Below are positions 1-64,000 of a DNA stretch of 64,000 nt, in pieces. Each line of letters begins with the position of its first letter. Position 1 is the first letter of the stretch. The stretch covers positions 1 through 64,000 of the forward strand of contig CAJXVM010000009.1 of assembly GCA_913061095.1 (NCBI GenBank), given 5' to 3'. Origin of the DNA: an uncultured Ignavibacteria bacterium (lineage in GTDB: Bacteria > Bacteroidota > Ignavibacteria > SZUA-365). The position numbers and the translations under genes were made by a program. The notes beneath the pieces were generated by a model, which did not search any database, was not told the DNA's origin, and saw nothing but the letters and a program-made list of their open reading frames with translations.

Positions 1-570
1 TTTTACGGCGACCGCTATGCCGGACTGAGCGAGACGGCGCTGCATTTCATCGGCGGACTGCTCAAGCATGCGCCCGCGCTGTGCGCCATCACAAATCCCA
101 CAACGAACAGTTACAAGCGTCTGGTGCCGGGATACGAGGCGCCGGTGAATCTCGCCTATTCGCAGCGCAACCGCAGCGCGTCGGTGCGCATCCCGATGTA
201 CTCCTCTTCACCGAAGAGCAAGCGCGTTGAATTCCGCACCCCCGATCCCTCCACAAATCCCTATCTCGCCTTCAGCGCGCTGCTCATGGCCGGACTCGAC
301 GGCGTCACGAGCCGCATCGATCCCGGAGAGCCGCTGGACAAGGACATTTACGACATGAAGCCCGAGGAGCTGAAGGACGTGCCGAACACACCCGCCACGC
401 TCGAGGAGGCGCTGTACGCCCTCGAGCGCGATCATGATTTCCTGCTGCGCGGCAACGTGTTCACAGAGAGCGTCATCGAGACCTGGATCGACTACAAGAT
501 GAACCGCGAGGCCAGGCAGATCGCCCTGCGGCCGCACCCGTACGAGTTCAGTCTCTATTATGATGTGTAA
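1..570 (+). CDS. glnA: Glutamine synthetase type I, C-terminal part (5' end outside window)
   Basis: The frame is open from base 1, so 189 C-terminal residues are in view and the start lies upstream. Glutamine synthetase joins ammonia and glutamate using ATP in the cytoplasm. The segment carries the conserved glutamate-loop region ([17 protein letters not shown]), then [14 protein letters not shown], then [20 protein letters not shown], all hallmarks of GS type I. The stretch [10 protein letters not shown] (tyrosine codon at 349-351) matches the adenylylation loop of GS-I-beta (NLYDLPPEE in enterics), which fits the glnE gene at 12890. The gene ends in a large palindrome containing a terminator-like core. 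Identification is firm; whether the tyrosine is really modified is inference. Confidence 0.95.
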
Positions 571-584
571 GCTGTAAGCTCTTG

Positions 585-789
585 GTGGGCACAAAGATAC
601 CAGGACACAAAGCCACGAAGGGAAATGTGAACAACGAAGCTCTCGAAAGGAGCGAAGGTTTTATCAAACGGAAAAGGCCCAGCACATCTGCCGGGCCTTT
701 TCCGTTCTGAAAACAACCTTCGTTCTCTTCGTCCCTTCGTTGTTCCCGTTTCCTTCGTGGCTTCGTGACTTCGTGTCCTCGTGCCCATC
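585..789. repeat. Long imperfect palindrome built of NACGAAG units
   Basis: Two arms of about 95 nt (585-680 and 693-789) are near-complementary around the 12-nt loop 681-692. Each arm is made of repeated CACGAAG/AACGAAG-like words, for example ACAACGAAG and GCCACGAAGG on the left and CCTTCGTGGC and CTTCGTTGT on the right. It fills the whole spacer between convergent glnA and the DUF5683 gene. Related elements lie at 57372-57494 and 62062-62222. No protein is encoded. I infer a dispersed palindromic repeat that also serves as a bidirectional terminator. Confidence 0.8.
669..704. terminator. Bidirectional terminator-like hairpin at the core of the palindrome
   Basis: A perfect 12-bp stem, CGGAAAAGGCCC (669-680) with GGGCCTTTTCCG (693-704), closes a 12-nt loop between the convergent ends of glnA and the DUF5683 gene. 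A/T-rich runs lie inside the stem on both strands, so it could stop transcription from either side. Confidence 0.6.
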
Positions 790-800
790 AAGAGCAAGAA

Positions 801-1346
801 CTAAAATCTCCACTGCAGGGCGGCACCGGAGGGAGCGGGGAGGAGGGTGACCGATGACGTTTCGGAAACGTCAAAGGAGAACAGCGCTGCGTCGACGTAT
901 GCATCGGCGAGCTGAAGGAGGTAGGTGACCAGCAGCCACCAGCCGTATGTGTCGCGGTTGTCGCGGTAGAATTCGCGGAAGCGCTTGAGCCGGAGATCAC
1001 CCGAAGGATTCTCCTCGGTGATCGTGGCCTCGTACTGATCACGGTAATCGACGTACTGCTGATGCTCGGAGATCATGCCGTAGATCAGCCAGCCGCTGAG
1101 TCCGAGCACGATCGGCACCTTCCAGTACGATTCGTTGTAGAACTGTCCCCAGCCCGGAATCACCGCCGCACGAAGCACGGCGCCCATCGGCGATTTCGTC
1201 TCGATGCTGTCGGCGGCGGGTTCGATCTCCTGCGCCTCGATCTGCGGCACGACCTCGCGCTCCGGCTGCTCCTCTTCCTCCGCCTGCGCATACAGCACGG
1301 GCGCGAGCATCAGAAGCAGAAGGACGATATGGAGTGCGCTCCGCAT
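801..1346 (-). CDS. DUF5683-family membrane protein
   Basis: 181 residues. An N-terminal signal peptide (hydrophobic stretch about 5-17, likely cleaved after LYAQA) is followed by an acidic linker, then the conserved PGWGQFYN motif (about 64-71) with SYWKVP, and further hydrophobic segments near 76-92 and 135-155. That pattern is typical of DUF5683 proteins, common in Bacteroidota and relatives and of unknown function. It is transcribed away from ddl, with which it shares a 125-bp divergent spacer, and it ends beside the 585-789 palindrome. Family assignment is fairly sure; no role can be given beyond an envelope location. Confidence 0.75.
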   Translation of the reverse strand: MRSALHIVLLLLMLAPVLYAQAEEEEQPEREVVPQIEAQEIEPAADSIETKSPMGAVLRAAVIPGWGQFYNESYWKVPIVLGLSGWLIYGMISEHQQYVDYRDQYEATITEENPSGDLRLKRFREFYRDNRDTYGWWLLVTYLLQLADAYVDAALFSFDVSETSSVTLLPAPSGAALQWRF

Positions 1347-1409
1347 GCGAGCAAGTTAGCGCCGCCACCGCCGAAATACAACGCGGATCCCCGTGGCGGG
1401 GATTGCAGA

Positions 1410-1440
1410 TTGCAAAACCAACCGCATCTGCGTATGTTTT
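1410..1440 (+). promoter_or_regulatory. Putative promoter for ddl
   Basis: TTG at 1410-1412, a 20-nt spacer and TATGTTTT at 1433-1440, ending 31 nt before the ddl start codon. The form matches the Bacteroidota pattern (TTTG-N19-TAnnTTTG) and two other boxes in this window. Prediction from sequence only. Confidence 0.4.
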
Positions 1441-1471
1441 TTCCTTTACACCACCACCGTGAAGCAACGCG

Positions 1472-2590
1472 ATGAGCAGAAAAAACGTAGCAGTGATATT
1501 CGGCGGACGGTCGGGAGAGCACGAGGTGTCGCTGGTATCGGGCCAGTCGGTCATGCGCGCGCTGCATCCCGAACGCTACACCGTCGTGCCGGTGGGTATC
1601 GGAAAGGATGGACGCTGGTGGACCGGCGAAGACGCGATGTCCTTTCTGCGCAGCAGCGAAGGTGCTCCACGCCGCTGCCTGCTGCCGCCGGAGCCCGGGA
1701 GAAATATTCTTCTCGTCGATGACGGCGGCCGGTGGACGGAGCAGCCGATCGATGTCGTCTTCCCCGTCATCCACGGCAGCAATGGAGAGGACGGCACGCT
1801 GCAGGGTGTATTTGAACTGGCTGAACTTCCGTTTGTCGGCGCGGGCGTGACGGCCTCGGCCGTCGCTATGGACAAGGTACTGCAGAAGCGCCTGCATCGC
1901 GAGGCGGGGATCCCGATCGTGCCGTTCTTGCACTACACCTCACATGACATCGCGCTGCGCGCCGAGGAAATCGCGCGGGAGATCATCGAAAAACTCGGAC
2001 TGCCGCTCTTCATCAAACCTCCCAACCTCGGATCCAGCGTCGGCATCACCAGGGTCACCGACGCGGATGCGCTGGCCGATGCATTGCGGCACGCGGCGCG
2101 GTTTGACCGCAAGGTGCTCGCTGAAGTTGCCGTGCCGGAGGCGCGTGAAATCGAGGTCGCCGTGCTCGGCAACGAGGATCCCGTCGCCAGTGTCCCGGGC
2201 GAGGTCGTACCGAGCAATGAATTTTACGACTATGACGCAAAGTACGTCGACGGCGCCTCGCAGCTGCTGATTCCGGCCGAGCTGCCGGAGGGGATGGACG
2301 AGCGCATCCGGCGCATGGCCGTCGAGGCCTACCGTTCGTTGGACTGCGAGGGCATGGCGCGGGTGGACTTCCTGATCTCCCGCGCGAGCGGCGAGCTCTA
2401 CATCAACGAGATCAACACCATCCCCGGATTCACCTCCATCAGCATGTATCCGAAACTCTTCGACGCCGTGGGCATCCCCTACGCCGATCTGCTCGATCGC
2501 CTGATCGAATTCGCCCTGCGCCGCCACGCCGAGAAGCAGGCGCTGACGCGGTCCTACACGCCGAAAGAGGACTGGTACCGCCATGAGTGA
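1472..2590 (+). CDS. ddl: D-alanine--D-alanine ligase
   Basis: 372 residues, slightly long for the family. The enzyme makes the D-Ala-D-Ala dipeptide for peptidoglycan in the cytoplasm using ATP. The N-terminal motif GGRSGEHEVS (residues 11-20) holds the catalytic glutamate; HGSNGEDG, the ATP-grasp segment FIKPPNLGSSVG and the C-terminal metal-binding NEINTIPGFT (about 312-321) are all present. The ATG at 1472 gives the expected N-terminus right at the ATP-grasp fold. The next gene overlaps its end by 8 nt, so the two are co-transcribed. Confidence 0.95.
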   Translation: MSRKNVAVIFGGRSGEHEVSLVSGQSVMRALHPERYTVVPVGIGKDGRWWTGEDAMSFLRSSEGAPRRCLLPPEPGRNILLVDDGGRWTEQPIDVVFPVIHGSNGEDGTLQGVFELAELPFVGAGVTASAVAMDKVLQKRLHREAGIPIVPFLHYTSHDIALRAEEIAREIIEKLGLPLFIKPPNLGSSVGITRVTDADALADALRHAARFDRKVLAEVAVPEAREIEVAVLGNEDPVASVPGEVVPSNEFYDYDAKYVDGASQLLIPAELPEGMDERIRRMAVEAYRSLDCEGMARVDFLISRASGELYINEINTIPGFTSISMYPKLFDAVGIPYADLLDRLIEFALRRHAEKQALTRSYTPKEDWYRHE

Positions 2591-3227
2591 TGACCTGAAT
2601 TCCGCGGCCTACTGGGATGCCGCCTACGATGAAGATCGGGACGGCTGGGACATGGGGACACCCACACCGGTGTTCGTCGACATCCTCACGCGTTGCGGGA
2701 TGGATTTCAGCGCATTCGGTGACAGGGATTACGCCTCGCTCGGACGGCCGCCGCGCGTGCTCATACCGTGCAGCGGCCGGGGATACGATGCCCTGTATTT
2801 CGCCACACGCGGGTGGGATGTGACGGCCGTCGATTTTGCCGAACATCCGCTGCGGTGGCTGCGGGAGGAGTCGGAACAGGCCGGGGTGGAGATTGAAATC
2901 CTGCAGGAGGATATGTTCACCCTCGGGAGGACGCATCACGAGAGTTTTGACCTGCTCGTCGAGTACACCTGTATCTGCGCGATCGACCCGGACCGGCGTG
3001 TGGAGTTCGTACGCTTCTGCCGCGAAGTGCTGCGTCCGGGCGGCACGGTGCTGGCGCTGTTGTTTCCCGTCGACGGTCGACCGGGCGGACCGCCGTTCTC
3101 CATCGATGTGGAGGATTTCAAGGCGCAGATGGCGCCGCAATTCACGCTGCTGCACGAGAGCACGCCGGAGACCTCGGTCAAGCCGCGTCTCGGCCGGGAG
3201 CGCCTCCTTTTGTGGAGAAAGCAATAG
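2583..3227 (+). CDS. SAM-dependent methyltransferase, thiopurine-methyltransferase-like
   Basis: 214 residues. Start WDAAYDEDRDGWDMGTPTPV resembles the TPMT/TehB-like family, followed by SAM-binding motif I IPCSGRGYD (about 61-69) and an acidic residue after the next strand (TAVDFAE). A segment VEYTCICAIDPDRR and the C-terminal LLWRK fit small-molecule methyltransferases of this group. The substrate cannot be read from sequence; thiol, selenium or halide methylation are family possibilities. Translationally coupled to ddl by an 8-nt overlap, although no functional link to cell wall synthesis is apparent. Confidence 0.8.
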   Translation: MSDDLNSAAYWDAAYDEDRDGWDMGTPTPVFVDILTRCGMDFSAFGDRDYASLGRPPRVLIPCSGRGYDALYFATRGWDVTAVDFAEHPLRWLREESEQAGVEIEILQEDMFTLGRTHHESFDLLVEYTCICAIDPDRRVEFVRFCREVLRPGGTVLALLFPVDGRPGGPPFSIDVEDFKAQMAPQFTLLHESTPETSVKPRLGRERLLLWRKQ

Positions 3228-3232
3228 ATCAT

Positions 3233-3262
3233 TGTTGGTAGGGCCGAGCCAGCGGCTCGGCC
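3233..3262. repeat. TAGGGCCGAGCC hairpin element, terminator-like
   Basis: GGCCGAGCC (3242-3250), loop AGC, GGCTCGGCC (3254-3262): a perfect 9-bp stem just after the methyltransferase stop codon, preceded by TTGGTAGG. It resembles the element at 50601-50640 (GTAGGGGCGATCC...) in layout: TAGGG followed by a tight hairpin. It may end the ddl transcript, but no U-run follows (ATTTCCC). Confidence 0.55.
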
Positions 3263-3310
3263 ATTTCCCGGAAACGTGAAAACATCATTGGTAGTCGCAG
3301 CAGGAACATC

Positions 3311-3856
3311 ATGATCCGCAAACTCAGGCATGAAGAAATCACGCGTACGGCACCGGAAGACATTGCTGCGAAGGCCCGGCATCCGCTGACCGTCGTGGTG
3401 GATAATGTACGGAGTCTCTACAATGTCGGTTCGATTTTCCGCAGCTGCGACGGGGCACTGGCGGAGAAACTTTATCTCTGCGGATTTACGCCCGCGCCTC
3501 CCCGAAAGGAAATCTCCAAGACGGCACTCGGGGCCGAGGAGAGTGTGCCCTGGGAGCACGTGTACGACATTGCCGAAGTGCTGCGCTACCTGCGGACGCG
3601 CGGTATCACAATCGCGGCACTGGAGCACACGACCGGCAGCATATCCTGCTTCGATCTCACGGAGGAACATTTCCCCCTCGCCGTCGTCGTCGGCAATGAA
3701 ATCGCGGGTATTTCCGAGGAGGCGCTGAAATACTGCGACATCGCACTGGAGATTCCCATGTACGGTATCAAACAGTCTCTCAACGTCGCCGTCGCCGCCG
3801 GGGTGCTGTGCTTCGAGTGTGTCCGTGTCCTTGAGCAGAGTGGAACATCAGAATGA
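3311..3856 (+). CDS. TrmH/SpoU-family RNA 2'-O-methyltransferase
   Basis: 181 residues, a minimal SPOUT methyltransferase without the N-terminal RNA-binding extension seen in RlmB. All three SpoU motifs are visible: motif 1 DNVRSLYNVGSIFRSCDG (31-48), motif 2 GNEIAGIS (128-135) and motif 3 IPMYGIKQSLNVAVA (148-162). Such proteins methylate a ribose 2'-OH in tRNA or rRNA using SAM bound in a trefoil knot. The target cannot be told; TrmL/TrmH-type tRNA methylation is possible. Starts 84 nt after the methyltransferase, beyond the 3233-3262 hairpin. A second, longer SpoU protein (rlmB) lies at 5878. Confidence 0.88.
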   Translation: MIRKLRHEEITRTAPEDIAAKARHPLTVVVDNVRSLYNVGSIFRSCDGALAEKLYLCGFTPAPPRKEISKTALGAEESVPWEHVYDIAEVLRYLRTRGITIAALEHTTGSISCFDLTEEHFPLAVVVGNEIAGISEEALKYCDIALEIPMYGIKQSLNVAVAAGVLCFECVRVLEQSGTSE

Positions 3857-3921
3857 AGCGCGCCGCATCCAGCTATGCAGGCAGGATATTGTCGTGCATC
3901 GGAAAGGGACGCGGAAATCCC

Positions 3922-3954
3922 TTGGAAATCCATCGGCCGTGCCATATATTTTAG
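3922..3954 (+). promoter_or_regulatory. Putative promoter for the Cys/His-rich peptide gene
   Basis: TTG at 3922-3924, a 20-nt spacer, then TATATTTTAG at 3945-3954, about 55 nt upstream of the start at 4010. Same architecture as the boxes upstream of ddl and of the gene at 9029. Confidence 0.45.
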
Positions 3955-4009
3955 ATAGTCTTTATCCTAATAACACCACCATTCATTCACATAGATGAGA
4001 GGAAGTTAT

Positions 4010-4369
4010 ATGAAGCAGTTTATGAGTTTCGTTGCGATGTTTGCGCTGACGCTGTCGCTTTCCGTCGCAAACGCCCAGGAGAAGCCCAAGTCGGGCTGCA
4101 GTGACAAGGCCAAGGTCGGCTGCACGAGCGTGAAGTCGAGCTGCGGCGACAAGGCCGAGGTCAAGCAGGCCAGCGCGAAGAAGTCCGGCACCTGCGGTGA
4201 CAAGGTCAAGGTCAAGCATGCCAGTGCCAAGGACGGCTGCTGCGCCGGTGACGCCAAGCACGCCAGCGCCAAGGACGGCCACTGCGATGACGGCGCCAAG
4301 CACGCTGCCAAGCATGACTGCGGCGACGAATGCGGCGAAGACTGCAAGATGGCGCACCGCATGAAATAA
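4010..4369 (+). CDS. Small secreted Cys/His/Lys-rich repeat protein, possibly metal-binding
   Basis: 119 residues. I place the start at 4010 rather than the in-frame ATG at 3995 because GAGGAAG sits 5-11 nt upstream of 4010. Residues 1-22 form a signal peptide ending ANAQ, so the mature peptide is exported. The mature part holds about 10 cysteines and 6 histidines in irregular repeats: CGDK twice, ASAK four times, including HASAKDG twice, then HDCGDECGEDC near the C-terminus. This composition suggests metal chelation or an extracytoplasmic redox or structural role, but I recognise no family. It has its own predicted promoter and a strong terminator, so it is a single-gene unit. Function unknown. 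Confidence 0.8.
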   Translation: MKQFMSFVAMFALTLSLSVANAQEKPKSGCSDKAKVGCTSVKSSCGDKAEVKQASAKKSGTCGDKVKVKHASAKDGCCAGDAKHASAKDGHCDDGAKHAAKHDCGDECGEDCKMAHRMK

Positions 4370-4415
4370 TGCGGAAGCAGCGTCCGTCGACGCAATGCAT
4401 TCATCCGATTCTTAC

Positions 4416-4446
4416 AAAAAACCCGCCGGTTCGGCGGGTTTTTTAT
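4416..4446 (+). terminator. Rho-independent terminator
   Basis: AAAACCCGCC (4417-4426) pairs with GGCGGGTTTT (4433-4442), followed by more T residues. It ends the Cys/His-rich gene and, because the stem is A/T-flanked on both sides, could also serve the convergent gene ending at 4476. Confidence 0.85.
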
Positions 4447-4475
4447 TCCGTCATTTGCCGCGGGCAATCAATGCA

Positions 4476-5078
4476 TCAGAACACGTATTTGACCGCGACG
4501 AAGCCGAGGATGAGCAGCACCATGAAGGCGATGGCAAGTTTGTCAAAATATTTGTCGATGTAGGCCTTGAACGAGGGACCGAATTTCCAGATCAGTCCGG
4601 CAACGAGGAAGAAGCGCGCCGCGCGCCCGATGGCGGATGCGATGAGGAAAGGAACAAACGGCATCGTGGTCGCCCCCGCGGCAATGGTGGCCACCTTGTA
4701 GGGAATCGGCGTGAATGCGGCCGCCACGAGGAACCAGACACCGACAGGACCGCGGTAGGCATTCTCCACCTGAAGCCAGTACTGGTCGGCATTGTAAAAC
4801 TCGATGATCGGCCGTCCGATGACCTCCATGAGTTCATATCCGATGAAATAGCCGAACATGCCGCCAAGGACCGATCCCAGCGCCGTGATGCCGGCGAAGT
4901 GCATCGCGCGTTTCGGTTTTGCGACTGCCAGGGCGATGAGAAGGACGTCGGGGGGAACGGGGAAGAACGACGATTCCATGAAGGCAATGAGAAACAGCGC
5001 CCACAGCGCACCGGGCTTCTGGGCGAATCCCTCCACCCAGTCGTACATCTTTCGAAACCATCTGAGAAGTGCTTTCAC
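4476..5078 (-). CDS. YqaA/DedA-like (VTT/SNARE-associated) inner-membrane protein
   Basis: About 200 residues from the GTG at 5078, or 190 from the ATG at 5048; the frame stays open to 5183 but the extra N-terminus does not look like the family. The pattern WALFLIAFMESSFFPVPPDV matches YqaA-type proteins, with several membrane segments, G-rich turns (GSVLGGMFGYFIGYEL) and the second conserved region FTPIPYKVATIAAGA. Such VTT-domain proteins are linked to membrane homeostasis and undecaprenyl-phosphate or phospholipid handling in related families; the exact job here is not known. Divergent from the DUF4287 gene. Confidence 0.8.
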   Translation of the reverse strand: MKALLRWFRKMYDWVEGFAQKPGALWALFLIAFMESSFFPVPPDVLLIALAVAKPKRAMHFAGITALGSVLGGMFGYFIGYELMEVIGRPIIEFYNADQYWLQVENAYRGPVGVWFLVAAAFTPIPYKVATIAAGATTMPFVPFLIASAIGRAARFFLVAGLIWKFGPSFKAYIDKYFDKLAIAFMVLLILGFVAVKYVF

Positions 5079-5224
5079 GCAGTTTCGCTCATTGTGGCAA
5101 AACCTAAATGTAGGGAAATACCGGGAAATAACAGCGTACTGAACGTGGGCAATTGGCGATCCCTTTCGTATATTCCCTATCACATTTCACGTATAAACGA
5201 TTTTATTTATCCATGGAGGTATCC

Positions 5225-5791
5225 ATGAGTTCTGACATAGATGCGCAGCTTCAGAAAATGATCGACAACATGCCGGAAAAGACGGGCAAGACACTTGATG
5301 AGTGGTTTGTTGCCATCTCCGCTGCCGGATCCGAGAAACACGGTGATATCATGAAGCTCCTCAAGGGGGAATACGGGGTCACACATGGATATGCGAACAC
5401 GATTTCCAACCTGTACCGGCAGAAGGCCGAAGGTGGTCTGCCCGGAGAGGATGATCTGGTCGAGGCACAGTACAGCGGTGCGAAAAGCGGACTCCGTCCC
5501 CTTTACGAGGCGATCATCCGGGAAGCGGCGAAGCTCGGGGCGGATGTCGAAATCGCGCCGAAGAAGACCTATGTCAGCCTGCGACGTTCGAAGCAGTTCG
5601 CCATTGTTCAGCCCTCAACGAAGGACCGTATCGATCTGGGCCTCAACCTGAAAGGCGTTGATCCGACCGATCGCCTGGAAGGCGGTAAGGTATTCAGCGG
5701 CATGTGCACGCATAAGGTGCGGATTACCACCAAAAAGGATATCAACACCGAGCTGCGATCGTGGCTGAAAATGGCATACGAGCAATCCTGA
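5225..5791 (+). CDS. DUF4287 plus DUF5655 domain protein
   Basis: 188 residues. The N-terminal part (about 10-70; TGKTLDEWFVAIS...HGDIMKLLKGEYGVTHGYANTI) matches DUF4287, and the C-terminal half (about 85-185; KTYVSLRRSKQFAIVQPSTKDRIDLGLNL) matches DUF5655. Both are uncharacterised; proteins with this pair are usually soluble. The start at 5225 is chosen because GGAGGT lies at 5215-5220. Alternative starts at 5213 and 5153 would remove or bury that site. A TATATTCC box at 5169-5176 could be its promoter. It ends beside the twin palindrome 5834-5872. Confidence 0.8.
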   Translation: MSSDIDAQLQKMIDNMPEKTGKTLDEWFVAISAAGSEKHGDIMKLLKGEYGVTHGYANTISNLYRQKAEGGLPGEDDLVEAQYSGAKSGLRPLYEAIIREAAKLGADVEIAPKKTYVSLRRSKQFAIVQPSTKDRIDLGLNLKGVDPTDRLEGGKVFSGMCTHKVRITTKKDINTELRSWLKMAYEQS

Positions 5792-5833
5792 CCGCATGAA
5801 GAATATCATTCGGAGCAACGTCAGAACGAAGAA

Positions 5834-5872
5834 TTTTACCCGGGTAAAACTACAATTATACCCGGGTAAAAT
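5834..5872. repeat. Twin TACCCGGGTA palindromes forming a 13-bp inverted repeat
   Basis: A perfect 16-bp palindrome (TTTTACCCGGGTAAAA, 5834-5849) is followed 22 bp centre-to-centre by TACCCGGGTA (5859-5868). The 13-nt word TACCCGGGTAAAA occurs twice as a direct repeat, and 5834-5846 can also pair with 5859-5871 as a perfect 13-bp stem with a 12-nt loop. It lies between the convergent DUF4287/DUF5655 gene and rlmB. It may be a shared terminator or a tandem binding site for a dimeric regulator. Confidence 0.7.
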
Positions 5873-5877
5873 CCCCT

Positions 5878-6600
5878 TTACATTCTCTTACGCCGCACCT
5901 CGTAGAGCACGAGTGCGGCGGCGACGGATGCGTTGAGCGAATCCACCTTCCCCCACATCGGGATGCGCACGAGCATCTCGCAGCTCTTGCGAATGACGGG
6001 ACGCAGTCCCTTTCCCTCGCTTCCCACAACGAGGCAGATCGGACGAAAGCCGTCGAGCGCAAGCATGTCGGTGTCACCGTCGGCGTCGAGTCCGGCCACC
6101 CAGATGCCCGCATCCTTCATCTGCTCGAGCGCCTGATGCAGGTTCCCCACACGTGCGATGCGCAGGTGCGAGGCCGCTCCGGCGGATGTCTTTACCACCG
6201 TGTCTGTGATGGGGGAGGAGTCGCGCTGCGGCAGCACCACGCCGTGCACACCGGCACATTCGGCCGAACGCAAGATGGCGCCGAGATTGCGCGGGTCGGT
6301 GACGCTGTCCACCGCGAGGAAAAACGGCGGATCCTGCTCACGAGTGTACGCGATAAGTTCGTCGAGCGAAAGCGGAGTGAATTCCTCCACCAGCGCCACG
6401 ATGCCCTGGGCATCCTTTGTATTCCCGAGACGGTCGAATTTCTGCTTGTCCATCTGTGTCACCGGCACGCCGGCATCGCGCGCCAGTCGCTTCACCTGCT
6501 GTACCCCTCCGCCATGTGTGCCGAAGCGGATGAACACCTTGGCAATGTTTTTTCCTGCCTTCAGGGCTTCGATGACGGGATTGCGTCCGTAAATGTACAT
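5878..6600 (-). CDS. rlmB: 23S rRNA (guanosine-2'-O-)-methyltransferase RlmB-type
   Basis: 240 residues, the usual RlmB length. The N-terminal L30e-like substrate-binding domain begins YGRNPVIEAL (about 4-13). The SpoU domain shows motif 1 DSVTDPRNLGAILRSAECAG, motif 2 VGSEGKGL and motif 3 IPMWGKVDSLNASVAAALVLYE. RlmB methylates the 2'-OH of G2251 in 23S rRNA of E. coli; the assignment to that site is by family, and mitochondrial-type or TrmH-like targets cannot be excluded. The gene stands alone, ending at the twin palindrome, and its 5' side faces the CTGAGC element. Confidence 0.9.
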   Translation of the reverse strand: MYIYGRNPVIEALKAGKNIAKVFIRFGTHGGGVQQVKRLARDAGVPVTQMDKQKFDRLGNTKDAQGIVALVEEFTPLSLDELIAYTREQDPPFFLAVDSVTDPRNLGAILRSAECAGVHGVVLPQRDSSPITDTVVKTSAGAASHLRIARVGNLHQALEQMKDAGIWVAGLDADGDTDMLALDGFRPICLVVGSEGKGLRPVIRKSCEMLVRIPMWGKVDSLNASVAAALVLYEVRRKRM

Positions 6601-6640
6601 GCTGTCTCTCGCGTGTGGGAAATGAAACTGTCGTGATGCC

Positions 6641-6702
6641 GGTCATACTGAGCGTGTCGAAGCATGACCGTGTCGTGCATCGTCACCCTTCGGCAGGCTC
6701 AG
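6641..6702. repeat. CTGAGCGTGTCGAAG inverted repeat element
   Basis: CTGAGCGTGTCGAAG (6648-6662) is mirrored by CTTCGGCAGGCTCAG (6688-6702), 13 of 15 positions complementary. The first arm is itself framed by GGTCAT (6641-6646) and ATGACC (6664-6669). It lies between recG (ending 6740) and rlmB (starting 6600), both minus strand. The motif CTGAGCCTGTCGAAG is, from memory, a widespread intergenic repeat of many genomes; this I cannot verify here. Confidence 0.65.
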
Positions 6703-6739
6703 GGGGACGCTCGATGTCCGCTGCGCGGGATGTCCGGCG

Positions 6740-8842
6740 TCAGGAAATGTCCGCCATGCTCAGATGGCGGCGGATGCGGGGACCGAGCAACTCGCGGATG
6801 CCGCGATGCTCTTTCTTCCGCAGCTGCGGGTCGGACTCGATGATGCGGAACGCCTCGTCGCGCGCTTCCTGCAGGATGTCGCCGTGCTCGAGCAGGTTGG
6901 CGATGCGAAAGGCCGGATAGCCGTGCTGCTGCGTGCCCCAGAGGTCGCCCGGACCGCGGATCTCCATGTCGACTTCCGCGATGTGGAATCCGTCCGTGCT
7001 GTCGCGCATGGTGTCGAGCCGGCGCCGCAGGTCGGAGATCTGCTTCTGTTCGTCGGTCGATTTCCCGCGTCCCGCAAAGTACATGCGCTTCGTGGTCATC
7101 AGAATGCACCAGGCCTGCTTGTCGCTGCGTCCGACGCGCCCCCGCAGCTGATGCAGCTGCGCGAGACCAAAGCGCTCGGCGTGCTCGATGACCATCACCG
7201 TGGCGTCGGGAATGTCCACGCCGACCTCGATCACCGTCGTCGACACGAGGATGTCGAGCTCCCGCCGCTTGAAGCGCATCATCACGGCGTCCTTTTCATC
7301 GGACTTCATCTGCCCGTGCAGCAGTCCCAGCCGCAGATCCGGGAATACCGCTTCCTTCAGGGATTCATACTCCTCCGTCGCCGCCTTGAGATCGAGCTTC
7401 TCGCTTTCACTGACGAGGGGAAAGACGATGTACGCCTGGTTGCCGCGCTCCACCTCGCCGCGGATGAACACGTATACATTTTCGCGGTCTTCGTCGAAAC
7501 GGATCGCCGTCTTCACCTGCTTGCGGTTCGCGGGGAGTTCGTCGATCACCGAAACGTCGAGGTCGCCGTAGAGCGTCATCGACAGGGTACGGGGAATGGG
7601 CGTTGCCGTCATCACAAGCACGTCGGGCGTGCTGCCCTTCGAGCGCAGCTGTGCCCGCTGGGTCACGCCGAAGCGATGCTGCTCGTCGATGACCACGAGT
7701 CCGAGTCGGTGAAACTGCACGGTTTCCTGTATGAGCGCGTGTGTGCCGACGACGATATCCACGTCGCCGTTGGCCACGGCCGCGAGCAGGGGATTCTTTT
7801 TGCCGGCCGCCTGCTGTCCGGTGAGCAGCTGAATGTTGACCGACAGGTCGTCGACGATCGTGGTGATGCTGCGGAAATGTTGTTCGGCGAGGATTTCCGT
7901 CGGTACCATGAGCGCGCACTGATAGCCGTTGTCCACCGCGAGGAGCATCGACAGCAATGCGACGACGGTCTTTCCCGATCCCACATCGCCCTGCAGCAGG
8001 CGGTTCATGGGGTGCCCGGTGCGCATATCCCCCACGATCTCGTGAAGCACGCGCTTCTGCGCGCCGGTGAGTTCGAAGGGAAGCTGCTCGACGAGCCGGC
8101 GGGCGGTCGGACTCTCCGCGCCGAACGCGATACCGGGCAGTGCCGTGCCCTGGCGGCGCCTGCGCACGGCGAGCTGCAGCGAGAGCATGAAAAATTCATC
8201 GAAGATCAGACGGCGGCGGGCGTGCTCGAGCTGCTCGTTGTCGGGCGGACGATGGATGATCTCCAGCGCGTCGCGAAGAGGCATGAGATGATGTCCGGCA
8301 AGGAAATCCGGGGTGAACCAGTCACGCACCGCGCCGAGGAAACGCTGCAGCACGTGATGCATCAGCCGGCGAAAGCCGCCGTGCCGGTTGAGGCCGACTT
8401 TCTCCAGCTCCGCATTGGAGGGATAGACGGGAATGATGCCGCCGGTGTTGATGAATTCCAGCGTGTCGCCCTCCTGCAGGCGGTCGATGTCGGGGTGCAC
8501 CATGCTGGCTTTGCGGCCGTAAAACTGCACCTCGCCCGAGACAGCGACCATCTGTCCTACGGCGAACGCGTTCTGCCAGTAATTGATACCCTGGAAGAAC
8601 ACCAGCTCCATCGAGCCGCTGCCGTCGCTGAGCGTGACGATGAGGCGCTTGCGGCGTCCTGCCACCGTGTTGATGCGTCCGATTCCTCCGATCACCGTCA
8701 CCACCTCGCCGGGATGCGCGATAAGGTCGCGGATGCTCACGAGCGTGCTGCGATCGAGGTAGCGCCGCGGGAAGTAATACAGCAGGTCCTCGGCCGTGCG
8801 GAGTCCGGCGGATGTCAGCACCTGTGCGCGCCGCGAGCCCAC
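6740..8842 (-). CDS. recG: ATP-dependent DNA helicase RecG
   Basis: At least 700 residues. RecG remodels stalled forks and branched recombination intermediates. Visible: wedge/OB domain in the N-terminal third, Walker A GDVGSGKT, DEQHRFG (DExH box), TATPIPRT, and the helicase C-terminal GRVGRS plus the RecG-specific TEEYESL and GPGDLWGTQQ regions. The GTG at 8842 begins inside the expected helix-hairpin-helix (LPGVGSRRA): codons for QLPGV lie upstream in frame, up to a TGA near 8930. No ATG, GTG or TTG occurs there, only CTG and ATA, so the true start may be non-canonical. Family identification is firm; the 5' end is not. Confidence 0.92.
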   Translation of the reverse strand: MGSRRAQVLTSAGLRTAEDLLYYFPRRYLDRSTLVSIRDLIAHPGEVVTVIGGIGRINTVAGRRKRLIVTLSDGSGSMELVFFQGINYWQNAFAVGQMVAVSGEVQFYGRKASMVHPDIDRLQEGDTLEFINTGGIIPVYPSNAELEKVGLNRHGGFRRLMHHVLQRFLGAVRDWFTPDFLAGHHLMPLRDALEIIHRPPDNEQLEHARRRLIFDEFFMLSLQLAVRRRRQGTALPGIAFGAESPTARRLVEQLPFELTGAQKRVLHEIVGDMRTGHPMNRLLQGDVGSGKTVVALLSMLLAVDNGYQCALMVPTEILAEQHFRSITTIVDDLSVNIQLLTGQQAAGKKNPLLAAVANGDVDIVVGTHALIQETVQFHRLGLVVIDEQHRFGVTQRAQLRSKGSTPDVLVMTATPIPRTLSMTLYGDLDVSVIDELPANRKQVKTAIRFDEDRENVYVFIRGEVERGNQAYIVFPLVSESEKLDLKAATEEYESLKEAVFPDLRLGLLHGQMKSDEKDAVMMRFKRRELDILVSTTVIEVGVDIPDATVMVIEHAERFGLAQLHQLRGRVGRSDKQAWCILMTTKRMYFAGRGKSTDEQKQISDLRRRLDTMRDSTDGFHIAEVDMEIRGPGDLWGTQQHGYPAFRIANLLEHGDILQEARDEAFRIIESDPQLRKKEHRGIRELLGPRIRRHLSMADIS

Positions 8843-8960
8843 GCCGGGCAGCTGCGCAACGGATGTCTGGTCGGGCGTTATGTCGGCTGTGGGCTGCAGG
8901 ATGGGTGTTCGATGGTTCGAAAAATGAAAGCTACATGCTCATGCGATGACTTGCAATCCA

Positions 8961-8993
8961 TTGCCGCCGTTGCGGCGAAATCGCTATATTTTG
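8961..8993 (+). promoter_or_regulatory. Putative promoter for the GT-C/TPR gene
   Basis: TTG at 8961-8963, 21-nt spacer, TATATTTTG at 8985-8993, 36 nt before the start at 9029. Same layout as the predicted ddl and Cys/His-rich promoters. Confidence 0.45.
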
Positions 8994-9028
8994 CAGAATA
9001 TTGTTGAATGAAATGGCCCTGGTAAATC

Positions 9029-11083
9029 ATGGCGAGGAAGAAACCCGGTAACACATCGTCATCCCGTATCCAGCAGCGTCCGCCGCTCGGTGTGTATCGT
9101 TTCAGCGACCCGCTGCGGCTGCTGCTGACGGTACTGTTTCCCCTCATTGCCGCGGTGCCTGCGCTGTATTACGCGATCCCGATGGGCTCGCTGATCGGTG
9201 AAGCGGCTTTCCCGATCGATGCAGCCTATGTGCCGATCACCTTCGCGCGCAATCTGCTCGAGCACGGCGCGTATTCCTTTCACGCCACGGATATGGTAAC
9301 CTCCGGTGCGATGGCTCCCCTGCAGGTATTCCTGCTCGCGCTGCTCGGCATCGTGATCCCGGACGGTGTTACGGCGAGCTTCGTGCTCGGCATCACTGCG
9401 TTCGCCGTCACGGCGGGACTGACCTTCCGACTCGGCATCCTGCTCATCCCGGACCGGCAATGGATGGCCGCCGCGGCCGCCCTGCTGGTGGCCCTGTCGC
9501 CGCGTCTCGCCGGTGCCGCCGTGGCCGGACTCCCCACGATGCTCTTTGCCGCACTGATCCTCGCATCCGCGACAGCATATTTCGCGCGACGCTCGGCGCT
9601 GTTTTTCATCTTCGCCGGACTCGCCCTCTGGGTACGGCCTGATGCGCTGATCTTCGTCGTCGCCGCCATCCTGCATCTTCTCTACAATCATGCCGGTGTT
9701 CCCGCGAAGCACAAGCCCGGCACCGCAGCCACGAACAGCGCGCCCGACGAAAAGGCAGCGGCTCCCGCCGGTCGTCCCGTGACAGGGCGCCAGACCGCCG
9801 TCGGTGCGCTGCTGTTTCTCGCGCTTGCCGCGGGATACGCGGTGTTCAATGCGCTGCTCGGCGGCAGCGTGCTTCCTGCCGCGGTGGAATCGCATCTCGC
9901 GTACTATTCCGGAACGGCACAGACATATTTCTCCGGTGTAACGCGTGTGTTCAACCATTCGTGGAATGCGGTCCTGCTCGTGTTTGCGGTTCTCGGGCTT
10001 GCCGTCATGCTGGTTCGATTGTTGCGCCGCCATCCGCTGCCGATGTTCATGTCCGCAGCGACGGTAATCGGTTTCGTGTTCGGGTATGCCCTGATCCATC
10101 CGGTGATCCTGAATCCGCATCTGCTGCTTCCCGTGATGCCGTTTTTCATCCTCCTCGGAGTATGGGGGCTGCTGCAGGTGTTCGATCTCATCGCCCGCGC
10201 GGTGAAGGGCGGCGCGGTACGCACGGTCTCGGTCGTTGTGATTGCGGCGGCGATCGTCGTGATCGCGGGATTCGAAGTCGCCGACTGGGGGCATCAGCGC
10301 AGCGTGCACAACCGTTCGGTGCAGTATCTGCTTGACCGCCATGTGGCCATGGGAAAATGGATCGCGGAGCATACGCCCGAGGATGCGCTGGTGGCGACGC
10401 ATGTGCCGGGCGCGATCGGCTGGTATGGTGACCGCGCCGTGATCGACATCAAGGGAGCGGTGTCGCCCGAAGTTCTCCCGACGATCGGGGATCTGCCGGG
10501 ATTGACGGCCATGCTCGACGACCGCGGTGTCGATTATATCGCGAGCGTCCGCGACGAATTCGAAGTCGTGAATGTCAATCCCCTCGTCTCGTCGAACCGT
10601 TCCGAACCCGGTGTCGCGGAAGTGTTTCGGTACATCCCGACGCGGACGCATATCATGTCGCAGCGCGCCAGCGTGATGAATCTGCAGGCCTCGCAGTTGC
10701 TGCGGCAGGAACGCTACGATGACGCGGTCGGCCTGCTTGAACGGTCCCTGCGCGCCGATCCGTTTTCGAGCCGCACGAATACGCTGCTGGGCATTACGCA
10801 GCTGCGAAGCGGCGACACGAACGCCGCCATTACTGCGCTGCGGCAGGCTCTGGCGCTGCATCCGCAGTACGCTCCGGCCATGGTGCCGCTGGGCGACGTC
10901 CTCGTCAATCAGAAGAATTTCACCGAAGGACTGCGCATCCTGCGCCGGGCCGTGCGGCTGAACCCGCAGTCCACCGTTGCGAAGGAATCCCTCAAAGCTG
11001 CCGAGAAGGCGCAGCGTGAGGATTCACTTGGCGAGAGCGTGACCTTCTCCATTGAACTGCAAGCTCCATCAGGAACGCGCTGA
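9029..11083 (+). CDS. GT-C type membrane glycosyltransferase with C-terminal TPR domain
   Basis: 684 residues. After a basic cytoplasmic N-terminus, about ten or more hydrophobic segments run to residue about 420. The first periplasmic loop, FPIDAAYVPITFARNLLEHG (about 55-75), with a later TSGAMAPLQVFLLAL, follows the DDAYI..RYARNL pattern of polyprenyl-phosphate-sugar dependent GT-C enzymes. A soluble region follows (about 430-530), then TPR-like helices (about 545-665; MNLQASQLLRQERYDDAVGLLERSL, AAITALRQALALHP). The fold points to transfer of a sugar from a lipid carrier on the outer face of the inner membrane; donor and acceptor unknown. Ends 3 nt before the glycosidase gene, so the two are likely co-expressed. 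Confidence 0.7.
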   Translation: MARKKPGNTSSSRIQQRPPLGVYRFSDPLRLLLTVLFPLIAAVPALYYAIPMGSLIGEAAFPIDAAYVPITFARNLLEHGAYSFHATDMVTSGAMAPLQVFLLALLGIVIPDGVTASFVLGITAFAVTAGLTFRLGILLIPDRQWMAAAAALLVALSPRLAGAAVAGLPTMLFAALILASATAYFARRSALFFIFAGLALWVRPDALIFVVAAILHLLYNHAGVPAKHKPGTAATNSAPDEKAAAPAGRPVTGRQTAVGALLFLALAAGYAVFNALLGGSVLPAAVESHLAYYSGTAQTYFSGVTRVFNHSWNAVLLVFAVLGLAVMLVRLLRRHPLPMFMSAATVIGFVFGYALIHPVILNPHLLLPVMPFFILLGVWGLLQVFDLIARAVKGGAVRTVSVVVIAAAIVVIAGFEVADWGHQRSVHNRSVQYLLDRHVAMGKWIAEHTPEDALVATHVPGAIGWYGDRAVIDIKGAVSPEVLPTIGDLPGLTAMLDDRGVDYIASVRDEFEVVNVNPLVSSNRSEPGVAEVFRYIPTRTHIMSQRASVMNLQASQLLRQERYDDAVGLLERSLRADPFSSRTNTLLGITQLRSGDTNAAITALRQALALHPQYAPAMVPLGDVLVNQKNFTEGLRILRRAVRLNPQSTVAKESLKAAEKAQREDSLGESVTFSIELQAPSGTR

Positions 11084-11086
11084 TCC

Positions 11087-12814
11087 ATGCGACACCACCG
11101 CCGCTTTCTGCCGCTGCTTTCCGTGCTGCTTCTTGCGGCGGGGATGCTCGCGCCCTCGCTTTCAGCGCAGCAGGCGCGCCGTGAGCTGCGGGGCGTGTGG
11201 CTGACGACGCTGCTCGGGCTGGACTGGCCGGCGGCATCGCTGCGCGGCAATCCCGCGGCACAGCAGCAGGCACTGCGGGAGATCCTGGATGATTTGAAGG
11301 CGCGGCATTTCAACACGGTCTTCTTCCAGGTGCGGTCGCGCGGCAATGCGATGTACCGCTCCGCGCTGGAGCCCTGGGCATCGGAGCTGACCGGCACACT
11401 CGGCGCCGATCCCGGCTGGGATCCGCTCGACTTCGCCATCCGCGAGGCCCATGCGCGTGGCATGGTCCTGCATGCCTGGTTCAATGTCTGCCGCGTCTGG
11501 AGCAAGGGCACGCCGCCGCGGAGCACGCCTCTGCACGTAGTGCGCGCGCATCCCGGATGGGTGCAGCGTTTCGGCGATGACATGTGGATCGATCCGGGCA
11601 TCCCGGAAGCGCGTGAATACACCGTGCGTGTGATGGAGGATCTCGTTCGCCGCTATCCCATCGACGGCATCCACCTCGACTATATCCGCTATCCCGACCG
11701 CGGTTTCAAGGACGAGGACAGCTGGCGGCACAGCGGGCGGCGCGGTTCGCGCGACGACTGGCGGCGAGACAACGTCAGCCTGCTCGTGCGAAACGCCTAC
11801 GAGCGGCTGACCGCTATTCGTCCCTCGCTGCAGGTGGGCTCCGCCCCCATCGGCATCTACCGCAACATTGACGGAGCCCGCGGCTGGGAGGGACGCAACG
11901 CGATTTTCCAGGACTCCCGGCGGTGGCTGCGCGAGGGATACCACGACTACGTGGTTCCGCAGATTTACTGGGGACTGACACGGCGGGGGAGCCGCATTGA
12001 TTTCGAGGCGCTGGTGAATGACTGGAAGACCAATGCGTCCGGGCGCCATGTCTATGCCGGCATCGCCGCCTACAAGAAGCAAGTGCATCCCTGGCTGCAC
12101 GAACATATCGATGCCTGCCGCGAGCTCGGTGCCGACGGCGCAGTGTTTTTCCGTTACGAGCATATCCGTGGGAACACGCTCGGCGGTCGATTCGATGATT
12201 TGCGTCTTCCGCCACCGCTGACCTGGCGCGACAACCTGCGGCCGAATCCGCCGCTCTCGGTGCGCGTCGACGACCACGCCGTGCACTGGGACGAGCCCGT
12301 CCCGGCTGCGGATGGCGACCGCGCGTCCTGGTATGCTCTCTATGGATTCCGCGACAGCGGCGCGCAGCGGGGGGTGCTTCTTGACGTGCTGCCGGGGGAT
12401 GCGCGTTCGGCATCGCGTCACGAAGGATTCGAGCATTACGCCGTCACCGCGCTGGATGCGTTTTTCAACGAGAGCGGTCCGGCGGAGGAAGGTGTGGGTG
12501 TCGCCGTGGCCGCCGATGGGGGCAGAGAAGAACTCAGCGCACCGTCGATCGCCGTGCCGGGACCAACCATTTCCATGCCGCAGAATGCCGGTCCTCTCGT
12601 GCTGCTCGGGTATGAACTGCAGCAGGATGCCTACGTGCGTCTGCGGCTGATGAACAGTGCGGGCGCGGAAGTCCTGGTGCTGGTTGACGGGATGCGCTCT
12701 GCCGGCACACATGTGCTAGGCATCGAGCGGAGCCGCCTCCCGGATGATATTCACCGCTACATATTCGAGGCGGGCGATGTGCGATACATCATGGATTTTT
12801 CACTCGACTCCTGA
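11087..12814 (+). CDS. Secreted GHL10-type glycoside hydrolase (YngK/DUF187-like)
   Basis: 575 residues with a signal peptide (about 1-27, ending SLSAQQ). The catalytic TIM barrel starts RRELRGVWLTT, continues FNTVFFQVRSRGNAMY, LHAWFNVCRV, DGIHLDYIRYPD (about 202-213, the likely carboxylate region) and DYVVPQIYWG, all typical of the GHL10 family of bacterial predicted glycosidases. A C-terminal beta domain (about 420-575) with NAGPLVLLGYELQQ and a last segment GTHVLGIERSRL resembles a fibronectin-like or FlgD-like module. Substrate unknown; a cell-wall or exopolysaccharide target is inference from the family and the neighbouring glycosyltransferase. Confidence 0.8.
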   Translation: MRHHRRFLPLLSVLLLAAGMLAPSLSAQQARRELRGVWLTTLLGLDWPAASLRGNPAAQQQALREILDDLKARHFNTVFFQVRSRGNAMYRSALEPWASELTGTLGADPGWDPLDFAIREAHARGMVLHAWFNVCRVWSKGTPPRSTPLHVVRAHPGWVQRFGDDMWIDPGIPEAREYTVRVMEDLVRRYPIDGIHLDYIRYPDRGFKDEDSWRHSGRRGSRDDWRRDNVSLLVRNAYERLTAIRPSLQVGSAPIGIYRNIDGARGWEGRNAIFQDSRRWLREGYHDYVVPQIYWGLTRRGSRIDFEALVNDWKTNASGRHVYAGIAAYKKQVHPWLHEHIDACRELGADGAVFFRYEHIRGNTLGGRFDDLRLPPPLTWRDNLRPNPPLSVRVDDHAVHWDEPVPAADGDRASWYALYGFRDSGAQRGVLLDVLPGDARSASRHEGFEHYAVTALDAFFNESGPAEEGVGVAVAADGGREELSAPSIAVPGPTISMPQNAGPLVLLGYELQQDAYVRLRLMNSAGAEVLVLVDGMRSAGTHVLGIERSRLPDDIHRYIFEAGDVRYIMDFSLDS

Positions 12815-12828
12815 GCATTCCCGGTGAT

Positions 12829-12849
12829 ACTGCCTCGGCGGCAGTTTCC
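12829..12849 (+). terminator. Weak terminator after the glycosidase
   Basis: ACTGCC (12829-12834), loop TCGGC, GGCAGT (12840-12845) then TTT. Short 6-bp stem with a brief T-run; placed between the glycosidase stop and glnE. Confidence 0.45.
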
Positions 12850-12889
12850 CGGTACATGAACCCGCAGGTTTTTCTTGTATCTTTCCTCC

Positions 12890-15766
12890 GTGATTCACCG
12901 TTCACACATCGAGAAGCAGCTGCTGGAATCGCTGCGTGACGCGGCGCCGGCGGAGTCTGTTCTGCGGCACTGCGCTGATCCGGAGCGTTGCACGCAGCTG
13001 TACAGAGGACTGCTCCTGCGTGCAGCCGTGGCGCTCCGCAACGGTGCCGCGCTGGCGGAGGCGCATCTCGCCTCCGTGCTGCTCGACGTACCTGATCCCG
13101 AACGCTTTCTGCTGCATCTGGACCGGTTCATCGAGGCCTCATTCAATCCCGCCGGCATTCTGGAGGATCTGTTCGGACGGCCCGCGCTGCTGGCACAGTA
13201 TGCCCGACTGGTGGCATCATCCGGCTGGCTCGCCGACACGCTGGTGCGTGAGGCCCGCCTGTTCCGCTGGCTCTTCGAGAGCGGTGTGCTGGAGCAGCAG
13301 CCATCACGTCCCGCACTCCGCCGGGCAGCGGAGAACACCATGCAGCGTTTCGCACGCAGTGAACAGCGTCTCAACGCGCTGCGGCGCTTCCAGCGGCGTG
13401 AACTGTTGCGTATCGCGGCGGCGGATCTGCTGGGGCGCAAGGACCTCGGGCAGGTGCTGGCCGAACTCAGTGCGCTGGCGGATGCGGTGGTTGGCTGCGT
13501 GCTGGCCGAAGCACAGAGCGCCGTGCGGGCGCGTCCCGGTGCCGACCACGAACCCGCCATCGCCGTCATCGCGCTCGGAAAACTCGGGGGAGAGGAGCTC
13601 AATTACAGCTCAGACATCGACCTCATGATCGTGTACGCGCCACCGTCAGCGGATGAAGCACACGCCTTCGCTGTCGCGACGGTCAGGGAAATGCTGCGCA
13701 TGCTGACGGCGGTGACGCCGGAGGGCATGCTGTATCGCACGGATCTGCGCCTGCGTCCCGACGGTGCGTCCGGTGCGCTCGCCATGTCGCTCCCGGCCAC
13801 GGTCACCTATTACGAGAGCCGCGGTCAGCTGTGGGAACGACAGATGCTGCTGCGCGCCCGCATCTGCGCAGGCGATGCAGAGTTCGGACGCCGGGTGCTC
13901 GCGGGACTGCGTCCCTTTGTCTATCCTCGAACAGCAACCCGGATGCCCTCGGAGCTGACCGCGGATATTCAGACGCGTCTTGCGGAACGCTGGAAGGAAG
14001 ACCGGAATGTCAAGCACATGCGCGGCGGGATTCGGCAGATCGAATTCAGCCTGCAGGTTCTCCAGCTGCTGCATGCCCCGCGCCTGCCACAGCTGCGCAC
14101 ACCGTCAACGCTGCGCTCCATCGCCGTCCTTGCGGAGGCGGAATTGCTGACGCTCGAAGAGGAGGCGCTGCTCCGTGACGCGTACCTCTTTCTGCGGCGC
14201 ATCGAGCACCTGCTGCAGCTCGAGGCGTTTGAGCAGACCCATACTATTCCCGACGATGAGACGGCACTCGGCCGTCTCGCCTGGGCCGCGGGATTCAGCA
14301 GCGGCGAGGAGTTCGCGCGGCGCCTCTCCCGCGTGCGTGACGCCGTTGTGCGTATCTGTTCCGGGCTGCTGCCACTGTCTGGCGGGGATGAAGCGCGCCC
14401 GGATATTCCCAGTGCATTTCGCGATCCGGAGCGCGCCCGGAAGCTGCTGGATGAACTGCGGCAGGGACGCTCGAGCCGTCCCCGCTCACGTGGGGAGCGG
14501 GAACGCATGCATGCACTGATCCCAGTGATCGCCGGGGAACTCACCGCGCTTCCGCTGCCGGACGATGCCCTCGCCGCGCTCGAACAGTTTGTACATCGTT
14601 CCGCGTCCGCCAGCGCTGTTGTCGGACTGCTGGAACAGGAGCCGGCACGCGCGCTGCTGCTGCGGCTTGCATCGCTGGCACCGCTGACACTGCGCGAACT
14701 CGAAACGGATCCCCTCGCACTCGAGCTTGTATTTACGGGATACGACGCGGCGATCCTGACGTCCCGTCGCCTCGCCGTCGTTCGCCGTACACGCGCCATG
14801 GCGGATTTCCTTTTCGGTGAAAGCGATCTCGACGGTTGTTCGAAAACGCTGACCGAAACGGCGGATATGCTGCTGCAGCGGGCATTGATAGAACATGCAG
14901 CCGAACCGCCGCCGTTTGTCGTGCTTGCGATGGGGAAGTATGGCGGCGGCGAGCTGATCCCCGGCAGCGACCTCGATGTCATATTCATTTTCGACGGTCA
15001 GGAGGCGGGTGCGCAGGAGAACGCGCAGACGCTCGCTCGCCGTTGTATCACGGCGATGCGCGGAGATGGCGGGGGCGCACCTCTGTACGAGGTCGATGCA
15101 CGGCTGCGGCCCGAGGGACGCAATGCTCCGCTCGCCGTATCACGGGATGCATGGTTGCGGTATATGGAGACGCGGGCGTCTATCTGGGAACTGCAGTCGC
15201 TGCTGCGTGCGCGTCCCGCCGCGGGCGATGCGGATCTCGCCGCGCGGCTGCGCGAGGACATCGCCGCCATGCACGCGCGTTTCATCCTCACATCCGAGCA
15301 TGTGGAGTCCATTCGTGCGATGCGCGCGCAGATGGAACCGCAGAGCCGCTTCCGCCAGCGGGATTTCCTTGACATCAAGCGGTCGGCGGGCGGCATGGTG
15401 GATGCGGAGTTCGCCGCCCAGCTGCTCTTTCTTTCCATTGGCAGCAGTGCGATCGGTGCTGCATCGGTTGCGCTGCAGGATCTTCGCGGTCGCGCGGTGG
15501 CCGATCCCGATCTGCTGGGGCGCATGGCTACAACCTATACGTTTCTGCGCCGCCTGCAGCTGTCATTCCGGGTTCTTCTTGATATGCCGGGGAATCTCTT
15601 TCCCGACGATGCTGATGCGCGCGAGCGGCTCGCCGCAGTGATGGACATGGAAGGCGGCGATGCCCTGTTCGATCACACGGCCGCACTGATGCGCCGCAAC
15701 CGCAAGGATTTCAATGCGCTTTGTGACTATCTTTCCCATCGCTCTGTCCGCCGAACCGAACGGTAA
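12890..15766 (+). CDS. glnE: Bifunctional glutamine synthetase adenylyltransferase/adenylyl-removing enzyme
   Basis: About 958 residues from the GTG at 12890; a TTG at 12875 would add five. GlnE adds and removes AMP on glutamine synthetase to set its activity according to nitrogen status. Both nucleotidyltransferase domains are intact: N-terminal GKLGGEELNYSSDIDLM (deadenylase side, about 232-248) and C-terminal GKYGGGELIPGSDLDVIF (adenylylating side, about 682-699), each with the GS..D.D metal motif. Conserved RQIEFSLQ and GGMVDAEF follow each domain. The stop overlaps the truA start (TAATG). A likely substrate, glnA with the adenylylation-loop tyrosine, ends at 570. Confidence 0.94.
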   Translation: MIHRSHIEKQLLESLRDAAPAESVLRHCADPERCTQLYRGLLLRAAVALRNGAALAEAHLASVLLDVPDPERFLLHLDRFIEASFNPAGILEDLFGRPALLAQYARLVASSGWLADTLVREARLFRWLFESGVLEQQPSRPALRRAAENTMQRFARSEQRLNALRRFQRRELLRIAAADLLGRKDLGQVLAELSALADAVVGCVLAEAQSAVRARPGADHEPAIAVIALGKLGGEELNYSSDIDLMIVYAPPSADEAHAFAVATVREMLRMLTAVTPEGMLYRTDLRLRPDGASGALAMSLPATVTYYESRGQLWERQMLLRARICAGDAEFGRRVLAGLRPFVYPRTATRMPSELTADIQTRLAERWKEDRNVKHMRGGIRQIEFSLQVLQLLHAPRLPQLRTPSTLRSIAVLAEAELLTLEEEALLRDAYLFLRRIEHLLQLEAFEQTHTIPDDETALGRLAWAAGFSSGEEFARRLSRVRDAVVRICSGLLPLSGGDEARPDIPSAFRDPERARKLLDELRQGRSSRPRSRGERERMHALIPVIAGELTALPLPDDALAALEQFVHRSASASAVVGLLEQEPARALLLRLASLAPLTLRELETDPLALELVFTGYDAAILTSRRLAVVRRTRAMADFLFGESDLDGCSKTLTETADMLLQRALIEHAAEPPPFVVLAMGKYGGGELIPGSDLDVIFIFDGQEAGAQENAQTLARRCITAMRGDGGGAPLYEVDARLRPEGRNAPLAVSRDAWLRYMETRASIWELQSLLRARPAAGDADLAARLREDIAAMHARFILTSEHVESIRAMRAQMEPQSRFRQRDFLDIKRSAGGMVDAEFAAQLLFLSIGSSAIGAASVALQDLRGRAVADPDLLGRMATTYTFLRRLQLSFRVLLDMPGNLFPDDADARERLAAVMDMEGGDALFDHTAALMRRNRKDFNALCDYLSHRSVRRTER

Positions 15767-16584
15767 TGCTCATGCCCGAATCCCGACGCAGACGTATCAT
15801 GATCCAGGTCGAATACGACGGAACCGATTTCGCCGGCTGGCAGCTCCAGCCCGATGTGCGCTCGGTGCAGGGGACGCTCGAAAAGGCGCTGGAGAGTCTG
15901 TTCGGCCAGCGGGTGCGTGTGCATGGTGCCGGTCGCACTGACACAGGCGTGCACGCGATCGGGCAGGTCGCGCATTTCGAGATGGAGACGCATCTCGACG
16001 CGAACACGCTGCGCCGTGCGCTGAATTCGGAGCTGCCGCCGGATGTGAGCATCCGCGATGCGCGGGAAACGGATACGGATTTTCATTCGCGCTTCTCCGC
16101 CTCGTCGCGCGCCTACGTGTATTCCATCGCGCATGAGCGGATATCCCTGGAGCGCAGACAGCAGTGGATCGTCTACCCGGAGGTCGATCACGTTCCCATC
16201 CGCGAAGCTGTCCGCTGCCTGTCCGGCACGCACGACTTCACTGCGTTCTCGAAGTACACCCCCGATCAGCCGCATCACTTCTGCCATGTGTTCGAGACAG
16301 AGTGGGATGCCGGCGAGCGCATCAGCCGCTTCCGCATCCGGGCGAACCGCTTTCTGCAGGGGATGGTGCGCTGCATCGTCGGCGGACTCATCCAGGTGGG
16401 CCGCGGCCGCATGACGCCCGGGCAGTTCGGTGATGTCCTGGAATCCTGCGACCGCAGCCGCGCACCGATGCTGGCGCCGCCGCACGGCCTGATACTCACC
16501 GAGGTGCGCTATGACGAATCCGAGCGCGCCGTGGTCGCCGATGTCATGCGCCGTCTCGCCGAGGAAGGCCAGGGCGGAAGCTAG
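15766..16584 (+). CDS. truA: tRNA pseudouridine(38-40) synthase
   Basis: 272 residues. TruA converts uridines 38-40 of the anticodon stem to pseudouridine. IQVEYDGTDFAGWQ (about 13-26) is the family start, the catalytic aspartate is D59 in GAGRTDTGVHA, and the FRIRANRFLQGMVR and GLILTEVRYD segments close the fold. The ATG overlaps the glnE stop by one base (TAATG), indicating coupling. The end overlaps the convergent comEC by 4 nt. An internal ATG at residue 12 would also keep the core. Confidence 0.95.
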   Translation: MLMPESRRRRIMIQVEYDGTDFAGWQLQPDVRSVQGTLEKALESLFGQRVRVHGAGRTDTGVHAIGQVAHFEMETHLDANTLRRALNSELPPDVSIRDARETDTDFHSRFSASSRAYVYSIAHERISLERRQQWIVYPEVDHVPIREAVRCLSGTHDFTAFSKYTPDQPHHFCHVFETEWDAGERISRFRIRANRFLQGMVRCIVGGLIQVGRGRMTPGQFGDVLESCDRSRAPMLAPPHGLILTEVRYDESERAVVADVMRRLAEEGQGGS

Positions 16585-19100
16585 CGCCACACCACCTTCC
16601 GAACATCCTTTCCGTCACTCTCCAGCAGCACTGCTCCATCGGCATCCGTACGAAGTATCTCCGCTCCCGATTCGAGCAGGCGCATCCCCACTGTCTCGTC
16701 CGGATGTCCGAAGCGGTTGTTCCTTCCCGCGCTGATCACGGCGAAGCGGGGCTGTACCTGCGCGAGAAAGACATCGGCGGTGCTGGTCGCGCTGCCGTGA
16801 TGCCCGACCTTGAGCACATCCGCGCGCAGGAAACCGCTGTAGCGCCGGACCATCTGCTGCTCGGCGCCGGTATCCGCGTCGCCGGTGAAGAGGAAACACG
16901 TGTGGCCGTAATCGAGCCGGAAGACTACTGAGTTTTCGTTGGAGGATTCGACGAGCGAGTCGGGGACCGGGGAAAGCCCGTAGAGTATGACATTACCGGG
17001 AAGCTGAAGACGACTACCCGCGCGCACATCGTGCATCACGGCTCCCGAGGCGCGCATGCGCTTCAGCAGATCGCCGGCGGCGCCCTCTTCAGGCCAGCGT
17101 CCGCCGAGCAGGATATTCCCGACCGGCATGGCCTCGAGCAGCGCGTGGACTCCTCCCCGGTGATCATTGTCGGGATGCGTGATCACGAGCGTGTGCAGGC
17201 GGCGGATACCGCAGTAACGCAGGTAGGGAAGGATGACACGTTCACCAGCGTCGTAGAAATCACTGGCGGGTCCCGCGTCGACGAGCACCGCTTCTCCGCC
17301 GGGCAGGTGGATGACAGCGGCATCGCCCTGGCCGACATCGAGAAAGGCGATGCGCAGGACGTCGGGGGCCGGGGGCGCTGCGCGTCCGAGCGTGACGGCG
17401 GCAAGCACGGCGGTCGTGAGCATTACGAATTTGTGTTTCAGCCGTCCTTCGGAACTCCCCAGCCACACGAGCGTCGCGGCATACCCGATCCATACCACGG
17501 CGGGCAGCTGCGGAACGGCCAGCGTTGCGAGTGGGAGTTGCGCCAGTGCGTCCGCACTCAAAAGAATGACGTCGAGTGCCGCGCCAGCGACGGCGGCGAA
17601 ACGCAGTGACAGCCATGCGGCCGCTCCCGCCGCGACCGAGCAGGCGCCACAGGTTACCGCGAGGAAAACCATCGGCACTGCAGCGAGGTTGACGAGCAGT
17701 CCGGAGGGACTCACCTGTCCGAAACTCACGGCAAGCAGGGGAAGAGAGAACGACTGCGCGCTGATGGTCAGGGCGAAGAGGTTGGCGGGCACACGTGCGA
17801 CGCCGCCGCGCAGACGGCGCGACAGAGGGCGGAGCAGGAAATCGCGCACGCGTTCATGAAACAGGAGGATGCCGAAGACGGCGGCGAAGGAGAGCTGGAA
17901 ACTCAGCCCGAACAGCGCCAGGGGATCCATGAGGAGGATGATCAGGGCTGCAGCGGCGAGGGCGTTGACGGGATCGCTGCGGCGCTGCAGCACCACGCCA
18001 CCGAGGAACAGTGTGCTCATCAGCGCGGCGCGCACGACAGGCGGTGCAAGACCGGTCATCGCGGCGAATCCCCACAGCACCGTCAGTGCGAGACCGGCCC
18101 TCAGCGGATACCGCAGACGATCGAGCGGCATGAACACGATCAGAAGGATGATACCGGCGTGCAGTCCCGACACGGCAAGAATGTGCATGATGCCCGCATC
18201 CCGGAAATCCTCCATGACATCATCGCCGATCCCACCCCGGTCGCCCAGAAGAAGTCCGGCCATAAGCGCTGCATGATCCGGTCCGTAGCGCATGCCGATG
18301 ATCCTGCGCGTGTGTCTCCGCATCGCGGTGATCGCGCCTGCCGCGATCCCCGGATCCTCATGGCCGACGATTTCAAGGTCGCTTCCTTTCGACACGCTGC
18401 AGAACAACAGGCAGCCCTCGCTGATCATCCATGTGCGGGCATCGAAGGCGCCGGGATTCCGCGACGGCAGCGGCGTGCGCAGACGGCAGCGCAGCCGCGC
18501 GACGTCGCCCCAGCGCAATGCCCGCAGCGTGTCATCCTCATCCCATGCGCTTCGGCGGTAGCTGACCAGCAGCATCCCTGTCACCGGAATGGAATCCGGT
18601 GCAGCAGCGCTGTCGATACGTCCCGGTGTCTCCGGTCGCACACCCGTTCCTGTCGGCACGTCAGAGCGCAGGTGTGGGAGCGACGTTGCTCCGTCGCCCG
18701 TTATCGCCGTGCAGCGCAGACGAAAGCGCAGCCGGTCAGGCGCGACACGCGGATCCTCCGCAACGATACCGGTAAGGATCACGTGCTCGCGGCGGTCGGC
18801 AAAGTTCAGAATGTCTTGCTGCCCGGTCCGGAGCGCGCTGCGGCAGTGCAGCATGCCGGCGGTAAGCAGCAGCAGAACTGCCGCCGTGTCACGGAAAGGC
18901 GGAAGCCATGTCCGGAACTCCGGTCGCAGTCGTGCATGCAGCAGCCACAGGAGGATCACTGCGGAGAGCAGCGCGACAGCAGCCGGCAGAAGAATGGTGA
19001 CCGGGACGGGGCAGCGCCAGTGAAGGATGCATCCGGTGGTGAATGGCAGCAGAAAACGGACCGCGGGCAGTCGCACGATCCGGCGCAGTGAGCGGCGCAT
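16581..19100 (-). CDS. comEC: ComEC/Rec2-family DNA uptake channel protein
   Basis: 839 residues, typical for the three-part form. N-terminal membrane region and DUF4131-like OB segment (about 1-250) with HVILTGIVAEDPR, central Competence domain with ILAVSGLHAGIILL, and C-terminal metallo-beta-lactamase-like domain: DVGQGDAAVIHLPGG, THPDNDHRGG and KVGHHGS supply the metal ligands. In transformable bacteria ComEC carries single-stranded DNA across the inner membrane. No other competence genes are in view, so active transformation is not shown. It lies 30 nt after the metalloenzyme gene on the same strand, and its last 4 nt overlap truA. Confidence 0.9.
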   Translation of the reverse strand: MRRSLRRIVRLPAVRFLLPFTTGCILHWRCPVPVTILLPAAVALLSAVILLWLLHARLRPEFRTWLPPFRDTAAVLLLLTAGMLHCRSALRTGQQDILNFADRREHVILTGIVAEDPRVAPDRLRFRLRCTAITGDGATSLPHLRSDVPTGTGVRPETPGRIDSAAAPDSIPVTGMLLVSYRRSAWDEDDTLRALRWGDVARLRCRLRTPLPSRNPGAFDARTWMISEGCLLFCSVSKGSDLEIVGHEDPGIAAGAITAMRRHTRRIIGMRYGPDHAALMAGLLLGDRGGIGDDVMEDFRDAGIMHILAVSGLHAGIILLIVFMPLDRLRYPLRAGLALTVLWGFAAMTGLAPPVVRAALMSTLFLGGVVLQRRSDPVNALAAAALIILLMDPLALFGLSFQLSFAAVFGILLFHERVRDFLLRPLSRRLRGGVARVPANLFALTISAQSFSLPLLAVSFGQVSPSGLLVNLAAVPMVFLAVTCGACSVAAGAAAWLSLRFAAVAGAALDVILLSADALAQLPLATLAVPQLPAVVWIGYAATLVWLGSSEGRLKHKFVMLTTAVLAAVTLGRAAPPAPDVLRIAFLDVGQGDAAVIHLPGGEAVLVDAGPASDFYDAGERVILPYLRYCGIRRLHTLVITHPDNDHRGGVHALLEAMPVGNILLGGRWPEEGAAGDLLKRMRASGAVMHDVRAGSRLQLPGNVILYGLSPVPDSLVESSNENSVVFRLDYGHTCFLFTGDADTGAEQQMVRRYSGFLRADVLKVGHHGSATSTADVFLAQVQPRFAVISAGRNNRFGHPDETVGMRLLESGAEILRTDADGAVLLESDGKDVRKVVWR

Positions 19101-19130
19101 GCGTATTCTCCCTTATTGCGTGCGCGAAGG

Positions 19131-20069
19131 TTATGCGAGGAAGCTACAAACGGCGGGAACGATATCCGAGATAGAAATGAGCGACCTGGTGTCGAATCCC
19201 TCGCGGCGGCCGAAGAGAATCAGCGGAACCGGATTGCGCGTATGCGTCTTGATCCCGATCTCTTCGATGTTGCCGTGGTCGCTGGTGACCAGCACCAGCA
19301 GTTCATCGAGCGGGGCCGCCTCGTGCAGGCCGTGCAGCAGCGCATCGACATCAAGCAGCGTGCGTGCGGCGAATGCCGGATCCATGTCATGCCCGGCCTT
19401 GTCGGTCATGAAGTATTCGAACAGGGTGAAGTCATGCGCGGCGGCGACGCGTGAGAGCGCGCGGCCGGCCTCATGCGGTGTAACCACCGGCGCGTCGGGA
19501 TGTCCGATGCGGGCCCAGCGTTCGGCGGTGATGTCAGTCGATACGGCTTCGCCGCGCTTCAGATCGTCGATGTCGCGGAAACGCAGATCCGCCGCCATTG
19601 CCGCGTACATGCCGGCCACCATGCGCCGCCGGGGACCCGCGAGGTAGTCGAAGAAACGCTGCGGAAACGCATTCGCCAGCGTGGCCCGCGCCGGTGCCGC
19701 GCCGTTGCGCAGCCGGTGGAAAATATTGTGCACTTCGACCACTGGCTTGAGCGTGGAGTAGAGATAGGGACCGAAATGCTGTCCGATAATGCGTGCAGTA
19801 TTCTTTCCGGTGTACAATGCGGACTGTCCCGTGCCGCTCTGCGGAAGACCCGGCACGCCGAGGTTTGCATCCAGCGGGATGCATTCTGCCTCTGAGGCAG
19901 CGACGTAGCGGTTGCGCAGGGAGGGGAGCTGTCCGTCAAGAAGATCATGCAGGAACGGCGGCCGGGCGGCGAACAGCGGATTCCGCCGGGGATCTTTCGT
20001 GCCGATGCCCACACCGTCCAGCAGAATGAGCAGCACACGCCGCCGGGATTCAGGCGTTCGCGCCGTCAT
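19131..20069 (-). CDS. Alkaline-phosphatase-superfamily metalloenzyme, phosphoglyceromutase-like
   Basis: 312 residues. [11 protein letters not shown] (first metal aspartate, about 13-23), [13 protein letters not shown] (nucleophile Ser/Thr region), DKAGHDMD and [10 protein letters not shown] supply the metal ligands of the alkaline phosphatase/iPGM superfamily. It is shorter than iPGM and lacks the inserted domain; similar compact proteins occur in FCB bacteria and are annotated only as metalloenzymes or peptidases. The substrate is unknown. Its start lies 20 nt inside the end of dtd, so the two are coupled; comEC follows. Confidence 0.75.
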
Positions 20070-20526
20070 CCGTATACTCGGATTTGCTTTTCACGGTGAC
20101 CGTGACCGGGCCGTCATTGACCAGCTCAACGTCCATCATGGCGCCGAACTCGCCGGTCGCGACACGTTCGGTGCCGAGCAGTGCCGAGAGCTCGGCCACG
20201 AACACCTCATAAAGGTGCTCCGCGAGTGCGGGCTCGGCGGCGTGCCCGTAGCTGGGACGATTGCCTTTACGCGTGTCGGCGTGGAGTGTGAACTGCGAGA
20301 CGACCAGCGCCGACCCACCGACGTCCTCTACCGAGAGATTCATTTTTCCTTCCGCATCGTTGAAGATGCGCAGTCGCGCCAGGCGTCCGGCAAGATAGCG
20401 GGCGTCTTCATCCGTGTCGCCGTGGGTGACGCCGAGAAAGGCGAGCACACCGGCTTCGATGCGTCCCGTTATCCTGTCACCGACGCTGACACGTGCGCGG
20501 GAGACGCGCTGTATGAGTATGCGCAT
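20050..20526 (-). CDS. dtd: D-aminoacyl-tRNA deacylase
   Basis: 158 residues, slightly longer than the usual 145-150. DTD hydrolyses D-amino acids (and glycine on tRNA-Ala) off tRNA, protecting translation. The signature SQFTLHAD (about 98-105) and the cross-subunit NDGPVTVTV motif (about 136-144; canonical NxGPVT) are intact, and MRILIQRVSRARV is the standard start. First gene of a unit dtd - metalloenzyme - comEC. Confidence 0.95.
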   Translation of the reverse strand: MRILIQRVSRARVSVGDRITGRIEAGVLAFLGVTHGDTDEDARYLAGRLARLRIFNDAEGKMNLSVEDVGGSALVVSQFTLHADTRKGNRPSYGHAAEPALAEHLYEVFVAELSALLGTERVATGEFGAMMDVELVNDGPVTVTVKSKSEYTDDGANA

Positions 20527-20601
20527 GGTGTATTCCAGAGAATGTCACATCGCGGGGAACTGCCCCGGCATGTCAATGTAGCACGAGAGGGGGGAATGAT
20601 G

Positions 20602-21225
20602 CTAGGAGAAGAGTTTGCTCTTGATACTGTCCATTTCCTCGATGATGCGGCGCAGGAGAGGGTGATCGTCGCTGTCGACCATCGGATAGTAATCGCGCTC
20701 GGTTTCCTCGATGTACTGAAAGGGATTGCGTTTCACTCCGAACTCGAGGCAGCGGTAGTTGTCGAGGCGCTCGGCAAACTTGACGATCTTGCAGTCGACA
20801 CTCGCAAAGCGCAGGCGTTCGATGTATTCCTGGTCGGAGTGTTCGCGTTGCGCGCCGCCGAGCTGAATGTTTTTGGTCAGTACCTCGACGATGTAGGAAA
20901 TGTATGCGTTGAAATTGTACTTGATCACTTCGGCTGTGATGATGTCGCTGTCTTCGAGCACGTCATGCAGAAGGGCGGCCGCGATCACATCGCCGTTGTA
21001 GTATTCCAGCTCACGGATGACGATGCGGGCAACGCGTGAGATATGCCAGAAGTACGGTGTGGAGTCGTTGCGTACCTGGAATTCATGCACACTCGATGCC
21101 ATTTCATAGGCACCGATGATGGTGGTCAGGTCGACGGGATCGACACGTTCGGCGATATCGCCGATAAGTTCTTCCCGTGAATACTGATTCTGGTTATACA
21201 GGTTTATGGGGGAATTCATCGTCAC
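20602..21225 (-). CDS. HD-domain hydrolase, RelA/SpoT-like
   Basis: 207 residues from GTG 21225, or 205 from ATG 21219. An HD phosphohydrolase fold is visible: YFWHISRVARIV (histidine), AALLHDVLEDSD (HD pair then the ED motif typical of SpoT/MESH1-type ppGpp hydrolases), and VDCKIVKFAERLDNYR (equivalent of VKLADRLHNM). No synthetase, TGS or ACT domain is present, so a stand-alone alarmone or nucleotide hydrolase is possible, but activity is inference. It sits downstream of the GH57 gene on the same strand with a 140-bp gap. Confidence 0.75.
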   Translation of the reverse strand: MTMNSPINLYNQNQYSREELIGDIAERVDPVDLTTIIGAYEMASSVHEFQVRNDSTPYFWHISRVARIVIRELEYYNGDVIAAALLHDVLEDSDIITAEVIKYNFNAYISYIVEVLTKNIQLGGAQREHSDQEYIERLRFASVDCKIVKFAERLDNYRCLEFGVKRNPFQYIEETERDYYPMVDSDDHPLLRRIIEEMDSIKSKLFS

Positions 21226-21365
21226 TGCGAAAAGAAGAGCGGCGCCGGGAAGCGACCGTCACCCGGAGCATTTGCCTGCGTGACGGCATGCGCGCGGCCA
21301 TGCCTTTTCCGTAACAGCATGACCGCGCGAATGTCGGCGTTTCTGAAAGTCGCTCGTTATCGAAA

Positions 21366-23945
21366 TCAGTAGCGATTCTTGATGCGGGCGAAAATGTCCT
21401 CGACAGTCATTTTATCGCCCGTAATGGTGATGCGCCGCCACTCGTCGGGGAAGGTCTCGGCACCGTCCCAGGTGCCCTGTCCGCCGGAGTTGGAGAACTT
21501 ATAGAGCAGATCGCCCTGATCCAGTTCCACGACAAGTGTCCAGGCATTGTCGCCATAGTTCTTGTCACCGTTTTCACCGTTATCCCACATGCGCACGGTG
21601 TTCGGTTCCATATTGGCCAGTTCCTTGCGGTTGCCGGCGATGAAGACCGAAGTGATGGCTTCGCGGTCCACGAGTCGGCAGATGAAGGTCACGCGCGTGC
21701 GTTTCCGCGGCGCGGTCCATGTGGGTTTGTATTCCGCGGGATTGACAAAGGAAGCAAGGGCCGGTGTCGAGAGTCCGGCCAGGGTCTGGCTCTGCGCAAG
21801 CATGGTGCGGAAGCTCTCCTCGAACGGCTTCGGATTCATCTGCAGCAGCGCATTCTTGTTGAACGCCTCCATCCAGTGCGGACTGGTCGCGCCGTAGAAG
21901 AAATTGAACGGCTGTGTCGCGAAATCGTCGAGATACTCAACGGTCGTGACCGGGGCGGCGGCTCCGGCGATCTTGCCGCGCGTCTGGCGCAGATAATCCC
22001 ACGCCTTGTTCGTTTCACGCGTTCCGATCCAGAGATTGAAGTTGCCGTTGTGGCGCGACCCCGAGGCCAGTTCCTTGATGCTGGTGAAGTCGGCGGGCCG
22101 GTGCGGCGGGATGCCGCGCATGCGGTTGCCGTTGATGTATTCGGACATCGTGACGGACACGATGGCGCGTGTCTTGAACAGCTTGTTGAGCTTGCGGTAA
22201 ATGCCGTTGATGATTCCCTTGCCGTCGATGTCGCGCTGGTAGTGCGCCCAGGCCTCGTCGCCGTCAAATACCACGGTCACGAGTGCGTGCTTCTTCGGAT
22301 TGTTCGGGGCCATCGCGAGGACGTTCGTGATGAAGTCGTCAGCCGAATTTTCCGCGTAGTAATTGCGGTACACCCAGTTGATGCGGTTGCTGAGCAGGCC
22401 GTTCGCAAACGCACCGTACAGCGATTTGTCGTCGACGCTGACCATGTAGGGCAGCGTGCTCGGGAGATTCCTGGGAGAGGATTTTTCCAGGACCTTCTCA
22501 TCGGAGGTGAACCACTCGAAGCCGTTGTCCTTGAGCAGCGGGATGACATCGGGCGAAATCGCGCCGTACGGCGGCACGTAGCCGGTCGGTGCGGCGTTGA
22601 AATACTTCTGGTAGGCGGCGATGGACATCTTCAGCTGCGCATCGGCATCCGCCGGGTTGGCGTAGGTCGCCGGCAGATCGATATCAGGATCGGCGTCCTT
22701 CGCGACGTCGGAGTTGATCAGCAACGGCAGTACGGCGTCGGCGTAGGATGTGGATGCGAGCTCGAGCTGGCCGATCATGGCCTTCGGATTGAACATGGCC
22801 TTCTCGAAGGCGGGCTGGATGCTGGCCATGACATACCAGATCGACGCCACGATGCGCTCGCAGTCGTCCTCGGTGATCGCGCGCTTGAGGTAATACTTGC
22901 CGTCACTGCGGAAGGATACCAGGTCGCGCATGTCGAGCGAACGGTAGATGCGCGTTCCGGTCTGGATCAGCGGCACGCGGCGCTCGTAAAACTCGGTGTC
23001 GAAATTCGTGAAGATTGCCATGAATTTCAGGAGGCGCAGCTCATCGACCGAATAGCTCGGATTGCCGTTGCTGTCACGCCATTTTTCGTACAGCTCCATA
23101 AGTTCCGGGAAACGACGAAGCCGCACTTCGCTCATCGTGAACGCGTTCCACTCGTTCCTGTAGAGATGGGCCTTGTCTTCTTCGGTGAGCTGCTCGGCGG
23201 GCGTCAGGCAGATGTCGATCCACGGGTCGGTCTTTCCCTTCATCTCGCGGAGGAAACGCGCACCGTCCATGTCCGCATTCGTGGGATTCATGGCGCGGTA
23301 CGGTTCGACGTAGGGCTCGAGGCGCTTGACGTAGATTTCCTGAATCTGCCAGAGCAGGGTGGGAGACAGCACTGCCGTGGCATGCACGTTGGGATAGCGC
23401 TGGATCACATCCGCGAGCTCGAAATAGTCGCGCAGCGCGTGCTGGCGAACGAAGGGCGCGGTAATCTGGTCCTGTTCCACGTCATAGTACAGCGGCAGGT
23501 GATGGCGGAACACGAGGTTGAGGTACACCGTGCCGCCCGTCTTGGCATAGTCATCGTTCAGATTCTTCCGTACCGGATAGGCCTGTGTCAGCAGCTTCCC
23601 GTCTTCTCCCACGCTGACGAGGGAATTGAGGCGGCGGCCGTCGATCGATTCGAAGGTGAGAGGATTCTCCGGATCGATGACGATGTCGCTTCCGTTGAGG
23701 GAATACGCGTACTGATATGTTCCGGGCAGAAGGTCCACGGTGGCCGTCCAGACACCCTCGTCCGATTTGGACATGGGATGGGACTGGGTGGACCAGGCGT
23801 TGAAATCTCCGACAAGGGAGACCGAGGACGCTTCCGGATTCGAATAGACGAACTGAACCCCTCCGGCCACACTTTCAGGCTGGGCCTGAAGCGGCGCGGA
23901 TGCAAAAAGGGTCGCAATCAGCAGAAGGAAGAAACTGCGTTTCAT
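21366..23945 (-). CDS. Secreted GH57-like glycosidase with N- and C-terminal starch-binding-type modules
   Basis: 859 residues with a signal peptide (about 1-21, ending LQAQ). Residues about 28-110 form a CBM48/E-set glycogen-binding-like module (VSLVGDFNAWS, GTYQYAYSLNG). A GH57-like catalytic barrel follows: VFRHHLPLYYD (motif 1), FEWFTSDEKVL near residue 480 (nucleophile region) and VVFDGDEAWAHYQ near 560 (acid/base aspartate region, LDGEN in typical members). A second carbohydrate-binding-like module (about 755-845; SVFIAGNRKELANMEPN, MWDNGENGDKNYGDN) closes the protein. It is predicted to act on alpha-glucans outside the cytoplasm, although motif 1 deviates from HxHQP and substrate cannot be assumed. 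Confidence 0.8.
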   Translation of the reverse strand: MKRSFFLLLIATLFASAPLQAQPESVAGGVQFVYSNPEASSVSLVGDFNAWSTQSHPMSKSDEGVWTATVDLLPGTYQYAYSLNGSDIVIDPENPLTFESIDGRRLNSLVSVGEDGKLLTQAYPVRKNLNDDYAKTGGTVYLNLVFRHHLPLYYDVEQDQITAPFVRQHALRDYFELADVIQRYPNVHATAVLSPTLLWQIQEIYVKRLEPYVEPYRAMNPTNADMDGARFLREMKGKTDPWIDICLTPAEQLTEEDKAHLYRNEWNAFTMSEVRLRRFPELMELYEKWRDSNGNPSYSVDELRLLKFMAIFTNFDTEFYERRVPLIQTGTRIYRSLDMRDLVSFRSDGKYYLKRAITEDDCERIVASIWYVMASIQPAFEKAMFNPKAMIGQLELASTSYADAVLPLLINSDVAKDADPDIDLPATYANPADADAQLKMSIAAYQKYFNAAPTGYVPPYGAISPDVIPLLKDNGFEWFTSDEKVLEKSSPRNLPSTLPYMVSVDDKSLYGAFANGLLSNRINWVYRNYYAENSADDFITNVLAMAPNNPKKHALVTVVFDGDEAWAHYQRDIDGKGIINGIYRKLNKLFKTRAIVSVTMSEYINGNRMRGIPPHRPADFTSIKELASGSRHNGNFNLWIGTRETNKAWDYLRQTRGKIAGAAAPVTTVEYLDDFATQPFNFFYGATSPHWMEAFNKNALLQMNPKPFEESFRTMLAQSQTLAGLSTPALASFVNPAEYKPTWTAPRKRTRVTFICRLVDREAITSVFIAGNRKELANMEPNTVRMWDNGENGDKNYGDNAWTLVVELDQGDLLYKFSNSGGQGTWDGAETFPDEWRRITITGDKMTVEDIFARIKNRY

Positions 23946-24218
23946 AATACTCCGCGAAAACTATGAAGGTGAATACTGAAACTCAGGGTTGTGGAGACGA
24001 AGTGCCATCAAGACGTCAAACTACTTTTTTATCGCTTGAAATGCAACAAAATCAACGGTGTTCACGGGTGCGCGGCAGCCGACGCACCCTGTATTTACGC
24101 CGTACGCATCCTGTCGGTTCCCTCCGATCGGCGGTGCACTTTTTCACTTTCTGAACCCGTGCGGAATTATGTATGTTAGGATGTCTCGCCTCCCGTTTCA
24201 CCAGTACGGTCATCAGTC
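23946..24218. other. Divergent promoter region between GH57 and the long operon
   Basis: 273 bp without a coding signal. AT-rich runs (ACTTTTTTATCG near 24022-24033; CTTTTTCAC near 24138-24146) and a TATGTTAG box at 24172-24179, 40 nt before the next gene, are the only promoter-like elements. Nothing else is evident. Confidence 0.5.
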
Positions 24219-24755
24219 ATGGACGTTTCTCCCCAGGTCAACGATATTATCGAGCTTCTCTCCGCCTACGCCGGAGACCGTCTCCACGATCCCGCCGGTC
24301 TCGGCAGTTTTCTGCAGCACGCCCACGATCGCGGCAGCCCCGAGGCTCTGGGGGAACTGGCGTTCAAGGGAAAGTACCTGAGCCGGCTCCAGCTGACCAT
24401 GCGAAGGCAGACACCGGAATCAGAGCTGTATGAGAAACTCGAACAGGAGTTCTCCCGCACGGTGCATGAATTCCATGCCATGGTCTCGGATTTTTTCGCG
24501 GATGCAGAAGAGGAGCGGCGCGAGATAGTGCAGCGGCATTATCTCGCCGTGACACATGATGCGCTGCGACGGCTGATGCAGCTCGCCGAAGATCTCACCT
24601 GGCTCAAAAACTGGGAACTGGAGATGACCCAGGACGGGAGTGGCGCCGCCGGCAGAGGCGCCGCCGGCACTGACGGAGCGAATCACGAACCTGGCTCCGG
24701 CGGCAATTCCGGTCGGGACAAAAATAAGGACGAGGACAGCAGCGGGAGCGAATAA
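24219..24755 (+). CDS. Conserved-looking hypothetical protein, first gene of the tilS operon
   Basis: 178 residues, not recognised. Soluble and mostly helical: DVSPQVNDIIELLSAYAG, then heptad-like E/R-rich helices (about 65-130, ELYEKLEQEFSRTVHEF, FFADAEEERREIVQ), and a disordered Gly/Ser/Asp tail (about 137-178). The tail is low complexity and would not fold. Its stop overlaps the tilS ATG (TAATG), so it is translationally coupled to the tRNA-modification gene. No function can be claimed. Confidence 0.75.
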   Translation: MDVSPQVNDIIELLSAYAGDRLHDPAGLGSFLQHAHDRGSPEALGELAFKGKYLSRLQLTMRRQTPESELYEKLEQEFSRTVHEFHAMVSDFFADAEEERREIVQRHYLAVTHDALRRLMQLAEDLTWLKNWELEMTQDGSGAAGRGAAGTDGANHEPGSGGNSGRDKNKDEDSSGSE

Positions 24756-26116
24756 TGTCTCTTGTCACGCGCACAGCGGAAGTTCTGCGCACTGATGGCA
24801 TCCTGCGTCGCGGTGCACATCTGCTGCTCGCCGCCAGCGGGGGCTGCGATTCCACCGTGCTTGGACATGTGCTCGGTGCGCTGCGCCGCGCGTGGGACCT
24901 GCAGCTCACCTTCGTCTATGTGCATCATGCGCTGCGCCGCGAGGCCGATGCCGAAGCCGTTTTTGTGCGCGACTTCGCGACGGAGAGCGGCGCATCGTTC
25001 GAGATGCTCCGCGTGGATGTCCCCGCCGTGCATGCGGTGGAGGGCGGCTCCGTGCAGGACGTCGCACGCCGGCTGCGCTACGAGGCCCTTGAATCCGTGC
25101 GCGCGCGCATCTGTGCGGATGCCATCCTGACCGCCCATCACGCCGATGATCAGGCGGAGACGCTGCTCGGTCGTTTTCTCCGAGGCACCGGTGTGCAGGG
25201 ACTCGCCGGCATTCGGCCCCGCTTCGGACGCGTCTATCGTCCCTTCCTCGCCACGACACGGGATGAAATCGAAGCTTGGGCATCGAAACACGGTCTTCGC
25301 TGGATGCAGGATGCCTCGAACGACAGCGACACATATGACCGCAACCGGCTGCGCCACCATGTCATTCCCGCCGTGCGCACGCATGCGGAGAATGCCTGGC
25401 CCTCGGTGATGACCGACACGGCGCGTCTTTTCCAGTCCCTCGACGAATTTCTCGAGCGGCATATCAGTCGCCTGGCGGACGACTGCATCTCCGAGCGCGG
25501 CACTGCGGTTGTTCTTGCGGTTCCGGTACTGAAAGGGTATTTTGAATTCGAACAGCTGTCCCTCCTTCGCCGTGCGCTGGCAGAGCTTCGCGGCAGCGGG
25601 GGTGCGTTCGATGAAGTGTTCTCACTGCATCAGCTGATCTCTGCCGATCCCGGGAAGCGCGCCGTCCTGCGAGGCGGCGTTGTCGCTTTCAGGGAGAAAG
25701 CCTCCATTGTCATCGAGGCGTCCGCTCCACCTGCGGATCCGCGGCGGATCACTGTTGACGCGGAATGCACATTCGATGCAGCAACCTTCCGGATCGAGCG
25801 CTGTGAGCTCTCGACGGTCAGTTTCCACGCGAATCCGTCGGAGGAGTACATCGATCTCGATACCGCGGGAGAGGATTTCATTCTCCGGCCGTGGAGTGCG
25901 GAGGACGTCTTTCGTCCCCTGGGCTTCGACGCGGACAAGCGTGTCGGCAGCTTCCTTGCCGACCGCGGCATCCCGCTGCACCGGCGCCTGCGCATTCCGG
26001 TGCTCGAGGGACAGCACGGTATCGTTTGGATCTGCGGCGTCCGGCTCGATGAGCGGGCGCGAATCAGACTGGAAACGGAGCGCGCAGCACGCATTGAATA
26101 TCTATACCAGACCTGA
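24755..26116 (+). CDS. tilS: tRNA(Ile)-lysidine synthase
   Basis: 453 residues. TilS attaches lysine to C34 of tRNA-Ile(CAU), changing its codon reading from AUG to AUA; ATP is used through the PP-loop. SGGCDS (about 28-33) is that loop, followed by VHHALRREADAEA, TAHHADDQAETLLGRFLRGTG and NRLRHHVIP. The C-terminal TilS substrate domain is present (about 370-450; RPWSAEDVFRPLGF). Directly followed by hpt and ftsH, the classical order in many bacteria. Confidence 0.95.
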   Translation: MSLVTRTAEVLRTDGILRRGAHLLLAASGGCDSTVLGHVLGALRRAWDLQLTFVYVHHALRREADAEAVFVRDFATESGASFEMLRVDVPAVHAVEGGSVQDVARRLRYEALESVRARICADAILTAHHADDQAETLLGRFLRGTGVQGLAGIRPRFGRVYRPFLATTRDEIEAWASKHGLRWMQDASNDSDTYDRNRLRHHVIPAVRTHAENAWPSVMTDTARLFQSLDEFLERHISRLADDCISERGTAVVLAVPVLKGYFEFEQLSLLRRALAELRGSGGAFDEVFSLHQLISADPGKRAVLRGGVVAFREKASIVIEASAPPADPRRITVDAECTFDAATFRIERCELSTVSFHANPSEEYIDLDTAGEDFILRPWSAEDVFRPLGFDADKRVGSFLADRGIPLHRRLRIPVLEGQHGIVWICGVRLDERARIRLETERAARIEYLYQT

Positions 26117-26121
26117 ATTTC

Positions 26122-26700
26122 ATGACACCAGACGTTGACATTCCGCAGGAAATTGAAATCAGAGGCGACCGCTTCGTGCCCTTCATTGAAGTGCAGCGCA
26201 TTCAGGAGCGCACCACCGAAATTGCCGAACGCATCAACCGTGACATGGACGGCGAGACGCCGATTTTCATCTGCGTGCTGAACGGCGCGTTCATGTTTTT
26301 CGCGGATCTGGTGCGCCAGATCACCATCGACTGTGAGGTGGATTTCCTGAAGCTTTCCAGCTACGGCGAGAAGAAAATATCCTCCGGAAACGTCCAGCTC
26401 GTCAAGGATCTGAACTGCGAGGTGGAGGGACGCAACATCGTGATTGTTGAGGATATCGTCGACACGGGATTCTCCATCGACTTCATGAAGAAGTGGATCG
26501 GAAAAAAGAACCCCGCCTCGCTGAAAATTGTTACATTACTGCATAAACCGTCGAGTACGAAAATCAGTCACACGCTCGATTATGTCGGTTTTGAGATTCC
26601 GACCAAATTCGTGGTGGGATACGGACTCGACTACGCGCAGAAGGCACGGAATCTGCCGGCGATTTACATTCTCGACGGCAATCATGATACGGAACAGTGA
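26122..26700 (+). CDS. hpt: Hypoxanthine phosphoribosyltransferase
   Basis: 192 residues. Salvages hypoxanthine (and usually guanine) with PRPP to IMP/GMP. The PRPP-binding motif VEDIVDTG is at about 109-116, and the flexible loop SSYGEKKISSG at 79-89. The C-terminal VGYGLDYAQKARNLPAIYIL is the standard purine-contact region. Starts 5 nt after tilS and ends 15 nt before ftsH. Confidence 0.95.
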   Translation: MTPDVDIPQEIEIRGDRFVPFIEVQRIQERTTEIAERINRDMDGETPIFICVLNGAFMFFADLVRQITIDCEVDFLKLSSYGEKKISSGNVQLVKDLNCEVEGRNIVIVEDIVDTGFSIDFMKKWIGKKNPASLKIVTLLHKPSSTKISHTLDYVGFEIPTKFVVGYGLDYAQKARNLPAIYILDGNHDTEQ

Positions 26701-26715
26701 CACAGTAATCGTGAA

Positions 26716-28944
26716 GTGAACGCATTCATGTCTCAAGACTTCAATCCCAACTGGTATATATTCCCCGGCCCGCCGGGCGACGGTGACGAACCGAAGAAGG
26801 ACTCCGGCGAGCAGAACAGGAATGACAAGCGTCAGCCGGGCGGCGGCAAGCCCCCCGAGGAGAACAACTGGGCGCGATATTCCAAGGTGATTCTCACCTG
26901 GCTGCTGGTGCTCATCATCTTCTTTGTGGCGGCGCAGTTTTTCAACACCGAGCCCGAAGCGCCGGTGATCAGTTATTCTCAGTATCAGAAATTCCTCAAC
27001 GGGGAAGTGCGGACACTCGATGACACCGAGGTGAAAATCGTTCGGGCAACGGTCTACAAGTCCAATCTCAACGACTATGAGATGGTCGCCTATCTTAATC
27101 AGTCCTATCCCCTGCAGACGAAGAAGGATGGACCCGCCGAGGAGACGACCAAGTTCAGTGTCAATCTCGGCGCCGTGGATTCGGAGATGCAGCAGGAATG
27201 GATCGAACGCGGCATCGAAGTAACATTCGAGGAAAAGGACTCGATGTGGACGCAGACACTGATCAGCCTGCTGCCCTGGATTCTCATCATCGGTGTCTGG
27301 CTGTTTTTCATGCGGCGCATGCAGGCGGGTGCCGGCGGCGGACCGAAGGGGCTGTTCTCCTTCGGTAAAAGCCGCGCCAAGATGGTGAGCGAGAATTCCA
27401 TCCGCATCAATTTCTCCGATGTGGCCGGTGCCGACGAAGCAAAATTCGAGCTGCAGGAGGTCATCGAGTTCCTCAAGGAGCCCGGGAAATTCCAGCGTCT
27501 CGGCGGCAAGATTCCGCGCGGTGTGCTGCTGCTCGGACCGCCGGGAACCGGCAAGACGCTGCTTGCGCGTGCCGTGGCCGGCGAGGCGGGCGTGCCGTTC
27601 TTCTCGATCAGCGGCGCCGAGTTCGTCGAGATGTTTGTCGGCGTGGGTGCGAGCCGTGTTCGTGATCTGTTCGAAAATGCCAAGAAGAATTCTCCGTGCA
27701 TTGTCTTCATCGATGAGATAGATGCCGTGGGACGCCAGCGCGGCGCCGGGCTCGGCGGCGGACATGACGAGCGCGAGCAGACGCTCAACCAGCTGCTCGT
27801 TGAGATGGACGGCTTCGAGCAGGGGAGTACCGTGATCATAATCGCCGCGACCAATCGTCCCGACGTGCTCGATCCCGCTCTGCTGCGTCCCGGACGCTTC
27901 GATCGCCAGATCGTCGTCGATCGTCCCGACGTCAAGGGCCGCCTCGGTATTCTCAAAGTGCATACGCGCAAGATTCCCCTCGATCCCGACGTGGATCTGG
28001 AGGTGCTCGCCAAGGGCACGCCCGGACTGGCCGGCGCAGAACTCGCCAACCTTGTAAACGAATCGGCACTGTACGCGGCACGGCGAAACATGAAGACCGT
28101 GACCATGCGTGATTTCGAGGAGGCGAAGGACAAGATCATGATGGGCATGGAGCGCAAGAGCCTTATCATCTCCGATGATGAGAAGCGCATGACGGCCTAT
28201 CACGAGGCGGGGCACGTACTCGTGGCAAAGATGATTCCCGAGGCCGATCCCGTGCACAAGGTTACCATCATTCCGCGCGGCCGCGCGCTCGGTGTGACTA
28301 CGTATCTGCCGATCGACGAAAAGCATACCTACTCGAAACCGTATCTCGAGGCGATGATCGCCTACGCAATGGGCGGGCGTGCCGCTGAACTGCTGATCTT
28401 CGGGCAATTGACCACCGGTGCCGGCAACGACATCGAACGCGCGACCTCGCTTGCGCGCAAAATGGTCTGCGAATGGGGGATGAGTCCACTCGGACCGCTG
28501 ACCTTCGGTGCCAAGCAGGAGGAAATCTTCCTTGGCCGGGAGATCTCGCAGCACCGCGATTACAGCGAACAGACGGCCATTGCCATCGACGAGGCCGTAC
28601 GCACGATCGTGCTCGAGGGCATGCAGCGTGCCGACAACATTCTGCAGGAGCACAGGGACATCCTCGACAAGCTCTCGGTTGCGCTGCTCGAACGCGAAAT
28701 CCTCGACAGCGAAGAGATCGATCTGATCCTGCGCGGAGAGGAACTTCCGCCGAAAAAGACACAGGAGAACGGCAACGGCGAAGACATCCGTAAAGCCGGA
28801 GAAGAACGCCTGAAGATCGACCAGGAACGGGCGGATAAAATCCGCCGCGCGGTCGAGGAGATCAAGCGACAGGAGGAGCAGGAGAAACAGGAAAAGCAGG
28901 AGAATCAACAGGATCAGCAACAGGATAAGGACAGGGATGCATGA
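26716..28944 (+). CDS. ftsH: ATP-dependent zinc metalloprotease FtsH
   Basis: 742 residues from GTG 26716; ATG 26728 (starting MSQDFNPNW) is equally plausible because neither has a clear ribosome site. A cytoplasmic N-terminus precedes two membrane helices (about 58-77 and 177-198) around a periplasmic domain. AAA+ motifs: Walker A GPPGTGKT (about 275-282), Walker B VFIDEID (about 330-336), [20 protein letters not shown]. The zinc motif HEAGH is at about 496-500. The last 80 residues are a highly charged E/K/Q-rich tail, longer than usual. FtsH degrades membrane and short-lived soluble proteins. Its stop overlaps the next start (ATGA). Confidence 0.96.
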
Positions 28945-29618
28945 CAGCCCCGTCGAAGCTCTCCGGAACGGCTGAGCATGTTTCCTTCGAATTTGAGCTG
29001 ATGCGGAAGGGCATCCACATGATGTCCCTATCCATCCCCGTGGTATATTATTTCATCCCGAAGGAACTCGCCCTGCTGATTCTCATCCCGCTGACACTGG
29101 CCTTTGTGCTCGGCGATGTGCTGCGAACCTTCCATGAGCCGAGTTTTCGTCTCTATCACCGGATTTTCGGAAAGATGCTGCGTCCCCACGAGAAGACGCG
29201 GCAGAAGAAAACGCTCAACGGCGCAAGCTGGGTATTGATTTCCGCGACGTTCTGCGTGCTTGTGTTTCCCAAGCTCATCACCATCACCGCCTTTGCGATT
29301 CTCATCGTCTCCGACACCGTCGCCGCGCTCATCGGCCGGCGGTACGGAACAAAGCGCTTCAATGACAAGTCGCTCGAGGGTTCCTCGGCTTTCGTGATTT
29401 CCGCCGTCATTGTCATTCTCTTTACGCCCAAGCTGCAGCACGCGCCGGCCGAGTATTTCATTGCGATCGTCTCGGCCGTGATCGGTGCGATTGCGGAAGT
29501 GCTTTCCTTCGACATCATCGATGACAATTTCGCCATTCCGGTCGCCATTGGTTCTGCGATGTGGCTTTTGTATGTTCTGTTTTTACCGGAAATGAATGTG
29601 TATGCCCTGGACGGCTGA
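28941..29618 (+). CDS. CTP-dependent lipid kinase-like / dolichol kinase-like membrane protein
   Basis: 225 residues, about six membrane helices. The segment [26 protein letters not shown] (about 123-148) matches the conserved core of the Sec59/Dgk1 and phosphatidate cytidylyltransferase-like family, whose members phosphorylate dolichol or diacylglycerol using CTP. RRYGT.....KSLEGS is the diagnostic part. The start region (ELMRKGIHM) is also typical. A bacterial polyprenol or diacylglycerol substrate is inference. Overlaps ftsH by 4 nt and precedes the DUF4837 gene by 1 nt. Confidence 0.75.
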
Positions 29619-29619
29619 C

Positions 29620-30687
29620 ATGAAAGCACCCGTGCTTCTGAGTGCATATCTTACGGCCCTGCTTCTCGCGTCTTGCGGAGTAGATACGAAGGAACAGGCC
29701 CTCGGTGAACATGACGTTATTACCGTTGTCGCCGACAGCGCGGACTATGATGCGTTGTCGGATGTCATTGAAAACGCCTTCACGGAGCCTTTCTTCACGC
29801 CGCAGCCGGAGACCTGGTTTCGTTTGCGCCGCCTGGATCTGGGAGAGCTGCTCGACAACAAGCGCCGCCGCAACATTCTGATCGTCGCGCCTCTGAATGC
29901 GGAGAACCGCATGGGCGACTACATGCGCTCCGCGCTGGATTCCACGGTGAAGGAACTCGTTCGTGCAGGAGAACAGCACGTGTTCGTCAAGCAGGATCTC
30001 TGGTACAAGGGACAGACGGTTGTGCACCTGACGGCCAGGAACATGCAGGAGCTGCGCGATTTCATGGTCGCGAACGCGGATCAACTGGAATATTACTTTA
30101 AGAAGTCATGGGATGATCGCGAGAAGGAGCGCCTGTGGACGCTGCCGCGGGAGAACGACATCGAGCAGCAGCTCATGGATGATCACGGCTTTTCTCTTGC
30201 CGTTATCCGCGGCTGGTTCGTGGCGAAAGACAGCGCGGAAATCTCCAGCGTGCTGCTTCGGCGGCAGGCGCCGGCGGAAACCGAGCGCTGGCTGCTCGTA
30301 CACTGGATCGACACGATCGACACGGGGCTGCTCACCAATGATTTCGCTTTCGAGACACGCAACCGCCTCACGGAGACCCTGTTCCGCACATTCGACGATT
30401 CTGCCTGGGTGGTGATCGATTCGCTGCATCATCTGCAGTTTGACGAGGTTCGCTTCCAGGATCGCTTCGCCGTGCGTATGAAGGGGCTCTGGCGCATGAA
30501 CGATTACAGCATGGGCGGGCCGTTCGTCAGCTATCTCTTTTATGACGAGCAGCAGGAGCGCATATATTTTCTGGACGGCTCCGTGTTTGCACCGAAATAC
30601 GAGAAGAAAAAACTGATGCAGGACGTCGATGTCATGATGCAGACCTTCTACACGCGTGCGCTCGAGGAGGCGGAGGGAGGCAGCTGA
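29620..30687 (+). CDS. DUF4837-family lipoprotein
   Basis: 355 residues from ATG 29620, directly after the previous stop; a start at 29596 would hide the signal peptide. Residues 1-19 form a lipoprotein signal with lipobox LLAS-C. The rest (about 23-350) matches DUF4837, a family of unknown function found mostly in Bacteroidota and relatives; it begins with ITVVADSADYD and ends with a helix EKKKLMQDVDVMMQTFYTR. Probably anchored to the inner face of the outer membrane or to the inner membrane. The ATG of the next gene overlaps its stop (TGATG). Confidence 0.78.
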   Translation: MKAPVLLSAYLTALLLASCGVDTKEQALGEHDVITVVADSADYDALSDVIENAFTEPFFTPQPETWFRLRRLDLGELLDNKRRRNILIVAPLNAENRMGDYMRSALDSTVKELVRAGEQHVFVKQDLWYKGQTVVHLTARNMQELRDFMVANADQLEYYFKKSWDDREKERLWTLPRENDIEQQLMDDHGFSLAVIRGWFVAKDSAEISSVLLRRQAPAETERWLLVHWIDTIDTGLLTNDFAFETRNRLTETLFRTFDDSAWVVIDSLHHLQFDEVRFQDRFAVRMKGLWRMNDYSMGGPFVSYLFYDEQQERIYFLDGSVFAPKYEKKKLMQDVDVMMQTFYTRALEEAEGGS

Positions 30688-31652
30688 TGCACCGCGCATC
30701 GGGATCTGGAGATCTTCGCCGCTGGGCGGTCTGGGGTGGAAAGCTGCTGATTGCGGCTCTCCTGCTGTTTCTCCTGGTTCAGAATGTAAACAGCAATACC
30801 CTCCTTCCCACCCTGACCGGGGCGCAGCCACTGTTTCTCGTCGGAGCGGTCCTGCTCCTCATCCCTAATCTCCTGTTCCAGTATCGGAAGTGGGCTCTGC
30901 TGCTTCGCAGCGTGCATCCCGCCGTGCGGCCGCATGACATAGGCGCGTCACTGATGCTCGGATTTACGTTCGGTGTGGTCACACCGGCTCGCATCGGGGA
31001 ATTCGGCGGCCGCGCGTTCGCCGTGCGCGGCACCGACCGGCTGGCATTGATCGGACTGACCGCCGTGGATAAGCTCGCGACCCTGACCGTTACCGTGATG
31101 GCCGGCAGCGTAGGCCTGCTGATTTTCTGTATCCAGCACCCGTTCATCGATCCCGCACTGCTTGCTGCCGCAGAGCTGACCGTCCTGTCTTTTGTGGCGG
31201 GACTGTCCCTGCTGTGGACGCGACGGAAAAGATCCGCATCCGTGATCCCGCCGGCCCGCTGGCTTCAGCAGCGGATCCAACGCATTCAGAGTGCGCTGGC
31301 CGGTGTCGATACGCGCCTGCGTGTGCGTCTTCTTCTGCTGTCGCTCCTGTTCTACTGCACATTTCTGCTGCAGTTCGTACTGCTGCTCTATGCGTTTGGC
31401 AGCACGGATCTGCTTTCGGCGCTGGCGGGCATCAGTACGATCATGCTGATCAAGACCGTCATTCCCCCCGTGACCGTCGGTGAACTCGGCATCCGCGAGG
31501 GAGCGAGCGTCTATGTGCTGGGACATGCGGGCATTGTCGCCGCTGCGGCATTCAGCGCGTCGCTGCTGCTGTTTGCGATCAACATCCTTCTCCCCAGCCT
31601 GGCGGGTCTTCTCATTCTGTTTCGCCGTTCCACAGCGCATCATCCCGCGTGA
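30687..31652 (+). CDS. Flippase-like membrane protein (LPG-synthase transmembrane / UPF0104 family)
   Basis: 321 residues, about eight membrane helices. Family signatures GVVTPARIGEFGGRAFAV (about 93-110) and the later PPVTVGELGIREGASVYVLG are typical of the transmembrane domain of lysylphosphatidylglycerol synthase/flippase proteins (AglD-like). No lysyltransferase domain is present, so it is a stand-alone membrane unit with transport or lipid-flipping as the family hypothesis. Overlaps DUF4837 by one base and the GT2 gene by four (GTGA). Confidence 0.78.
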   Translation: MHRASGSGDLRRWAVWGGKLLIAALLLFLLVQNVNSNTLLPTLTGAQPLFLVGAVLLLIPNLLFQYRKWALLLRSVHPAVRPHDIGASLMLGFTFGVVTPARIGEFGGRAFAVRGTDRLALIGLTAVDKLATLTVTVMAGSVGLLIFCIQHPFIDPALLAAAELTVLSFVAGLSLLWTRRKRSASVIPPARWLQQRIQRIQSALAGVDTRLRVRLLLLSLLFYCTFLLQFVLLLYAFGSTDLLSALAGISTIMLIKTVIPPVTVGELGIREGASVYVLGHAGIVAAAAFSASLLLFAINILLPSLAGLLILFRRSTAHHPA

Positions 31653-32809
31653 TCGCGTTCTCCTTTTTTTCCCTGTTCGCCGCGCTGACGGCCGTATACA
31701 TGCTGTTTCTCTTCCGCATGCGGTCGGGACTGCGCTGGCTGGCATCCCGTCAGCAGGAGGGCCTGTCTGTCGGAGCGTCTTCGCCGCCCTCGCTGACCGT
31801 AGTGGTACCCATGCGAAATGAAAAGGGGAGTATCGCGGACTGCGTCGCGTCGCTGCGGGCACAGGACTATCCATCGGACAGGATGCGCGTGATTCTCATC
31901 GACGATCACTCCGAGGATGATTCCGCCATCGTTGCCGGCACAGCGATTTCAGGTGACGATCGTTTTCGCCTTCTCCGTCTCGGCGAACATGAAGCCGGGA
32001 AGAAGGATGCGATTACCGCCGGGGTGCGGGAAGCAGAGGGAGAGATCATCGTCACCACCGACGCGGATTGCCAGCATGAACCGCAGTGGCTGCAGACGCT
32101 CACGGAGCCGTTTGCCCACGGCGCGGATATCTGTGCCGGTCCGGTGGTGTACGAGCGGCGCGACACGCTGTTCGCCCGGCTGCAGGCGATGGAATTTCTC
32201 GGTCTTGTCGGGGTCGGCGCCGGTTTTTTCGGCATCGGATGGCCGAGGCTCTGCAACGGCGCCAATCTCGCGTATCGCCGGGCGATGTTCGATGCGGTGG
32301 ATGGGTTTGCGGGGAATGCCGGTATCCCGAGCGGCGATGATGAGTTTCTGCTGCACAAGATCGTGTATCGGGAGGGGGGACGCGCGGAATTCGTGACGCA
32401 TCCTGACGCCGTGGTGCGCACGGAGGGGGCAGCAGGTCCATGGAGCTTCCTGCGACAACGCATCCGCTGGGTCTCGAAAGCGCGGCGATACGAAGATGGA
32501 CGTTTCGTCTCTTTCCTCGTGCTGCTTTTCGTGTATTTTGCGTTTGCCGCGGCCGCACCGCTGATCAGCATGACGTCGCCGGTGGCCCTGGGAGCGGGCC
32601 TGGTGTTCTTCCTGCTGAAGCTGCTCGCTGACGGCGCGGTCCTGTTCACCAGTGCGACGCTGTTTCGGCGTCCGCTTCGGCCGCTTGACCTGATTGTCGC
32701 TGAAGTGCTGCATCCGTATTATATCGTGACCGTCTCGCTGACCGGATTTTTTGGAACATATTCATGGAAAAACCGCAGGCTGAAGAACAGCAAACCGATT
32801 TCTGGGTGA
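31649..32809 (+). CDS. Membrane-anchored family 2 glycosyltransferase
   Basis: 386 residues from GTG 31649. N-terminal membrane helix (about 3-22), then a GT-A domain: VVVPMRNEKGSIADC, LIDDHSEDDS, catalytic metal site TTDADCQH (DxD at 138-140), GDDEFLLHK and the RQRIRW (QxxRW) acceptor motif. Two to three C-terminal membrane helices follow (about 295-380). The layout fits processive or lipid-linked sugar transferases. With the kinase-like and flippase-like neighbours it suggests building of a lipid-linked glycan, but donor and acceptor are unknown. Overlaps the next gene by 46 nt. Confidence 0.82.
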   Translation: MIAFSFFSLFAALTAVYMLFLFRMRSGLRWLASRQQEGLSVGASSPPSLTVVVPMRNEKGSIADCVASLRAQDYPSDRMRVILIDDHSEDDSAIVAGTAISGDDRFRLLRLGEHEAGKKDAITAGVREAEGEIIVTTDADCQHEPQWLQTLTEPFAHGADICAGPVVYERRDTLFARLQAMEFLGLVGVGAGFFGIGWPRLCNGANLAYRRAMFDAVDGFAGNAGIPSGDDEFLLHKIVYREGGRAEFVTHPDAVVRTEGAAGPWSFLRQRIRWVSKARRYEDGRFVSFLVLLFVYFAFAAAAPLISMTSPVALGAGLVFFLLKLLADGAVLFTSATLFRRPLRPLDLIVAEVLHPYYIVTVSLTGFFGTYSWKNRRLKNSKPISG

Positions 32810-33726
32810 AAGAAGGGGCACTGCGACCCATCTGGAAGGTGAGCAGCTATTTTACCCTGTTCATTTTTCTTTTCCTGTTTCTGTACATGCTCGGCGGATC
32901 CCTGAATCTCCTTATCGGCTGGCGTTTCGGGAATCCTCTGTTCATGCTGGTCGCGGCTGTACTGCCGACGCTGTTTCTTCTGCGTATTTCCGACGGGCGA
33001 TCCTTCCGTGACGCCACCGGGCTTCACTGGTCGTCCCGCAGCCTGCGGCAGCTCGGTGCCGGGCTGCTTCTCTCGGGATGCATGCTCGTACTTCTGTTTG
33101 CGCTGGAACTTCTCATCGGGGATGCGCGTATGTTTCTCGGCCGTTTCCCGCCGGCCCATATCCTGCACATTCTCATCATGGGCTTCCTGTCATTCGCCCT
33201 CGTCGGCCTTGCCGAGGAAATCCTGATGCGCGGGTATCCATTCGACGTCCTCCTCAGGCAGGGAAGCACCTGGTCTGCGCTGCTGGTCACCTCGGTGCTG
33301 TTCAGTCTGATGCACGCGATGAATCCGGACATCGGATGGATGGGTTTCGGAAATATCCTCTTGGCGGGCATCTGGCTCGGTGTCGCCCGTCTCGTGACGG
33401 GATCACTCTGGCTCGCAATCGGGCTGCACACCGGGTGGAATTTTTTTCTCGGGCCGGTGTTCGGCTTCCCGGTCAGCGGGATTCACGAGCGCAGCCTGTT
33501 CATCACCGAGACCGGTGGTCCGGCAATCATTACCGGCGGTTCGTTCGGACCGGAGGGCGGACTGCTTGCAACGGTCATCCTGCTCGCGGGCACCGCGGCG
33601 CTGTTCCTTCCCGCGCTGCGCGCATGGCTTTCCGATCCTGACGACGGTATGGATCTTCAACGCGGGACGGTGATGCAGGAATCCGACGACGTGAATTACG
33701 ATTCTGAAAGCGAGGCATCCTCATGA
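32764..33726 (+). CDS. CPBP-family intramembrane glutamic protease
   Basis: 320 residues, about seven to eight membrane helices. CPBP signature motifs: EEILMRGYPF (glutamate pair at 151-152, R156), SLMHAMNPDIG and HTGWNF. Such proteins are related to CAAX prenyl proteases and bacteriocin-immunity proteins; most bacterial members have no known substrate. The start overlaps the GT2 gene by 46 nt, unusually long for this operon; a downstream start would shorten the first cytoplasmic segment but not the core. Overlaps the TPR gene by 4 nt. Confidence 0.8.
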   Translation: MEKPQAEEQQTDFWVKEGALRPIWKVSSYFTLFIFLFLFLYMLGGSLNLLIGWRFGNPLFMLVAAVLPTLFLLRISDGRSFRDATGLHWSSRSLRQLGAGLLLSGCMLVLLFALELLIGDARMFLGRFPPAHILHILIMGFLSFALVGLAEEILMRGYPFDVLLRQGSTWSALLVTSVLFSLMHAMNPDIGWMGFGNILLAGIWLGVARLVTGSLWLAIGLHTGWNFFLGPVFGFPVSGIHERSLFITETGGPAIITGGSFGPEGGLLATVILLAGTAALFLPALRAWLSDPDDGMDLQRGTVMQESDDVNYDSESEASS

Positions 33727-34892
33727 AGCATCTCACGATGAAATACATCCCCATTCTCATGTTGTTCATGGTTGTCGGGTTCTCTGGCACCGCCCGGGCG
33801 CAGTGGATCCCGGATCCCACGATCAACGCGATTATCGATGACGGCATTCGTGATACCTACAATATGAAGTTCGCGGATGCCGACCGCGCCTTCCGCAGGG
33901 TCGTCGCGGCATATCCCGATCACCCGGCGGGACACTTTTTCCTCGCGATGGTGGAATGGTGGCGCATTCTGATCGACATCGACGATGAATCGCGCGACGA
34001 CCGTTTTCACGACATGCTCGATGACGTGATCGATCTCTGTGACAAGCGCCTCGACAGGAATGAACGCGACATCGCGGGGCTGTTTTTCAAGGGCGGAGCG
34101 ATCGGCTTTCAGGGCCGGCTGCACGCCAACCGGAAGAGCTGGATCAAGGCCGCCACACGCGGCAGAGAAGCGCTTCCCGTGGTGATGGATGCGGCGGAGA
34201 TCGCGCCGGAGAACGCCGATCTGGCGTTTGGCACGGGCATCTACGATTATTACGCTGCTGTTCTGCCCGACCGCTATTCGGTGCTCAAGCCGCTAATGAT
34301 GTTCCTGCCCGATGGCGACAGGGAGCGCGGGATTCGTGAACTCAAGCATGCAGCAGAGAATGCGCGCTTCGCGAACTGGGAGGCGATGTATTTCCTGATG
34401 CAGGTGTATTACGGCGAAGAGAACAAGCCGTCGAACGCGCTGACGTATGCGCGGCGGCTCATGCGCGCGTTTCCGGACAATCCGGTATTTCACCGGTATT
34501 ACGGTCGCACCTATGTCAAGCTTGGAAACTGGCGGCGCGCGGCGGACGTGTTTTCAGACATCCGCGAACGTGTGAAGAAGGGGAAACGGGGATACAGCAC
34601 GAAGATGGAACGGGAGGCGCTGTACTACCTCGGATACGACGCAATGCTTCGGAAGGAGTATCGGACGGCGATGAGATATTTCGTCGCCTGCGATAAACTC
34701 TCGCGCGGTCTCGACAGTGACGGACCGTCAGGATTCATGGTCATGGCGAACCTGCGCATGGGAATGACGCATGACCTGCTGGGGGAGCGGAAATATGCTG
34801 TTAAGCAATACAGGAAGGTGCTGCGGATGCCGGAATTCCGGGGGTCGCATGAGCTGGCGGAGCGGTACAGGAAAAGTCCGTATAAGCGATAA
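33723..34892 (+). CDS. Secreted TPR-repeat protein, last gene of the operon
   Basis: 389 residues. Signal peptide to about residue 27 (TARAQ). TPR-like helices span much of the rest (NMKFADADRAFRRVVAAYPDHPAGHFFLAMVEWW..., NALTYARRLMRAFPDNPVFHRYYGRTYVKLGNWRRAADVF, KQYRKVLRMP). FCB relatives carry similar 'tetratricopeptide' proteins of unknown role. Ends just before the CACAGATTGCAC hairpin that separates this operon from kbl. Confidence 0.75.
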   Translation: MKHLTMKYIPILMLFMVVGFSGTARAQWIPDPTINAIIDDGIRDTYNMKFADADRAFRRVVAAYPDHPAGHFFLAMVEWWRILIDIDDESRDDRFHDMLDDVIDLCDKRLDRNERDIAGLFFKGGAIGFQGRLHANRKSWIKAATRGREALPVVMDAAEIAPENADLAFGTGIYDYYAAVLPDRYSVLKPLMMFLPDGDRERGIRELKHAAENARFANWEAMYFLMQVYYGEENKPSNALTYARRLMRAFPDNPVFHRYYGRTYVKLGNWRRAADVFSDIRERVKKGKRGYSTKMEREALYYLGYDAMLRKEYRTAMRYFVACDKLSRGLDSDGPSGFMVMANLRMGMTHDLLGERKYAVKQYRKVLRMPEFRGSHELAERYRKSPYKR

Positions 34893-34900
34893 GAGTCTTA

Positions 34901-34974
34901 CCACAGATTGCACTGATTACACGGATTGGCTTTCTCCATGAGAAAGCCCTTCGTGTAATCCGTGCAATCTGTGG
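34901..34974. repeat. CACAGATTGCAC palindromic element
   Basis: Left arm 34901-34935 and right arm 34941-34974 pair almost fully around loop CCATG (34936-34940): CCACAGATTGCAC with GTGCAATCTGTGG, then GATTACACG with CGTGTAATC, and GGCTTTCT with AGAAAGCC. It sits 8 nt after the operon's last stop codon, so it may act as the terminator. Similar intergenic words (CACAGATT...GATTACAC) occur, to my memory, in many unrelated genomes; not verified here. Confidence 0.75.
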
Positions 34975-35169
34975 TTCCTCTTTTGGTTTCTTCCCCCTGA
35001 TGCGGGATAATCACATCGCGAATTGTGAATAATTTCCTATATTTGTTACTGGCGTCGCGAGGATCGCTGCGTCTGCTCATACCTCGGATCTCCCACCGGC
35101 AGGGTGAGCCTATCCCCTGAAAATATTGCGACTTATATCCACGCACCACTTTTCATAAGGAGCTGATTT

Positions 35170-36408
35170 ATGTACGGGAAGATGAAGGAGGTTCTCAGTG
35201 CTGAACTGCAGAACCTGAAAGACCAGAAGCTGTATAAGGACGAGCGCATCATCGAAAGCGAGCAGGGAGCCGAAATCGTTGTTCGCGGAAAGAAAGTCCT
35301 GAATTTCTGTGCGAATAATTATCTGGGACTTTCGTCCCACCCCGACCTGGTCAAGGCCGCTCACGAGGCCATCGATGACCGTGGATACGGTCTTTCTTCG
35401 GTGCGCTTCATCTGCGGGACGCAGGACATCCACAAGGAACTCGAGCGCAAGGTCTCCGAGTTTCTCGGGACGGAAGACACGATTTTGTTCGCCGCCTGCT
35501 TCGACGCCAACGGCGCGGTGTTCGAGCCGCTGTTCGGTCCGGAAGACGCGATCATCACCGATTCGCTCAACCATGCATCCATCATCGACGGTATCCGCCT
35601 GAGCAAGGCGCAGCGCTGGATTTACAATCACGGTCACCTCGGCGACACCGAGACCGAAGATCCCGGGACTGGCAAAATGCTCAAGGGACTCGAGCGCTGT
35701 CTGAAGGAGGCGCAGGACTGCCGTTTCCGCGTTATCGCGACCGACGGCGCCTTCTCCATGGATGGAGAGATCGCCAAACTCGATGAAATCTGCGATCTCG
35801 CCGAGAAGTACGATGCGCTGGTCATGCATGATGACTGCCATGCGACCGGTTTCCTCGGTGAGAAGGGACGCGGTGCGCATGAGTACTGCGGCGTGATGGG
35901 CCGTACCGACATCATCACCACGACCTTCGGCAAGGCACTCGGTGGCGCATCCGGCGGCTGTGTCTCCGGACGCAAGGAGATCGTCGAGTGGCTGCGCAAC
36001 AAGGGCCGCCCGTACCTGTTCTCCAATACTGTTCCCCCGTCGGTCGTCGGCGCTTCCATTCGCGCGATCGATCTTCTCAGCTCAAGCACCGAGCTGCGCG
36101 ACAAGCTCGAGGCGAACACCAAGAAATTCCGTGCGGAGATGACCGCGGCCGGTTTCGACATCATCCCGGGCGATCATCCCATCGTTCCGATCATGTTCGG
36201 CAAATACGAGAACTGCTCGCAGCTGGCCGTGGACTTTGCGAACAAGCTGCTCGACGAGGGCATTTACGTGATCGCGTTTTCCTACCCGGTCGTGCCGCGC
36301 GGCAAGGACCGCATCCGTGTGCAGCTTTCCGCAGCGCATGACGACGAGCATATCGACCGCGCCATTGCCGCCTTCACCAAGGTCGGCAAGGAACTCGGCA
36401 TGCTCTGA
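35170..36408 (+). CDS. kbl: Glycine C-acetyltransferase (2-amino-3-ketobutyrate CoA ligase)
   Basis: 412 residues, slightly above the usual 398. KBL cleaves 2-amino-3-ketobutyrate with CoA to glycine and acetyl-CoA; PLP enzyme of the alpha-oxoamine synthase family. Start supported by AAGGAG 9 nt upstream. NYLGLSSHP, GYGLSSVRFICGTQ, DDCHATGF and the PLP lysine K255 in TTFGKALGG are typical of KBL rather than AONS/ALAS. An upstream box TATATTTG at 35038-35045 may be the promoter. tdh follows 119 nt downstream beyond a strong hairpin. Confidence 0.93.
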   Translation: MYGKMKEVLSAELQNLKDQKLYKDERIIESEQGAEIVVRGKKVLNFCANNYLGLSSHPDLVKAAHEAIDDRGYGLSSVRFICGTQDIHKELERKVSEFLGTEDTILFAACFDANGAVFEPLFGPEDAIITDSLNHASIIDGIRLSKAQRWIYNHGHLGDTETEDPGTGKMLKGLERCLKEAQDCRFRVIATDGAFSMDGEIAKLDEICDLAEKYDALVMHDDCHATGFLGEKGRGAHEYCGVMGRTDIITTTFGKALGGASGGCVSGRKEIVEWLRNKGRPYLFSNTVPPSVVGASIRAIDLLSSSTELRDKLEANTKKFRAEMTAAGFDIIPGDHPIVPIMFGKYENCSQLAVDFANKLLDEGIYVIAFSYPVVPRGKDRIRVQLSAAHDDEHIDRAIAAFTKVGKELGML

Positions 36409-36440
36409 GATCCCCCGGGATCCCCCGCATGATATATTCC

Positions 36441-36480
36441 GGATGAAAGGAGTCCCGCAGCGGCGGGACTCCTTTCATCC
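36441..36480. terminator. Perfect 18-bp hairpin between kbl and tdh
   Basis: GGATGAAAGGAGTCCCGC (36441-36458), loop AGCG, GCGGGACTCCTTTCATCC (36463-36480). The stem is perfect and very stable. There is no long T-run after it, so partial termination or transcript processing between two linked genes is possible; it may set the kbl:tdh ratio. Confidence 0.65.
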
Positions 36481-36527
36481 CATCGATTGAGCATTATGAA
36501 TCGCACATCATACACAGGAAGTCATCC

Positions 36528-37496
36528 ATGAAAGAGATCAAGAAGATTCTCGTCACCGGCGCCGTCGGACAGATCGGGTCCGAACTGACCATGGCGCTGC
36601 GTGAGAAGTACGGCGCGGAGAACGTCGTCGCCACCGGTCGCAAGACGGAACCGAGCAAGGAGCTCAAGGAGTCGGGTCCGTTTCATTTCATCGACGTCAA
36701 CACGATCGAGACCGTCGAGGAAATGATCGAAAAGTACGAGATCGACACCATCGTGCACATGGCCGCCATTCTCTCCGCCGTCGGCGAGAAAAATCCGACG
36801 CTGGCCTGGGACGTCAACATGAACGGGACGCTGAACATCCTCAATCTCGGTGTGAAGCACGAGATGGCGCGCGTCGTCATTCCGAGTTCCATCGCCGTGT
36901 GGGGTCCGGGCACGCCGTCGATCGCACCGCAGGACACCGCGCTGCATCCGACGACGATGTACGGTGTCACGAAGGTGGCCGGCGAAATCCTCGCCGATTA
37001 TTATGTCAAGAAATACGGCCTCGACAGCCGCGGTCTGCGCTATCCCGGCATCATCTCCTCGGAAACGCTGCCCGGAGGCGGCACCACCGACTATGCTGTG
37101 GCGATTTACTACGAGGCGATCAAGAACAGGCATTACACCTGTTTTGTGCGTGAGGACACGCGCCTGCCGATGATGTACATGCCCGACTGTCTGAAGGCAA
37201 CCATTGACCTGATGGAAGCACCGTTCGAAAATCTCAAACGGCACAATGACTACAACGTCGGCTCGATGAGCTTCACCGTGAAGGAACTGGCCGACTCGAT
37301 CAAAAAGGTCATGCCTGACTTCACCATCGATTACGAGCCTGATTACCGGCAGGATATCGCCGACTCGTGGCCCGACGGTGTCGAGGATACCCCCGCCCGC
37401 GAGGACTGGAACTGGAATCCCTCCTTTGATCTCGACAGCATGACAAAAGACATGCTCGAGAAGCTGCAGGCGCGGCATGACAAGGGTGAGCTGTAA
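36528..37496 (+). CDS. tdh: L-threonine 3-dehydrogenase, short-chain (SDR/epimerase-like) type
   Basis: 322 residues. The extended SDR-fold Tdh oxidises L-threonine to 2-amino-3-ketobutyrate using NAD. The Rossmann motif is GAVGQIG (11-17), catalytic Y145xxxK149 lies in MYGVTK, and MAAILSAVGEKNPTLAW, LRYPGIIS and DYAVAIYYEA match the NAD-dependent epimerase-like threonine dehydrogenases of Bacteroidota rather than the zinc-dependent MDR type. Next to kbl the two form the threonine-to-glycine plus acetyl-CoA pathway. Start supported by AGGAAG before ATG 36528. It could still be another SDR, but the neighbour makes Tdh likely. Confidence 0.88.
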   Translation: MKEIKKILVTGAVGQIGSELTMALREKYGAENVVATGRKTEPSKELKESGPFHFIDVNTIETVEEMIEKYEIDTIVHMAAILSAVGEKNPTLAWDVNMNGTLNILNLGVKHEMARVVIPSSIAVWGPGTPSIAPQDTALHPTTMYGVTKVAGEILADYYVKKYGLDSRGLRYPGIISSETLPGGGTTDYAVAIYYEAIKNRHYTCFVREDTRLPMMYMPDCLKATIDLMEAPFENLKRHNDYNVGSMSFTVKELADSIKKVMPDFTIDYEPDYRQDIADSWPDGVEDTPAREDWNWNPSFDLDSMTKDMLEKLQARHDKGEL

Positions 37497-37524
37497 AGGG
37501 TTCGGATATTGCAAGGTTAGTATG

Positions 37525-37552
37525 ACCCCGCAGGCAGCTGCGGGGTTTTTTA
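37525..37552 (+). terminator. Rho-independent terminator after tdh
   Basis: ACCCCGCA (37525-37532), loop GGCAGC, TGCGGGGT (37539-37546) then T-rich run to 37551. Classic form. Confidence 0.9.
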
Positions 37553-37556
37553 TTCT

Positions 37557-37596
37557 CGGGGAGTAACGGGGAGTAACAGGGGGTAGAGAGGAGTAG
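37557..37596. repeat. CGGGGAGTAA 10-bp tandem repeat (two exact, two degenerate copies)
   Basis: CGGGGAGTAA occurs at 37557-37566 and 37567-37576; degenerate units follow (CAGGGGGTAGA, GAGGAGTAG). Next comes GGTCGGAGGTCGGAAGGCCGG and a CTCGCC(gga)GGCGAG hairpin (37627-37641). It fills the spacer between the tdh terminator and the permease promoter and encodes no protein. Confidence 0.6.
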
Positions 37597-37652
37597 CGGG
37601 CAGGTCGGAGGTCGGAAGGCCGGAGACTCGCCGGAGGCGAGATCGAGGGGTG

Positions 37653-37683
37653 TTGTTTGCCGCGCGATGATTCCGTATTCTTG
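37653..37683 (+). promoter_or_regulatory. Putative promoter for the APC permease
   Basis: TTG at 37653-37655, 20-nt spacer, TATTCTTG at 37676-37683, about 60 nt before the gene start. Same spacing as the other predicted boxes. Confidence 0.4.
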
Positions 37684-37744
37684 ACCCATTCTCGCGTGAA
37701 CACCGCTCGCACGGAGCGGAGCCCCTGCACAATTGCCCGATGCG

Positions 37745-40024
37745 ATGCAGAAGTCTGACGTCTCCACCGCAACGTTCGCACGCGATCTGGGTCTGTTTGA
37801 CGCTACCATGATCGGCGTGGGCGCCATGATCGGTGCCGGAATATTTGTTCTTACGGGACTCGCGGCCGGGGAAGCAGGTCCGGCATCCCTGCTTGCCTTT
37901 GCGCTGAACGGTGTCGTCACTCTGCTGACCGCATTTTCCTATGCGGAACTCGCATCCGCGGTGCCGCGGGCCGGCGGGGGATATTCGTTTGTGCGTATGG
38001 CTTTCCCGGGTGCCGTTGGATTTCTGAGCGGCTGGATGCTGTGGTTCGCCTACACCGTGGCCTGCAGCCTGTACGCCCTGGGCTTTGCGGGATATTTCTG
38101 GGAGCTGCTGCACAAGTACATGCCATCGTTTACCGCCATGGTCGCCGACCTCACGGGTATGCACGCTGCCATCCTTTTTGTCACACTACTCATCGGCATG
38201 GCATTCATCTGGCTGAACGTACGCGGCGCCGGAGTGACCGGGAAAACAGAAAATGTGCTGACCATTTCGAAGATCGCCACCCTTGCGGTATTTATATTTT
38301 TCGGATTGCTGGTGGTGTTCGGCGAGCCGCAGCAGGTCGGGAGCAACCTGACACCGTTTCTCCCCAATGGTTTCGGGGGCGTCCTGGTCGCGATGGGACT
38401 GACGTTCATTGCGTTCGAGGGATACGACCTGATCGCCACGGTCGCGGAGGAAATAAAGCAGCCGGAGAGAAATATTCCCCGTGCGACCTTCATGTCACTC
38501 GGTGTGGCGGTGCTGATCTACCTGCTCGTCCTTTTCGTCTCGCTCACGGCATTGAGTGTCCCCGGGGAAAGTACGTGGGAGTTTCTCGGGCGTTTCAAGG
38601 AGACTGCCATCGTGCACGCTGCAGACGCTTTCATGCCGGCCTTCGGCGTTGCGCTGATCGTTCTGGGCGGACTGCTCTCCACGATGTCGGCGCTCAATGC
38701 CACCGTGATGGCGGCCTCGCGCGTCGCGTTCTCCATGGGGCGCGATCTGTGGCTGCCGCGCCGCGTGTCCTCGATACACAGCCGCAGACGCACGCCGCAT
38801 GTGGCCATCGTTGTCACCGGTGTCATCCTTCTTGCCATGGCACTCACGCTTCCTATCGAAGCGGTCGGTTCCGCTGCCAGCCTGATTTTTCTTTTGACGT
38901 TCGGCATGGTCAACCTGTCAACCATCGCCCTGCGCCGGAAGCACCCGGAAATCCCGCGCAAATACCGTGTGCCGCTGTATCCCGTCGTTCCCGTCCTGGG
39001 TTTTCTGCTCAACATGTTCCTTGCCGTGTACCAGTTCAATTTTCAGCCCATCGCCTGGTACATCACGATCGGCTGGATCGTGGTCGGATTACTGCTCTAT
39101 TATGCCGTCTTCGAAAAGAAGGCGGCGGCGGTGGAACCACAGGTGCTGATTCCGGCACGCCGTGCCCTCGAGCCCGAAAAAGCGCCGTCGGTGCTCGTTG
39201 CTCTGTACAATCCCGACAATATCGGTGTCTTGCTCGATCTCGCGATCCCCGAGTCCCGCCGGCGCGGTATGCGTCTGCTCGCCGTGTCAGTCGTTCAGGT
39301 CCCACCCCAGATGCCGATTCACGAAGGCATCCGTTTCGCGCATCACAAGGAAGCGCTGCTCAATCGGGCCGCGCGCATGGCGGCCGAACGCGGGGTGCGT
39401 CTGGAGACGGATCTGATCATGGCCCATCGCGCCTCGGACGGCATCCTCGCCGCCGTGGAGCGGCACAACGCGAGTGCGCTGATCATGGGCTGGAAGGGGT
39501 ATACGAATTCACGCGACCGGATTTTCGGAGAAGTCGCTGACCGCATCATCCGCCATGCGTCCTGTGATCTCATGGTGCTGAAAATCGGAAAGGAGCGGAA
39601 AATCGAGAATTGTCTGCTCCCGACGGCCGGTGGTCCGAATGCGCAGCTGGCCTCGACCATCGTCGGTAACCTCGCCCAGGAGCAAAAAATGGATGTCTCG
39701 CCCTGCTATGTGCTTCCGAAGGATGCGGACGAGGAGCAGCGGCGCATCGGTATGCAGCGCATGCAGGATGTCATGCAGGACGTGACACCGGGCGTTCGGT
39801 CACAGGCGCGCATTGTCGAGAGCAGCTCGGTCGCCGCGGGAATCGCCCGTGCCAGCCGTGAGTACGACCTCGTCGTTATCGGGGCCGCCAGGGAACAACT
39901 GCTGAAAGTCATGCTCGTAGGTGAAATCCCCGAGAAAGTCGCCCGCTATTCCGCCAGCTCCGTGCTCGTGGTGAAGAAGTACGAGGGCGCAGTGAAATCT
40001 CTCTTCAAACGCGTATTTGGCTGA
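37745..40024 (+). CDS. APC-superfamily amino acid permease with C-terminal tandem USP domains
   Basis: 759 residues from ATG 37745; a TTG at 37733 would add four. About 12 membrane helices span residues 15-440, beginning LGLFDATMIGVGAMIGAGIFVLTG, the substrate-binding first helix of APC carriers, and AFEGYDLIATVAEEIKQPERN, conserved in helix 6. Two universal-stress-protein-like domains follow (about 475-610 and 615-745; IMGWKGYTNSRDRIFGEVADRIIRH and VVIGAAREQLLKVM...VAR are the nucleotide-site-like ends). The combination suggests nucleotide- or stress-controlled amino acid/cation transport. Substrate unknown. Ends 1 nt before the lipocalin gene. Confidence 0.85.
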   Translation: MQKSDVSTATFARDLGLFDATMIGVGAMIGAGIFVLTGLAAGEAGPASLLAFALNGVVTLLTAFSYAELASAVPRAGGGYSFVRMAFPGAVGFLSGWMLWFAYTVACSLYALGFAGYFWELLHKYMPSFTAMVADLTGMHAAILFVTLLIGMAFIWLNVRGAGVTGKTENVLTISKIATLAVFIFFGLLVVFGEPQQVGSNLTPFLPNGFGGVLVAMGLTFIAFEGYDLIATVAEEIKQPERNIPRATFMSLGVAVLIYLLVLFVSLTALSVPGESTWEFLGRFKETAIVHAADAFMPAFGVALIVLGGLLSTMSALNATVMAASRVAFSMGRDLWLPRRVSSIHSRRRTPHVAIVVTGVILLAMALTLPIEAVGSAASLIFLLTFGMVNLSTIALRRKHPEIPRKYRVPLYPVVPVLGFLLNMFLAVYQFNFQPIAWYITIGWIVVGLLLYYAVFEKKAAAVEPQVLIPARRALEPEKAPSVLVALYNPDNIGVLLDLAIPESRRRGMRLLAVSVVQVPPQMPIHEGIRFAHHKEALLNRAARMAAERGVRLETDLIMAHRASDGILAAVERHNASALIMGWKGYTNSRDRIFGEVADRIIRHASCDLMVLKIGKERKIENCLLPTAGGPNAQLASTIVGNLAQEQKMDVSPCYVLPKDADEEQRRIGMQRMQDVMQDVTPGVRSQARIVESSSVAAGIARASREYDLVVIGAAREQLLKVMLVGEIPEKVARYSASSVLVVKKYEGAVKSLFKRVFG

Positions 40025-40025
40025 C

Positions 40026-40529
40026 ATGAAACGTATTCTCGTATTTCTCGCGATGTTCGTCCCCGCCTGCGGCGGAAATTATCCACCGCTCGAGACGGTG
40101 GAATCCGTGGATCTTGAACGCTACATGGGCAAATGGTATGAAATCGCGCGTCTTCCGAACTCATTCCAGGAAGACTGCTGGAATTCAACGGCGGAATATG
40201 AAATCATCGACAGCGAAACCGTCCGTGTCATCAATCGCTGCGAGGAGGACAGCGCGGGAGGCCCGATCGAAGAAGCGACGGGCAAGGCCTGGGTCGTCGA
40301 AGGAAGTAACAATGCCAAACTGAAGGTGTCGTTTTTCTGGCCGTTCAAGGGCGATTACTGGATTCTTGAGCTGGACGACGATTATCGGTGGGTGGCGGTC
40401 GGGACACCCAGCCGCGAATATCTGTGGATTCTTGCGCGCGAGCGGGAGATGGATGACGAGGTGTACGAGTCACTGCTGCCGAAACTCAGGGAGAAGGGAT
40501 TTGATGTGGCGCAGCTGATCAGGCAGTAA
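40026..40529 (+). CDS. Blc-type lipocalin, lipoprotein
   Basis: 167 residues. The ATG at 40026 follows the permease stop; an earlier TTG would spoil the signal. Lipoprotein signal with lipobox VPA-C near residue 18. GKWYEIARLP (GxW lipocalin motif, about 38-47), followed by FQEDCWNSTAEYEI, DYWILELDDDYRWVAVGTPSREYLWILAR and a C-terminal helix match the bacterial lipocalin Blc. Likely outer-membrane lipid-binding, possibly in lipid handling under stress. Co-transcribed with the permease and ending before a bidirectional terminator. Confidence 0.9.
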   Translation: MKRILVFLAMFVPACGGNYPPLETVESVDLERYMGKWYEIARLPNSFQEDCWNSTAEYEIIDSETVRVINRCEEDSAGGPIEEATGKAWVVEGSNNAKLKVSFFWPFKGDYWILELDDDYRWVAVGTPSREYLWILAREREMDDEVYESLLPKLREKGFDVAQLIRQ

Positions 40530-40575
40530 TCGGGCTTGCGGCAGAACGGCGGACGGACGCAGCAGTCATGACATG

Positions 40576-40606
40576 ACAAACCCCCGGCAGAGTGCCGGGG
40601 GTTTGT
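40576..40606. terminator. Bidirectional rho-independent terminator
   Basis: ACAAACCCCCGGCA (40576-40589), loop GAG, TGCCGGGGGTTTGT (40593-40606): a 14-bp stem with AT-rich flanks between the convergent lipocalin and ppdK genes. Confidence 0.88.
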
Positions 40607-40658
40607 TCGTTCTTCGCGGGCAGGTGGAAGCAGCTACCCGTTTCAAATCAGCGAAGGC

Positions 40659-43484
40659 TTATTTTTTCTTTTTCGACGCCTTTTTCCCGGTGGCCTTTTT
40701 CTTGCTGTCGTCCTTGCGGGGATTCATCAGCGCGGCGCGGGCTGCGGCAAGGCGTGCGATGGGCACGCGGAAGGGGGAGCAGCTCACGTAGTTGAGACCG
40801 ATGTCGTGGCAGAACTCGACCGACGAAGGCTCGCCGCCGTGCTCGCCGCAGATGCCAAGCTTGATATCCGGACGTGAGGAGCGGCCTTCCGCAACGGCAT
40901 GCTTCATCAGGAAACCGACTCCCCTGCGGTCGATCGCCTCGAAGGGATCACGCGGGTAGATGTCGTGCTGCACGTAGGAGGGGAGGAAACGGCCGGCATC
41001 GTCGCGGCTGACACCGAGCGTGGTCTGCGTCAGATCGTTGGTACCGAAGGAGAAAAATTCCGCGACCTCGGCGATCTCATCGGCGGTGATGGCGCCGCGC
41101 GGGATCTCGATCATCGTACCGACAAGGTACTTGAACGTGATCTTCTTGGCCTTCATCACTTCGTCGGCCACCTTGCGCACGATTGCTTCCTGCATTTTGA
41201 GCTCCTTGACGTTGCCCACCAGCGGAATCATGATCTCGGGGAATGCCTTGACGCCCTTCTTGCGGACGTTCGCGGCGGCTTCGAAAATGGCACGTGCCTG
41301 CATTTCGGTGATCTCTGGATACATCACACCGAGACGGCAGCCGCGGAAACCGAGCATCGGATTGAACTCATGCAGGGCGTCGACGCGCTCCTTGACGCGG
41401 GCGACAGGGATGCCGAGATCGTCGGCGACCAGCTTCTGCTCCTTTTCCTCGTGGGGAAGGAATTCATGCAGCGGCGGATCGATCGTACGGATCGTGACCG
41501 GACGCTTGCCCATGGCTTTGAAGATGCCTTCGAAATCCTTGCGCTGCAGCGGGAGCAGCTTGGCCAGCGCCTTGCGGCGTCCTTCTTCGTCCTCGGCGAG
41601 AATCATCTCGCGCATCGGACCGATTTTGCCTTCGCCGAAGAACATGTGCTCGGTGCGGGTGAGACCGATGCCCTCGGCGCCGAATGCCACGGCGTTGGCC
41701 GACTGGTCGGGCTGATCGGCGTTCGTGCGGATATTGATCTGGCGCACCTTGTCGGCCCAGCGCATGAGACGGTCGTACATTTTATACACCGGGGCGTCCT
41801 TCGGATCGAGCGTCTTGTCGATCAATACCTGCAGCACCTCGCTCGGACGCGTCGGGATGTTGCCGAGCAGGACTTCGCCGGTCGTGCCGTCGATGGAGAT
41901 GTAATCCCCCTCGTGCACGACTTCCTTGCGTCCCTCAATGCGCATCTCGCGCTTCTTGTAATCGATCTTCAGAGCGTCACATCCCGCCACGCAGACCTTG
42001 CCCATCTGGCGGGCGACGAGTGCCGCATGGGATGTCATGCCGCCGCGGGCTGTCAGAATGCCCTCGGATGCGTTCATTCCTTCGATATCCTCGGGAGAGG
42101 TTTCGATGCGCACGAGAATGACCGGATCGCCGTATTTGGCGAACTGGACAGCGTCTTCGGCGTTGAACGCAACGCGTCCGGAGGCGGCGCCCGGACCGGC
42201 GTTCAGGCCCTTGGTCAGGAGCTGGTTGCTGTCGATGGCATCCTGCTTCTCTTTCATATCGAAGATCGGTCGCAGGAGCTGGTTCAGCTGATCGGGATGG
42301 ATGCGCATGAGCGCTTCTTCCTGGGTGATCAGTTTCTGCTTGACCATGTCCACCGCGATTTTGATCGCGGCGAAACCGGTCCGCTTGCCGACGCGGCACT
42401 GCAGCATGTACAGGTCGCCGTCCTGGATGGTGAACTCGATGTCCATCATGTCGCGGTAATGCTCTTCGAGCTTCTTGCGGATGGCGATCAGTTCCTTGTA
42501 GACCTTGGGATCCTTGTCTTTGAGCTGGATGATGGGCAGCGGTGTGCGCGTACCTGCGACAACGTCCTCTCCCTGCGCGTTCATAAGGAACTCGCCGTAG
42601 AAAATGTTTTCACCTGTTGCGGCGTCACGCGTGAAGGCCACGCCGGTGCCGGAATCCTCGCCCATATTGCCGAAGACCATCGACTGCACGTTGACCGCGG
42701 TGCCCCACTCGTCGGGGATGTCATTGAGTTTGCGGTAGACATTGGCACGGGGATTATTCCAGGAACTGAACACGGCGCCGATGGCGCCCCAGAGCTGTTC
42801 CTTCGGATCATCGGGGAATTTCTTCCCGGTTTCACGTTTGATCGCTGCCTTGAATTCCGCGACGAGTTCTTTGAGATCGTCGGCGGTGAGCTCGATATCG
42901 AGTTTCACGCCGCGAGCTTCCTTCTTGGCCTCGAGAATCTCCTCGAACGGATCGATGTCGTCCTTGGTCTTCGGCTTGAGGTCGAGCACGACGTCGCCAT
43001 ACATCTGCACGAAGCGCCGGTAGGAATCGTATGCAAAGCGCTCGCTGCCGGAACGGTCGATCAATCCCTGCACCGTCGTGTCGTTCAAACCGAGGTTGAG
43101 GATGGTGTCCATCATGCCAGGCATCGAAGCGCGGGCGCCGGAACGCACGGAGACGAGCAACGGATTTTTCGGATCACCGAATTTCGCCTTCATGTCGCGC
43201 TCGATTTTTCGCAGCGCCTTTTCCACCTGTTCTTTCAGCTGCGGTGGATACGTTTCTTTGTTGTCGTAATAATAGGTGCAGACATCGGTGGTGATCGTGA
43301 AGCCTGCCGGGACGGGCAGACCGATGTTCACCATCTCGGCCAGATTTGCGCCCTTGCCGCCGAGCAGATTTTTCATGTCTGCCCGGCCCTCGGCCTTCTT
43401 GCCGCCGAAGAAATAGACGTACTTCTTGCCGCGAGCGGATTTCTTACTGCTGCTGGTCCGCGCTTTTGCTTTTGATTTGGCCAT
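40659..43484 (-). CDS. ppdK: Pyruvate, phosphate dikinase with Lys-rich tails at both ends
   Basis: 941 residues, about 65 longer than typical PPDK (near 875). It interconverts pyruvate, ATP and Pi with PEP, AMP and PPi. N-terminal ATP-grasp domain: [23 protein letters not shown], phosphohistidine domain with catalytic H486 in [15 protein letters not shown], and the PEP/pyruvate TIM-barrel domain ending [36 protein letters not shown]. Residues 1-21 hold seven lysines and the last 17 hold nine, absent from the family core. Start fixed by GGAGG 7 nt upstream of ATG 43484. Confidence 0.95.
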
Positions 43485-43837
43485 GAAGGTCCTCCACGTA
43501 AAATATCAGATTACAGTAGCGTTCTTCGCCGTGATGCGTGCCGGCACTCCCTTGCCCAGCGGGCTTGCCGGATTTCACATTATCTCGCAAGATAATGAAT
43601 TTCGTGATGCGATAATAGGAGTTGAGTGCGGGGGAACATGAGAATTCTGTTTGCACGCTTTCTGTCCTGTCATTGAGAGGCAATGGACGTGTAACGGGTG
43701 AGCGATCCCCGGGATGTGGGCGTCCGGCAATGGTTGATTGTTGGTTGTGAATCTTGCAATCCTGCCAGTGAATCATATCAACATATCGATTGTTATGTTT
43801 GTGAACCGAATTATTCTTCCATCATCGCAGTTCAACA
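43485..43837. other. Divergent promoter region with hairpins, between ppdK and TPR gene
   Basis: 353 bp without a supported gene. CCGGCA (43541-43546) pairs with TGCCGG (43566-43571) around an inner GCCC/GGGC; immediately after it CATTATCT-CGCA-AGATAATG (43578-43597) is a perfect 8-bp palindrome, about 100 nt upstream of ppdK. TATGTTTG (43794-43801), an exact TAnnTTTG match, lies 36 nt before the TPR gene. The palindrome could be an operator or leader structure. Confidence 0.5.
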
Positions 43838-44590
43838 ATGCGTTCTTTTCTGTTCTCAATTCTTTTTCTGCTTGTCAGCGCATCGCTCCCGGCACAGCAG
43901 GTCGATGTGCTGATCGCGCGTGGCGATTCCGCTCAGTTTGCCATGCAGCCGGATGTCGCCATGCGGCTCTACCGGGAAGCGGAGCGACTCGATGCCGACA
44001 ACCCCGACGTGCTATGGCGCATCTCCAAGGTGTACTCCGATTACGCGGCACAGGAGTCATCGGAGGAGGCTGCGATGCGCGAACTGCAACGTTCGATCGA
44101 TTATGCGAAAAAGGCGGTGACGGCCGATCCCCGGCATTCCATGGCGCAGGTGTCGCTTGCGATAGCCTACGGACAGAAAGCGGTCGTGGCACCGAATTCC
44201 GAGAAGGTGGAGCTGAGCCGGCTCGTGCGTCAGCATGCCGTCCGTGCACTGGAACTTGAATCAGAGAATCACGTGGCGATGCTGGTCCTCGGTATCTGGA
44301 ATCGCGAAGTCGCCTCGCTGAGCTGGGTACTGAAGCTTGCGCTGGATGTGGTGTACGGCGGACTCCCTGACGCGAGTCTTGAAGAATCGCACCGGCTTCT
44401 TCAGCAGGCGATGCGCATGTATCCCGACCAGATCATGACGCATCTCGAACTGGCAAAGACATTGAAGGAGATGGACGATGAGCGTGGTGCGAAGCGCCAT
44501 CTGCGCAAGGCCATCTCCCTGCCGAAGCGCGATATCGGCGACCGTAAACGCGTCGATGAGGCGCGAAAGCTTCTTCAGGAACTGACATGA
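43838..44590 (+). CDS. Secreted TPR-repeat protein
   Basis: 250 residues with a signal peptide (about 1-19, ending LPAQQ). TPR-like helices continue through (DVAMRLYREAERLDADNPDVLWRIS, SIDYAKKAVTADPRHSMAQVSLAIAYGQKAV, PDQIMTHLELAKTL...AKRHLRKAISLP), a layout also seen in RMDN-like TPR proteins. Function unknown; likely a periplasmic scaffold. Its stop overlaps the UbiA start by 4 nt. Confidence 0.72.
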   Translation: MRSFLFSILFLLVSASLPAQQVDVLIARGDSAQFAMQPDVAMRLYREAERLDADNPDVLWRISKVYSDYAAQESSEEAAMRELQRSIDYAKKAVTADPRHSMAQVSLAIAYGQKAVVAPNSEKVELSRLVRQHAVRALELESENHVAMLVLGIWNREVASLSWVLKLALDVVYGGLPDASLEESHRLLQQAMRMYPDQIMTHLELAKTLKEMDDERGAKRHLRKAISLPKRDIGDRKRVDEARKLLQELT

Positions 44591-45435
44591 ATTTCCCGGC
44601 CGCTCTGCAACACCTGCGGCTGCATTTTTCGCTTCTCCTCGCTCCTGTATTTCTGCTCGGGGGAGCTTTTGCCGGGGCGGAAGCATCCCTTTCCTTCTGG
44701 ATCCTTTTCTTTGCGTTCCATGTATTTCTCTACGGCGGATCGCATGCGATCAATGCGGCATTCGATCGTGATACCGGTCCGGTCGGGGGCATGTACCACC
44801 CGCCGCCTGTCCCGCGGGGGCTGTTCCTGACCGGTGTACTGCTGAAGCTGGCGGGACTGCTGCTGAGTCTCCTGTCCGGGCTGACAGCAGCGATTATCTA
44901 TCTTGCGTATGCCGTGCTTTCGACGGCGTATTCGCATCCCGCGATTCGACTGAAACGATATCCGGTGCTCGGAGCGCTGACCGTGATGATCGGACAGGGG
45001 CTGCTACCCTTCCTGGCTGCATGGTCCCTCGGAGACGCCGCATGGGGGCTGTCCGAGGGATTCGCGGTGTCTGCCACCGCGCTGCTGATGCTGAGTCTGT
45101 ATCCGTTGTCGCAGATTTATCAGCACGACGAGGATGCCGCCCGCGGTGACCGCACACTGTCGATCCTGCTCGGCGTGCGGGGCACGTTCCGCTTCGCTCT
45201 GATTATCGGTGTGCTCGGTGCGCTGCTGCTGTTCCTTGCCGTACGGCTGTGGTTGGGCATCGCCCCGGCGCTTCCCATCCTGCTGTTTCTGCCCGGACTG
45301 GGCGTCGGTCTGATGACATGGGAGCGTCGTTTCCCGCAGCAAACTCTGCGTGAACGCTTTCAATGGCTCATGGGGATGAGTTACACCAACGCACTGGTGT
45401 TTTCGGGGTATATCGTGGTGTTGATGCTGCTGTAA
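44587..45435 (+). CDS. UbiA-family prenyltransferase
   Basis: 282 residues, about nine membrane helices. UbiA enzymes move a prenyl chain onto an aromatic or other acceptor. The first aspartate-rich motif is NAAFDRDTG (variant of NDxxDxxxD, about 57-65), and the second QHDEDAARGDRT (about 178-189). YSHPAIRLKRYP between them is also conserved. The acceptor (quinone head group, tetrapyrrole, heme or other) cannot be told; the first motif is degenerate. Overlaps the TPR gene by 4 nt and converges on the amidotransferase gene, 40 nt away. Confidence 0.75.
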   Translation: MNFPAALQHLRLHFSLLLAPVFLLGGAFAGAEASLSFWILFFAFHVFLYGGSHAINAAFDRDTGPVGGMYHPPPVPRGLFLTGVLLKLAGLLLSLLSGLTAAIIYLAYAVLSTAYSHPAIRLKRYPVLGALTVMIGQGLLPFLAAWSLGDAAWGLSEGFAVSATALLMLSLYPLSQIYQHDEDAARGDRTLSILLGVRGTFRFALIIGVLGALLLFLAVRLWLGIAPALPILLFLPGLGVGLMTWERRFPQQTLRERFQWLMGMSYTNALVFSGYIVVLMLL

Positions 45436-45475
45436 CAGCCAAGCCGCTTTCACCGCGCTCCGGCGTGGCAGGTGC

Positions 45476-46156
45476 CTAACGGCCAACGGCGTCGAGAAAT
45501 GCACGGCCGATGCTATCGGCGAGGGGATGTTCGTCGGGAAGGCGCTCGGGGTGCCAGTGAAGCAGCAGGAGGAAGGCATTACCGTTGCGGGATCTCCACT
45601 CGAGCGCTTCGGGGAGTCCGTCCGGACTGTGTGCGGCAACGACAAGACGCGGTGCCACGAGCTCCACCCCCTGGTGATGAGCGCTGTTTACGATCGCTCC
45701 CTCGGACCCGGTGATATCATGCAGCAGAGAGTCCGTGTCGATGCGGACCTCGTGCAGTCGATCATTGTCATTGATGCGATGATGCAGTTCGTATCCGTTC
45801 ATGGGGAGGTCGGCGATGAGTGTTCCGCCGAGGGCAACATTCATCACCTGCAGTCCCCGGCAGATGCCGAGTATGGGCAGGGCGCGCTCCACGGCCTGGT
45901 GGATGGCCGCGAATTCGAGCCGGTCACGCTCGGCATCCACGTCGCAGAACGGCAGCAGGTCGGGACGCCCGTACCGTGCTGGATCGGGATCGCCTCCGCC
46001 GGGCAGCAGCAGTCCGCCGGAATCAGTGAACGCCGAGGATACGTCATCAGCGGACTGCACGAAACGGATATCCATCGCGGGATCCAGGCGTTGCAGCCAG
46101 CGTGTATAGTTTTGATGCTGGTCGGGATTTGTGCTTGTAATGAGGATTGGAGCCAT
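45476..46156 (-). CDS. Class I glutamine amidotransferase / gamma-glutamyl hydrolase-like (peptidase C26)
   Basis: 226 residues. Catalytic triad visible: C99 in GICRGLQ (97-103), H202 and E204 in HWHPER. LLLPGGGDPDPARYG and NSAHHQGV fit the C26/PuuD group that cleaves gamma-glutamyl amides. No partner synthase is adjacent, so it probably acts as a hydrolase. Last gene of the seven-gene operon, 8 nt after DUF971. Confidence 0.85.
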   Translation of the reverse strand: MAPILITSTNPDQHQNYTRWLQRLDPAMDIRFVQSADDVSSAFTDSGGLLLPGGGDPDPARYGRPDLLPFCDVDAERDRLEFAAIHQAVERALPILGICRGLQVMNVALGGTLIADLPMNGYELHHRINDNDRLHEVRIDTDSLLHDITGSEGAIVNSAHHQGVELVAPRLVVAAHSPDGLPEALEWRSRNGNAFLLLLHWHPERLPDEHPLADSIGRAFLDAVGR

Positions 46157-46164
46157 GTCAGCGA

Positions 46165-46527
46165 TCAGCCGTCTCTGGAGCTGTCGGCAGCTGTCTTATC
46201 GCCACCCTGCTGATCTTCCATCGTGAGGAGGTGTTCCCATGAATAGATACCGGTGTCGTGTCCATCCCCCCAGACGGCGGCAATGGCATAATTCCCGACG
46301 GGTGCCAGATGCTTCAGATCATATTTCCCGGGTTTCGTGACCGGGAGCTGCACGGGCATGCGCACCTCCCCGAAAATGTCGGATTCGCCCTGGCAGCCGG
46401 CACAGGGACACTGATCCCGGAAATACTGCAGGGAGAAGCGGGAGATATGCCCGTCGCTCCAGACGATGCGGAGAATGCGATCGTCCGACAACTTGATCTC
46501 GGTAGGCTGAGGTGCGGCAGGAGTCAT
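46165..46527 (-). CDS. DUF971-domain protein (GBBH-like N-terminal)
   Basis: 120 residues. Begins PTEIKLSDDRILRIVWSDGHISRFSLQYFRDQCPCAGCQGE, the DUF971 pattern with C-C-x-x-C style cysteines (about 40-44) that resemble the N-terminal domain of gamma-butyrobetaine hydroxylase-like proteins. Related small proteins occur beside Fe-S and lipoate genes in some bacteria; metal binding is inference. Separated from neighbours by 8 nt each. Confidence 0.8.
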   Translation of the reverse strand: MTPAAPQPTEIKLSDDRILRIVWSDGHISRFSLQYFRDQCPCAGCQGESDIFGEVRMPVQLPVTKPGKYDLKHLAPVGNYAIAAVWGDGHDTGIYSWEHLLTMEDQQGGDKTAADSSRDG

Positions 46528-46535
46528 GGCGGCTG

Positions 46536-46820
46536 TCAGCCTCTGGGTGGAGTTGCGTCGAGAATCACCACAGGCATTTCTCCGAGCACTTCCGCGGTGT
46601 GCATGACGTTGGCCGGCACGACGAAGCGCTCGCCTGGTTTGAGAATATGATCCGTGTCATCCATGGTCACTTTCATCGAACCGTTCAGCACCACATGAAT
46701 CGTGTCGTGATCATGCATATGGGGCGGGAAGCACATCCCTCCGGGATAGCTGTATACGTAGATGTTGTAACCCTCGTCTTTCAACTGCTGCTTGATGGCA
46801 GCGATCTGTTCGCCGTCCAT
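46536..46820 (-). CDS. Cupin-domain protein
   Basis: 94 residues, one small beta-barrel. GGMCFPPHMHDHDTIHVVLNG (about 27-47) and the second conserved HTAEVLGE motif (metal-like His/Glu, about 73-80) define a single cupin domain. No ligand is known. It begins next to the end of panB (1-nt gap) and may be a sensor or small binding protein in the unit. Confidence 0.85.
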   Translation of the reverse strand: MDGEQIAAIKQQLKDEGYNIYVYSYPGGMCFPPHMHDHDTIHVVLNGSMKVTMDDTDHILKPGERFVVPANVMHTAEVLGEMPVVILDATPPRG

Positions 46821-47642
46821 TTAGTAGCTCTCCGATTCATTGGGAAAAGTGCTTGCTTTAACGTCGTGGATGTACTGCCGGAAGGCGCGGTCCATTTCAT
46901 CGGCGAGCGCCGCGTAGCGCCGCACGAAACGGGGACGAAAATCCTCGAACAGTCCGAGCATGTCATGGGTGACAAGGATCTGTCCGCTGCAATGCTGCCC
47001 GGCACCGATACCGATCGTGGGTATGCTGAGCTGTTCGGTGATCCGCTTTCCAAGCGTGGCGGGAATCTTTTCCAGGACGATGGCGAACGCGCCCGCCTCC
47101 TGGAGCGCCAGTGCATCCTGCACCAGCGCATCCGCTTCTTCCTCGTTTGTCCCCCGCGGACGATATCCACCGAACTTGAGAATGGACTGCGGCATCAGTC
47201 CGATATGCCCCATCACGGGAATGCCTTCCCCCGCCACCTTTTCCACCATGCCGGCGATACGTACGCCGCCCTCGACCTTGACACCGTGTGCGAGCGTTTC
47301 TTTCATCACCCGTCCCGCGCTGCGGAAGGCCTCTTCGGTCGTGACCTGGTACGACATGAACGGGAGGTCGGTGATTACCATGGCGCGCCGGACAACGCGG
47401 CTGACTGCCTTGGTGTGATAAATCATTTCGTCAAGTGTGACGGGGAGCGTGGTAGGGTTGCCCTGGAAAACGTTGCTGACGGAATCGCCCACAAGGATGA
47501 GATCGATGCCTGCATCGTCGAGCAGACGTGCCGTCAGGAAATCATAGGCGGTCAGGCATGCTATGGGCATGCCCGCATCCTTCATTTCCTGGATGGTGCG
47601 CGTGGTGACGCGCTTGGGCGACTGTTGCTGTTCCGTACTCAT
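46821..47642 (-). CDS. panB: 3-methyl-2-oxobutanoate hydroxymethyltransferase (ketopantoate hydroxymethyltransferase)
   Basis: 273 residues, typical length. PanB makes ketopantoate from ketoisovalerate and methylene-THF, first committed step to pantothenate and CoA. KDAGMPIACLTAYDF, LVGDSVSNVFQG (metal aspartate) and the conserved KVEGG and IGIGAGQHCSGQ segments are all in place. Overlaps the lipoate-enzyme gene by 4 nt. No panC or panD in view. Confidence 0.95.
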   Translation of the reverse strand: MSTEQQQSPKRVTTRTIQEMKDAGMPIACLTAYDFLTARLLDDAGIDLILVGDSVSNVFQGNPTTLPVTLDEMIYHTKAVSRVVRRAMVITDLPFMSYQVTTEEAFRSAGRVMKETLAHGVKVEGGVRIAGMVEKVAGEGIPVMGHIGLMPQSILKFGGYRPRGTNEEEADALVQDALALQEAGAFAIVLEKIPATLGKRITEQLSIPTIGIGAGQHCSGQILVTHDMLGLFEDFRPRFVRRYAALADEMDRAFRQYIHDVKASTFPNESESY

Positions 47643-48415
47643 GCCTCGCGTGCCTCGTCCTCCTCGGAAATGTAGTCATTCTGAGACAAAGTTGAAAAGC
47701 GTACATCCCAGGCGCGCTCGAATCCCGATTTGATCGCTTCGCGCACCTCGTGGTATGACACCGGTCGCTGCAGAATGTCTTGCAGCGTAATGGTATGCTC
47801 GACCATGTCGTGCCGCAGCTGTTCGCGCACATCCTCCTCGACGGCGAGGTAGTCGGCGAGCGCGAGATGGGCGTCGCCGATGAGGATGGAGCCGTGCTGC
47901 AGCACCGCGCTGCCAATACGGCGCTGCGCGCTGCCGACCAGTTTCTTTCCGCCGAATTCGATTTCATATCGCGCGGAGCTCGAGAAACAGGGGATGCTGC
48001 CGGGCTCTCTGTACAGGCGCTGGAAATTAGGCTGCGAGCGGGCGATGTCGATTTGCGGGACGAGGAGTTTGAGCCCCTCCGTCAGCGCCTCGCTGATCTG
48101 GCGGTATACTTCCATGACGCCGCGTCCATCGCCGGGCATGACGACGCAGTAGGTGAGTTCCTGCGCGTGCAGGATTGCGCGTCCGCCGGTGGGACGACGC
48201 ACGATGTCATATCCCGCTGCATCCGTGCGGGCGCGGTCGATTTCCTCGATACGCTGATGGCGTCCGAGGGAGATGCACCATGGATCCCAACCGTAGACGC
48301 GCAGCAGCGGACCGGCGAGACCGGTGTCGAGCTGTTCGGCGCGGCGCACGTCGAATTGCATGTTCCAGGCGCCCGTGTGTCTGCCGGTGTCGGCAAAGGC
48401 AAAGGACTGTGGCAT
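47639..48415 (-). CDS. LipM-like octanoyltransferase / lipoate-protein ligase family
   Basis: 258 residues of the BirA/LplA/LipB fold. LGRHQRIEEID, RRPTGGRAILHAQELTYCVV (about 73-92) and the substrate lysine region GGKKLVGSAQRR (about 155-166) define the family. Cysteine 143 in SIPCFSSSARYE lies where LipM-type octanoyltransferases have their catalytic Cys, while LplA lacks it, so an octanoyl transfer from ACP is more likely than ATP-dependent lipoate ligation. The gene begins on the last base of pgeF and overlaps panB by 4 nt. Confidence 0.82.
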   Translation of the reverse strand: MPQSFAFADTGRHTGAWNMQFDVRRAEQLDTGLAGPLLRVYGWDPWCISLGRHQRIEEIDRARTDAAGYDIVRRPTGGRAILHAQELTYCVVMPGDGRGVMEVYRQISEALTEGLKLLVPQIDIARSQPNFQRLYREPGSIPCFSSSARYEIEFGGKKLVGSAQRRIGSAVLQHGSILIGDAHLALADYLAVEEDVREQLRHDMVEHTITLQDILQRPVSYHEVREAIKSGFERAWDVRFSTLSQNDYISEEDEAREA

Positions 48416-49170
48416 CAGACGGCTTCCTTCAGGACGATGGTGGTGAGCATGCGGCCCGAGCGCTCGGCGTCTCGGCGGTACGAGTGCAGGAGGGTCTGTT
48501 CATGTATCGTGCAGAGCTCACTGACATTGATGTTGTCCGCGGGAATGCCGGCCTGTTCGAGCTGATGCCGATTGAGACCTTTCAGGTCCAGTCGGGGATT
48601 GCCGTCACCCTCGCGGATGATGAAGCCCTCGGGGAAGAGCGCCGCAACGTCCTCTCCGACCTCGTAGCAGCAGCTCGCCGCCGATGCGCCGATGAAGGCG
48701 TACAGTGTCGCTGCGTCGGCATGATATTCACCGATCAGCTTCTCCGCCGTCTTCTGCGCGATATGCTCCGCCGTGCCGCGCCAGCCCGCATGCACCGCGG
48801 CAATGAGGTTTTCGCCGGGTGCGTAGAGCATGACCGGCACACAGTCTGCGGTACGCACCGTGAGCCCGACTCGCGGCTGTCGCGTAATGATCGCGTCGGT
48901 GTCGTCGTAGACGCCGGGCTCGCTGATCTCGCGAATCGTGGCGCCGTGCACCTGGTTCATGAATGCGAGGTCCTCTGGATCGAGATCGAGGCGTTCGGCG
49001 AACTGTGCGACGGCGGCGGTAACGCGATTTTCATCGTCGCCGAGGCCATAGCCGAGGTTGAAACCGAACGGAGCGGATGCATCGGCACCCTGGCGCGTGC
49101 TCTGCGCCAGGGCGACATGCGGAAACTGTGCGAGCAGCGGACTGCGGATGAGGGGAAGCGGGGGATTCAT
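48415..49170 (-). CDS. pgeF: PgeF/YfiH (DUF152) family multi-copper-like phenol oxidase / purine nucleosidase
   Basis: 251 residues. FMNQVHG, RTADCVPVML, HAGWRGT and CYEVGEDV...HSYRRDAERSGR are the signature of the LACC1/YfiH family; the His-Cys-His set (about 75, 108 and 126) binds zinc in solved members. These proteins have been given polyphenol oxidase, purine nucleoside phosphorylase/deaminase and peptidoglycan-editing functions; I cannot choose between them. Second gene of the operon, 5 nt after the PLP-enzyme gene and sharing one base with the lipoate gene. Confidence 0.92.
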   Translation of the reverse strand: MNPPLPLIRSPLLAQFPHVALAQSTRQGADASAPFGFNLGYGLGDDENRVTAAVAQFAERLDLDPEDLAFMNQVHGATIREISEPGVYDDTDAIITRQPRVGLTVRTADCVPVMLYAPGENLIAAVHAGWRGTAEHIAQKTAEKLIGEYHADAATLYAFIGASAASCCYEVGEDVAALFPEGFIIREGDGNPRLDLKGLNRHQLEQAGIPADNINVSELCTIHEQTLLHSYRRDAERSGRMLTTIVLKEAV

Positions 49171-49175
49171 GGCAA

Positions 49176-50477
49176 TCAGATCTGTGAGAGTGCTTCGTCG
49201 AGGTCCTGGATAATATCTTCCGGCCGTTCAATGCCGATGGAAAGACGGATGCCGCCGGGATCCATGCCGCGCTGCACCTGCTCCTCGGCGGGAATGGCGG
49301 AATGCGTCATCGATCCCGGGTGTTCGATCAGCGTGCGCGTATGGCCGAGGCTGACGGCAAGCGTGATGGCATAGGCATTGTCGGCGACGTAGTTGATGAC
49401 TTTTTCGCCACGGTCACGACTGTCCTGCGGCGAGTCGCTTTTCAGAGTGAAATACATGAGCGTGCCCGGTGCGAATGCGCCCTCGTAATTGCGCATCTGC
49501 TTCTGCGCCAGATCGTATTGCGGGAAGCTGGGGAGCCCGGGGTAGCTGACGGCCTTCACCTTGGGATGCTGTTCGAGATGCTCGGCGATTTCCATGGTGG
49601 TCTGGATCTGCCGCTGCACACGCAGGGAAAGCGTTGGGAGTCCGTACACCAGCACGGGCCACGCAGCCTTGGGGGAGAGCACGCCGCCGAAATCCTTGCG
49701 ATAGAGCAGCAGCATGTCGCGGTATTTTTCGGGTCCGATGACCACGCCGCCCATGTCGGTGCCGAAACCGCCGATGCCCTTGGTCAGCGAATGCACGACG
49801 AAATCCGCTCCGAGTTCCAGCGGACGCTGGCAGTAAGGCGTGGCAAATGTGTTGTCGACAACGATTCTGATGTGCTCCTCTTCGGGACGCGTTTCGTTGA
49901 TCTGCTTCGTCATTTCCGCGATGCCGCCGATATCGATAAGCGTCAGTGTCGGATTGACCGGCGACTCGAAATAAATGACACGGGTTTCCGGTTTGATGGC
50001 GCTGCGCAGCATGTCGAGATCGTGCAGGTTGAGCAGCTGTACGCTGATGTTGTAGCGGGGATACCAGTTCGTGAACAGCGAATACGTGCAGCCGTACATG
50101 GTACGATGCGCGATGATGTCCTCCCCGCTGCGCGCCAGGACGCCGAGAACGCCGGAAATCGCCGCCATGCCGCAGGCAAAGGTCACGGCACATTCGCCGC
50201 TTTCCGCGTAGGCGAGATTCTCTTCGAGAATATCCTTGTTCGGTTCTCCGAGCCGGTCGTAGATGAGGATCGGCTCCTTGTTCTTTGTTTCCTCCGTCGT
50301 GTGTGCGAACTCCACGAAGCCCTGGGCGCCGCGCTGGGCGGAATCCAGCCTGTACGTCGCGGATGAAGTGATGGGCGGCACGACGTGATGATCGTAATCC
50401 CATTTCTTCGAATGCGCCTGACCGTAAATCAGGTGCGTTTCCTTCGTGTACCGGTCCTTGTTCTTTTCGTCGGACAT
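49176..50477 (-). CDS. Cys/Met-metabolism PLP enzyme (cystathionine/methionine gamma-lyase-like)
   Basis: 433 residues, somewhat longer than the usual 390-400. Trans-sulfuration enzyme fold: YDRLGEPNKDILEENLAYAE, CAVTFACGMAAISGVL, the conserved FESPVNPTLTLIDI, VVDNTFATPYCQRPLELGADFVVHS and the PLP lysine K233 in HSLTKGIGGFG (canonical HSxTKYxxGH), so the sequence after the lysine departs from the norm. The activity (gamma-lyase, gamma-synthase, homocysteine or methionine) is not decided by sequence. First gene of the minus-strand operon, its 5' side facing the repeat at 50601. Confidence 0.85.
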   Translation of the reverse strand: MSDEKNKDRYTKETHLIYGQAHSKKWDYDHHVVPPITSSATYRLDSAQRGAQGFVEFAHTTEETKNKEPILIYDRLGEPNKDILEENLAYAESGECAVTFACGMAAISGVLGVLARSGEDIIAHRTMYGCTYSLFTNWYPRYNISVQLLNLHDLDMLRSAIKPETRVIYFESPVNPTLTLIDIGGIAEMTKQINETRPEEEHIRIVVDNTFATPYCQRPLELGADFVVHSLTKGIGGFGTDMGGVVIGPEKYRDMLLLYRKDFGGVLSPKAAWPVLVYGLPTLSLRVQRQIQTTMEIAEHLEQHPKVKAVSYPGLPSFPQYDLAQKQMRNYEGAFAPGTLMYFTLKSDSPQDSRDRGEKVINYVADNAYAITLAVSLGHTRTLIEHPGSMTHSAIPAEEQVQRGMDPGGIRLSIGIERPEDIIQDLDEALSQI

Positions 50478-50600
50478 GCGCGGTCTCCGTTTTTCAGGTG
50501 CTTGATTCTATTGGATTTGAATTATCAGGTCGAAGAAATATTTCCGTTTCCGCTCCGGAATGCCAAAATACCGACCGGTGCAGGGAAAAACAAGGAGGAG

Positions 50601-50640
50601 GTAGGGGCGATCCAACGGATCGCACGGGTGGACCCCCGTT
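50601..50640. repeat. GTAGGGGCGATCC double hairpin element
   Basis: GTAGGG then GCGATCC (50607-50613), AAC, GGATCGC (50617-50623): perfect 7-bp stem. A second small stem ACGGG (50624-50628)/CCCGT (50635-50639) follows. Similar to the TAGGGCCGAGCC element at 3233. The following TTGACA (50639-50644) gives the -35-like box of the HD gene. Confidence 0.55.
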
Positions 50641-50669
50641 GACAGGAAGCTGTGCAATCCCGTTATTCT
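50639..50669 (+). promoter_or_regulatory. Putative promoter for the HD hydrolase, partly inside the repeat
   Basis: TTGACA at 50639-50644, 19-nt spacer, TATTCT at 50664-50669, 33 nt before the start at 50703. The -35 box overlaps the end of the repeat element. Confidence 0.4.
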
Positions 50670-50702
50670 ATCAGTTTCATCATATCCGAAATCGGAGGAT
50701 AC

Positions 50703-51260
50703 ATGTCCATCACACGCGATGACGCACTGGCACTTCTGCATGAATACACGGAGTCGGAGAGTCTGCGCCGGCATGCCTACGCCGTCGAGGCGGCGATGCG
50801 CGCCTATGCCCGCAGGATGGAGGGAAACGAAGAGGAGTGGGGGATGGCAGGACTGCTGCATGATTTCGACTATGAACGGTTTCCGACCGAGGAGGGACAT
50901 CCGTTCGAGGGGAATCGGATACTCGAAGAGCGCGGGTATCCCGAGTCGCTGCGGCGCGCCATCATGTCACATGCCGATCACACCGGCGTGCTGCGGGAGA
51001 GCGCAATGGAGAAAGCGCTCTATGCAGTGGATGAGCTCTGCGGTTTTCTCATGGCCGTATCGTACGTCCGGCCGGATCGCTCCATCGCCTCCGTCAAGGT
51101 GAAATCAGTGAAGAAGAAAATGAAGGATAAGGGGTTTGCACGCGCCGTGAGCCGGGAGGACCTCCTCAAAGGCGCCGATGAACTCGGCGTGTCGTTCGAA
51201 GAGCATGTCGCATTCGTCATCGATGCGCTGACGGAGGTGCATGAGGATCTCGGCGTCTGA
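50703..51260 (+). CDS. HD-domain metal-dependent hydrolase
   Basis: 185 residues from ATG 50703, preceded by GGAGG at the right spacing; a GTG at 50652 lacks one. LRRHAYAVEAAMRAYA (first His) then LLHDFDYE (HD pair), HPFEGNRILEE and the downstream MSHADHTG are the HDIG-like signature. C-terminal half helical, unlabelled. Related proteins of FCB bacteria are annotated only as HD hydrolases acting on phosphoesters of unknown substrate. Divergent from the PLP-enzyme operon, convergent with the epimerase. Confidence 0.85.
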   Translation: MSITRDDALALLHEYTESESLRRHAYAVEAAMRAYARRMEGNEEEWGMAGLLHDFDYERFPTEEGHPFEGNRILEERGYPESLRRAIMSHADHTGVLRESAMEKALYAVDELCGFLMAVSYVRPDRSIASVKVKSVKKKMKDKGFARAVSREDLLKGADELGVSFEEHVAFVIDALTEVHEDLGV

Positions 51261-51335
51261 ACAGCATCGCAACACCTGTTCCAGGCTCTGTGCGTGTGTG
51301 GAATTCAGAAGGGAATACACTGTGAGGGATGGCGG

Positions 51336-52259
51336 TCAATCGCCGACAAGGTCTTCCAGGGCGGATTCGATGGTCGCGTATTTGAAATCGTAATCCGACT
51401 CCAGGGTGCGGCGGGGCTCGGCGTGCTGACCGCCGAGCAGCATTTCGCCCAGCTCGCCCATGGCCAGCTTGATCACGAATGCCGGTACGGAAAACTTCGC
51501 AGGACGATCGAGCGCATCACCAAGCGCAACAGCGAATTCCCGGTTGCGAACCAGTCCCGGCGCCACCGCGTTGAGCGGTCCGTGGACGGAGGGATTGTCG
51601 ATCGCGTGCAGAAAGATTCCGACCGCATCGGCGAGATGAATCCAGGGGAACCACTGTTCGCCGTTCCCTACCGGTCCGCCGGCAAACATCTTGAACGGCG
51701 TCAGCAGTTTTTCCAGCGCGCCGCCGCTGCGGGCGAGGACCAGTCCCATCCGGGGGATGACAACGCGTACGCCGTAGTGTTCGGCCTTTTTCGCTTCCGT
51801 TTCCCACGCGACGCACAATTCCGCCAGGAAATCGTCGCCTGCGCTGCTGTTCTCATCGATGTCGCGATCCCCGGTATCCCCGTAATACCCCACAGCGGAA
51901 ACCGATATCATGACTTCGGGCTTTTTCTCTGCTCTGGCGATAGCGTCTATCAGCTTCGCGGCCGTGTCGATGCGGCTGTCATACATGCGCTGCTTGTACT
52001 CATCCGTCCAGCGTTCCTCGGCGATCGATTCACCGGCGAGATGTACCACCGCGTCAGCACCGTCGATCGCGCCGGACCAGTCGTCGTCGTTCTCATCGGA
52101 GAGCCAGCGAAGGGCCTCCGTGCCGTCGGGCAGAGTGTCGCGTGCTCTGTCAGGGTTTCGTGTGAGGACGGTGACGCGGTCACCGCGTTTGAGAAGTTCC
52201 CGGGTCAGCCGGGTGCCGATCAGACCGGTGCCCCCGGTCATGACGATGTGTTTGGACAT
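51336..52259 (-). CDS. TIGR01777 family SDR epimerase (SulA/YfcH-like)
   Basis: 307 residues. The Rossmann motif GGTGLIG (9-15) is followed by [30 protein letters not shown] (the family's SAxGxYG) and [18 protein letters not shown] and a C-terminal DUF1731-like part ending in the conserved [12 protein letters not shown]. The family's substrate is unknown. Convergent with the HD gene and divergent from fbaB. Confidence 0.9.
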
Positions 52260-52472
52260 GATGGAATGAGCTGTGGTTCAGTGGCGCTGCTGTTGCAAAC
52301 AAATGTACTATTAATAACCAATGCGGCGCACGGGAAATTCCCGAGGCGAGCACGAGCAGCCGAAGGCGGGGAGCACGAGCAGCAGCGAGACGGCTCTGCT
52401 CTTGTCCGTAATACGGGGAGTTGCTACATTGAAAAAACATCCACATGTCTCAACATCAGCGAACGATATGCC

Positions 52473-53525
52473 ATGATCGAGAAAATTCGGGAAATGCTCG
52501 GCAACGAGGCCGACAATCTGCTCAATCATACCTGCAATACGATTCCGAAAGAATCCCTTCACCTGCCGGGACCGGATTTCGTGGACCGTGTCTGGAAAGA
52601 CAGTGACCGCAATCCCCGGGTGCTTGTGAACATGCAGCGCATCTATAATCACGGACGACTTGCGGGAACTGGATATATGTCCATTCTTCCCGTCGATCAG
52701 GGGATCGAACATAGTGCCGGGGCATCTTTCGCGCCGAATCCGATTTACTTTGATCCGGAAAATATCGTGAAACTGGCGATCGAAGGCGGATGCAACGGCG
52801 TGGCGAGCACGCTGGGCGTGCTCGGTTCCGTTGCCCGCCGCTATGCACATCAGATCCCCTTCATCGTCAAGATCAATCACAACGAGCTGCTGACCTATCC
52901 GAATACCTATGATCAGATCCTTTTCGGCAGCGTTGATCAGGCCTTCGATATGGGCGCGGCCGCCATCGGCGCGACGATCTATTTCGGTTCCGAAGAGTCC
53001 GATCGCCAGATCGTCGAGATCTCCGAGGCCTTCGAGTACGCACATGAACTCGGCATGGCGACCATTCTGTGGTGCTACCTTCGCAACCCGGATTTCAAGA
53101 AGGACAAGGACTACCATACGGCCGCTGATCTCACCGGACAGGCCAACCATCTCGGTGTCACGATCGAAGCCGATATCATCAAGCAGAAAATGCCGACCAA
53201 CAACGGCGGATATAATGCGATCGATTTTGGCAAGACACACCGACTCGTCTACGAACAGCTCAGTTCCGATCACCCGATCGACCTGACGCGCTACCAGGTG
53301 GCCAACTGCTACATGGGCCGCGCGGGACTGATCAACAGCGGCGGTGCCAGCTCCGGTGCGAGCGATCTGGCCGAGGCCGTGCAGACCGCGGTGATCAACA
53401 AGCGCGCCGGCGGACAGGGCCTGATCTCCGGCCGCAAGGCCTTCCAGCGTCCGATGAAGGAAGGCGCCGAACTGCTCAACGCCATCCAGGATGTGTACCT
53501 CGAAAGCGAGGTGACGGTCGCGTAA
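52473..53525 (+). CDS. fbaB: Class I fructose-bisphosphate aldolase, FbaB/DhnA type
   Basis: 350 residues, the same length as E. coli FbaB as I recall it. [13 protein letters not shown] and YPNTYDQ (Schiff-base lysine region), [51 protein letters not shown] and [14 protein letters not shown] are near-identical to that protein. Cleaves fructose-1,6-bisphosphate to DHAP and GAP. I place the start at 52473: the frame is open upstream through the epimerase region, but that is antisense coding. A direct repeat GAGCACGAGCAGC (52348 and 52371) lies in the promoter region. Confidence 0.93.
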
Positions 53526-53619
53526 TTTCATGGGTGTGTAAGCAGCCCGAGTTCTGCCGCGGCCACGTCCGTGGAAGCTGAACAGATCTGCTGCAGCACC
53601 TCGCATACGATTCGTATCA

Positions 53620-53651
53620 GGCGCGCAGGATCCACCTTGGTTCTGCGCGCC
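53620..53651 (+). terminator. Possible terminator after fbaB
   Basis: GGCGCGCAG (53620-53628) pairs with CTGCGCGCC (53643-53651) around a 14-nt loop in the 242-nt gap between fbaB and the efflux adaptor gene. No U-run follows, so strength is uncertain. The rest of the gap has no gene signal. Confidence 0.4.
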
Positions 53652-53767
53652 GTCTGTATTCCCTCCTTTGAATCTTTTTCTCCTTCATTCGTAGAACAGG
53701 GTAAGCCCGCTGCTAACCATCCGATTCACGACGCAGGGCGCAATCGCGCAACAGGAAGGTATTCGAC

Positions 53768-54853
53768 ATGAAGAAATGGATATTTATCATCGCAGGTGCA
53801 GCCGCTGTCGTTCTCATCATCGTGTTCCTGTCATCCAACGGGGAGAGCCAGGCCGGTCCCTCGGTCATTGACGTGACGCGCGGGTCGGTGGTGCGCAAGG
53901 CGCTGGCTGTCGGTTCGATCGTCCCGGAAACGGAAATCAGCATCAAATCCAAGATCAGCGGCGTGGTCAAGTCGATCCATGCAGAGCCGGGCGACCGTGT
54001 CCGCGCCGGGGCGGTGCTCATGGTGATCAATCCCGATCCGACGCCGCTCGAGGTGGCCGAGGCCCGGCAGCGCATCGACCGGGCGACGATCGCACTGGAA
54101 ACGATCGAAAAGGAGTACGCACGTCAGAAGACACTGCTGGAAAAGGATCTGATCAGCGCGCAGGCGTTCGAGGGCGTCAAACAGCGCCACGACGAAGCGC
54201 GGCTTGCGCTCGACAATGCGCGCGAGTATCTCGACCTGCTCCAGACCGGTCGCGCGGTGGTCTCCGACACGCGTATCGAATCGGTGGTGCGCGCGCCGAT
54301 CGACGGCGTCGTCCTGCAGAAGCTCGCGAGCATCGGCGATCCGGTGGTGCCGCTGACCAGCTACCAGGTCGGCACGCCGCTCATGACCATGGCCGACATG
54401 GAGAAGATCCTTTTCAAAGGGACCGTCGATGAGATCGACGTCGGCAAGCTGGAAGAGGGGATGAGCGCGGAGATCCACGTTGGCGCGCTCCCGAATGCGA
54501 CGGTGAACGGCAGAATCCGCAAGATTTCCCTCAAGGGCGAGAAGCGGGAGAACGCAACGGTGTTCCCGATCGAAATCACCATCGATCCGAACGAGGAATT
54601 TACACTGCGCGCCGGCTACTCCGCCAACGCCGATGTCATCATCGAGCGTCACGACGACGTGCTCACCATTCCCGAGCGCCTGGTGCGCTTTCGCGGCGAC
54701 ACGGCGGTCGTGCGCCGTTTCACCGGACCTGGCACCACGCCGGATGAAACGGTCATCAGCACAGGGCTCTCTGATGCCATCACCATCGAGGTGACGGAGG
54801 GGCTGAACGGGGACGACCGTCTCGTGGAATGGGAAATCAAGCAGATCGACTGA
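53768..54853 (+). CDS. MacA-like periplasmic efflux adaptor (HlyD/RND-MFP family)
   Basis: 361 residues. An N-terminal membrane anchor (about 4-22) is followed by barrel-sandwich hybrid halves (SGVVKSIHAEPGDRVRAGAVLMVI and VVRAPIDGVVLQKL), an alpha-helical hairpin (about 98-160; RQRIDRATIALETIEKEYARQKTLLEKDLIS) and a beta-barrel with MTMADMEKILFKGTVDEIDV. Links an inner-membrane transporter to an outer channel. Start supported by the signal-like helix and AGGAAGG just upstream. The next two permeases are its likely partners; no ATPase is adjacent. Confidence 0.9.
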   Translation: MKKWIFIIAGAAAVVLIIVFLSSNGESQAGPSVIDVTRGSVVRKALAVGSIVPETEISIKSKISGVVKSIHAEPGDRVRAGAVLMVINPDPTPLEVAEARQRIDRATIALETIEKEYARQKTLLEKDLISAQAFEGVKQRHDEARLALDNAREYLDLLQTGRAVVSDTRIESVVRAPIDGVVLQKLASIGDPVVPLTSYQVGTPLMTMADMEKILFKGTVDEIDVGKLEEGMSAEIHVGALPNATVNGRIRKISLKGEKRENATVFPIEITIDPNEEFTLRAGYSANADVIIERHDDVLTIPERLVRFRGDTAVVRRFTGPGTTPDETVISTGLSDAITIEVTEGLNGDDRLVEWEIKQID

Positions 54854-54856
54854 CCC

Positions 54857-56107
54857 ATGTCATTTTTCGAGAACCTGAAATACACCGCCGCGGAATTCTG
54901 GCGCATTGCGCGGATGCAGAAGTCGCGCACGTTCATGACGGCCTTCGGCATCATCTGGGGTACGGTCACCGTCGTCGTGCTGCTGTCGTTCGGTGCGGGA
55001 CTCGAAGGCCATCTGGAGAAGTCCATGCACGGGCTGGGTGAGCGCATCGGCATCATGTTCGGCCGCCGCACCACCATCCCGTACCAGGGATTTCCCGACG
55101 GCCGTCGTATCCGCTTCCGCGCGGAGGATGCCGAGCTCCTGCGTTCGCAGGTGCCCGGCATGGGGCTGATTTCCCCCGAATACATGAGTTCCGAAAAACA
55201 TCTGCATAGCAACGGCAATGTCGAGGCGACCTCCGTGTCGGGCGTGATTCCGGAATTTCGCCTCATCCGCAACCTCGTGCCGCAGAGCGGGGGACGCTTC
55301 ATCAACCGGCTCGATATCGCGCAGCGGCGCAGTGTGATTTTTCTCGGCAACGAACTCGCCGACCGGCTCTTCGAGGGCGCCGATCCTGTGGGGCGCTATG
55401 TGCGGGTGGGACAGACGCCCATGCTGGTCATCGGCGTGATGCGCGCGAAGGAACAGGATGGCAACTACGGGCGCTGGGACAAAGATGTCGCGTGGATCCC
55501 ATCGACAACCTATGAGACCGTTTACGGGGATGTTTACCTGAACAACATCGTCTACAAACCCGCGGATCCTCGCGACGGGGAGATGGTGAAGGATGGCATC
55601 TACCGTGTGCTCGCGCGCAAGTACCGTTTCGATCCGCAGGACCGCGACGCCTTCAGCATCTGGGATACCGCGGAATATGATCAGTTCCTGTTCTATTTCT
55701 TTCTCGGCTTCAATCTTTTTATGGGCATGATCGGTCTTCTGAATCTCGTCATCGGCGGCATCGGCGTGGCCAACATCATGTACATCGCCGTCGAGGAGCG
55801 GAAGCGCGAAATCGGCATCCGCATGGCCCTGGGCGCACGCCGGAGGAATGTGCTCGCACAGTTTTTCTTTGAATCCCTCCTGCTGACTGGCGCCGGCGCA
55901 CTGATCGGTCTGCTGCTTTCCCTGCTCATCGTCGGACTCCTGCGGCAGCTCCCGATCGACGAGTTTGTGGGACTGCCGGTGATTTCTCCCTTCGTGATCA
56001 TCGTCACGGGAAGCATCCTGACGCTGACCGGTACCGTTGCCGGGTATTTCCCCGCGCGCCGTGCCGCGCATCTGCAGCCCGCGGTCTGCATTCAGATGGG
56101 GATGTGA
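54857..56107 (+). CDS. MacB-type ABC transporter permease (first)
   Basis: 416 residues. N-terminal membrane helix (about 31-52) then a MacB-like periplasmic domain (about 55-280; AEDAELLRSQVPGMGLISPEY..., VLRG-like fold unconfirmed), and three C-terminal helices with the FtsX-like signature EERKREIGIRMALGARRRNVLAQFFFES (about 310-337). Lacks its own ATPase domain. Starts 3 nt after the adaptor and ends 1 nt before the second permease. Confidence 0.88.
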   Translation: MSFFENLKYTAAEFWRIARMQKSRTFMTAFGIIWGTVTVVVLLSFGAGLEGHLEKSMHGLGERIGIMFGRRTTIPYQGFPDGRRIRFRAEDAELLRSQVPGMGLISPEYMSSEKHLHSNGNVEATSVSGVIPEFRLIRNLVPQSGGRFINRLDIAQRRSVIFLGNELADRLFEGADPVGRYVRVGQTPMLVIGVMRAKEQDGNYGRWDKDVAWIPSTTYETVYGDVYLNNIVYKPADPRDGEMVKDGIYRVLARKYRFDPQDRDAFSIWDTAEYDQFLFYFFLGFNLFMGMIGLLNLVIGGIGVANIMYIAVEERKREIGIRMALGARRRNVLAQFFFESLLLTGAGALIGLLLSLLIVGLLRQLPIDEFVGLPVISPFVIIVTGSILTLTGTVAGYFPARRAAHLQPAVCIQMGM

Positions 56108-56108
56108 C

Positions 56109-57362
56109 ATGGCACGCCTGAACGCACTGCTTCGCGAATTCATCCACGACCTCGGGGCGCACCGGCTTCGTGCGGCCTTGACCATTCTCGCCTTTGTCTG
56201 GGGCACCGCCGCCGTGGTGCTGCTGCTGGCATTTGGGACCGGACTGAAGCGGAGCCTCATGGAGGCCATGACGAATTCCGGCGACGGCATCACGCGGCTG
56301 TACGGTGGCACGACGTCGCGCACCTATGAGGGATTCCCGAAAGGGCGCGACATCCGCTTCGTGGAGGAAGATGTGGAGATGCTTCGCGAGGCGGTGCGGG
56401 GCATCCGCAGCATCACCCCCGCGTACGGCCGGTACGACATCCAGGTGCGTTACGAAAGAAACAAGACGTCCGGATACACGATCGGTGTATATCCTGAAAT
56501 GCAGTACCAGCGCAGCATGTATCCCGAGTACGGCGGACGGTTCATCAGTGACGCCGACCTGCGGGAGAAGCGGCGCGTACTGGTGCTGGGGTCCGAGATC
56601 GCTGAGAAACTGTTCGGGGAGGTCAATCCCGTCGGAAGAACCGTTGTCCTCGAGGGAGTGCCATTCACTGTCATCGGTCAGCTGCAGGACAAAAAGCAGA
56701 TGGGGATGAGCAACGGTCCGGATTCCCGGCGCGTGATCATGCCTGCGTCGGTGTATCGGACCATGTTCAATCCCGATCACGTCGATCACATCGTCATTCA
56801 GCCTGAGCATCCCGGAGCGAGTGCCGCGATCAACCAGCGTGTGCTGGACGTGCTTTCCGCAAAATACAAGTTCGACAAGGATGACAGCCGTGCCTATCTC
56901 GCATGGGATCACGCCGAGCAGAGACGTGTCATGCGCCTGATCGGACTCGGGCTGACAATCTTTCTCGGTGTTGTCGGAGGAATGACGCTCGTGATCGCCG
57001 GCGTGGGCGTGGCGAATATCATGCTGGTGATCGTGCGGGAACGTACAAGGGAAATTGGCGTGAAGATGGCCGTGGGGGCGCGCAGGAAGGACATTCTCGC
57101 GCAGTTCCTTTTCGAGGCCGTGATGATTGCATTCACCGGTGGCGCTGTCGGCCTGCTGTTCGCGGGCAGTGTGATCGGCTTCATCCAGTCACTGCCGCCG
57201 ACGGACAACTTCGGGCTGCAGCTGCTGGGGCGTCCGGTCATGTCACTGTCGGTCACCGTGATTACGGTGACGGTGTTGTCGCTCATCGCCGTTATCGCCG
57301 GGTACATCCCCGCGCGTCGCGCCGCGTCCGTTGATCCCATCGAATCCCTCCGCTACGAATAA
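56109..57362 (+). CDS. MacB-type ABC transporter permease (second)
   Basis: 417 residues from ATG 56109, directly after the first permease stop; an upstream frame extension to 56037 is not needed. Same architecture: N-terminal helix (about 24-46), periplasmic MacB-PCD-like domain (about 50-280), and C-terminal RERTREIGVKMAVGARRKDILAQFLFEA with three helices. Probably a heterodimer with the first permease. No ATPase gene follows; the next gene downstream is on the other strand and belongs to another operon. Confidence 0.88.
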   Translation: MARLNALLREFIHDLGAHRLRAALTILAFVWGTAAVVLLLAFGTGLKRSLMEAMTNSGDGITRLYGGTTSRTYEGFPKGRDIRFVEEDVEMLREAVRGIRSITPAYGRYDIQVRYERNKTSGYTIGVYPEMQYQRSMYPEYGGRFISDADLREKRRVLVLGSEIAEKLFGEVNPVGRTVVLEGVPFTVIGQLQDKKQMGMSNGPDSRRVIMPASVYRTMFNPDHVDHIVIQPEHPGASAAINQRVLDVLSAKYKFDKDDSRAYLAWDHAEQRRVMRLIGLGLTIFLGVVGGMTLVIAGVGVANIMLVIVRERTREIGVKMAVGARRKDILAQFLFEAVMIAFTGGAVGLLFAGSVIGFIQSLPPTDNFGLQLLGRPVMSLSVTVITVTVLSLIAVIAGYIPARRAASVDPIESLRYE

Positions 57363-57371
57363 ACGATACCG

Positions 57372-57494
57372 GAACAACGAAGTCCCGAAGAGAACGAAGG
57401 CTGTTTCACAGCAGAAACAAACAGCAGGTTCGCCGGGGTCTCTCTTTCGAATGAACGCTTCGTGTCTTCGAGTCCCCGTGTCTTCGTGTCCCCA
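57372..57494. repeat. Truncated NACGAAG palindrome
   Basis: GGAACAACGAAGTCCCGAAGAGAACGAAGG (57372-57401), then a CTGTTT...AAACAG core and TCTTCGTGTCC-like right side to 57494. The left arm carries the inner words and the right arm the outer words of the element at 585, as if the inner right and outer left parts were lost. Sits between convergent permease and AttH genes. Confidence 0.6.
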
Positions 57495-57499
57495 AGAGC

Positions 57500-58672
57500 T
57501 TATTCTTCGTATCCCGTGAGTTCGACGTAGCCATATCCGCCGCGGTCGCCGGTGACGCGCACGGCGCCCTCCCAGTAGAGAACGGAAAGCGGCATTTCCT
57601 GGTCGTCCTGCATCGGAGTGATACGCAGGATCATGCCGAGAGGCACGATGCTGATATCCCACCCCGACGGCCACGTGATGCCGGTGCGAGGGGAGGTCCA
57701 GCTGCTGCGCGGGACGATGCGGAAATCCCTGCTTTCCAGCTTCTGCGTGCCGCCATCCACGTCAATGAAGATGCCGGAGGAAAACGGATCCACGCCGCCG
57801 TCGCGCAGCCGCAGCTGGTAGAGCATGAGCTCGGTACCGTCGTCGAACTGCAGGGAGAACCAGTCCCACCCGCTTTGTTCTTCTGCAAGGACGCTGGTAC
57901 TCCATTCGCGGTCGAGCCAACTCCGGCCGGTTATAGGGACGCGCTCCCCGTTGAGCAGCACGTGCCCCCGGGTTTCCTGCCGCGTGCGGCTGTAGTAGTA
58001 TGAGGCATTCCCGGGGTCACCGCTCTTGCGGCTGAGACCGCGTTCACCCTGCAGCACGCGCGGCTTGGTGGCGCGAAGGGAAAGATCGATCCCGAAACCA
58101 TCCTGTTCGGCGAACAGGCGGACGCTGTCGGGGTGTCCTGTCGCCTGCCAGTTGTCGATCCAGACCCGGAAGGGATCTGCCTGGGCACCGGCGAGTCCCG
58201 CCACGCCGCGGCTGAAGCGTTCGAAGGGATAAAAGCGCTCGCCGTCGATGTCACTCAGCGCGAGATGCGCGAAGTAGAGCTGGCGGCTGCGCCATTCGCT
58301 GCCGCTGATGGAGTCGGGCGCGAGTGCCTGGCGGAATACCGTGAACTGGTAGCCGAAGCGCCGTCCGTCGCCGGCGGTGAGGTTTCCCGTCCAGTACCAC
58401 CACTCGGTCTTGAAATCCGGATGCGGACCGGCGTCCGCGGGGAAGCGAAACTCTCGCGGCCCGTAGGCGCGCGCGTAGCCTGTCGTGTCGGCGCCCGAAA
58501 GCGCGGCGAGTCCCTGTGTATCCTCGCCGGGTTTGTCCTTTTCATGATCGCATGCGGGGAGGAGTACGAGTGCGAGCAGGGGTAGGAACACGAGCAGCCG
58601 CAGGCCGAGCCGAAGCCATGCGTTCAGCTTCTCGAAGCCGTTCGAGATACTGCGGGTAAAAAGGCGGAGCAT
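57500..58672 (-). CDS. AttH/CrtC-like lipocalin-fold lipoprotein
   Basis: About 390 residues from ATG 58672; GTG 58696 adds eight but would overlap the permease stop by 11 nt. Signal anchor then lipobox LLPA-C (about 41 from that start). The body matches the hydroxyneurosporene synthase (CrtC)/AttH family: PHPDFKTEWWYWTGNL, FGYQFTVFRQ, YYYSRTRQETRG and SWLDREWSTSVLAEEQSGWDWFSLQ. In att-type operons it accompanies an ABC transporter, as here. Probably an outer-membrane-directed lipid or polymer binder; ligand unknown. Ends beside the 57372 repeat. Confidence 0.82.
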   Translation of the reverse strand: MLRLFTRSISNGFEKLNAWLRLGLRLLVFLPLLALVLLPACDHEKDKPGEDTQGLAALSGADTTGYARAYGPREFRFPADAGPHPDFKTEWWYWTGNLTAGDGRRFGYQFTVFRQALAPDSISGSEWRSRQLYFAHLALSDIDGERFYPFERFSRGVAGLAGAQADPFRVWIDNWQATGHPDSVRLFAEQDGFGIDLSLRATKPRVLQGERGLSRKSGDPGNASYYYSRTRQETRGHVLLNGERVPITGRSWLDREWSTSVLAEEQSGWDWFSLQFDDGTELMLYQLRLRDGGVDPFSSGIFIDVDGGTQKLESRDFRIVPRSSWTSPRTGITWPSGWDISIVPLGMILRITPMQDDQEMPLSVLYWEGAVRVTGDRGGYGYVELTGYEE

Positions 58673-58685
58673 GACGTGTCGTCTG

Positions 58686-61226
58686 TTATTCCGCACGGAG
58701 GGCCTCCGCGGGTTTTATGCGTCCGAAGCGGATGGCGGGATACAGCCCTGCGAGCATCGCGGCCGAGACAGCCACGCCGAAGGCCTGCAGGAGGTCCAGC
58801 GGCTGCAGGTGCAGGGCGAGTGTCCACCCGAAGGAACGCAGGTTGATGACAAATATCAGGATGAGTGCCATGAGGAAACCGACGGGCAGCGCGAGCAGCC
58901 CGGATATTGCGCCCATGATGCCGGTCTCCGTGAGAATGAGCCGTGTCACCTGTGTGCGCGACATGCCGGTGGCGCGCAGCGTGCCGATCTCGCGCGTCCG
59001 CTCGAGCTGCAATGCCATCAGTGCGTTGAAAACGCCGATGAAGGCGACGAGCGCGGCGAGCAGCTGCAGGGCGGCGGTGATGCTGAAGGTGCGGTCGAAG
59101 ATGTCCATGGCCGCGCCCCGCAGGCCGCGGTTGGACTGCACGATGAGCTGTTCTTCCGCGTGCAGATCCTGCTGCAGCTGTGCAACGACACGATCGGCGT
59201 TCGTACCCGGACGCAGGAAGGCTGCGACCGAGGAGATGAGCGTGTCGCTCCAGAACCGCCGGTAGATGTTATCCTCCATCAGCACGGTGCCCTTGTCGCT
59301 GGAGTAATCGTAATAGATCCCCGCCACGGGAAAGCGCTGCTCTCCACGGTCGGTGAGAAGCGTCACGGCGGCATCCGCATCAGCCGCGATATCGTTGCGG
59401 TATGCGAAGGGCTCGGATATCAGCACCGCGCCGCGTTCGAGCGCATTCCATGTCTCCGAACGGCTTCGGGGCAGCCACTTGAACGGACGCCGCTCGGCGA
59501 TGTCGTCGGTGACCGCGACGAGCTGATGCATGCCGTAGCGCTCGGAGGTGAGTGTCAGGGTCCGCGCCGTTGAAGTGCGCGTGACATCCGGATGCGCGTC
59601 CACCTGCCGCCGGAGCTCCGGCGAGGTCCCCTCGTTCTGCCCGGCTCCGGTGAAGGGAATTGTGACGAATATGTCTGCCCCCAGCGTGGTACCGAGCCAG
59701 TCGACCACCGTCTGACGGAATGAGCCGATCATGGTATTGACACCGACGATCACGGAGACGGCGATCATCAACGCGGCGATGGCCACGGTCGTGCGGCTCA
59801 GAGAACGCGCGATACTGCGTGCCGCCATCCCGCCGGTGATGCCGAGTACGCGGCGCAGTGCCGGAGCGAGCACGCGCATCAGAAAGCGCAGAGTGACGGG
59901 AATCAGAAAGGATGCGGCCACGAGAAGCAGGAACACGGCGGCGAAGCTGAGATCGATGCGCCTGTGCGGCAGGTAAATCAGCAGCGCGCTTACTGCGAGC
60001 AACAGCAACCCGGCGATGGTGAGACGCGGGAGGATATGCCGGATGCGGTCTTCGAGTCCGATCCGCCGCATGACACCCGCAGGACGACTGCGCATCGCTT
60101 CCCGCGCAGGGGGATACGCCGCGAGCAGCGAGGCGCCGAGTCCAAGCGCAATCCCCTTGATGAACGTCCACGGCGACAGCACGACGTCGGTCACCGTCAT
60201 CGTGTAATACAGGTCCGAAATCGTGCGCGTCACGAGATCCAGCGCGCCGCTGCCGAGGAGCATGCCGAGGAACAGTCCCAGCAGGGTTCCGGCGGATGCA
60301 AGCATCGCGGTCTCCCCGAGGATCATTCCGGCGATCTGTCCGCGGGATGCGCCGACGGCTCGCAGCACGCCGAACTGCTCACGCCGCTGCACAACAGAAA
60401 ACGAAACCGTGTCGTAGATGAGAAACATCCCCACCACGAGAGCGAGCAGGCTCAGTGCCGTGAGGTTCAGGGAGAATGCTTCCGTCATCGAGGATATGGC
60501 GCTGCTGCGTTTTTCCGCGCGCTGGATGCGCACGCCGTCCGGAAGCACGTCACGCAGCGTGCCGGCAGCGGCAGCGCTGTCGGACGGCAGGATGAGATCG
60601 ATATGACTCAGCCGACCGTGCATCGCGAGCATGTCCTGCGCGGTGGCGATGTCGGCGATGATCATTCCGCGGAGCGAGCGTCGCGCAAGTTCATCCGACG
60701 GCTGAAGCAGTGCCGTCACGACCGCACGCAGCCGCCGGGGCTCACGCAGGAGCACGAGCGAATCTCCCGGACGCACATTCAGTTCAGCAGCGAGATCGCG
60801 CGAGAGAAGGACAGCCCCTTCCCGTGTCATAAAGCGCTGCAGGATGGAGAAATCGACGCTGCGTCCGACATAGCTGCGGAAGGGCGCCTCCGAGAAGGGG
60901 TCGATGCCGAGCAGGCGCAGGATCCGGCCGTCCGCTGTCTGCACGACGCCCTCGATGACCGGCGCACTGGGACGAAAGCCTGTCGTTCTGCGGAGCTGTG
61001 TGAACACGGTATCGGCGATCCCGGTCGGACCACCGACGATCTGATGGGTGGCTTTTCCCGTGAGGCTGCTGGTGGACATGCGGAAGCTGCGATCCGCGCT
61101 GACATTCGCGATGTCGATGCCAATGACAACGGCGACCCCCAGCGCCACGCCGAGTACCAGCAGTGCCGCCTGCAGCGGATGCCTGCGATGATAGCGAAGT
61201 CCGGTCCGCAGCAGTGCGCGGTTCAT
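58686..61226 (-). CDS. Long FtsX-like ABC transporter permease, two-domain (AttF/AttG-like)
   Basis: 846 residues. N-terminal helix (about 15-38), periplasmic region, three helices (about 250-370) with LRAVGASRGQIAGMILGE, a middle helical region, a second periplasmic domain, and a final FtsX unit (about 720-840) with LERTREIGTLRATGMSRTQVTRLIL. Two fused FtsX domains are typical of permeases whose ATPase is a separate gene. Overlaps the ATPase stop by 4 nt. Likely lipoprotein or lipid extrusion with the adjacent AttH-like protein. Confidence 0.88.
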   Translation of the reverse strand: MNRALLRTGLRYHRRHPLQAALLVLGVALGVAVVIGIDIANVSADRSFRMSTSSLTGKATHQIVGGPTGIADTVFTQLRRTTGFRPSAPVIEGVVQTADGRILRLLGIDPFSEAPFRSYVGRSVDFSILQRFMTREGAVLLSRDLAAELNVRPGDSLVLLREPRRLRAVVTALLQPSDELARRSLRGMIIADIATAQDMLAMHGRLSHIDLILPSDSAAAAGTLRDVLPDGVRIQRAEKRSSAISSMTEAFSLNLTALSLLALVVGMFLIYDTVSFSVVQRREQFGVLRAVGASRGQIAGMILGETAMLASAGTLLGLFLGMLLGSGALDLVTRTISDLYYTMTVTDVVLSPWTFIKGIALGLGASLLAAYPPAREAMRSRPAGVMRRIGLEDRIRHILPRLTIAGLLLLAVSALLIYLPHRRIDLSFAAVFLLLVAASFLIPVTLRFLMRVLAPALRRVLGITGGMAARSIARSLSRTTVAIAALMIAVSVIVGVNTMIGSFRQTVVDWLGTTLGADIFVTIPFTGAGQNEGTSPELRRQVDAHPDVTRTSTARTLTLTSERYGMHQLVAVTDDIAERRPFKWLPRSRSETWNALERGAVLISEPFAYRNDIAADADAAVTLLTDRGEQRFPVAGIYYDYSSDKGTVLMEDNIYRRFWSDTLISSVAAFLRPGTNADRVVAQLQQDLHAEEQLIVQSNRGLRGAAMDIFDRTFSITAALQLLAALVAFIGVFNALMALQLERTREIGTLRATGMSRTQVTRLILTETGIMGAISGLLALPVGFLMALILIFVINLRSFGWTLALHLQPLDLLQAFGVAVSAAMLAGLYPAIRFGRIKPAEALRAE

Positions 61227-61981
61227 CGCGATGTCGCCTCCGCCTGAAGCTCACGGGCGCGCTCCTGCAGTGCGCGTTCATGCCGCAGCAGTTCTTCGAG
61301 ATCGATAGGCTGCAATCCCCGGTCACGCACTTCATAGACATGATCCGCCCATGGCAGGGCATCGTGGCTGTGCGTGGCCATGATGAGCGTTTTCCCGGCT
61401 TCGCGGGTGAGTTCGAGCAGAAGGCGCAGCACCTGCTCGCCGGTGCGGCCGTCGAGATTACCGGTGGGCTCGTCAGCCAGTATGACCAGCGGATCATGTG
61501 CCAGTGCGCGCACAATTGCCACGCGCTGCTGCTCACCGCCGGAGAGCGTCTCCGGCATGGCGTCGCGTTTGTGCGCCAGTTCCACGCGCTCGAGCAGCTC
61601 GCCGGCCCGCCTTCGGGCGTCAGCCCCTGCGCTGCCGTCCAGCTCCAGCGGAAGCACAACGTTTTCCACGACGGTGAGTGTGGGAATCAGGTGGAAGAAC
61701 TGGAAGATTGTACCGATATCACGGCGCCGGTACAGTGTCAGTTCCTGTTCGGCCATGGCGCTGACCTCGCGATCCGCGACGAGGATACGTCCGCTGTCGG
61801 GGGCGTCAATGCCGCCGATCATGTTGAGCAGCGTGCTTTTTCCCGATCCGCTGCGTCCAAGGAGCATGTGGCAGCGTCCTTCGGCAAAGGACATCGAGCA
61901 GTTCTCGAGCACGGTCTGCTCGGTCTCACCCTGCCGGTAGCGGCGAGTGACATCCTCCAGTACGATGAAATGTTCCTTCAT
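61223..61981 (-). CDS. ABC transporter ATP-binding protein (LolD/MacB-like)
   Basis: About 252 residues. ATG 61981 is chosen because GGAAG lies 5 nt upstream; a start at 62005 (MMNNMEAGM...) is possible. Walker [10 protein letters not shown] (about 44-52), Q-loop [11 protein letters not shown], signature LSGGEQQR and Walker [14 protein letters not shown] are complete, as in LolD/MacB ATPases. It feeds the long permease that follows. Whether it also serves the permease pair at 54857 on the other strand is unknown. Confidence 0.92.
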
Positions 61982-62061
61982 TCCAGCTTCCATGTTGTTC
62001 ATCACACCCCATACAACACGCTTGAAGCTTCAAATAACTCCCCGGGGAGAGAATATTCTTG

Positions 62062-62222
62062 GGGGCACGAAGGGCACGAAGTCGCGAAGACACGAAGAAT
62101 TTGAACAACGAAGTCATCGAAGGAAGCGAAGAAGCATTTTCACAGAAAAGACCCGGCAAACCTGCCGGATCTTTCCTGTGATAGAAATCTTCGTTCCTTC
62201 GTCCCTTCGTTGTTCAAATTCA
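62062..62222. repeat. NACGAAG palindrome before cydB stop
   Basis: GCACGAAGGGCACGAAG... then GAATTTGAACAACGAAG (62097-62113) mirrored by CTTCGTTGTTCAAATTC (62206-62222). The centre holds CGGCA...TGCCGG. Same family as 585-789. It abuts the cydB stop codon (62223-62225), downstream of cydB on the minus strand. Confidence 0.75.
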
Positions 62223-63239
62223 TCAGTAGCTGAATTTTCCGAGGGTCGTTTTGCCGCGGAAGATCCAGTAGATCGCGATGGTGTAGCTGAGTACGAAAGG
62301 CATGCCGAGAATGGCGATCCAGCGCATGATGCCGAGCGTTTTCTGCGACGAGGCCGCGTTGTAAATGGTCAGGTTATACGCGGGATCGATGCTCGAGACG
62401 ATCATGTTCGGGAACAGAGCGAAGCCGAACAGGAAGGTCAGCGCGGCGATGGTCGCCGTCGAAGAAATGAACGCGTATCCCGGGCGTCCGACGTAAATCG
62501 CGCGCGGAATATTCGCGATGGCCAGCACGTTGAGTACGACAACGACCCATGCCCACGGGACGTCGCGGAAATTCGTCACGGCGCTGGGCAGGCTGACGAG
62601 TGTGGCCATCGTGGAGAATATGTACAGCACGAGGAAAATCCCGAACGTCGTCCACATCCACCGGTGAATGCGTTTCTGCAGATCACCCTCGGTTTTGAGA
62701 TAAAGGTATATCGATCCGTGCATGGCGAAGGTCGCCACCGCGAAGACGCCGATGAGCAGAGGATAGGGACCAAGCAGGTCGAGCACAGTGCCCTGGAAAT
62801 TCATGTCGGCACCGATAGGCAGTCCGATCATGACATTGCCGACGGCGACACCGAAGAGGAAGGAGGCCAGCGTGCTGGCGACGGTGAAGGAAACATCCCA
62901 GGCTTTTCTCCACCGGGGATTCTCCTGCTTGCTGCGGAATTCCATCGATACGGCGCGGAAGATCAGCGCGAAAAGCAGGAAAATGAAGGGCAAGTAGAAT
63001 CCCGAGAAAGCTGTCGCATAGACATGCGGAAAGGCGGCGAACATCGCTCCACCGAAGGTGACGAGCCAGACCTCGTTGCCGTCCCAGAGGGGACCGATGG
63101 AATTCATCAGGATGCGCCGCTCCTCATCCTTCTTGACGAACAGGTGCAGGATACCAACGCCGAGATCGAAACCGTCGAGCACCGCGTACCCGATCAGCAG
63201 CACTCCCATCAGAACGAACCAGAAAATGTTGAGATCCAT
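62223..63239 (-). CDS. cydB: Cytochrome bd ubiquinol oxidase subunit II
   Basis: 338 residues from ATG 63239, with AGGAG properly spaced; a start at 63266 would overlap cydA. About eight membrane helices, beginning LNIFWFVLMGVLLIGYAVLDGFDLGVGILH, then GPLWDGNEVWLV and the later GSIYLYLKTEGDLQKR. CydB partners CydA in the high-affinity quinol oxidase of the cytoplasmic membrane. Gene order on this strand is cydA then cydB, a 1-nt gap apart. Confidence 0.95.
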   Translation of the reverse strand: MDLNIFWFVLMGVLLIGYAVLDGFDLGVGILHLFVKKDEERRILMNSIGPLWDGNEVWLVTFGGAMFAAFPHVYATAFSGFYLPFIFLLFALIFRAVSMEFRSKQENPRWRKAWDVSFTVASTLASFLFGVAVGNVMIGLPIGADMNFQGTVLDLLGPYPLLIGVFAVATFAMHGSIYLYLKTEGDLQKRIHRWMWTTFGIFLVLYIFSTMATLVSLPSAVTNFRDVPWAWVVVVLNVLAIANIPRAIYVGRPGYAFISSTATIAALTFLFGFALFPNMIVSSIDPAYNLTIYNAASSQKTLGIMRWIAILGMPFVLSYTIAIYWIFRGKTTLGKFSY

Positions 63240-63240
63240 G

Positions 63241-64000
63241 TTACTTCTCCTCCTTTCCGCGTTCACTATCCGCGGGACTGTCGCTGTTTCCAGGGCCGTT
63301 GCTGCCCGCGTGCTCGTCTCCGCGCGAGCTGGTCAGTGATGGACCACCCGTACCGGTGCGCGTGGAAATCGTCTCGATCATCCCTCCTTCTGCACCGGCT
63401 CCGGCGAGAGCGGATACATCTTCGGGACCTGTCTTGATTTTTTCGTTCATGATATACAGCCAGATGGCAAAGAGAAACAGGTAAATCACCGTGAAGAGAA
63501 TGATGGAAGTGAGCACTTCCCCTGCGGCCACCGATTTCGACAGTGCGTCACTGGTGCGCAGAAGGTCCTGGACGATCCACGGCTGCCGTCCGACCTCGGC
63601 TGCAATCCAGCCTGCCTGGTTGGAGATGTACGGTCCGATGATGGAGAACACGAACACCCAGAGCAGCCAGCGCTTGTCGAACAGCGTGCCGCGCCATCGG
63701 AAGAAGGCGGCCAGCAGCGTGATGAAGATGAAATACATCCCGAGGGATATCATGATGTGGTAGGATTGAAACGGGATCTGCAGCGGGGGACGGTCTTCCG
63801 GCGCATACTGATCGAGTCCGGTCACGGGGGTCGAGAAATCATTGTGAATAAGGAAACTGAGTCCACCCGGGATAGCCAGCCCGAGTCGCACGCGCTCTTC
63901 TTCCGCGTCAGGGATGCCGAACAGGTACATGTCGCCGGGGCCGGTGCGGAAATGTCCTTCGAAGGCCGCCAGCTTCGCCGGCTGCGTGACCGCCACCGTA
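63241..64000 (-). CDS. cydA: Cytochrome bd ubiquinol oxidase subunit I, C-terminal part (5' end outside window)
   Basis: The frame is open through base 64000, so the N-terminus with the haem ligands and Q-loop is missing; 253 residues remain. QPAKLAAFEGHF, NQAGWIAAEVGRQPWIVQDLLRT and the last membrane helices identify CydA. The final 60 residues are a Gly/Ser/Thr/Glu-rich tail (from about GPEDVSALAGAG) that is longer than most CydA C-termini and looks disordered. Cotranscribed with cydB. Confidence 0.95.
   Translation of the reverse strand, partial: TVAVTQPAKLAAFEGHFRTGPGDMYLFGIPDAEEERVRLGLAIPGGLSFLIHNDFSTPVTGLDQYAPEDRPPLQIPFQSYHIMISLGMYFIFITLLAAFFRWRGTLFDKRWLLWVFVFSIIGPYISNQAGWIAAEVGRQPWIVQDLLRTSDALSKSVAAGEVLTSIILFTVIYLFLFAIWLYIMNEKIKTGPEDVSALAGAGAEGGMIETISTRTGTGGPSLTSSRGDEHAGSNGPGNSDSPADSERGKEEK

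Follow-up and report, generated by a model that had tools for sequence, protein, structure and literature searches.

A palindromic word array in the glnA 3' spacer of an Ignavibacteria genome belongs to a dispersed repeat family associated with GxxExxY genes

Results

A palindrome of octamer words occupies the spacer between glnA and a convergent gene

The window analysed here is a 64,000-nt stretch of the genome of an uncultured Ignavibacteria bacterium, and its left end lies within glnA. A spacer of 230 nt separates the glnA stop from that of the convergent DUF5683 gene. The original prediction, that this spacer is filled by a near-perfect palindrome at 585-789, was borne out as to the palindrome and its place, but the element is larger (578-795) and less perfect than predicted, its gapped self-alignment being 79% identical. 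The features of the locus, and two further copies in the window, are as follows.

1-570, plus strand: 3' part of glnA (glutamine synthetase, Gln-synt_C; PF00120, E 4e-72), whose stop lies 8 nt before the element
578-795, no strand: whole palindromic element, a gene-free copy of the CACGAAG family, delimited by self-complementarity and folds
578-620, plus strand: outer left arm, composed of the tag GCTCTTGGTGGGCAC followed by the decayed words CACAAAG, ACCAGG, CACAAAG and CACGAAG; the sole arm surviving in the closest congener (G004)
621-659, plus strand: inner left arm GGAAATGTGAACAACGAAG-CTCTCGAAAGGAGCGAAGG, a module common to other copies
667-706, no strand: core, a bidirectional terminator-like hairpin AAAAGGCCCAGCA..TGCCGGGCCTTTT, with related, covarying cores in six other copies; negative in a strict terminator scan
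716-753, minus strand: inner right arm CCTTCGTTCTCTTCGTCCCTTCGTTGTTCCCGTTTCC
753-795, minus strand: outer right arm CTTCGTGGCTTCGTGACTTCGTGTCCTCGTGCCC plus tag ATCAAGAGC, with words close to the family consensus
801-1346, minus strand: convergent DUF5683 gene (PF18935, E 1e-32), whose stop lies 6 nt beyond the element
57362-57502, no strand: second copy, asymmetric, with a left inner arm and a right outer arm; the minus-strand gene 57500-58696 stops 3 nt before its tag
62057-62224, no strand: third copy, with the left tag TTCTTGGGGGCAC and four words, inner arms and a terminator-like core; the right outer arm is missing, and the copy ends at the stop of 62223-63266

The two arms, thought to be 95 nt long and almost fully complementary, are about 109 nt each and about 79% complementary. 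Each consists of an outer part made of octamers and an inner part (AACAACGAAG..GAAGG), and between them lies a core hairpin in which an A-tract and a T-tract border a GC stem. The repeated word, read at first as A/CACGAAG, is present and is better written as the octamer CACGAAGN. The central hairpin is also present, but it is longer than the perfect 12-bp stem predicted: at 667-706 it has the form A4-GC stem-T4, with 17/18 pairs.

Folding of positions 578-795 as RNA gave -138.9 and -139.4 kcal/mol for the two strands (z = -16.9 and -13.9), far more stable than shuffled sequences, none of which was as good (0/200). Tandem words are likewise in excess: 12 were found in the window versus 0.63 expected, and the maximum among 100 shuffles was 3. 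No Rfam family matched 578-795 at its gathering score, the only matches being eukaryotic miRNAs and snoRNAs far below theirs.

The arms are noncoding, and the possibility that they are conserved as protein-coding sequence did not hold. A minus-strand open reading frame does cover positions 558-797, but a coding reading was rejected, since the frame translates only the word array and a period of 8 nt is not a multiple of the codon length. This spurious frame reads MLLMGTRTRSHEATKETGTTKGRRERRLF..., and similar "GHEGTKARRHE" frames occur at other copies; frames of this type may pollute protein databases.

The core resembles a bidirectional terminator

The original prediction also held that the palindrome ends transcription of both convergent genes, which is plausible. 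Seven related cores could be compared, and in these 8/18 pairs have changed on both sides, a number reached by 0/500 shuffles. These cores may be homologous, or they may be separate local terminators. The enrichment in convergent spacers described below also speaks for a terminating role, but a strict terminator scan (at least five Ts in eight positions) gave no call for the core, which nevertheless has A4 and T4 around its GC stem on both strands. From these sequence features, the glnA copy probably ends both convergent transcripts.

Copies are dispersed in the genome and modular

The element is dispersed, as had been predicted. BLAST and pattern searches located CACGAAG-family copies at about 28 places in the 4.6-Mb genome (42 contigs), including the three in the window, and further copies were found in relatives. 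The copies are modular, with an outer arm TCTTGGGGGCACGAAGNCACGAAG.., an inner arm AATGGGAACAACGAAGGGACGAAGG and a core that is often of the type GGAAAGACCCGGCAGATCYGCCGGGTCTTTC, and their composition varies: some have outer arms only, others inner arms only, and others one side only. In the sampled genome, 21/34 tags (at most two mismatches) are followed by at least two words, compared with 0.8% of random positions.

De novo scans for palindromes and words, which covered a 436-kb sample of genome stretches, revealed that other short words also form palindromes, namely ACACAGAGG, CACAGATTACGC, GTGCAAAG, GTAAAGG, CAGATTG and GCAGGAGGCAGTA. Another word family (ACCACAGATTGCACTGATTACACG ... CGTGTAATCCGTGCAATCTGTGGT), of the type found around other GxxExxY genes of the genome, forms a palindrome at 34900-34975 in the window. 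Dense clusters of a further hairpin family (CCACACGCGTGAGCGTGTGG / CCCCACGCTCACGCGTGGGG), which is REP-like and has no tandem words, are present at C16:102000-103200 (L071, 2064-3157) and C16:68000-71000 (L069).

The arm is a directional unit placed after stop codons

Using gene calls made with a simple codon scorer, we determined where tags and palindromes are located. Of 23 tags followed by words, 19 lie downstream of a stop codon and share the orientation of the gene, the distance being at most 11 nt in 15 cases. Moreover, 9/12 CACGAAG palindromes lie in convergent spacers, which make up 20% of spacers (p 3e-5). Single and duplicated arms occur as well: a 46-nt arm is repeated at C16:97254-97345 (L070), and contig C188 of G004 also carries a repeated arm.

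The identity of outer arms is 0.775 within elements and 0.781 between elements. Because these values are equal in effect, the palindrome gives the impression of a pair of family members facing each other, not of a stem held in pairing. For the outer arms, the idea that gene conversion or selection on the stem keeps the hairpin perfect was rejected on the same grounds; compensation was seen in the core only. By sequence, the unit of the repeat family is a directional arm, in which a tag specific to the lineage (here TCTTGGGGGCAC) precedes octamers CRCNNAGN (here CACGAAGN) arrayed in tandem.

Word arrays flank GxxExxY genes

The genome contains three full-length GxxExxY genes (PF13366) and one fragment. 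One of these genes (C25:51081-51431) sits inside CACGAAG arms, in the loop of a palindrome, and the others lie within ACACAGAGG and CACAGA-type arms. The outer tag of the glnA copy, GCTCTTGGTGGGCAC, matches the tags TCTTGGGGGCAC / TCTTGGGGACAC of the gene-bearing copy of the same genome (L062). The loop of 578-795 contains no GxxExxY gene, but tandem CRCNNAG words point inward here too, with four matches in the right arm and one in the left, in the orientation seen in GxxExxY flanks.

The gene-bearing copy is located at the junction of the adenine deaminase gene and mutS, at the same place and with the same tag (TCTTGGGGGCAC), in G000, G001, G002 and G004. Because its place is fixed in four congeners, it may be an old resident instead of an active source. 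On its right flank (C25:51500-51620), three arms stand in tandem beside the GxxExxY gene with A/T runs between them, as if added successively.

We then surveyed 57 GxxExxY loci, taking one genome per species and scoring a flank as positive when a tandem pair of CRCNNAG words directed towards the gene was present within 220 nt; stretches 700-1300 nt away served as controls. Inward CRCNNAG flanks were found at 38/57 loci, on both sides at 23 of them, versus 0/410 controls and 1/30 four-helix-bundle loci. The positive loci span eight of the ten phylum-level groups, archaea included, and 19/57 genes lack the word pattern as defined. Arm matches in the outward orientation were much rarer (13 versus 61 inward), and the outer end of the flanking arms has the consensus TTNACCRCNNAG.

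The association is also apparent at the level of whole genomes. Triple word arrays in 61 relatives numbered 370, versus 12 for the reversed pattern, and at least three arrays were present in 24/43 relatives with a GxxExxY gene and in 1/18 without (Fisher p 2e-4, Spearman 0.56, values that ignore kinship). For CACGAAG pairs in 40 named GxxExxY genomes, the numbers were 414 versus 45. In G008, CGCAAAG-type arrays recur every ~113-240 nt and form larger tandem blocks (C1:2917060-2917443 and 4058801-4059399).

GxxExxY genes were absent from 50,697 phage records and rare on plasmids (8/72,556 records), and spread of the gene by phages or plasmids was rejected. In Sphingomonas parapaucimobilis (NZ_CP155749.1; L348), a GxxExxY gene separates fabD from fabG within the fatty-acid operon and seems to have been inserted into a conserved order of genes.

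GTAAAGG and CAGATTG words surround the two four-helix-bundle genes (PF05635) of the Ignavibacteria genome. Such genes are present at 1-16 per genome in 90/118 sampled genomes of the phylum, and inverted arrays of 7-8-nt words, for example AAGTATC or TTAGCTA, flank those at L060 (C16:6128-6436), L061 (C25:64534-64839) and L173-L202. The contig ends at the 3' side of L061 (C25:64914) and of L246 (C22:86778) carry an identical sequence (GAGAGCGTCCTGATTTTTGTGTAAATGGTCAAACACGG...), which is probably an insertion sequence that breaks the assembly and truncates a four-helix-bundle gene.

GxxExxY proteins are predicted nucleases

The open reading frames in the loops of gene-bearing copies encode clear members of the TIGR04256 / PF13366 GxxExxY family (PDDEXK_3; 7e-42). 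In an alignment of 29 GxxExxY proteins, residues G32, E35, Y38, D75, E85, K87 and Q99 are invariant. No solved structure related to GxxExxY by sequence was found, and a structure model was used (pLDDT 93). The best fold match obtained with Foldseek, with E-values that are weak, was Cas4 SSO0001 (probability 1.00, TM 0.54, E 2e-3), and this was followed by lambda exonuclease and then by archaeal splicing endonucleases and a Holliday junction resolvase. The model supports the view that GxxExxY is a small predicted PD-(D/E)XK nuclease. A known defence system was rejected, PADLOC being negative for both proteins tested.

The glnA spacer and other sites differ between relatives

In G004, the closest congener, the glnA spacer is 54 nt long and contains the glnA-side arm only, with 41/46 bases identical and the decayed words shared; the core and the second arm are absent. 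The distal arm is not a local copy of the proximal one because it lacks these decayed words, and an origin of the palindrome by local inverted duplication of one arm is therefore not supported. Palindromes of other words occupy the glnA spacer of G001, G002, G003 and G005 (-62 to -92 kcal/mol), and in G010 this spacer contains no palindrome.

In two spacers compared across four Holophagaceae genomes, the word palindromes differ; one CACGAAG palindrome encloses a palindrome of CGCAGAG words, and a remnant tag is present as well. Between genomes that are ~95% identical, one element differs by exactly two words (16 nt), and one side of a palindrome coincides with a rearrangement breakpoint (L291 versus L301).

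The element had been suggested to be mobile or recombinogenic. This is supported in part: changes in word number, tandem arm duplications, half elements, nesting and differing palindromes at one site were seen, but no clean pair of empty and occupied sites and no target-site duplication was found. Specifically, no clean empty site was detected in Holophagaceae G171, G174, G176 and G178 or at glnA in relatives, because each comparison gave a different palindrome, half of an element, a remnant or a spacer of unrelated sequence, and inspection by eye of seven copies revealed no target-site duplication. For these two reasons insertion remains putative; we infer that the arms may owe their mobility to the nuclease.

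Discussion

Sequence comparisons show the dispersal of the family, its modular anatomy, its placement after stop codons, the linkage of CRCNNAG words with GxxExxY genes across phyla and a predicted nuclease fold. The explanation that we consider, on balance, the probable one is that of a nuclease-linked dispersed repeat family at gene 3' ends, of which the glnA copy is a gene-free member. Arms are placed immediately behind stop codons, each in the orientation of its gene, and a palindrome results at convergent genes because each of the two has an arm in its own sense after its stop; a bidirectional terminator-like hairpin often lies between the two arms. Gene-bearing copies have two arms that face each other around the GxxExxY gene. 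According to the proposed explanation, the nuclease would recognise the word array, or the cruciform that it can form, and cut there, and repair from other copies together with slippage of words would spread, replace and shorten arms. Gene-free copies such as that at glnA would be non-autonomous progeny or remnants, kept where they are least harmful or where they are useful as transcript ends.

More tentatively, these arrays may represent an unnamed, phylum-spanning class of self-propagating elements, in which a Cas4/lambda-exonuclease-like GxxExxY protein encoded between inward octamer arrays spreads gene-free arms to gene 3' ends. Parallel families with four-helix-bundle proteins and 7-8-nt words may act alike, the protein family setting the word.

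The placement of the arms could also mean that they serve the host. The arms and core would then be bidirectional terminators or mRNA 3'-end stabilisers under selection, and GxxExxY genes would merely tolerate such surroundings. The sense orientation just after stops, the enrichment in convergent spacers, the covarying A-tract/GC stem/T-tract cores and the long stable hairpins in the glnA spacer of four relatives are all in line with such a function. However, a terminator requires neither 40-nt word arms nor an octamer common to phyla, and the strict scan finds none; the outer arms show no coevolution within an element, the closest congener lacks the core and one arm, and arrays accompany GxxExxY across numerous phyla without being seen around other genes or in control stretches. 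We consider a host-serving signal unlikely. It is less likely still that no mobile element is involved and that arrays and palindromes grow in place at terminator hairpins, by local slippage of replication and by template switching. Such processes would readily produce a difference of exactly two words between the arrays of ~95% identical genomes, tandem arm duplications and differing words at one spacer, but they do not predict the same tag and word at unrelated sites of one genome or the same word across phyla; nor do they fit a distal glnA arm lacking the decayed words of the proximal one, or arms that are no more alike within elements than between them.

A further alternative is a non-autonomous DDE transposon (MITE) or a REP-like element moved by a transposase or RAYT encoded elsewhere, with the GxxExxY gene hitch-hiking. 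Dispersed inverted repeats with nested and truncated copies are what such an element would leave, and one copy in Holophagaceae G174 (L301) has next to it what looks by eye like the C-terminus of a transposase. Against this stand the seven copies in which no target-site duplication was seen by eye, the variable number of arms and the lone arms, which are unlike fixed terminal repeats, and the recurrent gene in the loop, which is GxxExxY and not a transposase. We give this possibility a slim chance.

The nuclease-linked repeat family bears on several matters. The sampled genomes abound in word arrays such as CACGAAGACACGAAG, for which the literature searched has no explanation, and the tie of these arrays to a single family of nucleases across eight phylum-level groups suggests a testable function for both. 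The array family also accounts for spurious reading frames such as "...HEATKETGTTKGRR..." (window 558-797). It offers a system whose repeat word, nuclease and landing site just after stops are all evident from the sequence. If the nuclease drives the spread, non-autonomous repeats would be dispersed here without a known transposase or RAYT, and bacteria would gain ready-made bidirectional gene ends.

A literature search, largely of papers available without subscription, returned nothing relevant, whether for the words, for the names of the families or for their associations; the TIGR04256 / PF13366 family is known by name only, and no role in repeat elements was found for it in the literature searched. 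Among known systems, REP, REPIN and BIME sequences with their RAYT resemble the elements described here in being short, dispersed intergenic palindromes whose non-autonomous copies are tied to a separate gene. REPs are 20-40 bp long, carry a GTAG or CGTC tag and are linked to the Y1 transposase RAYT (TnpA-REP) (PMC3116915, PMC3733652, PMC2817692). Our elements differ from REPs and REPINs in having octamer arrays, a TCTTGGGGGCAC-type tag and the gene of a PD-(D/E)XK protein inside the palindrome, and the GTAG/CGTC end tag by which REPs are recognised (PMC3733652) is absent from 578-795, whose ends are GCTCTTGG / CCATCAAGAGC. MITEs and Correia elements (reviewed in PMC2229807) are similar in size, in their inverted repeats and in being noncoding and intergenic. 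Unlike them, the present elements show no target-site duplication, vary in arm number, commonly occur as lone arms and have no transposase parent that we could find; the only genes found between such arms at the loci examined encode GxxExxY.

The TAACTGA repeats of Beggiatoaceae are reportedly direct heptamer repeats near start codons. They too are horizontally scattered short-word arrays, described as being of unexplained purpose (MacGregor 2015, cited in PMC4853749), and the passage on them in PMC4853749 reports neither a palindrome nor a link to a nuclease, both of which are features of the elements described here. The intervening sequences of 23S rRNA genes, such as that of Coxiella, which carry an S23/four-helix-bundle reading frame (PMC4990558), resemble the gene-bearing copies in having a small reading frame enclosed as a loop by a long inverted repeat. 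However, the element described here lies between glnA and the DUF5683 gene, and the protein family and the CRCNNAG words are different; the two four-helix-bundle (PF05635) genes of this genome are also found among short-word arrays, with 7-8-nt words other than CRCNNAG. GxxExxY-linked word palindromes are apparently undescribed, and there is a fair chance that they constitute a class of their own.
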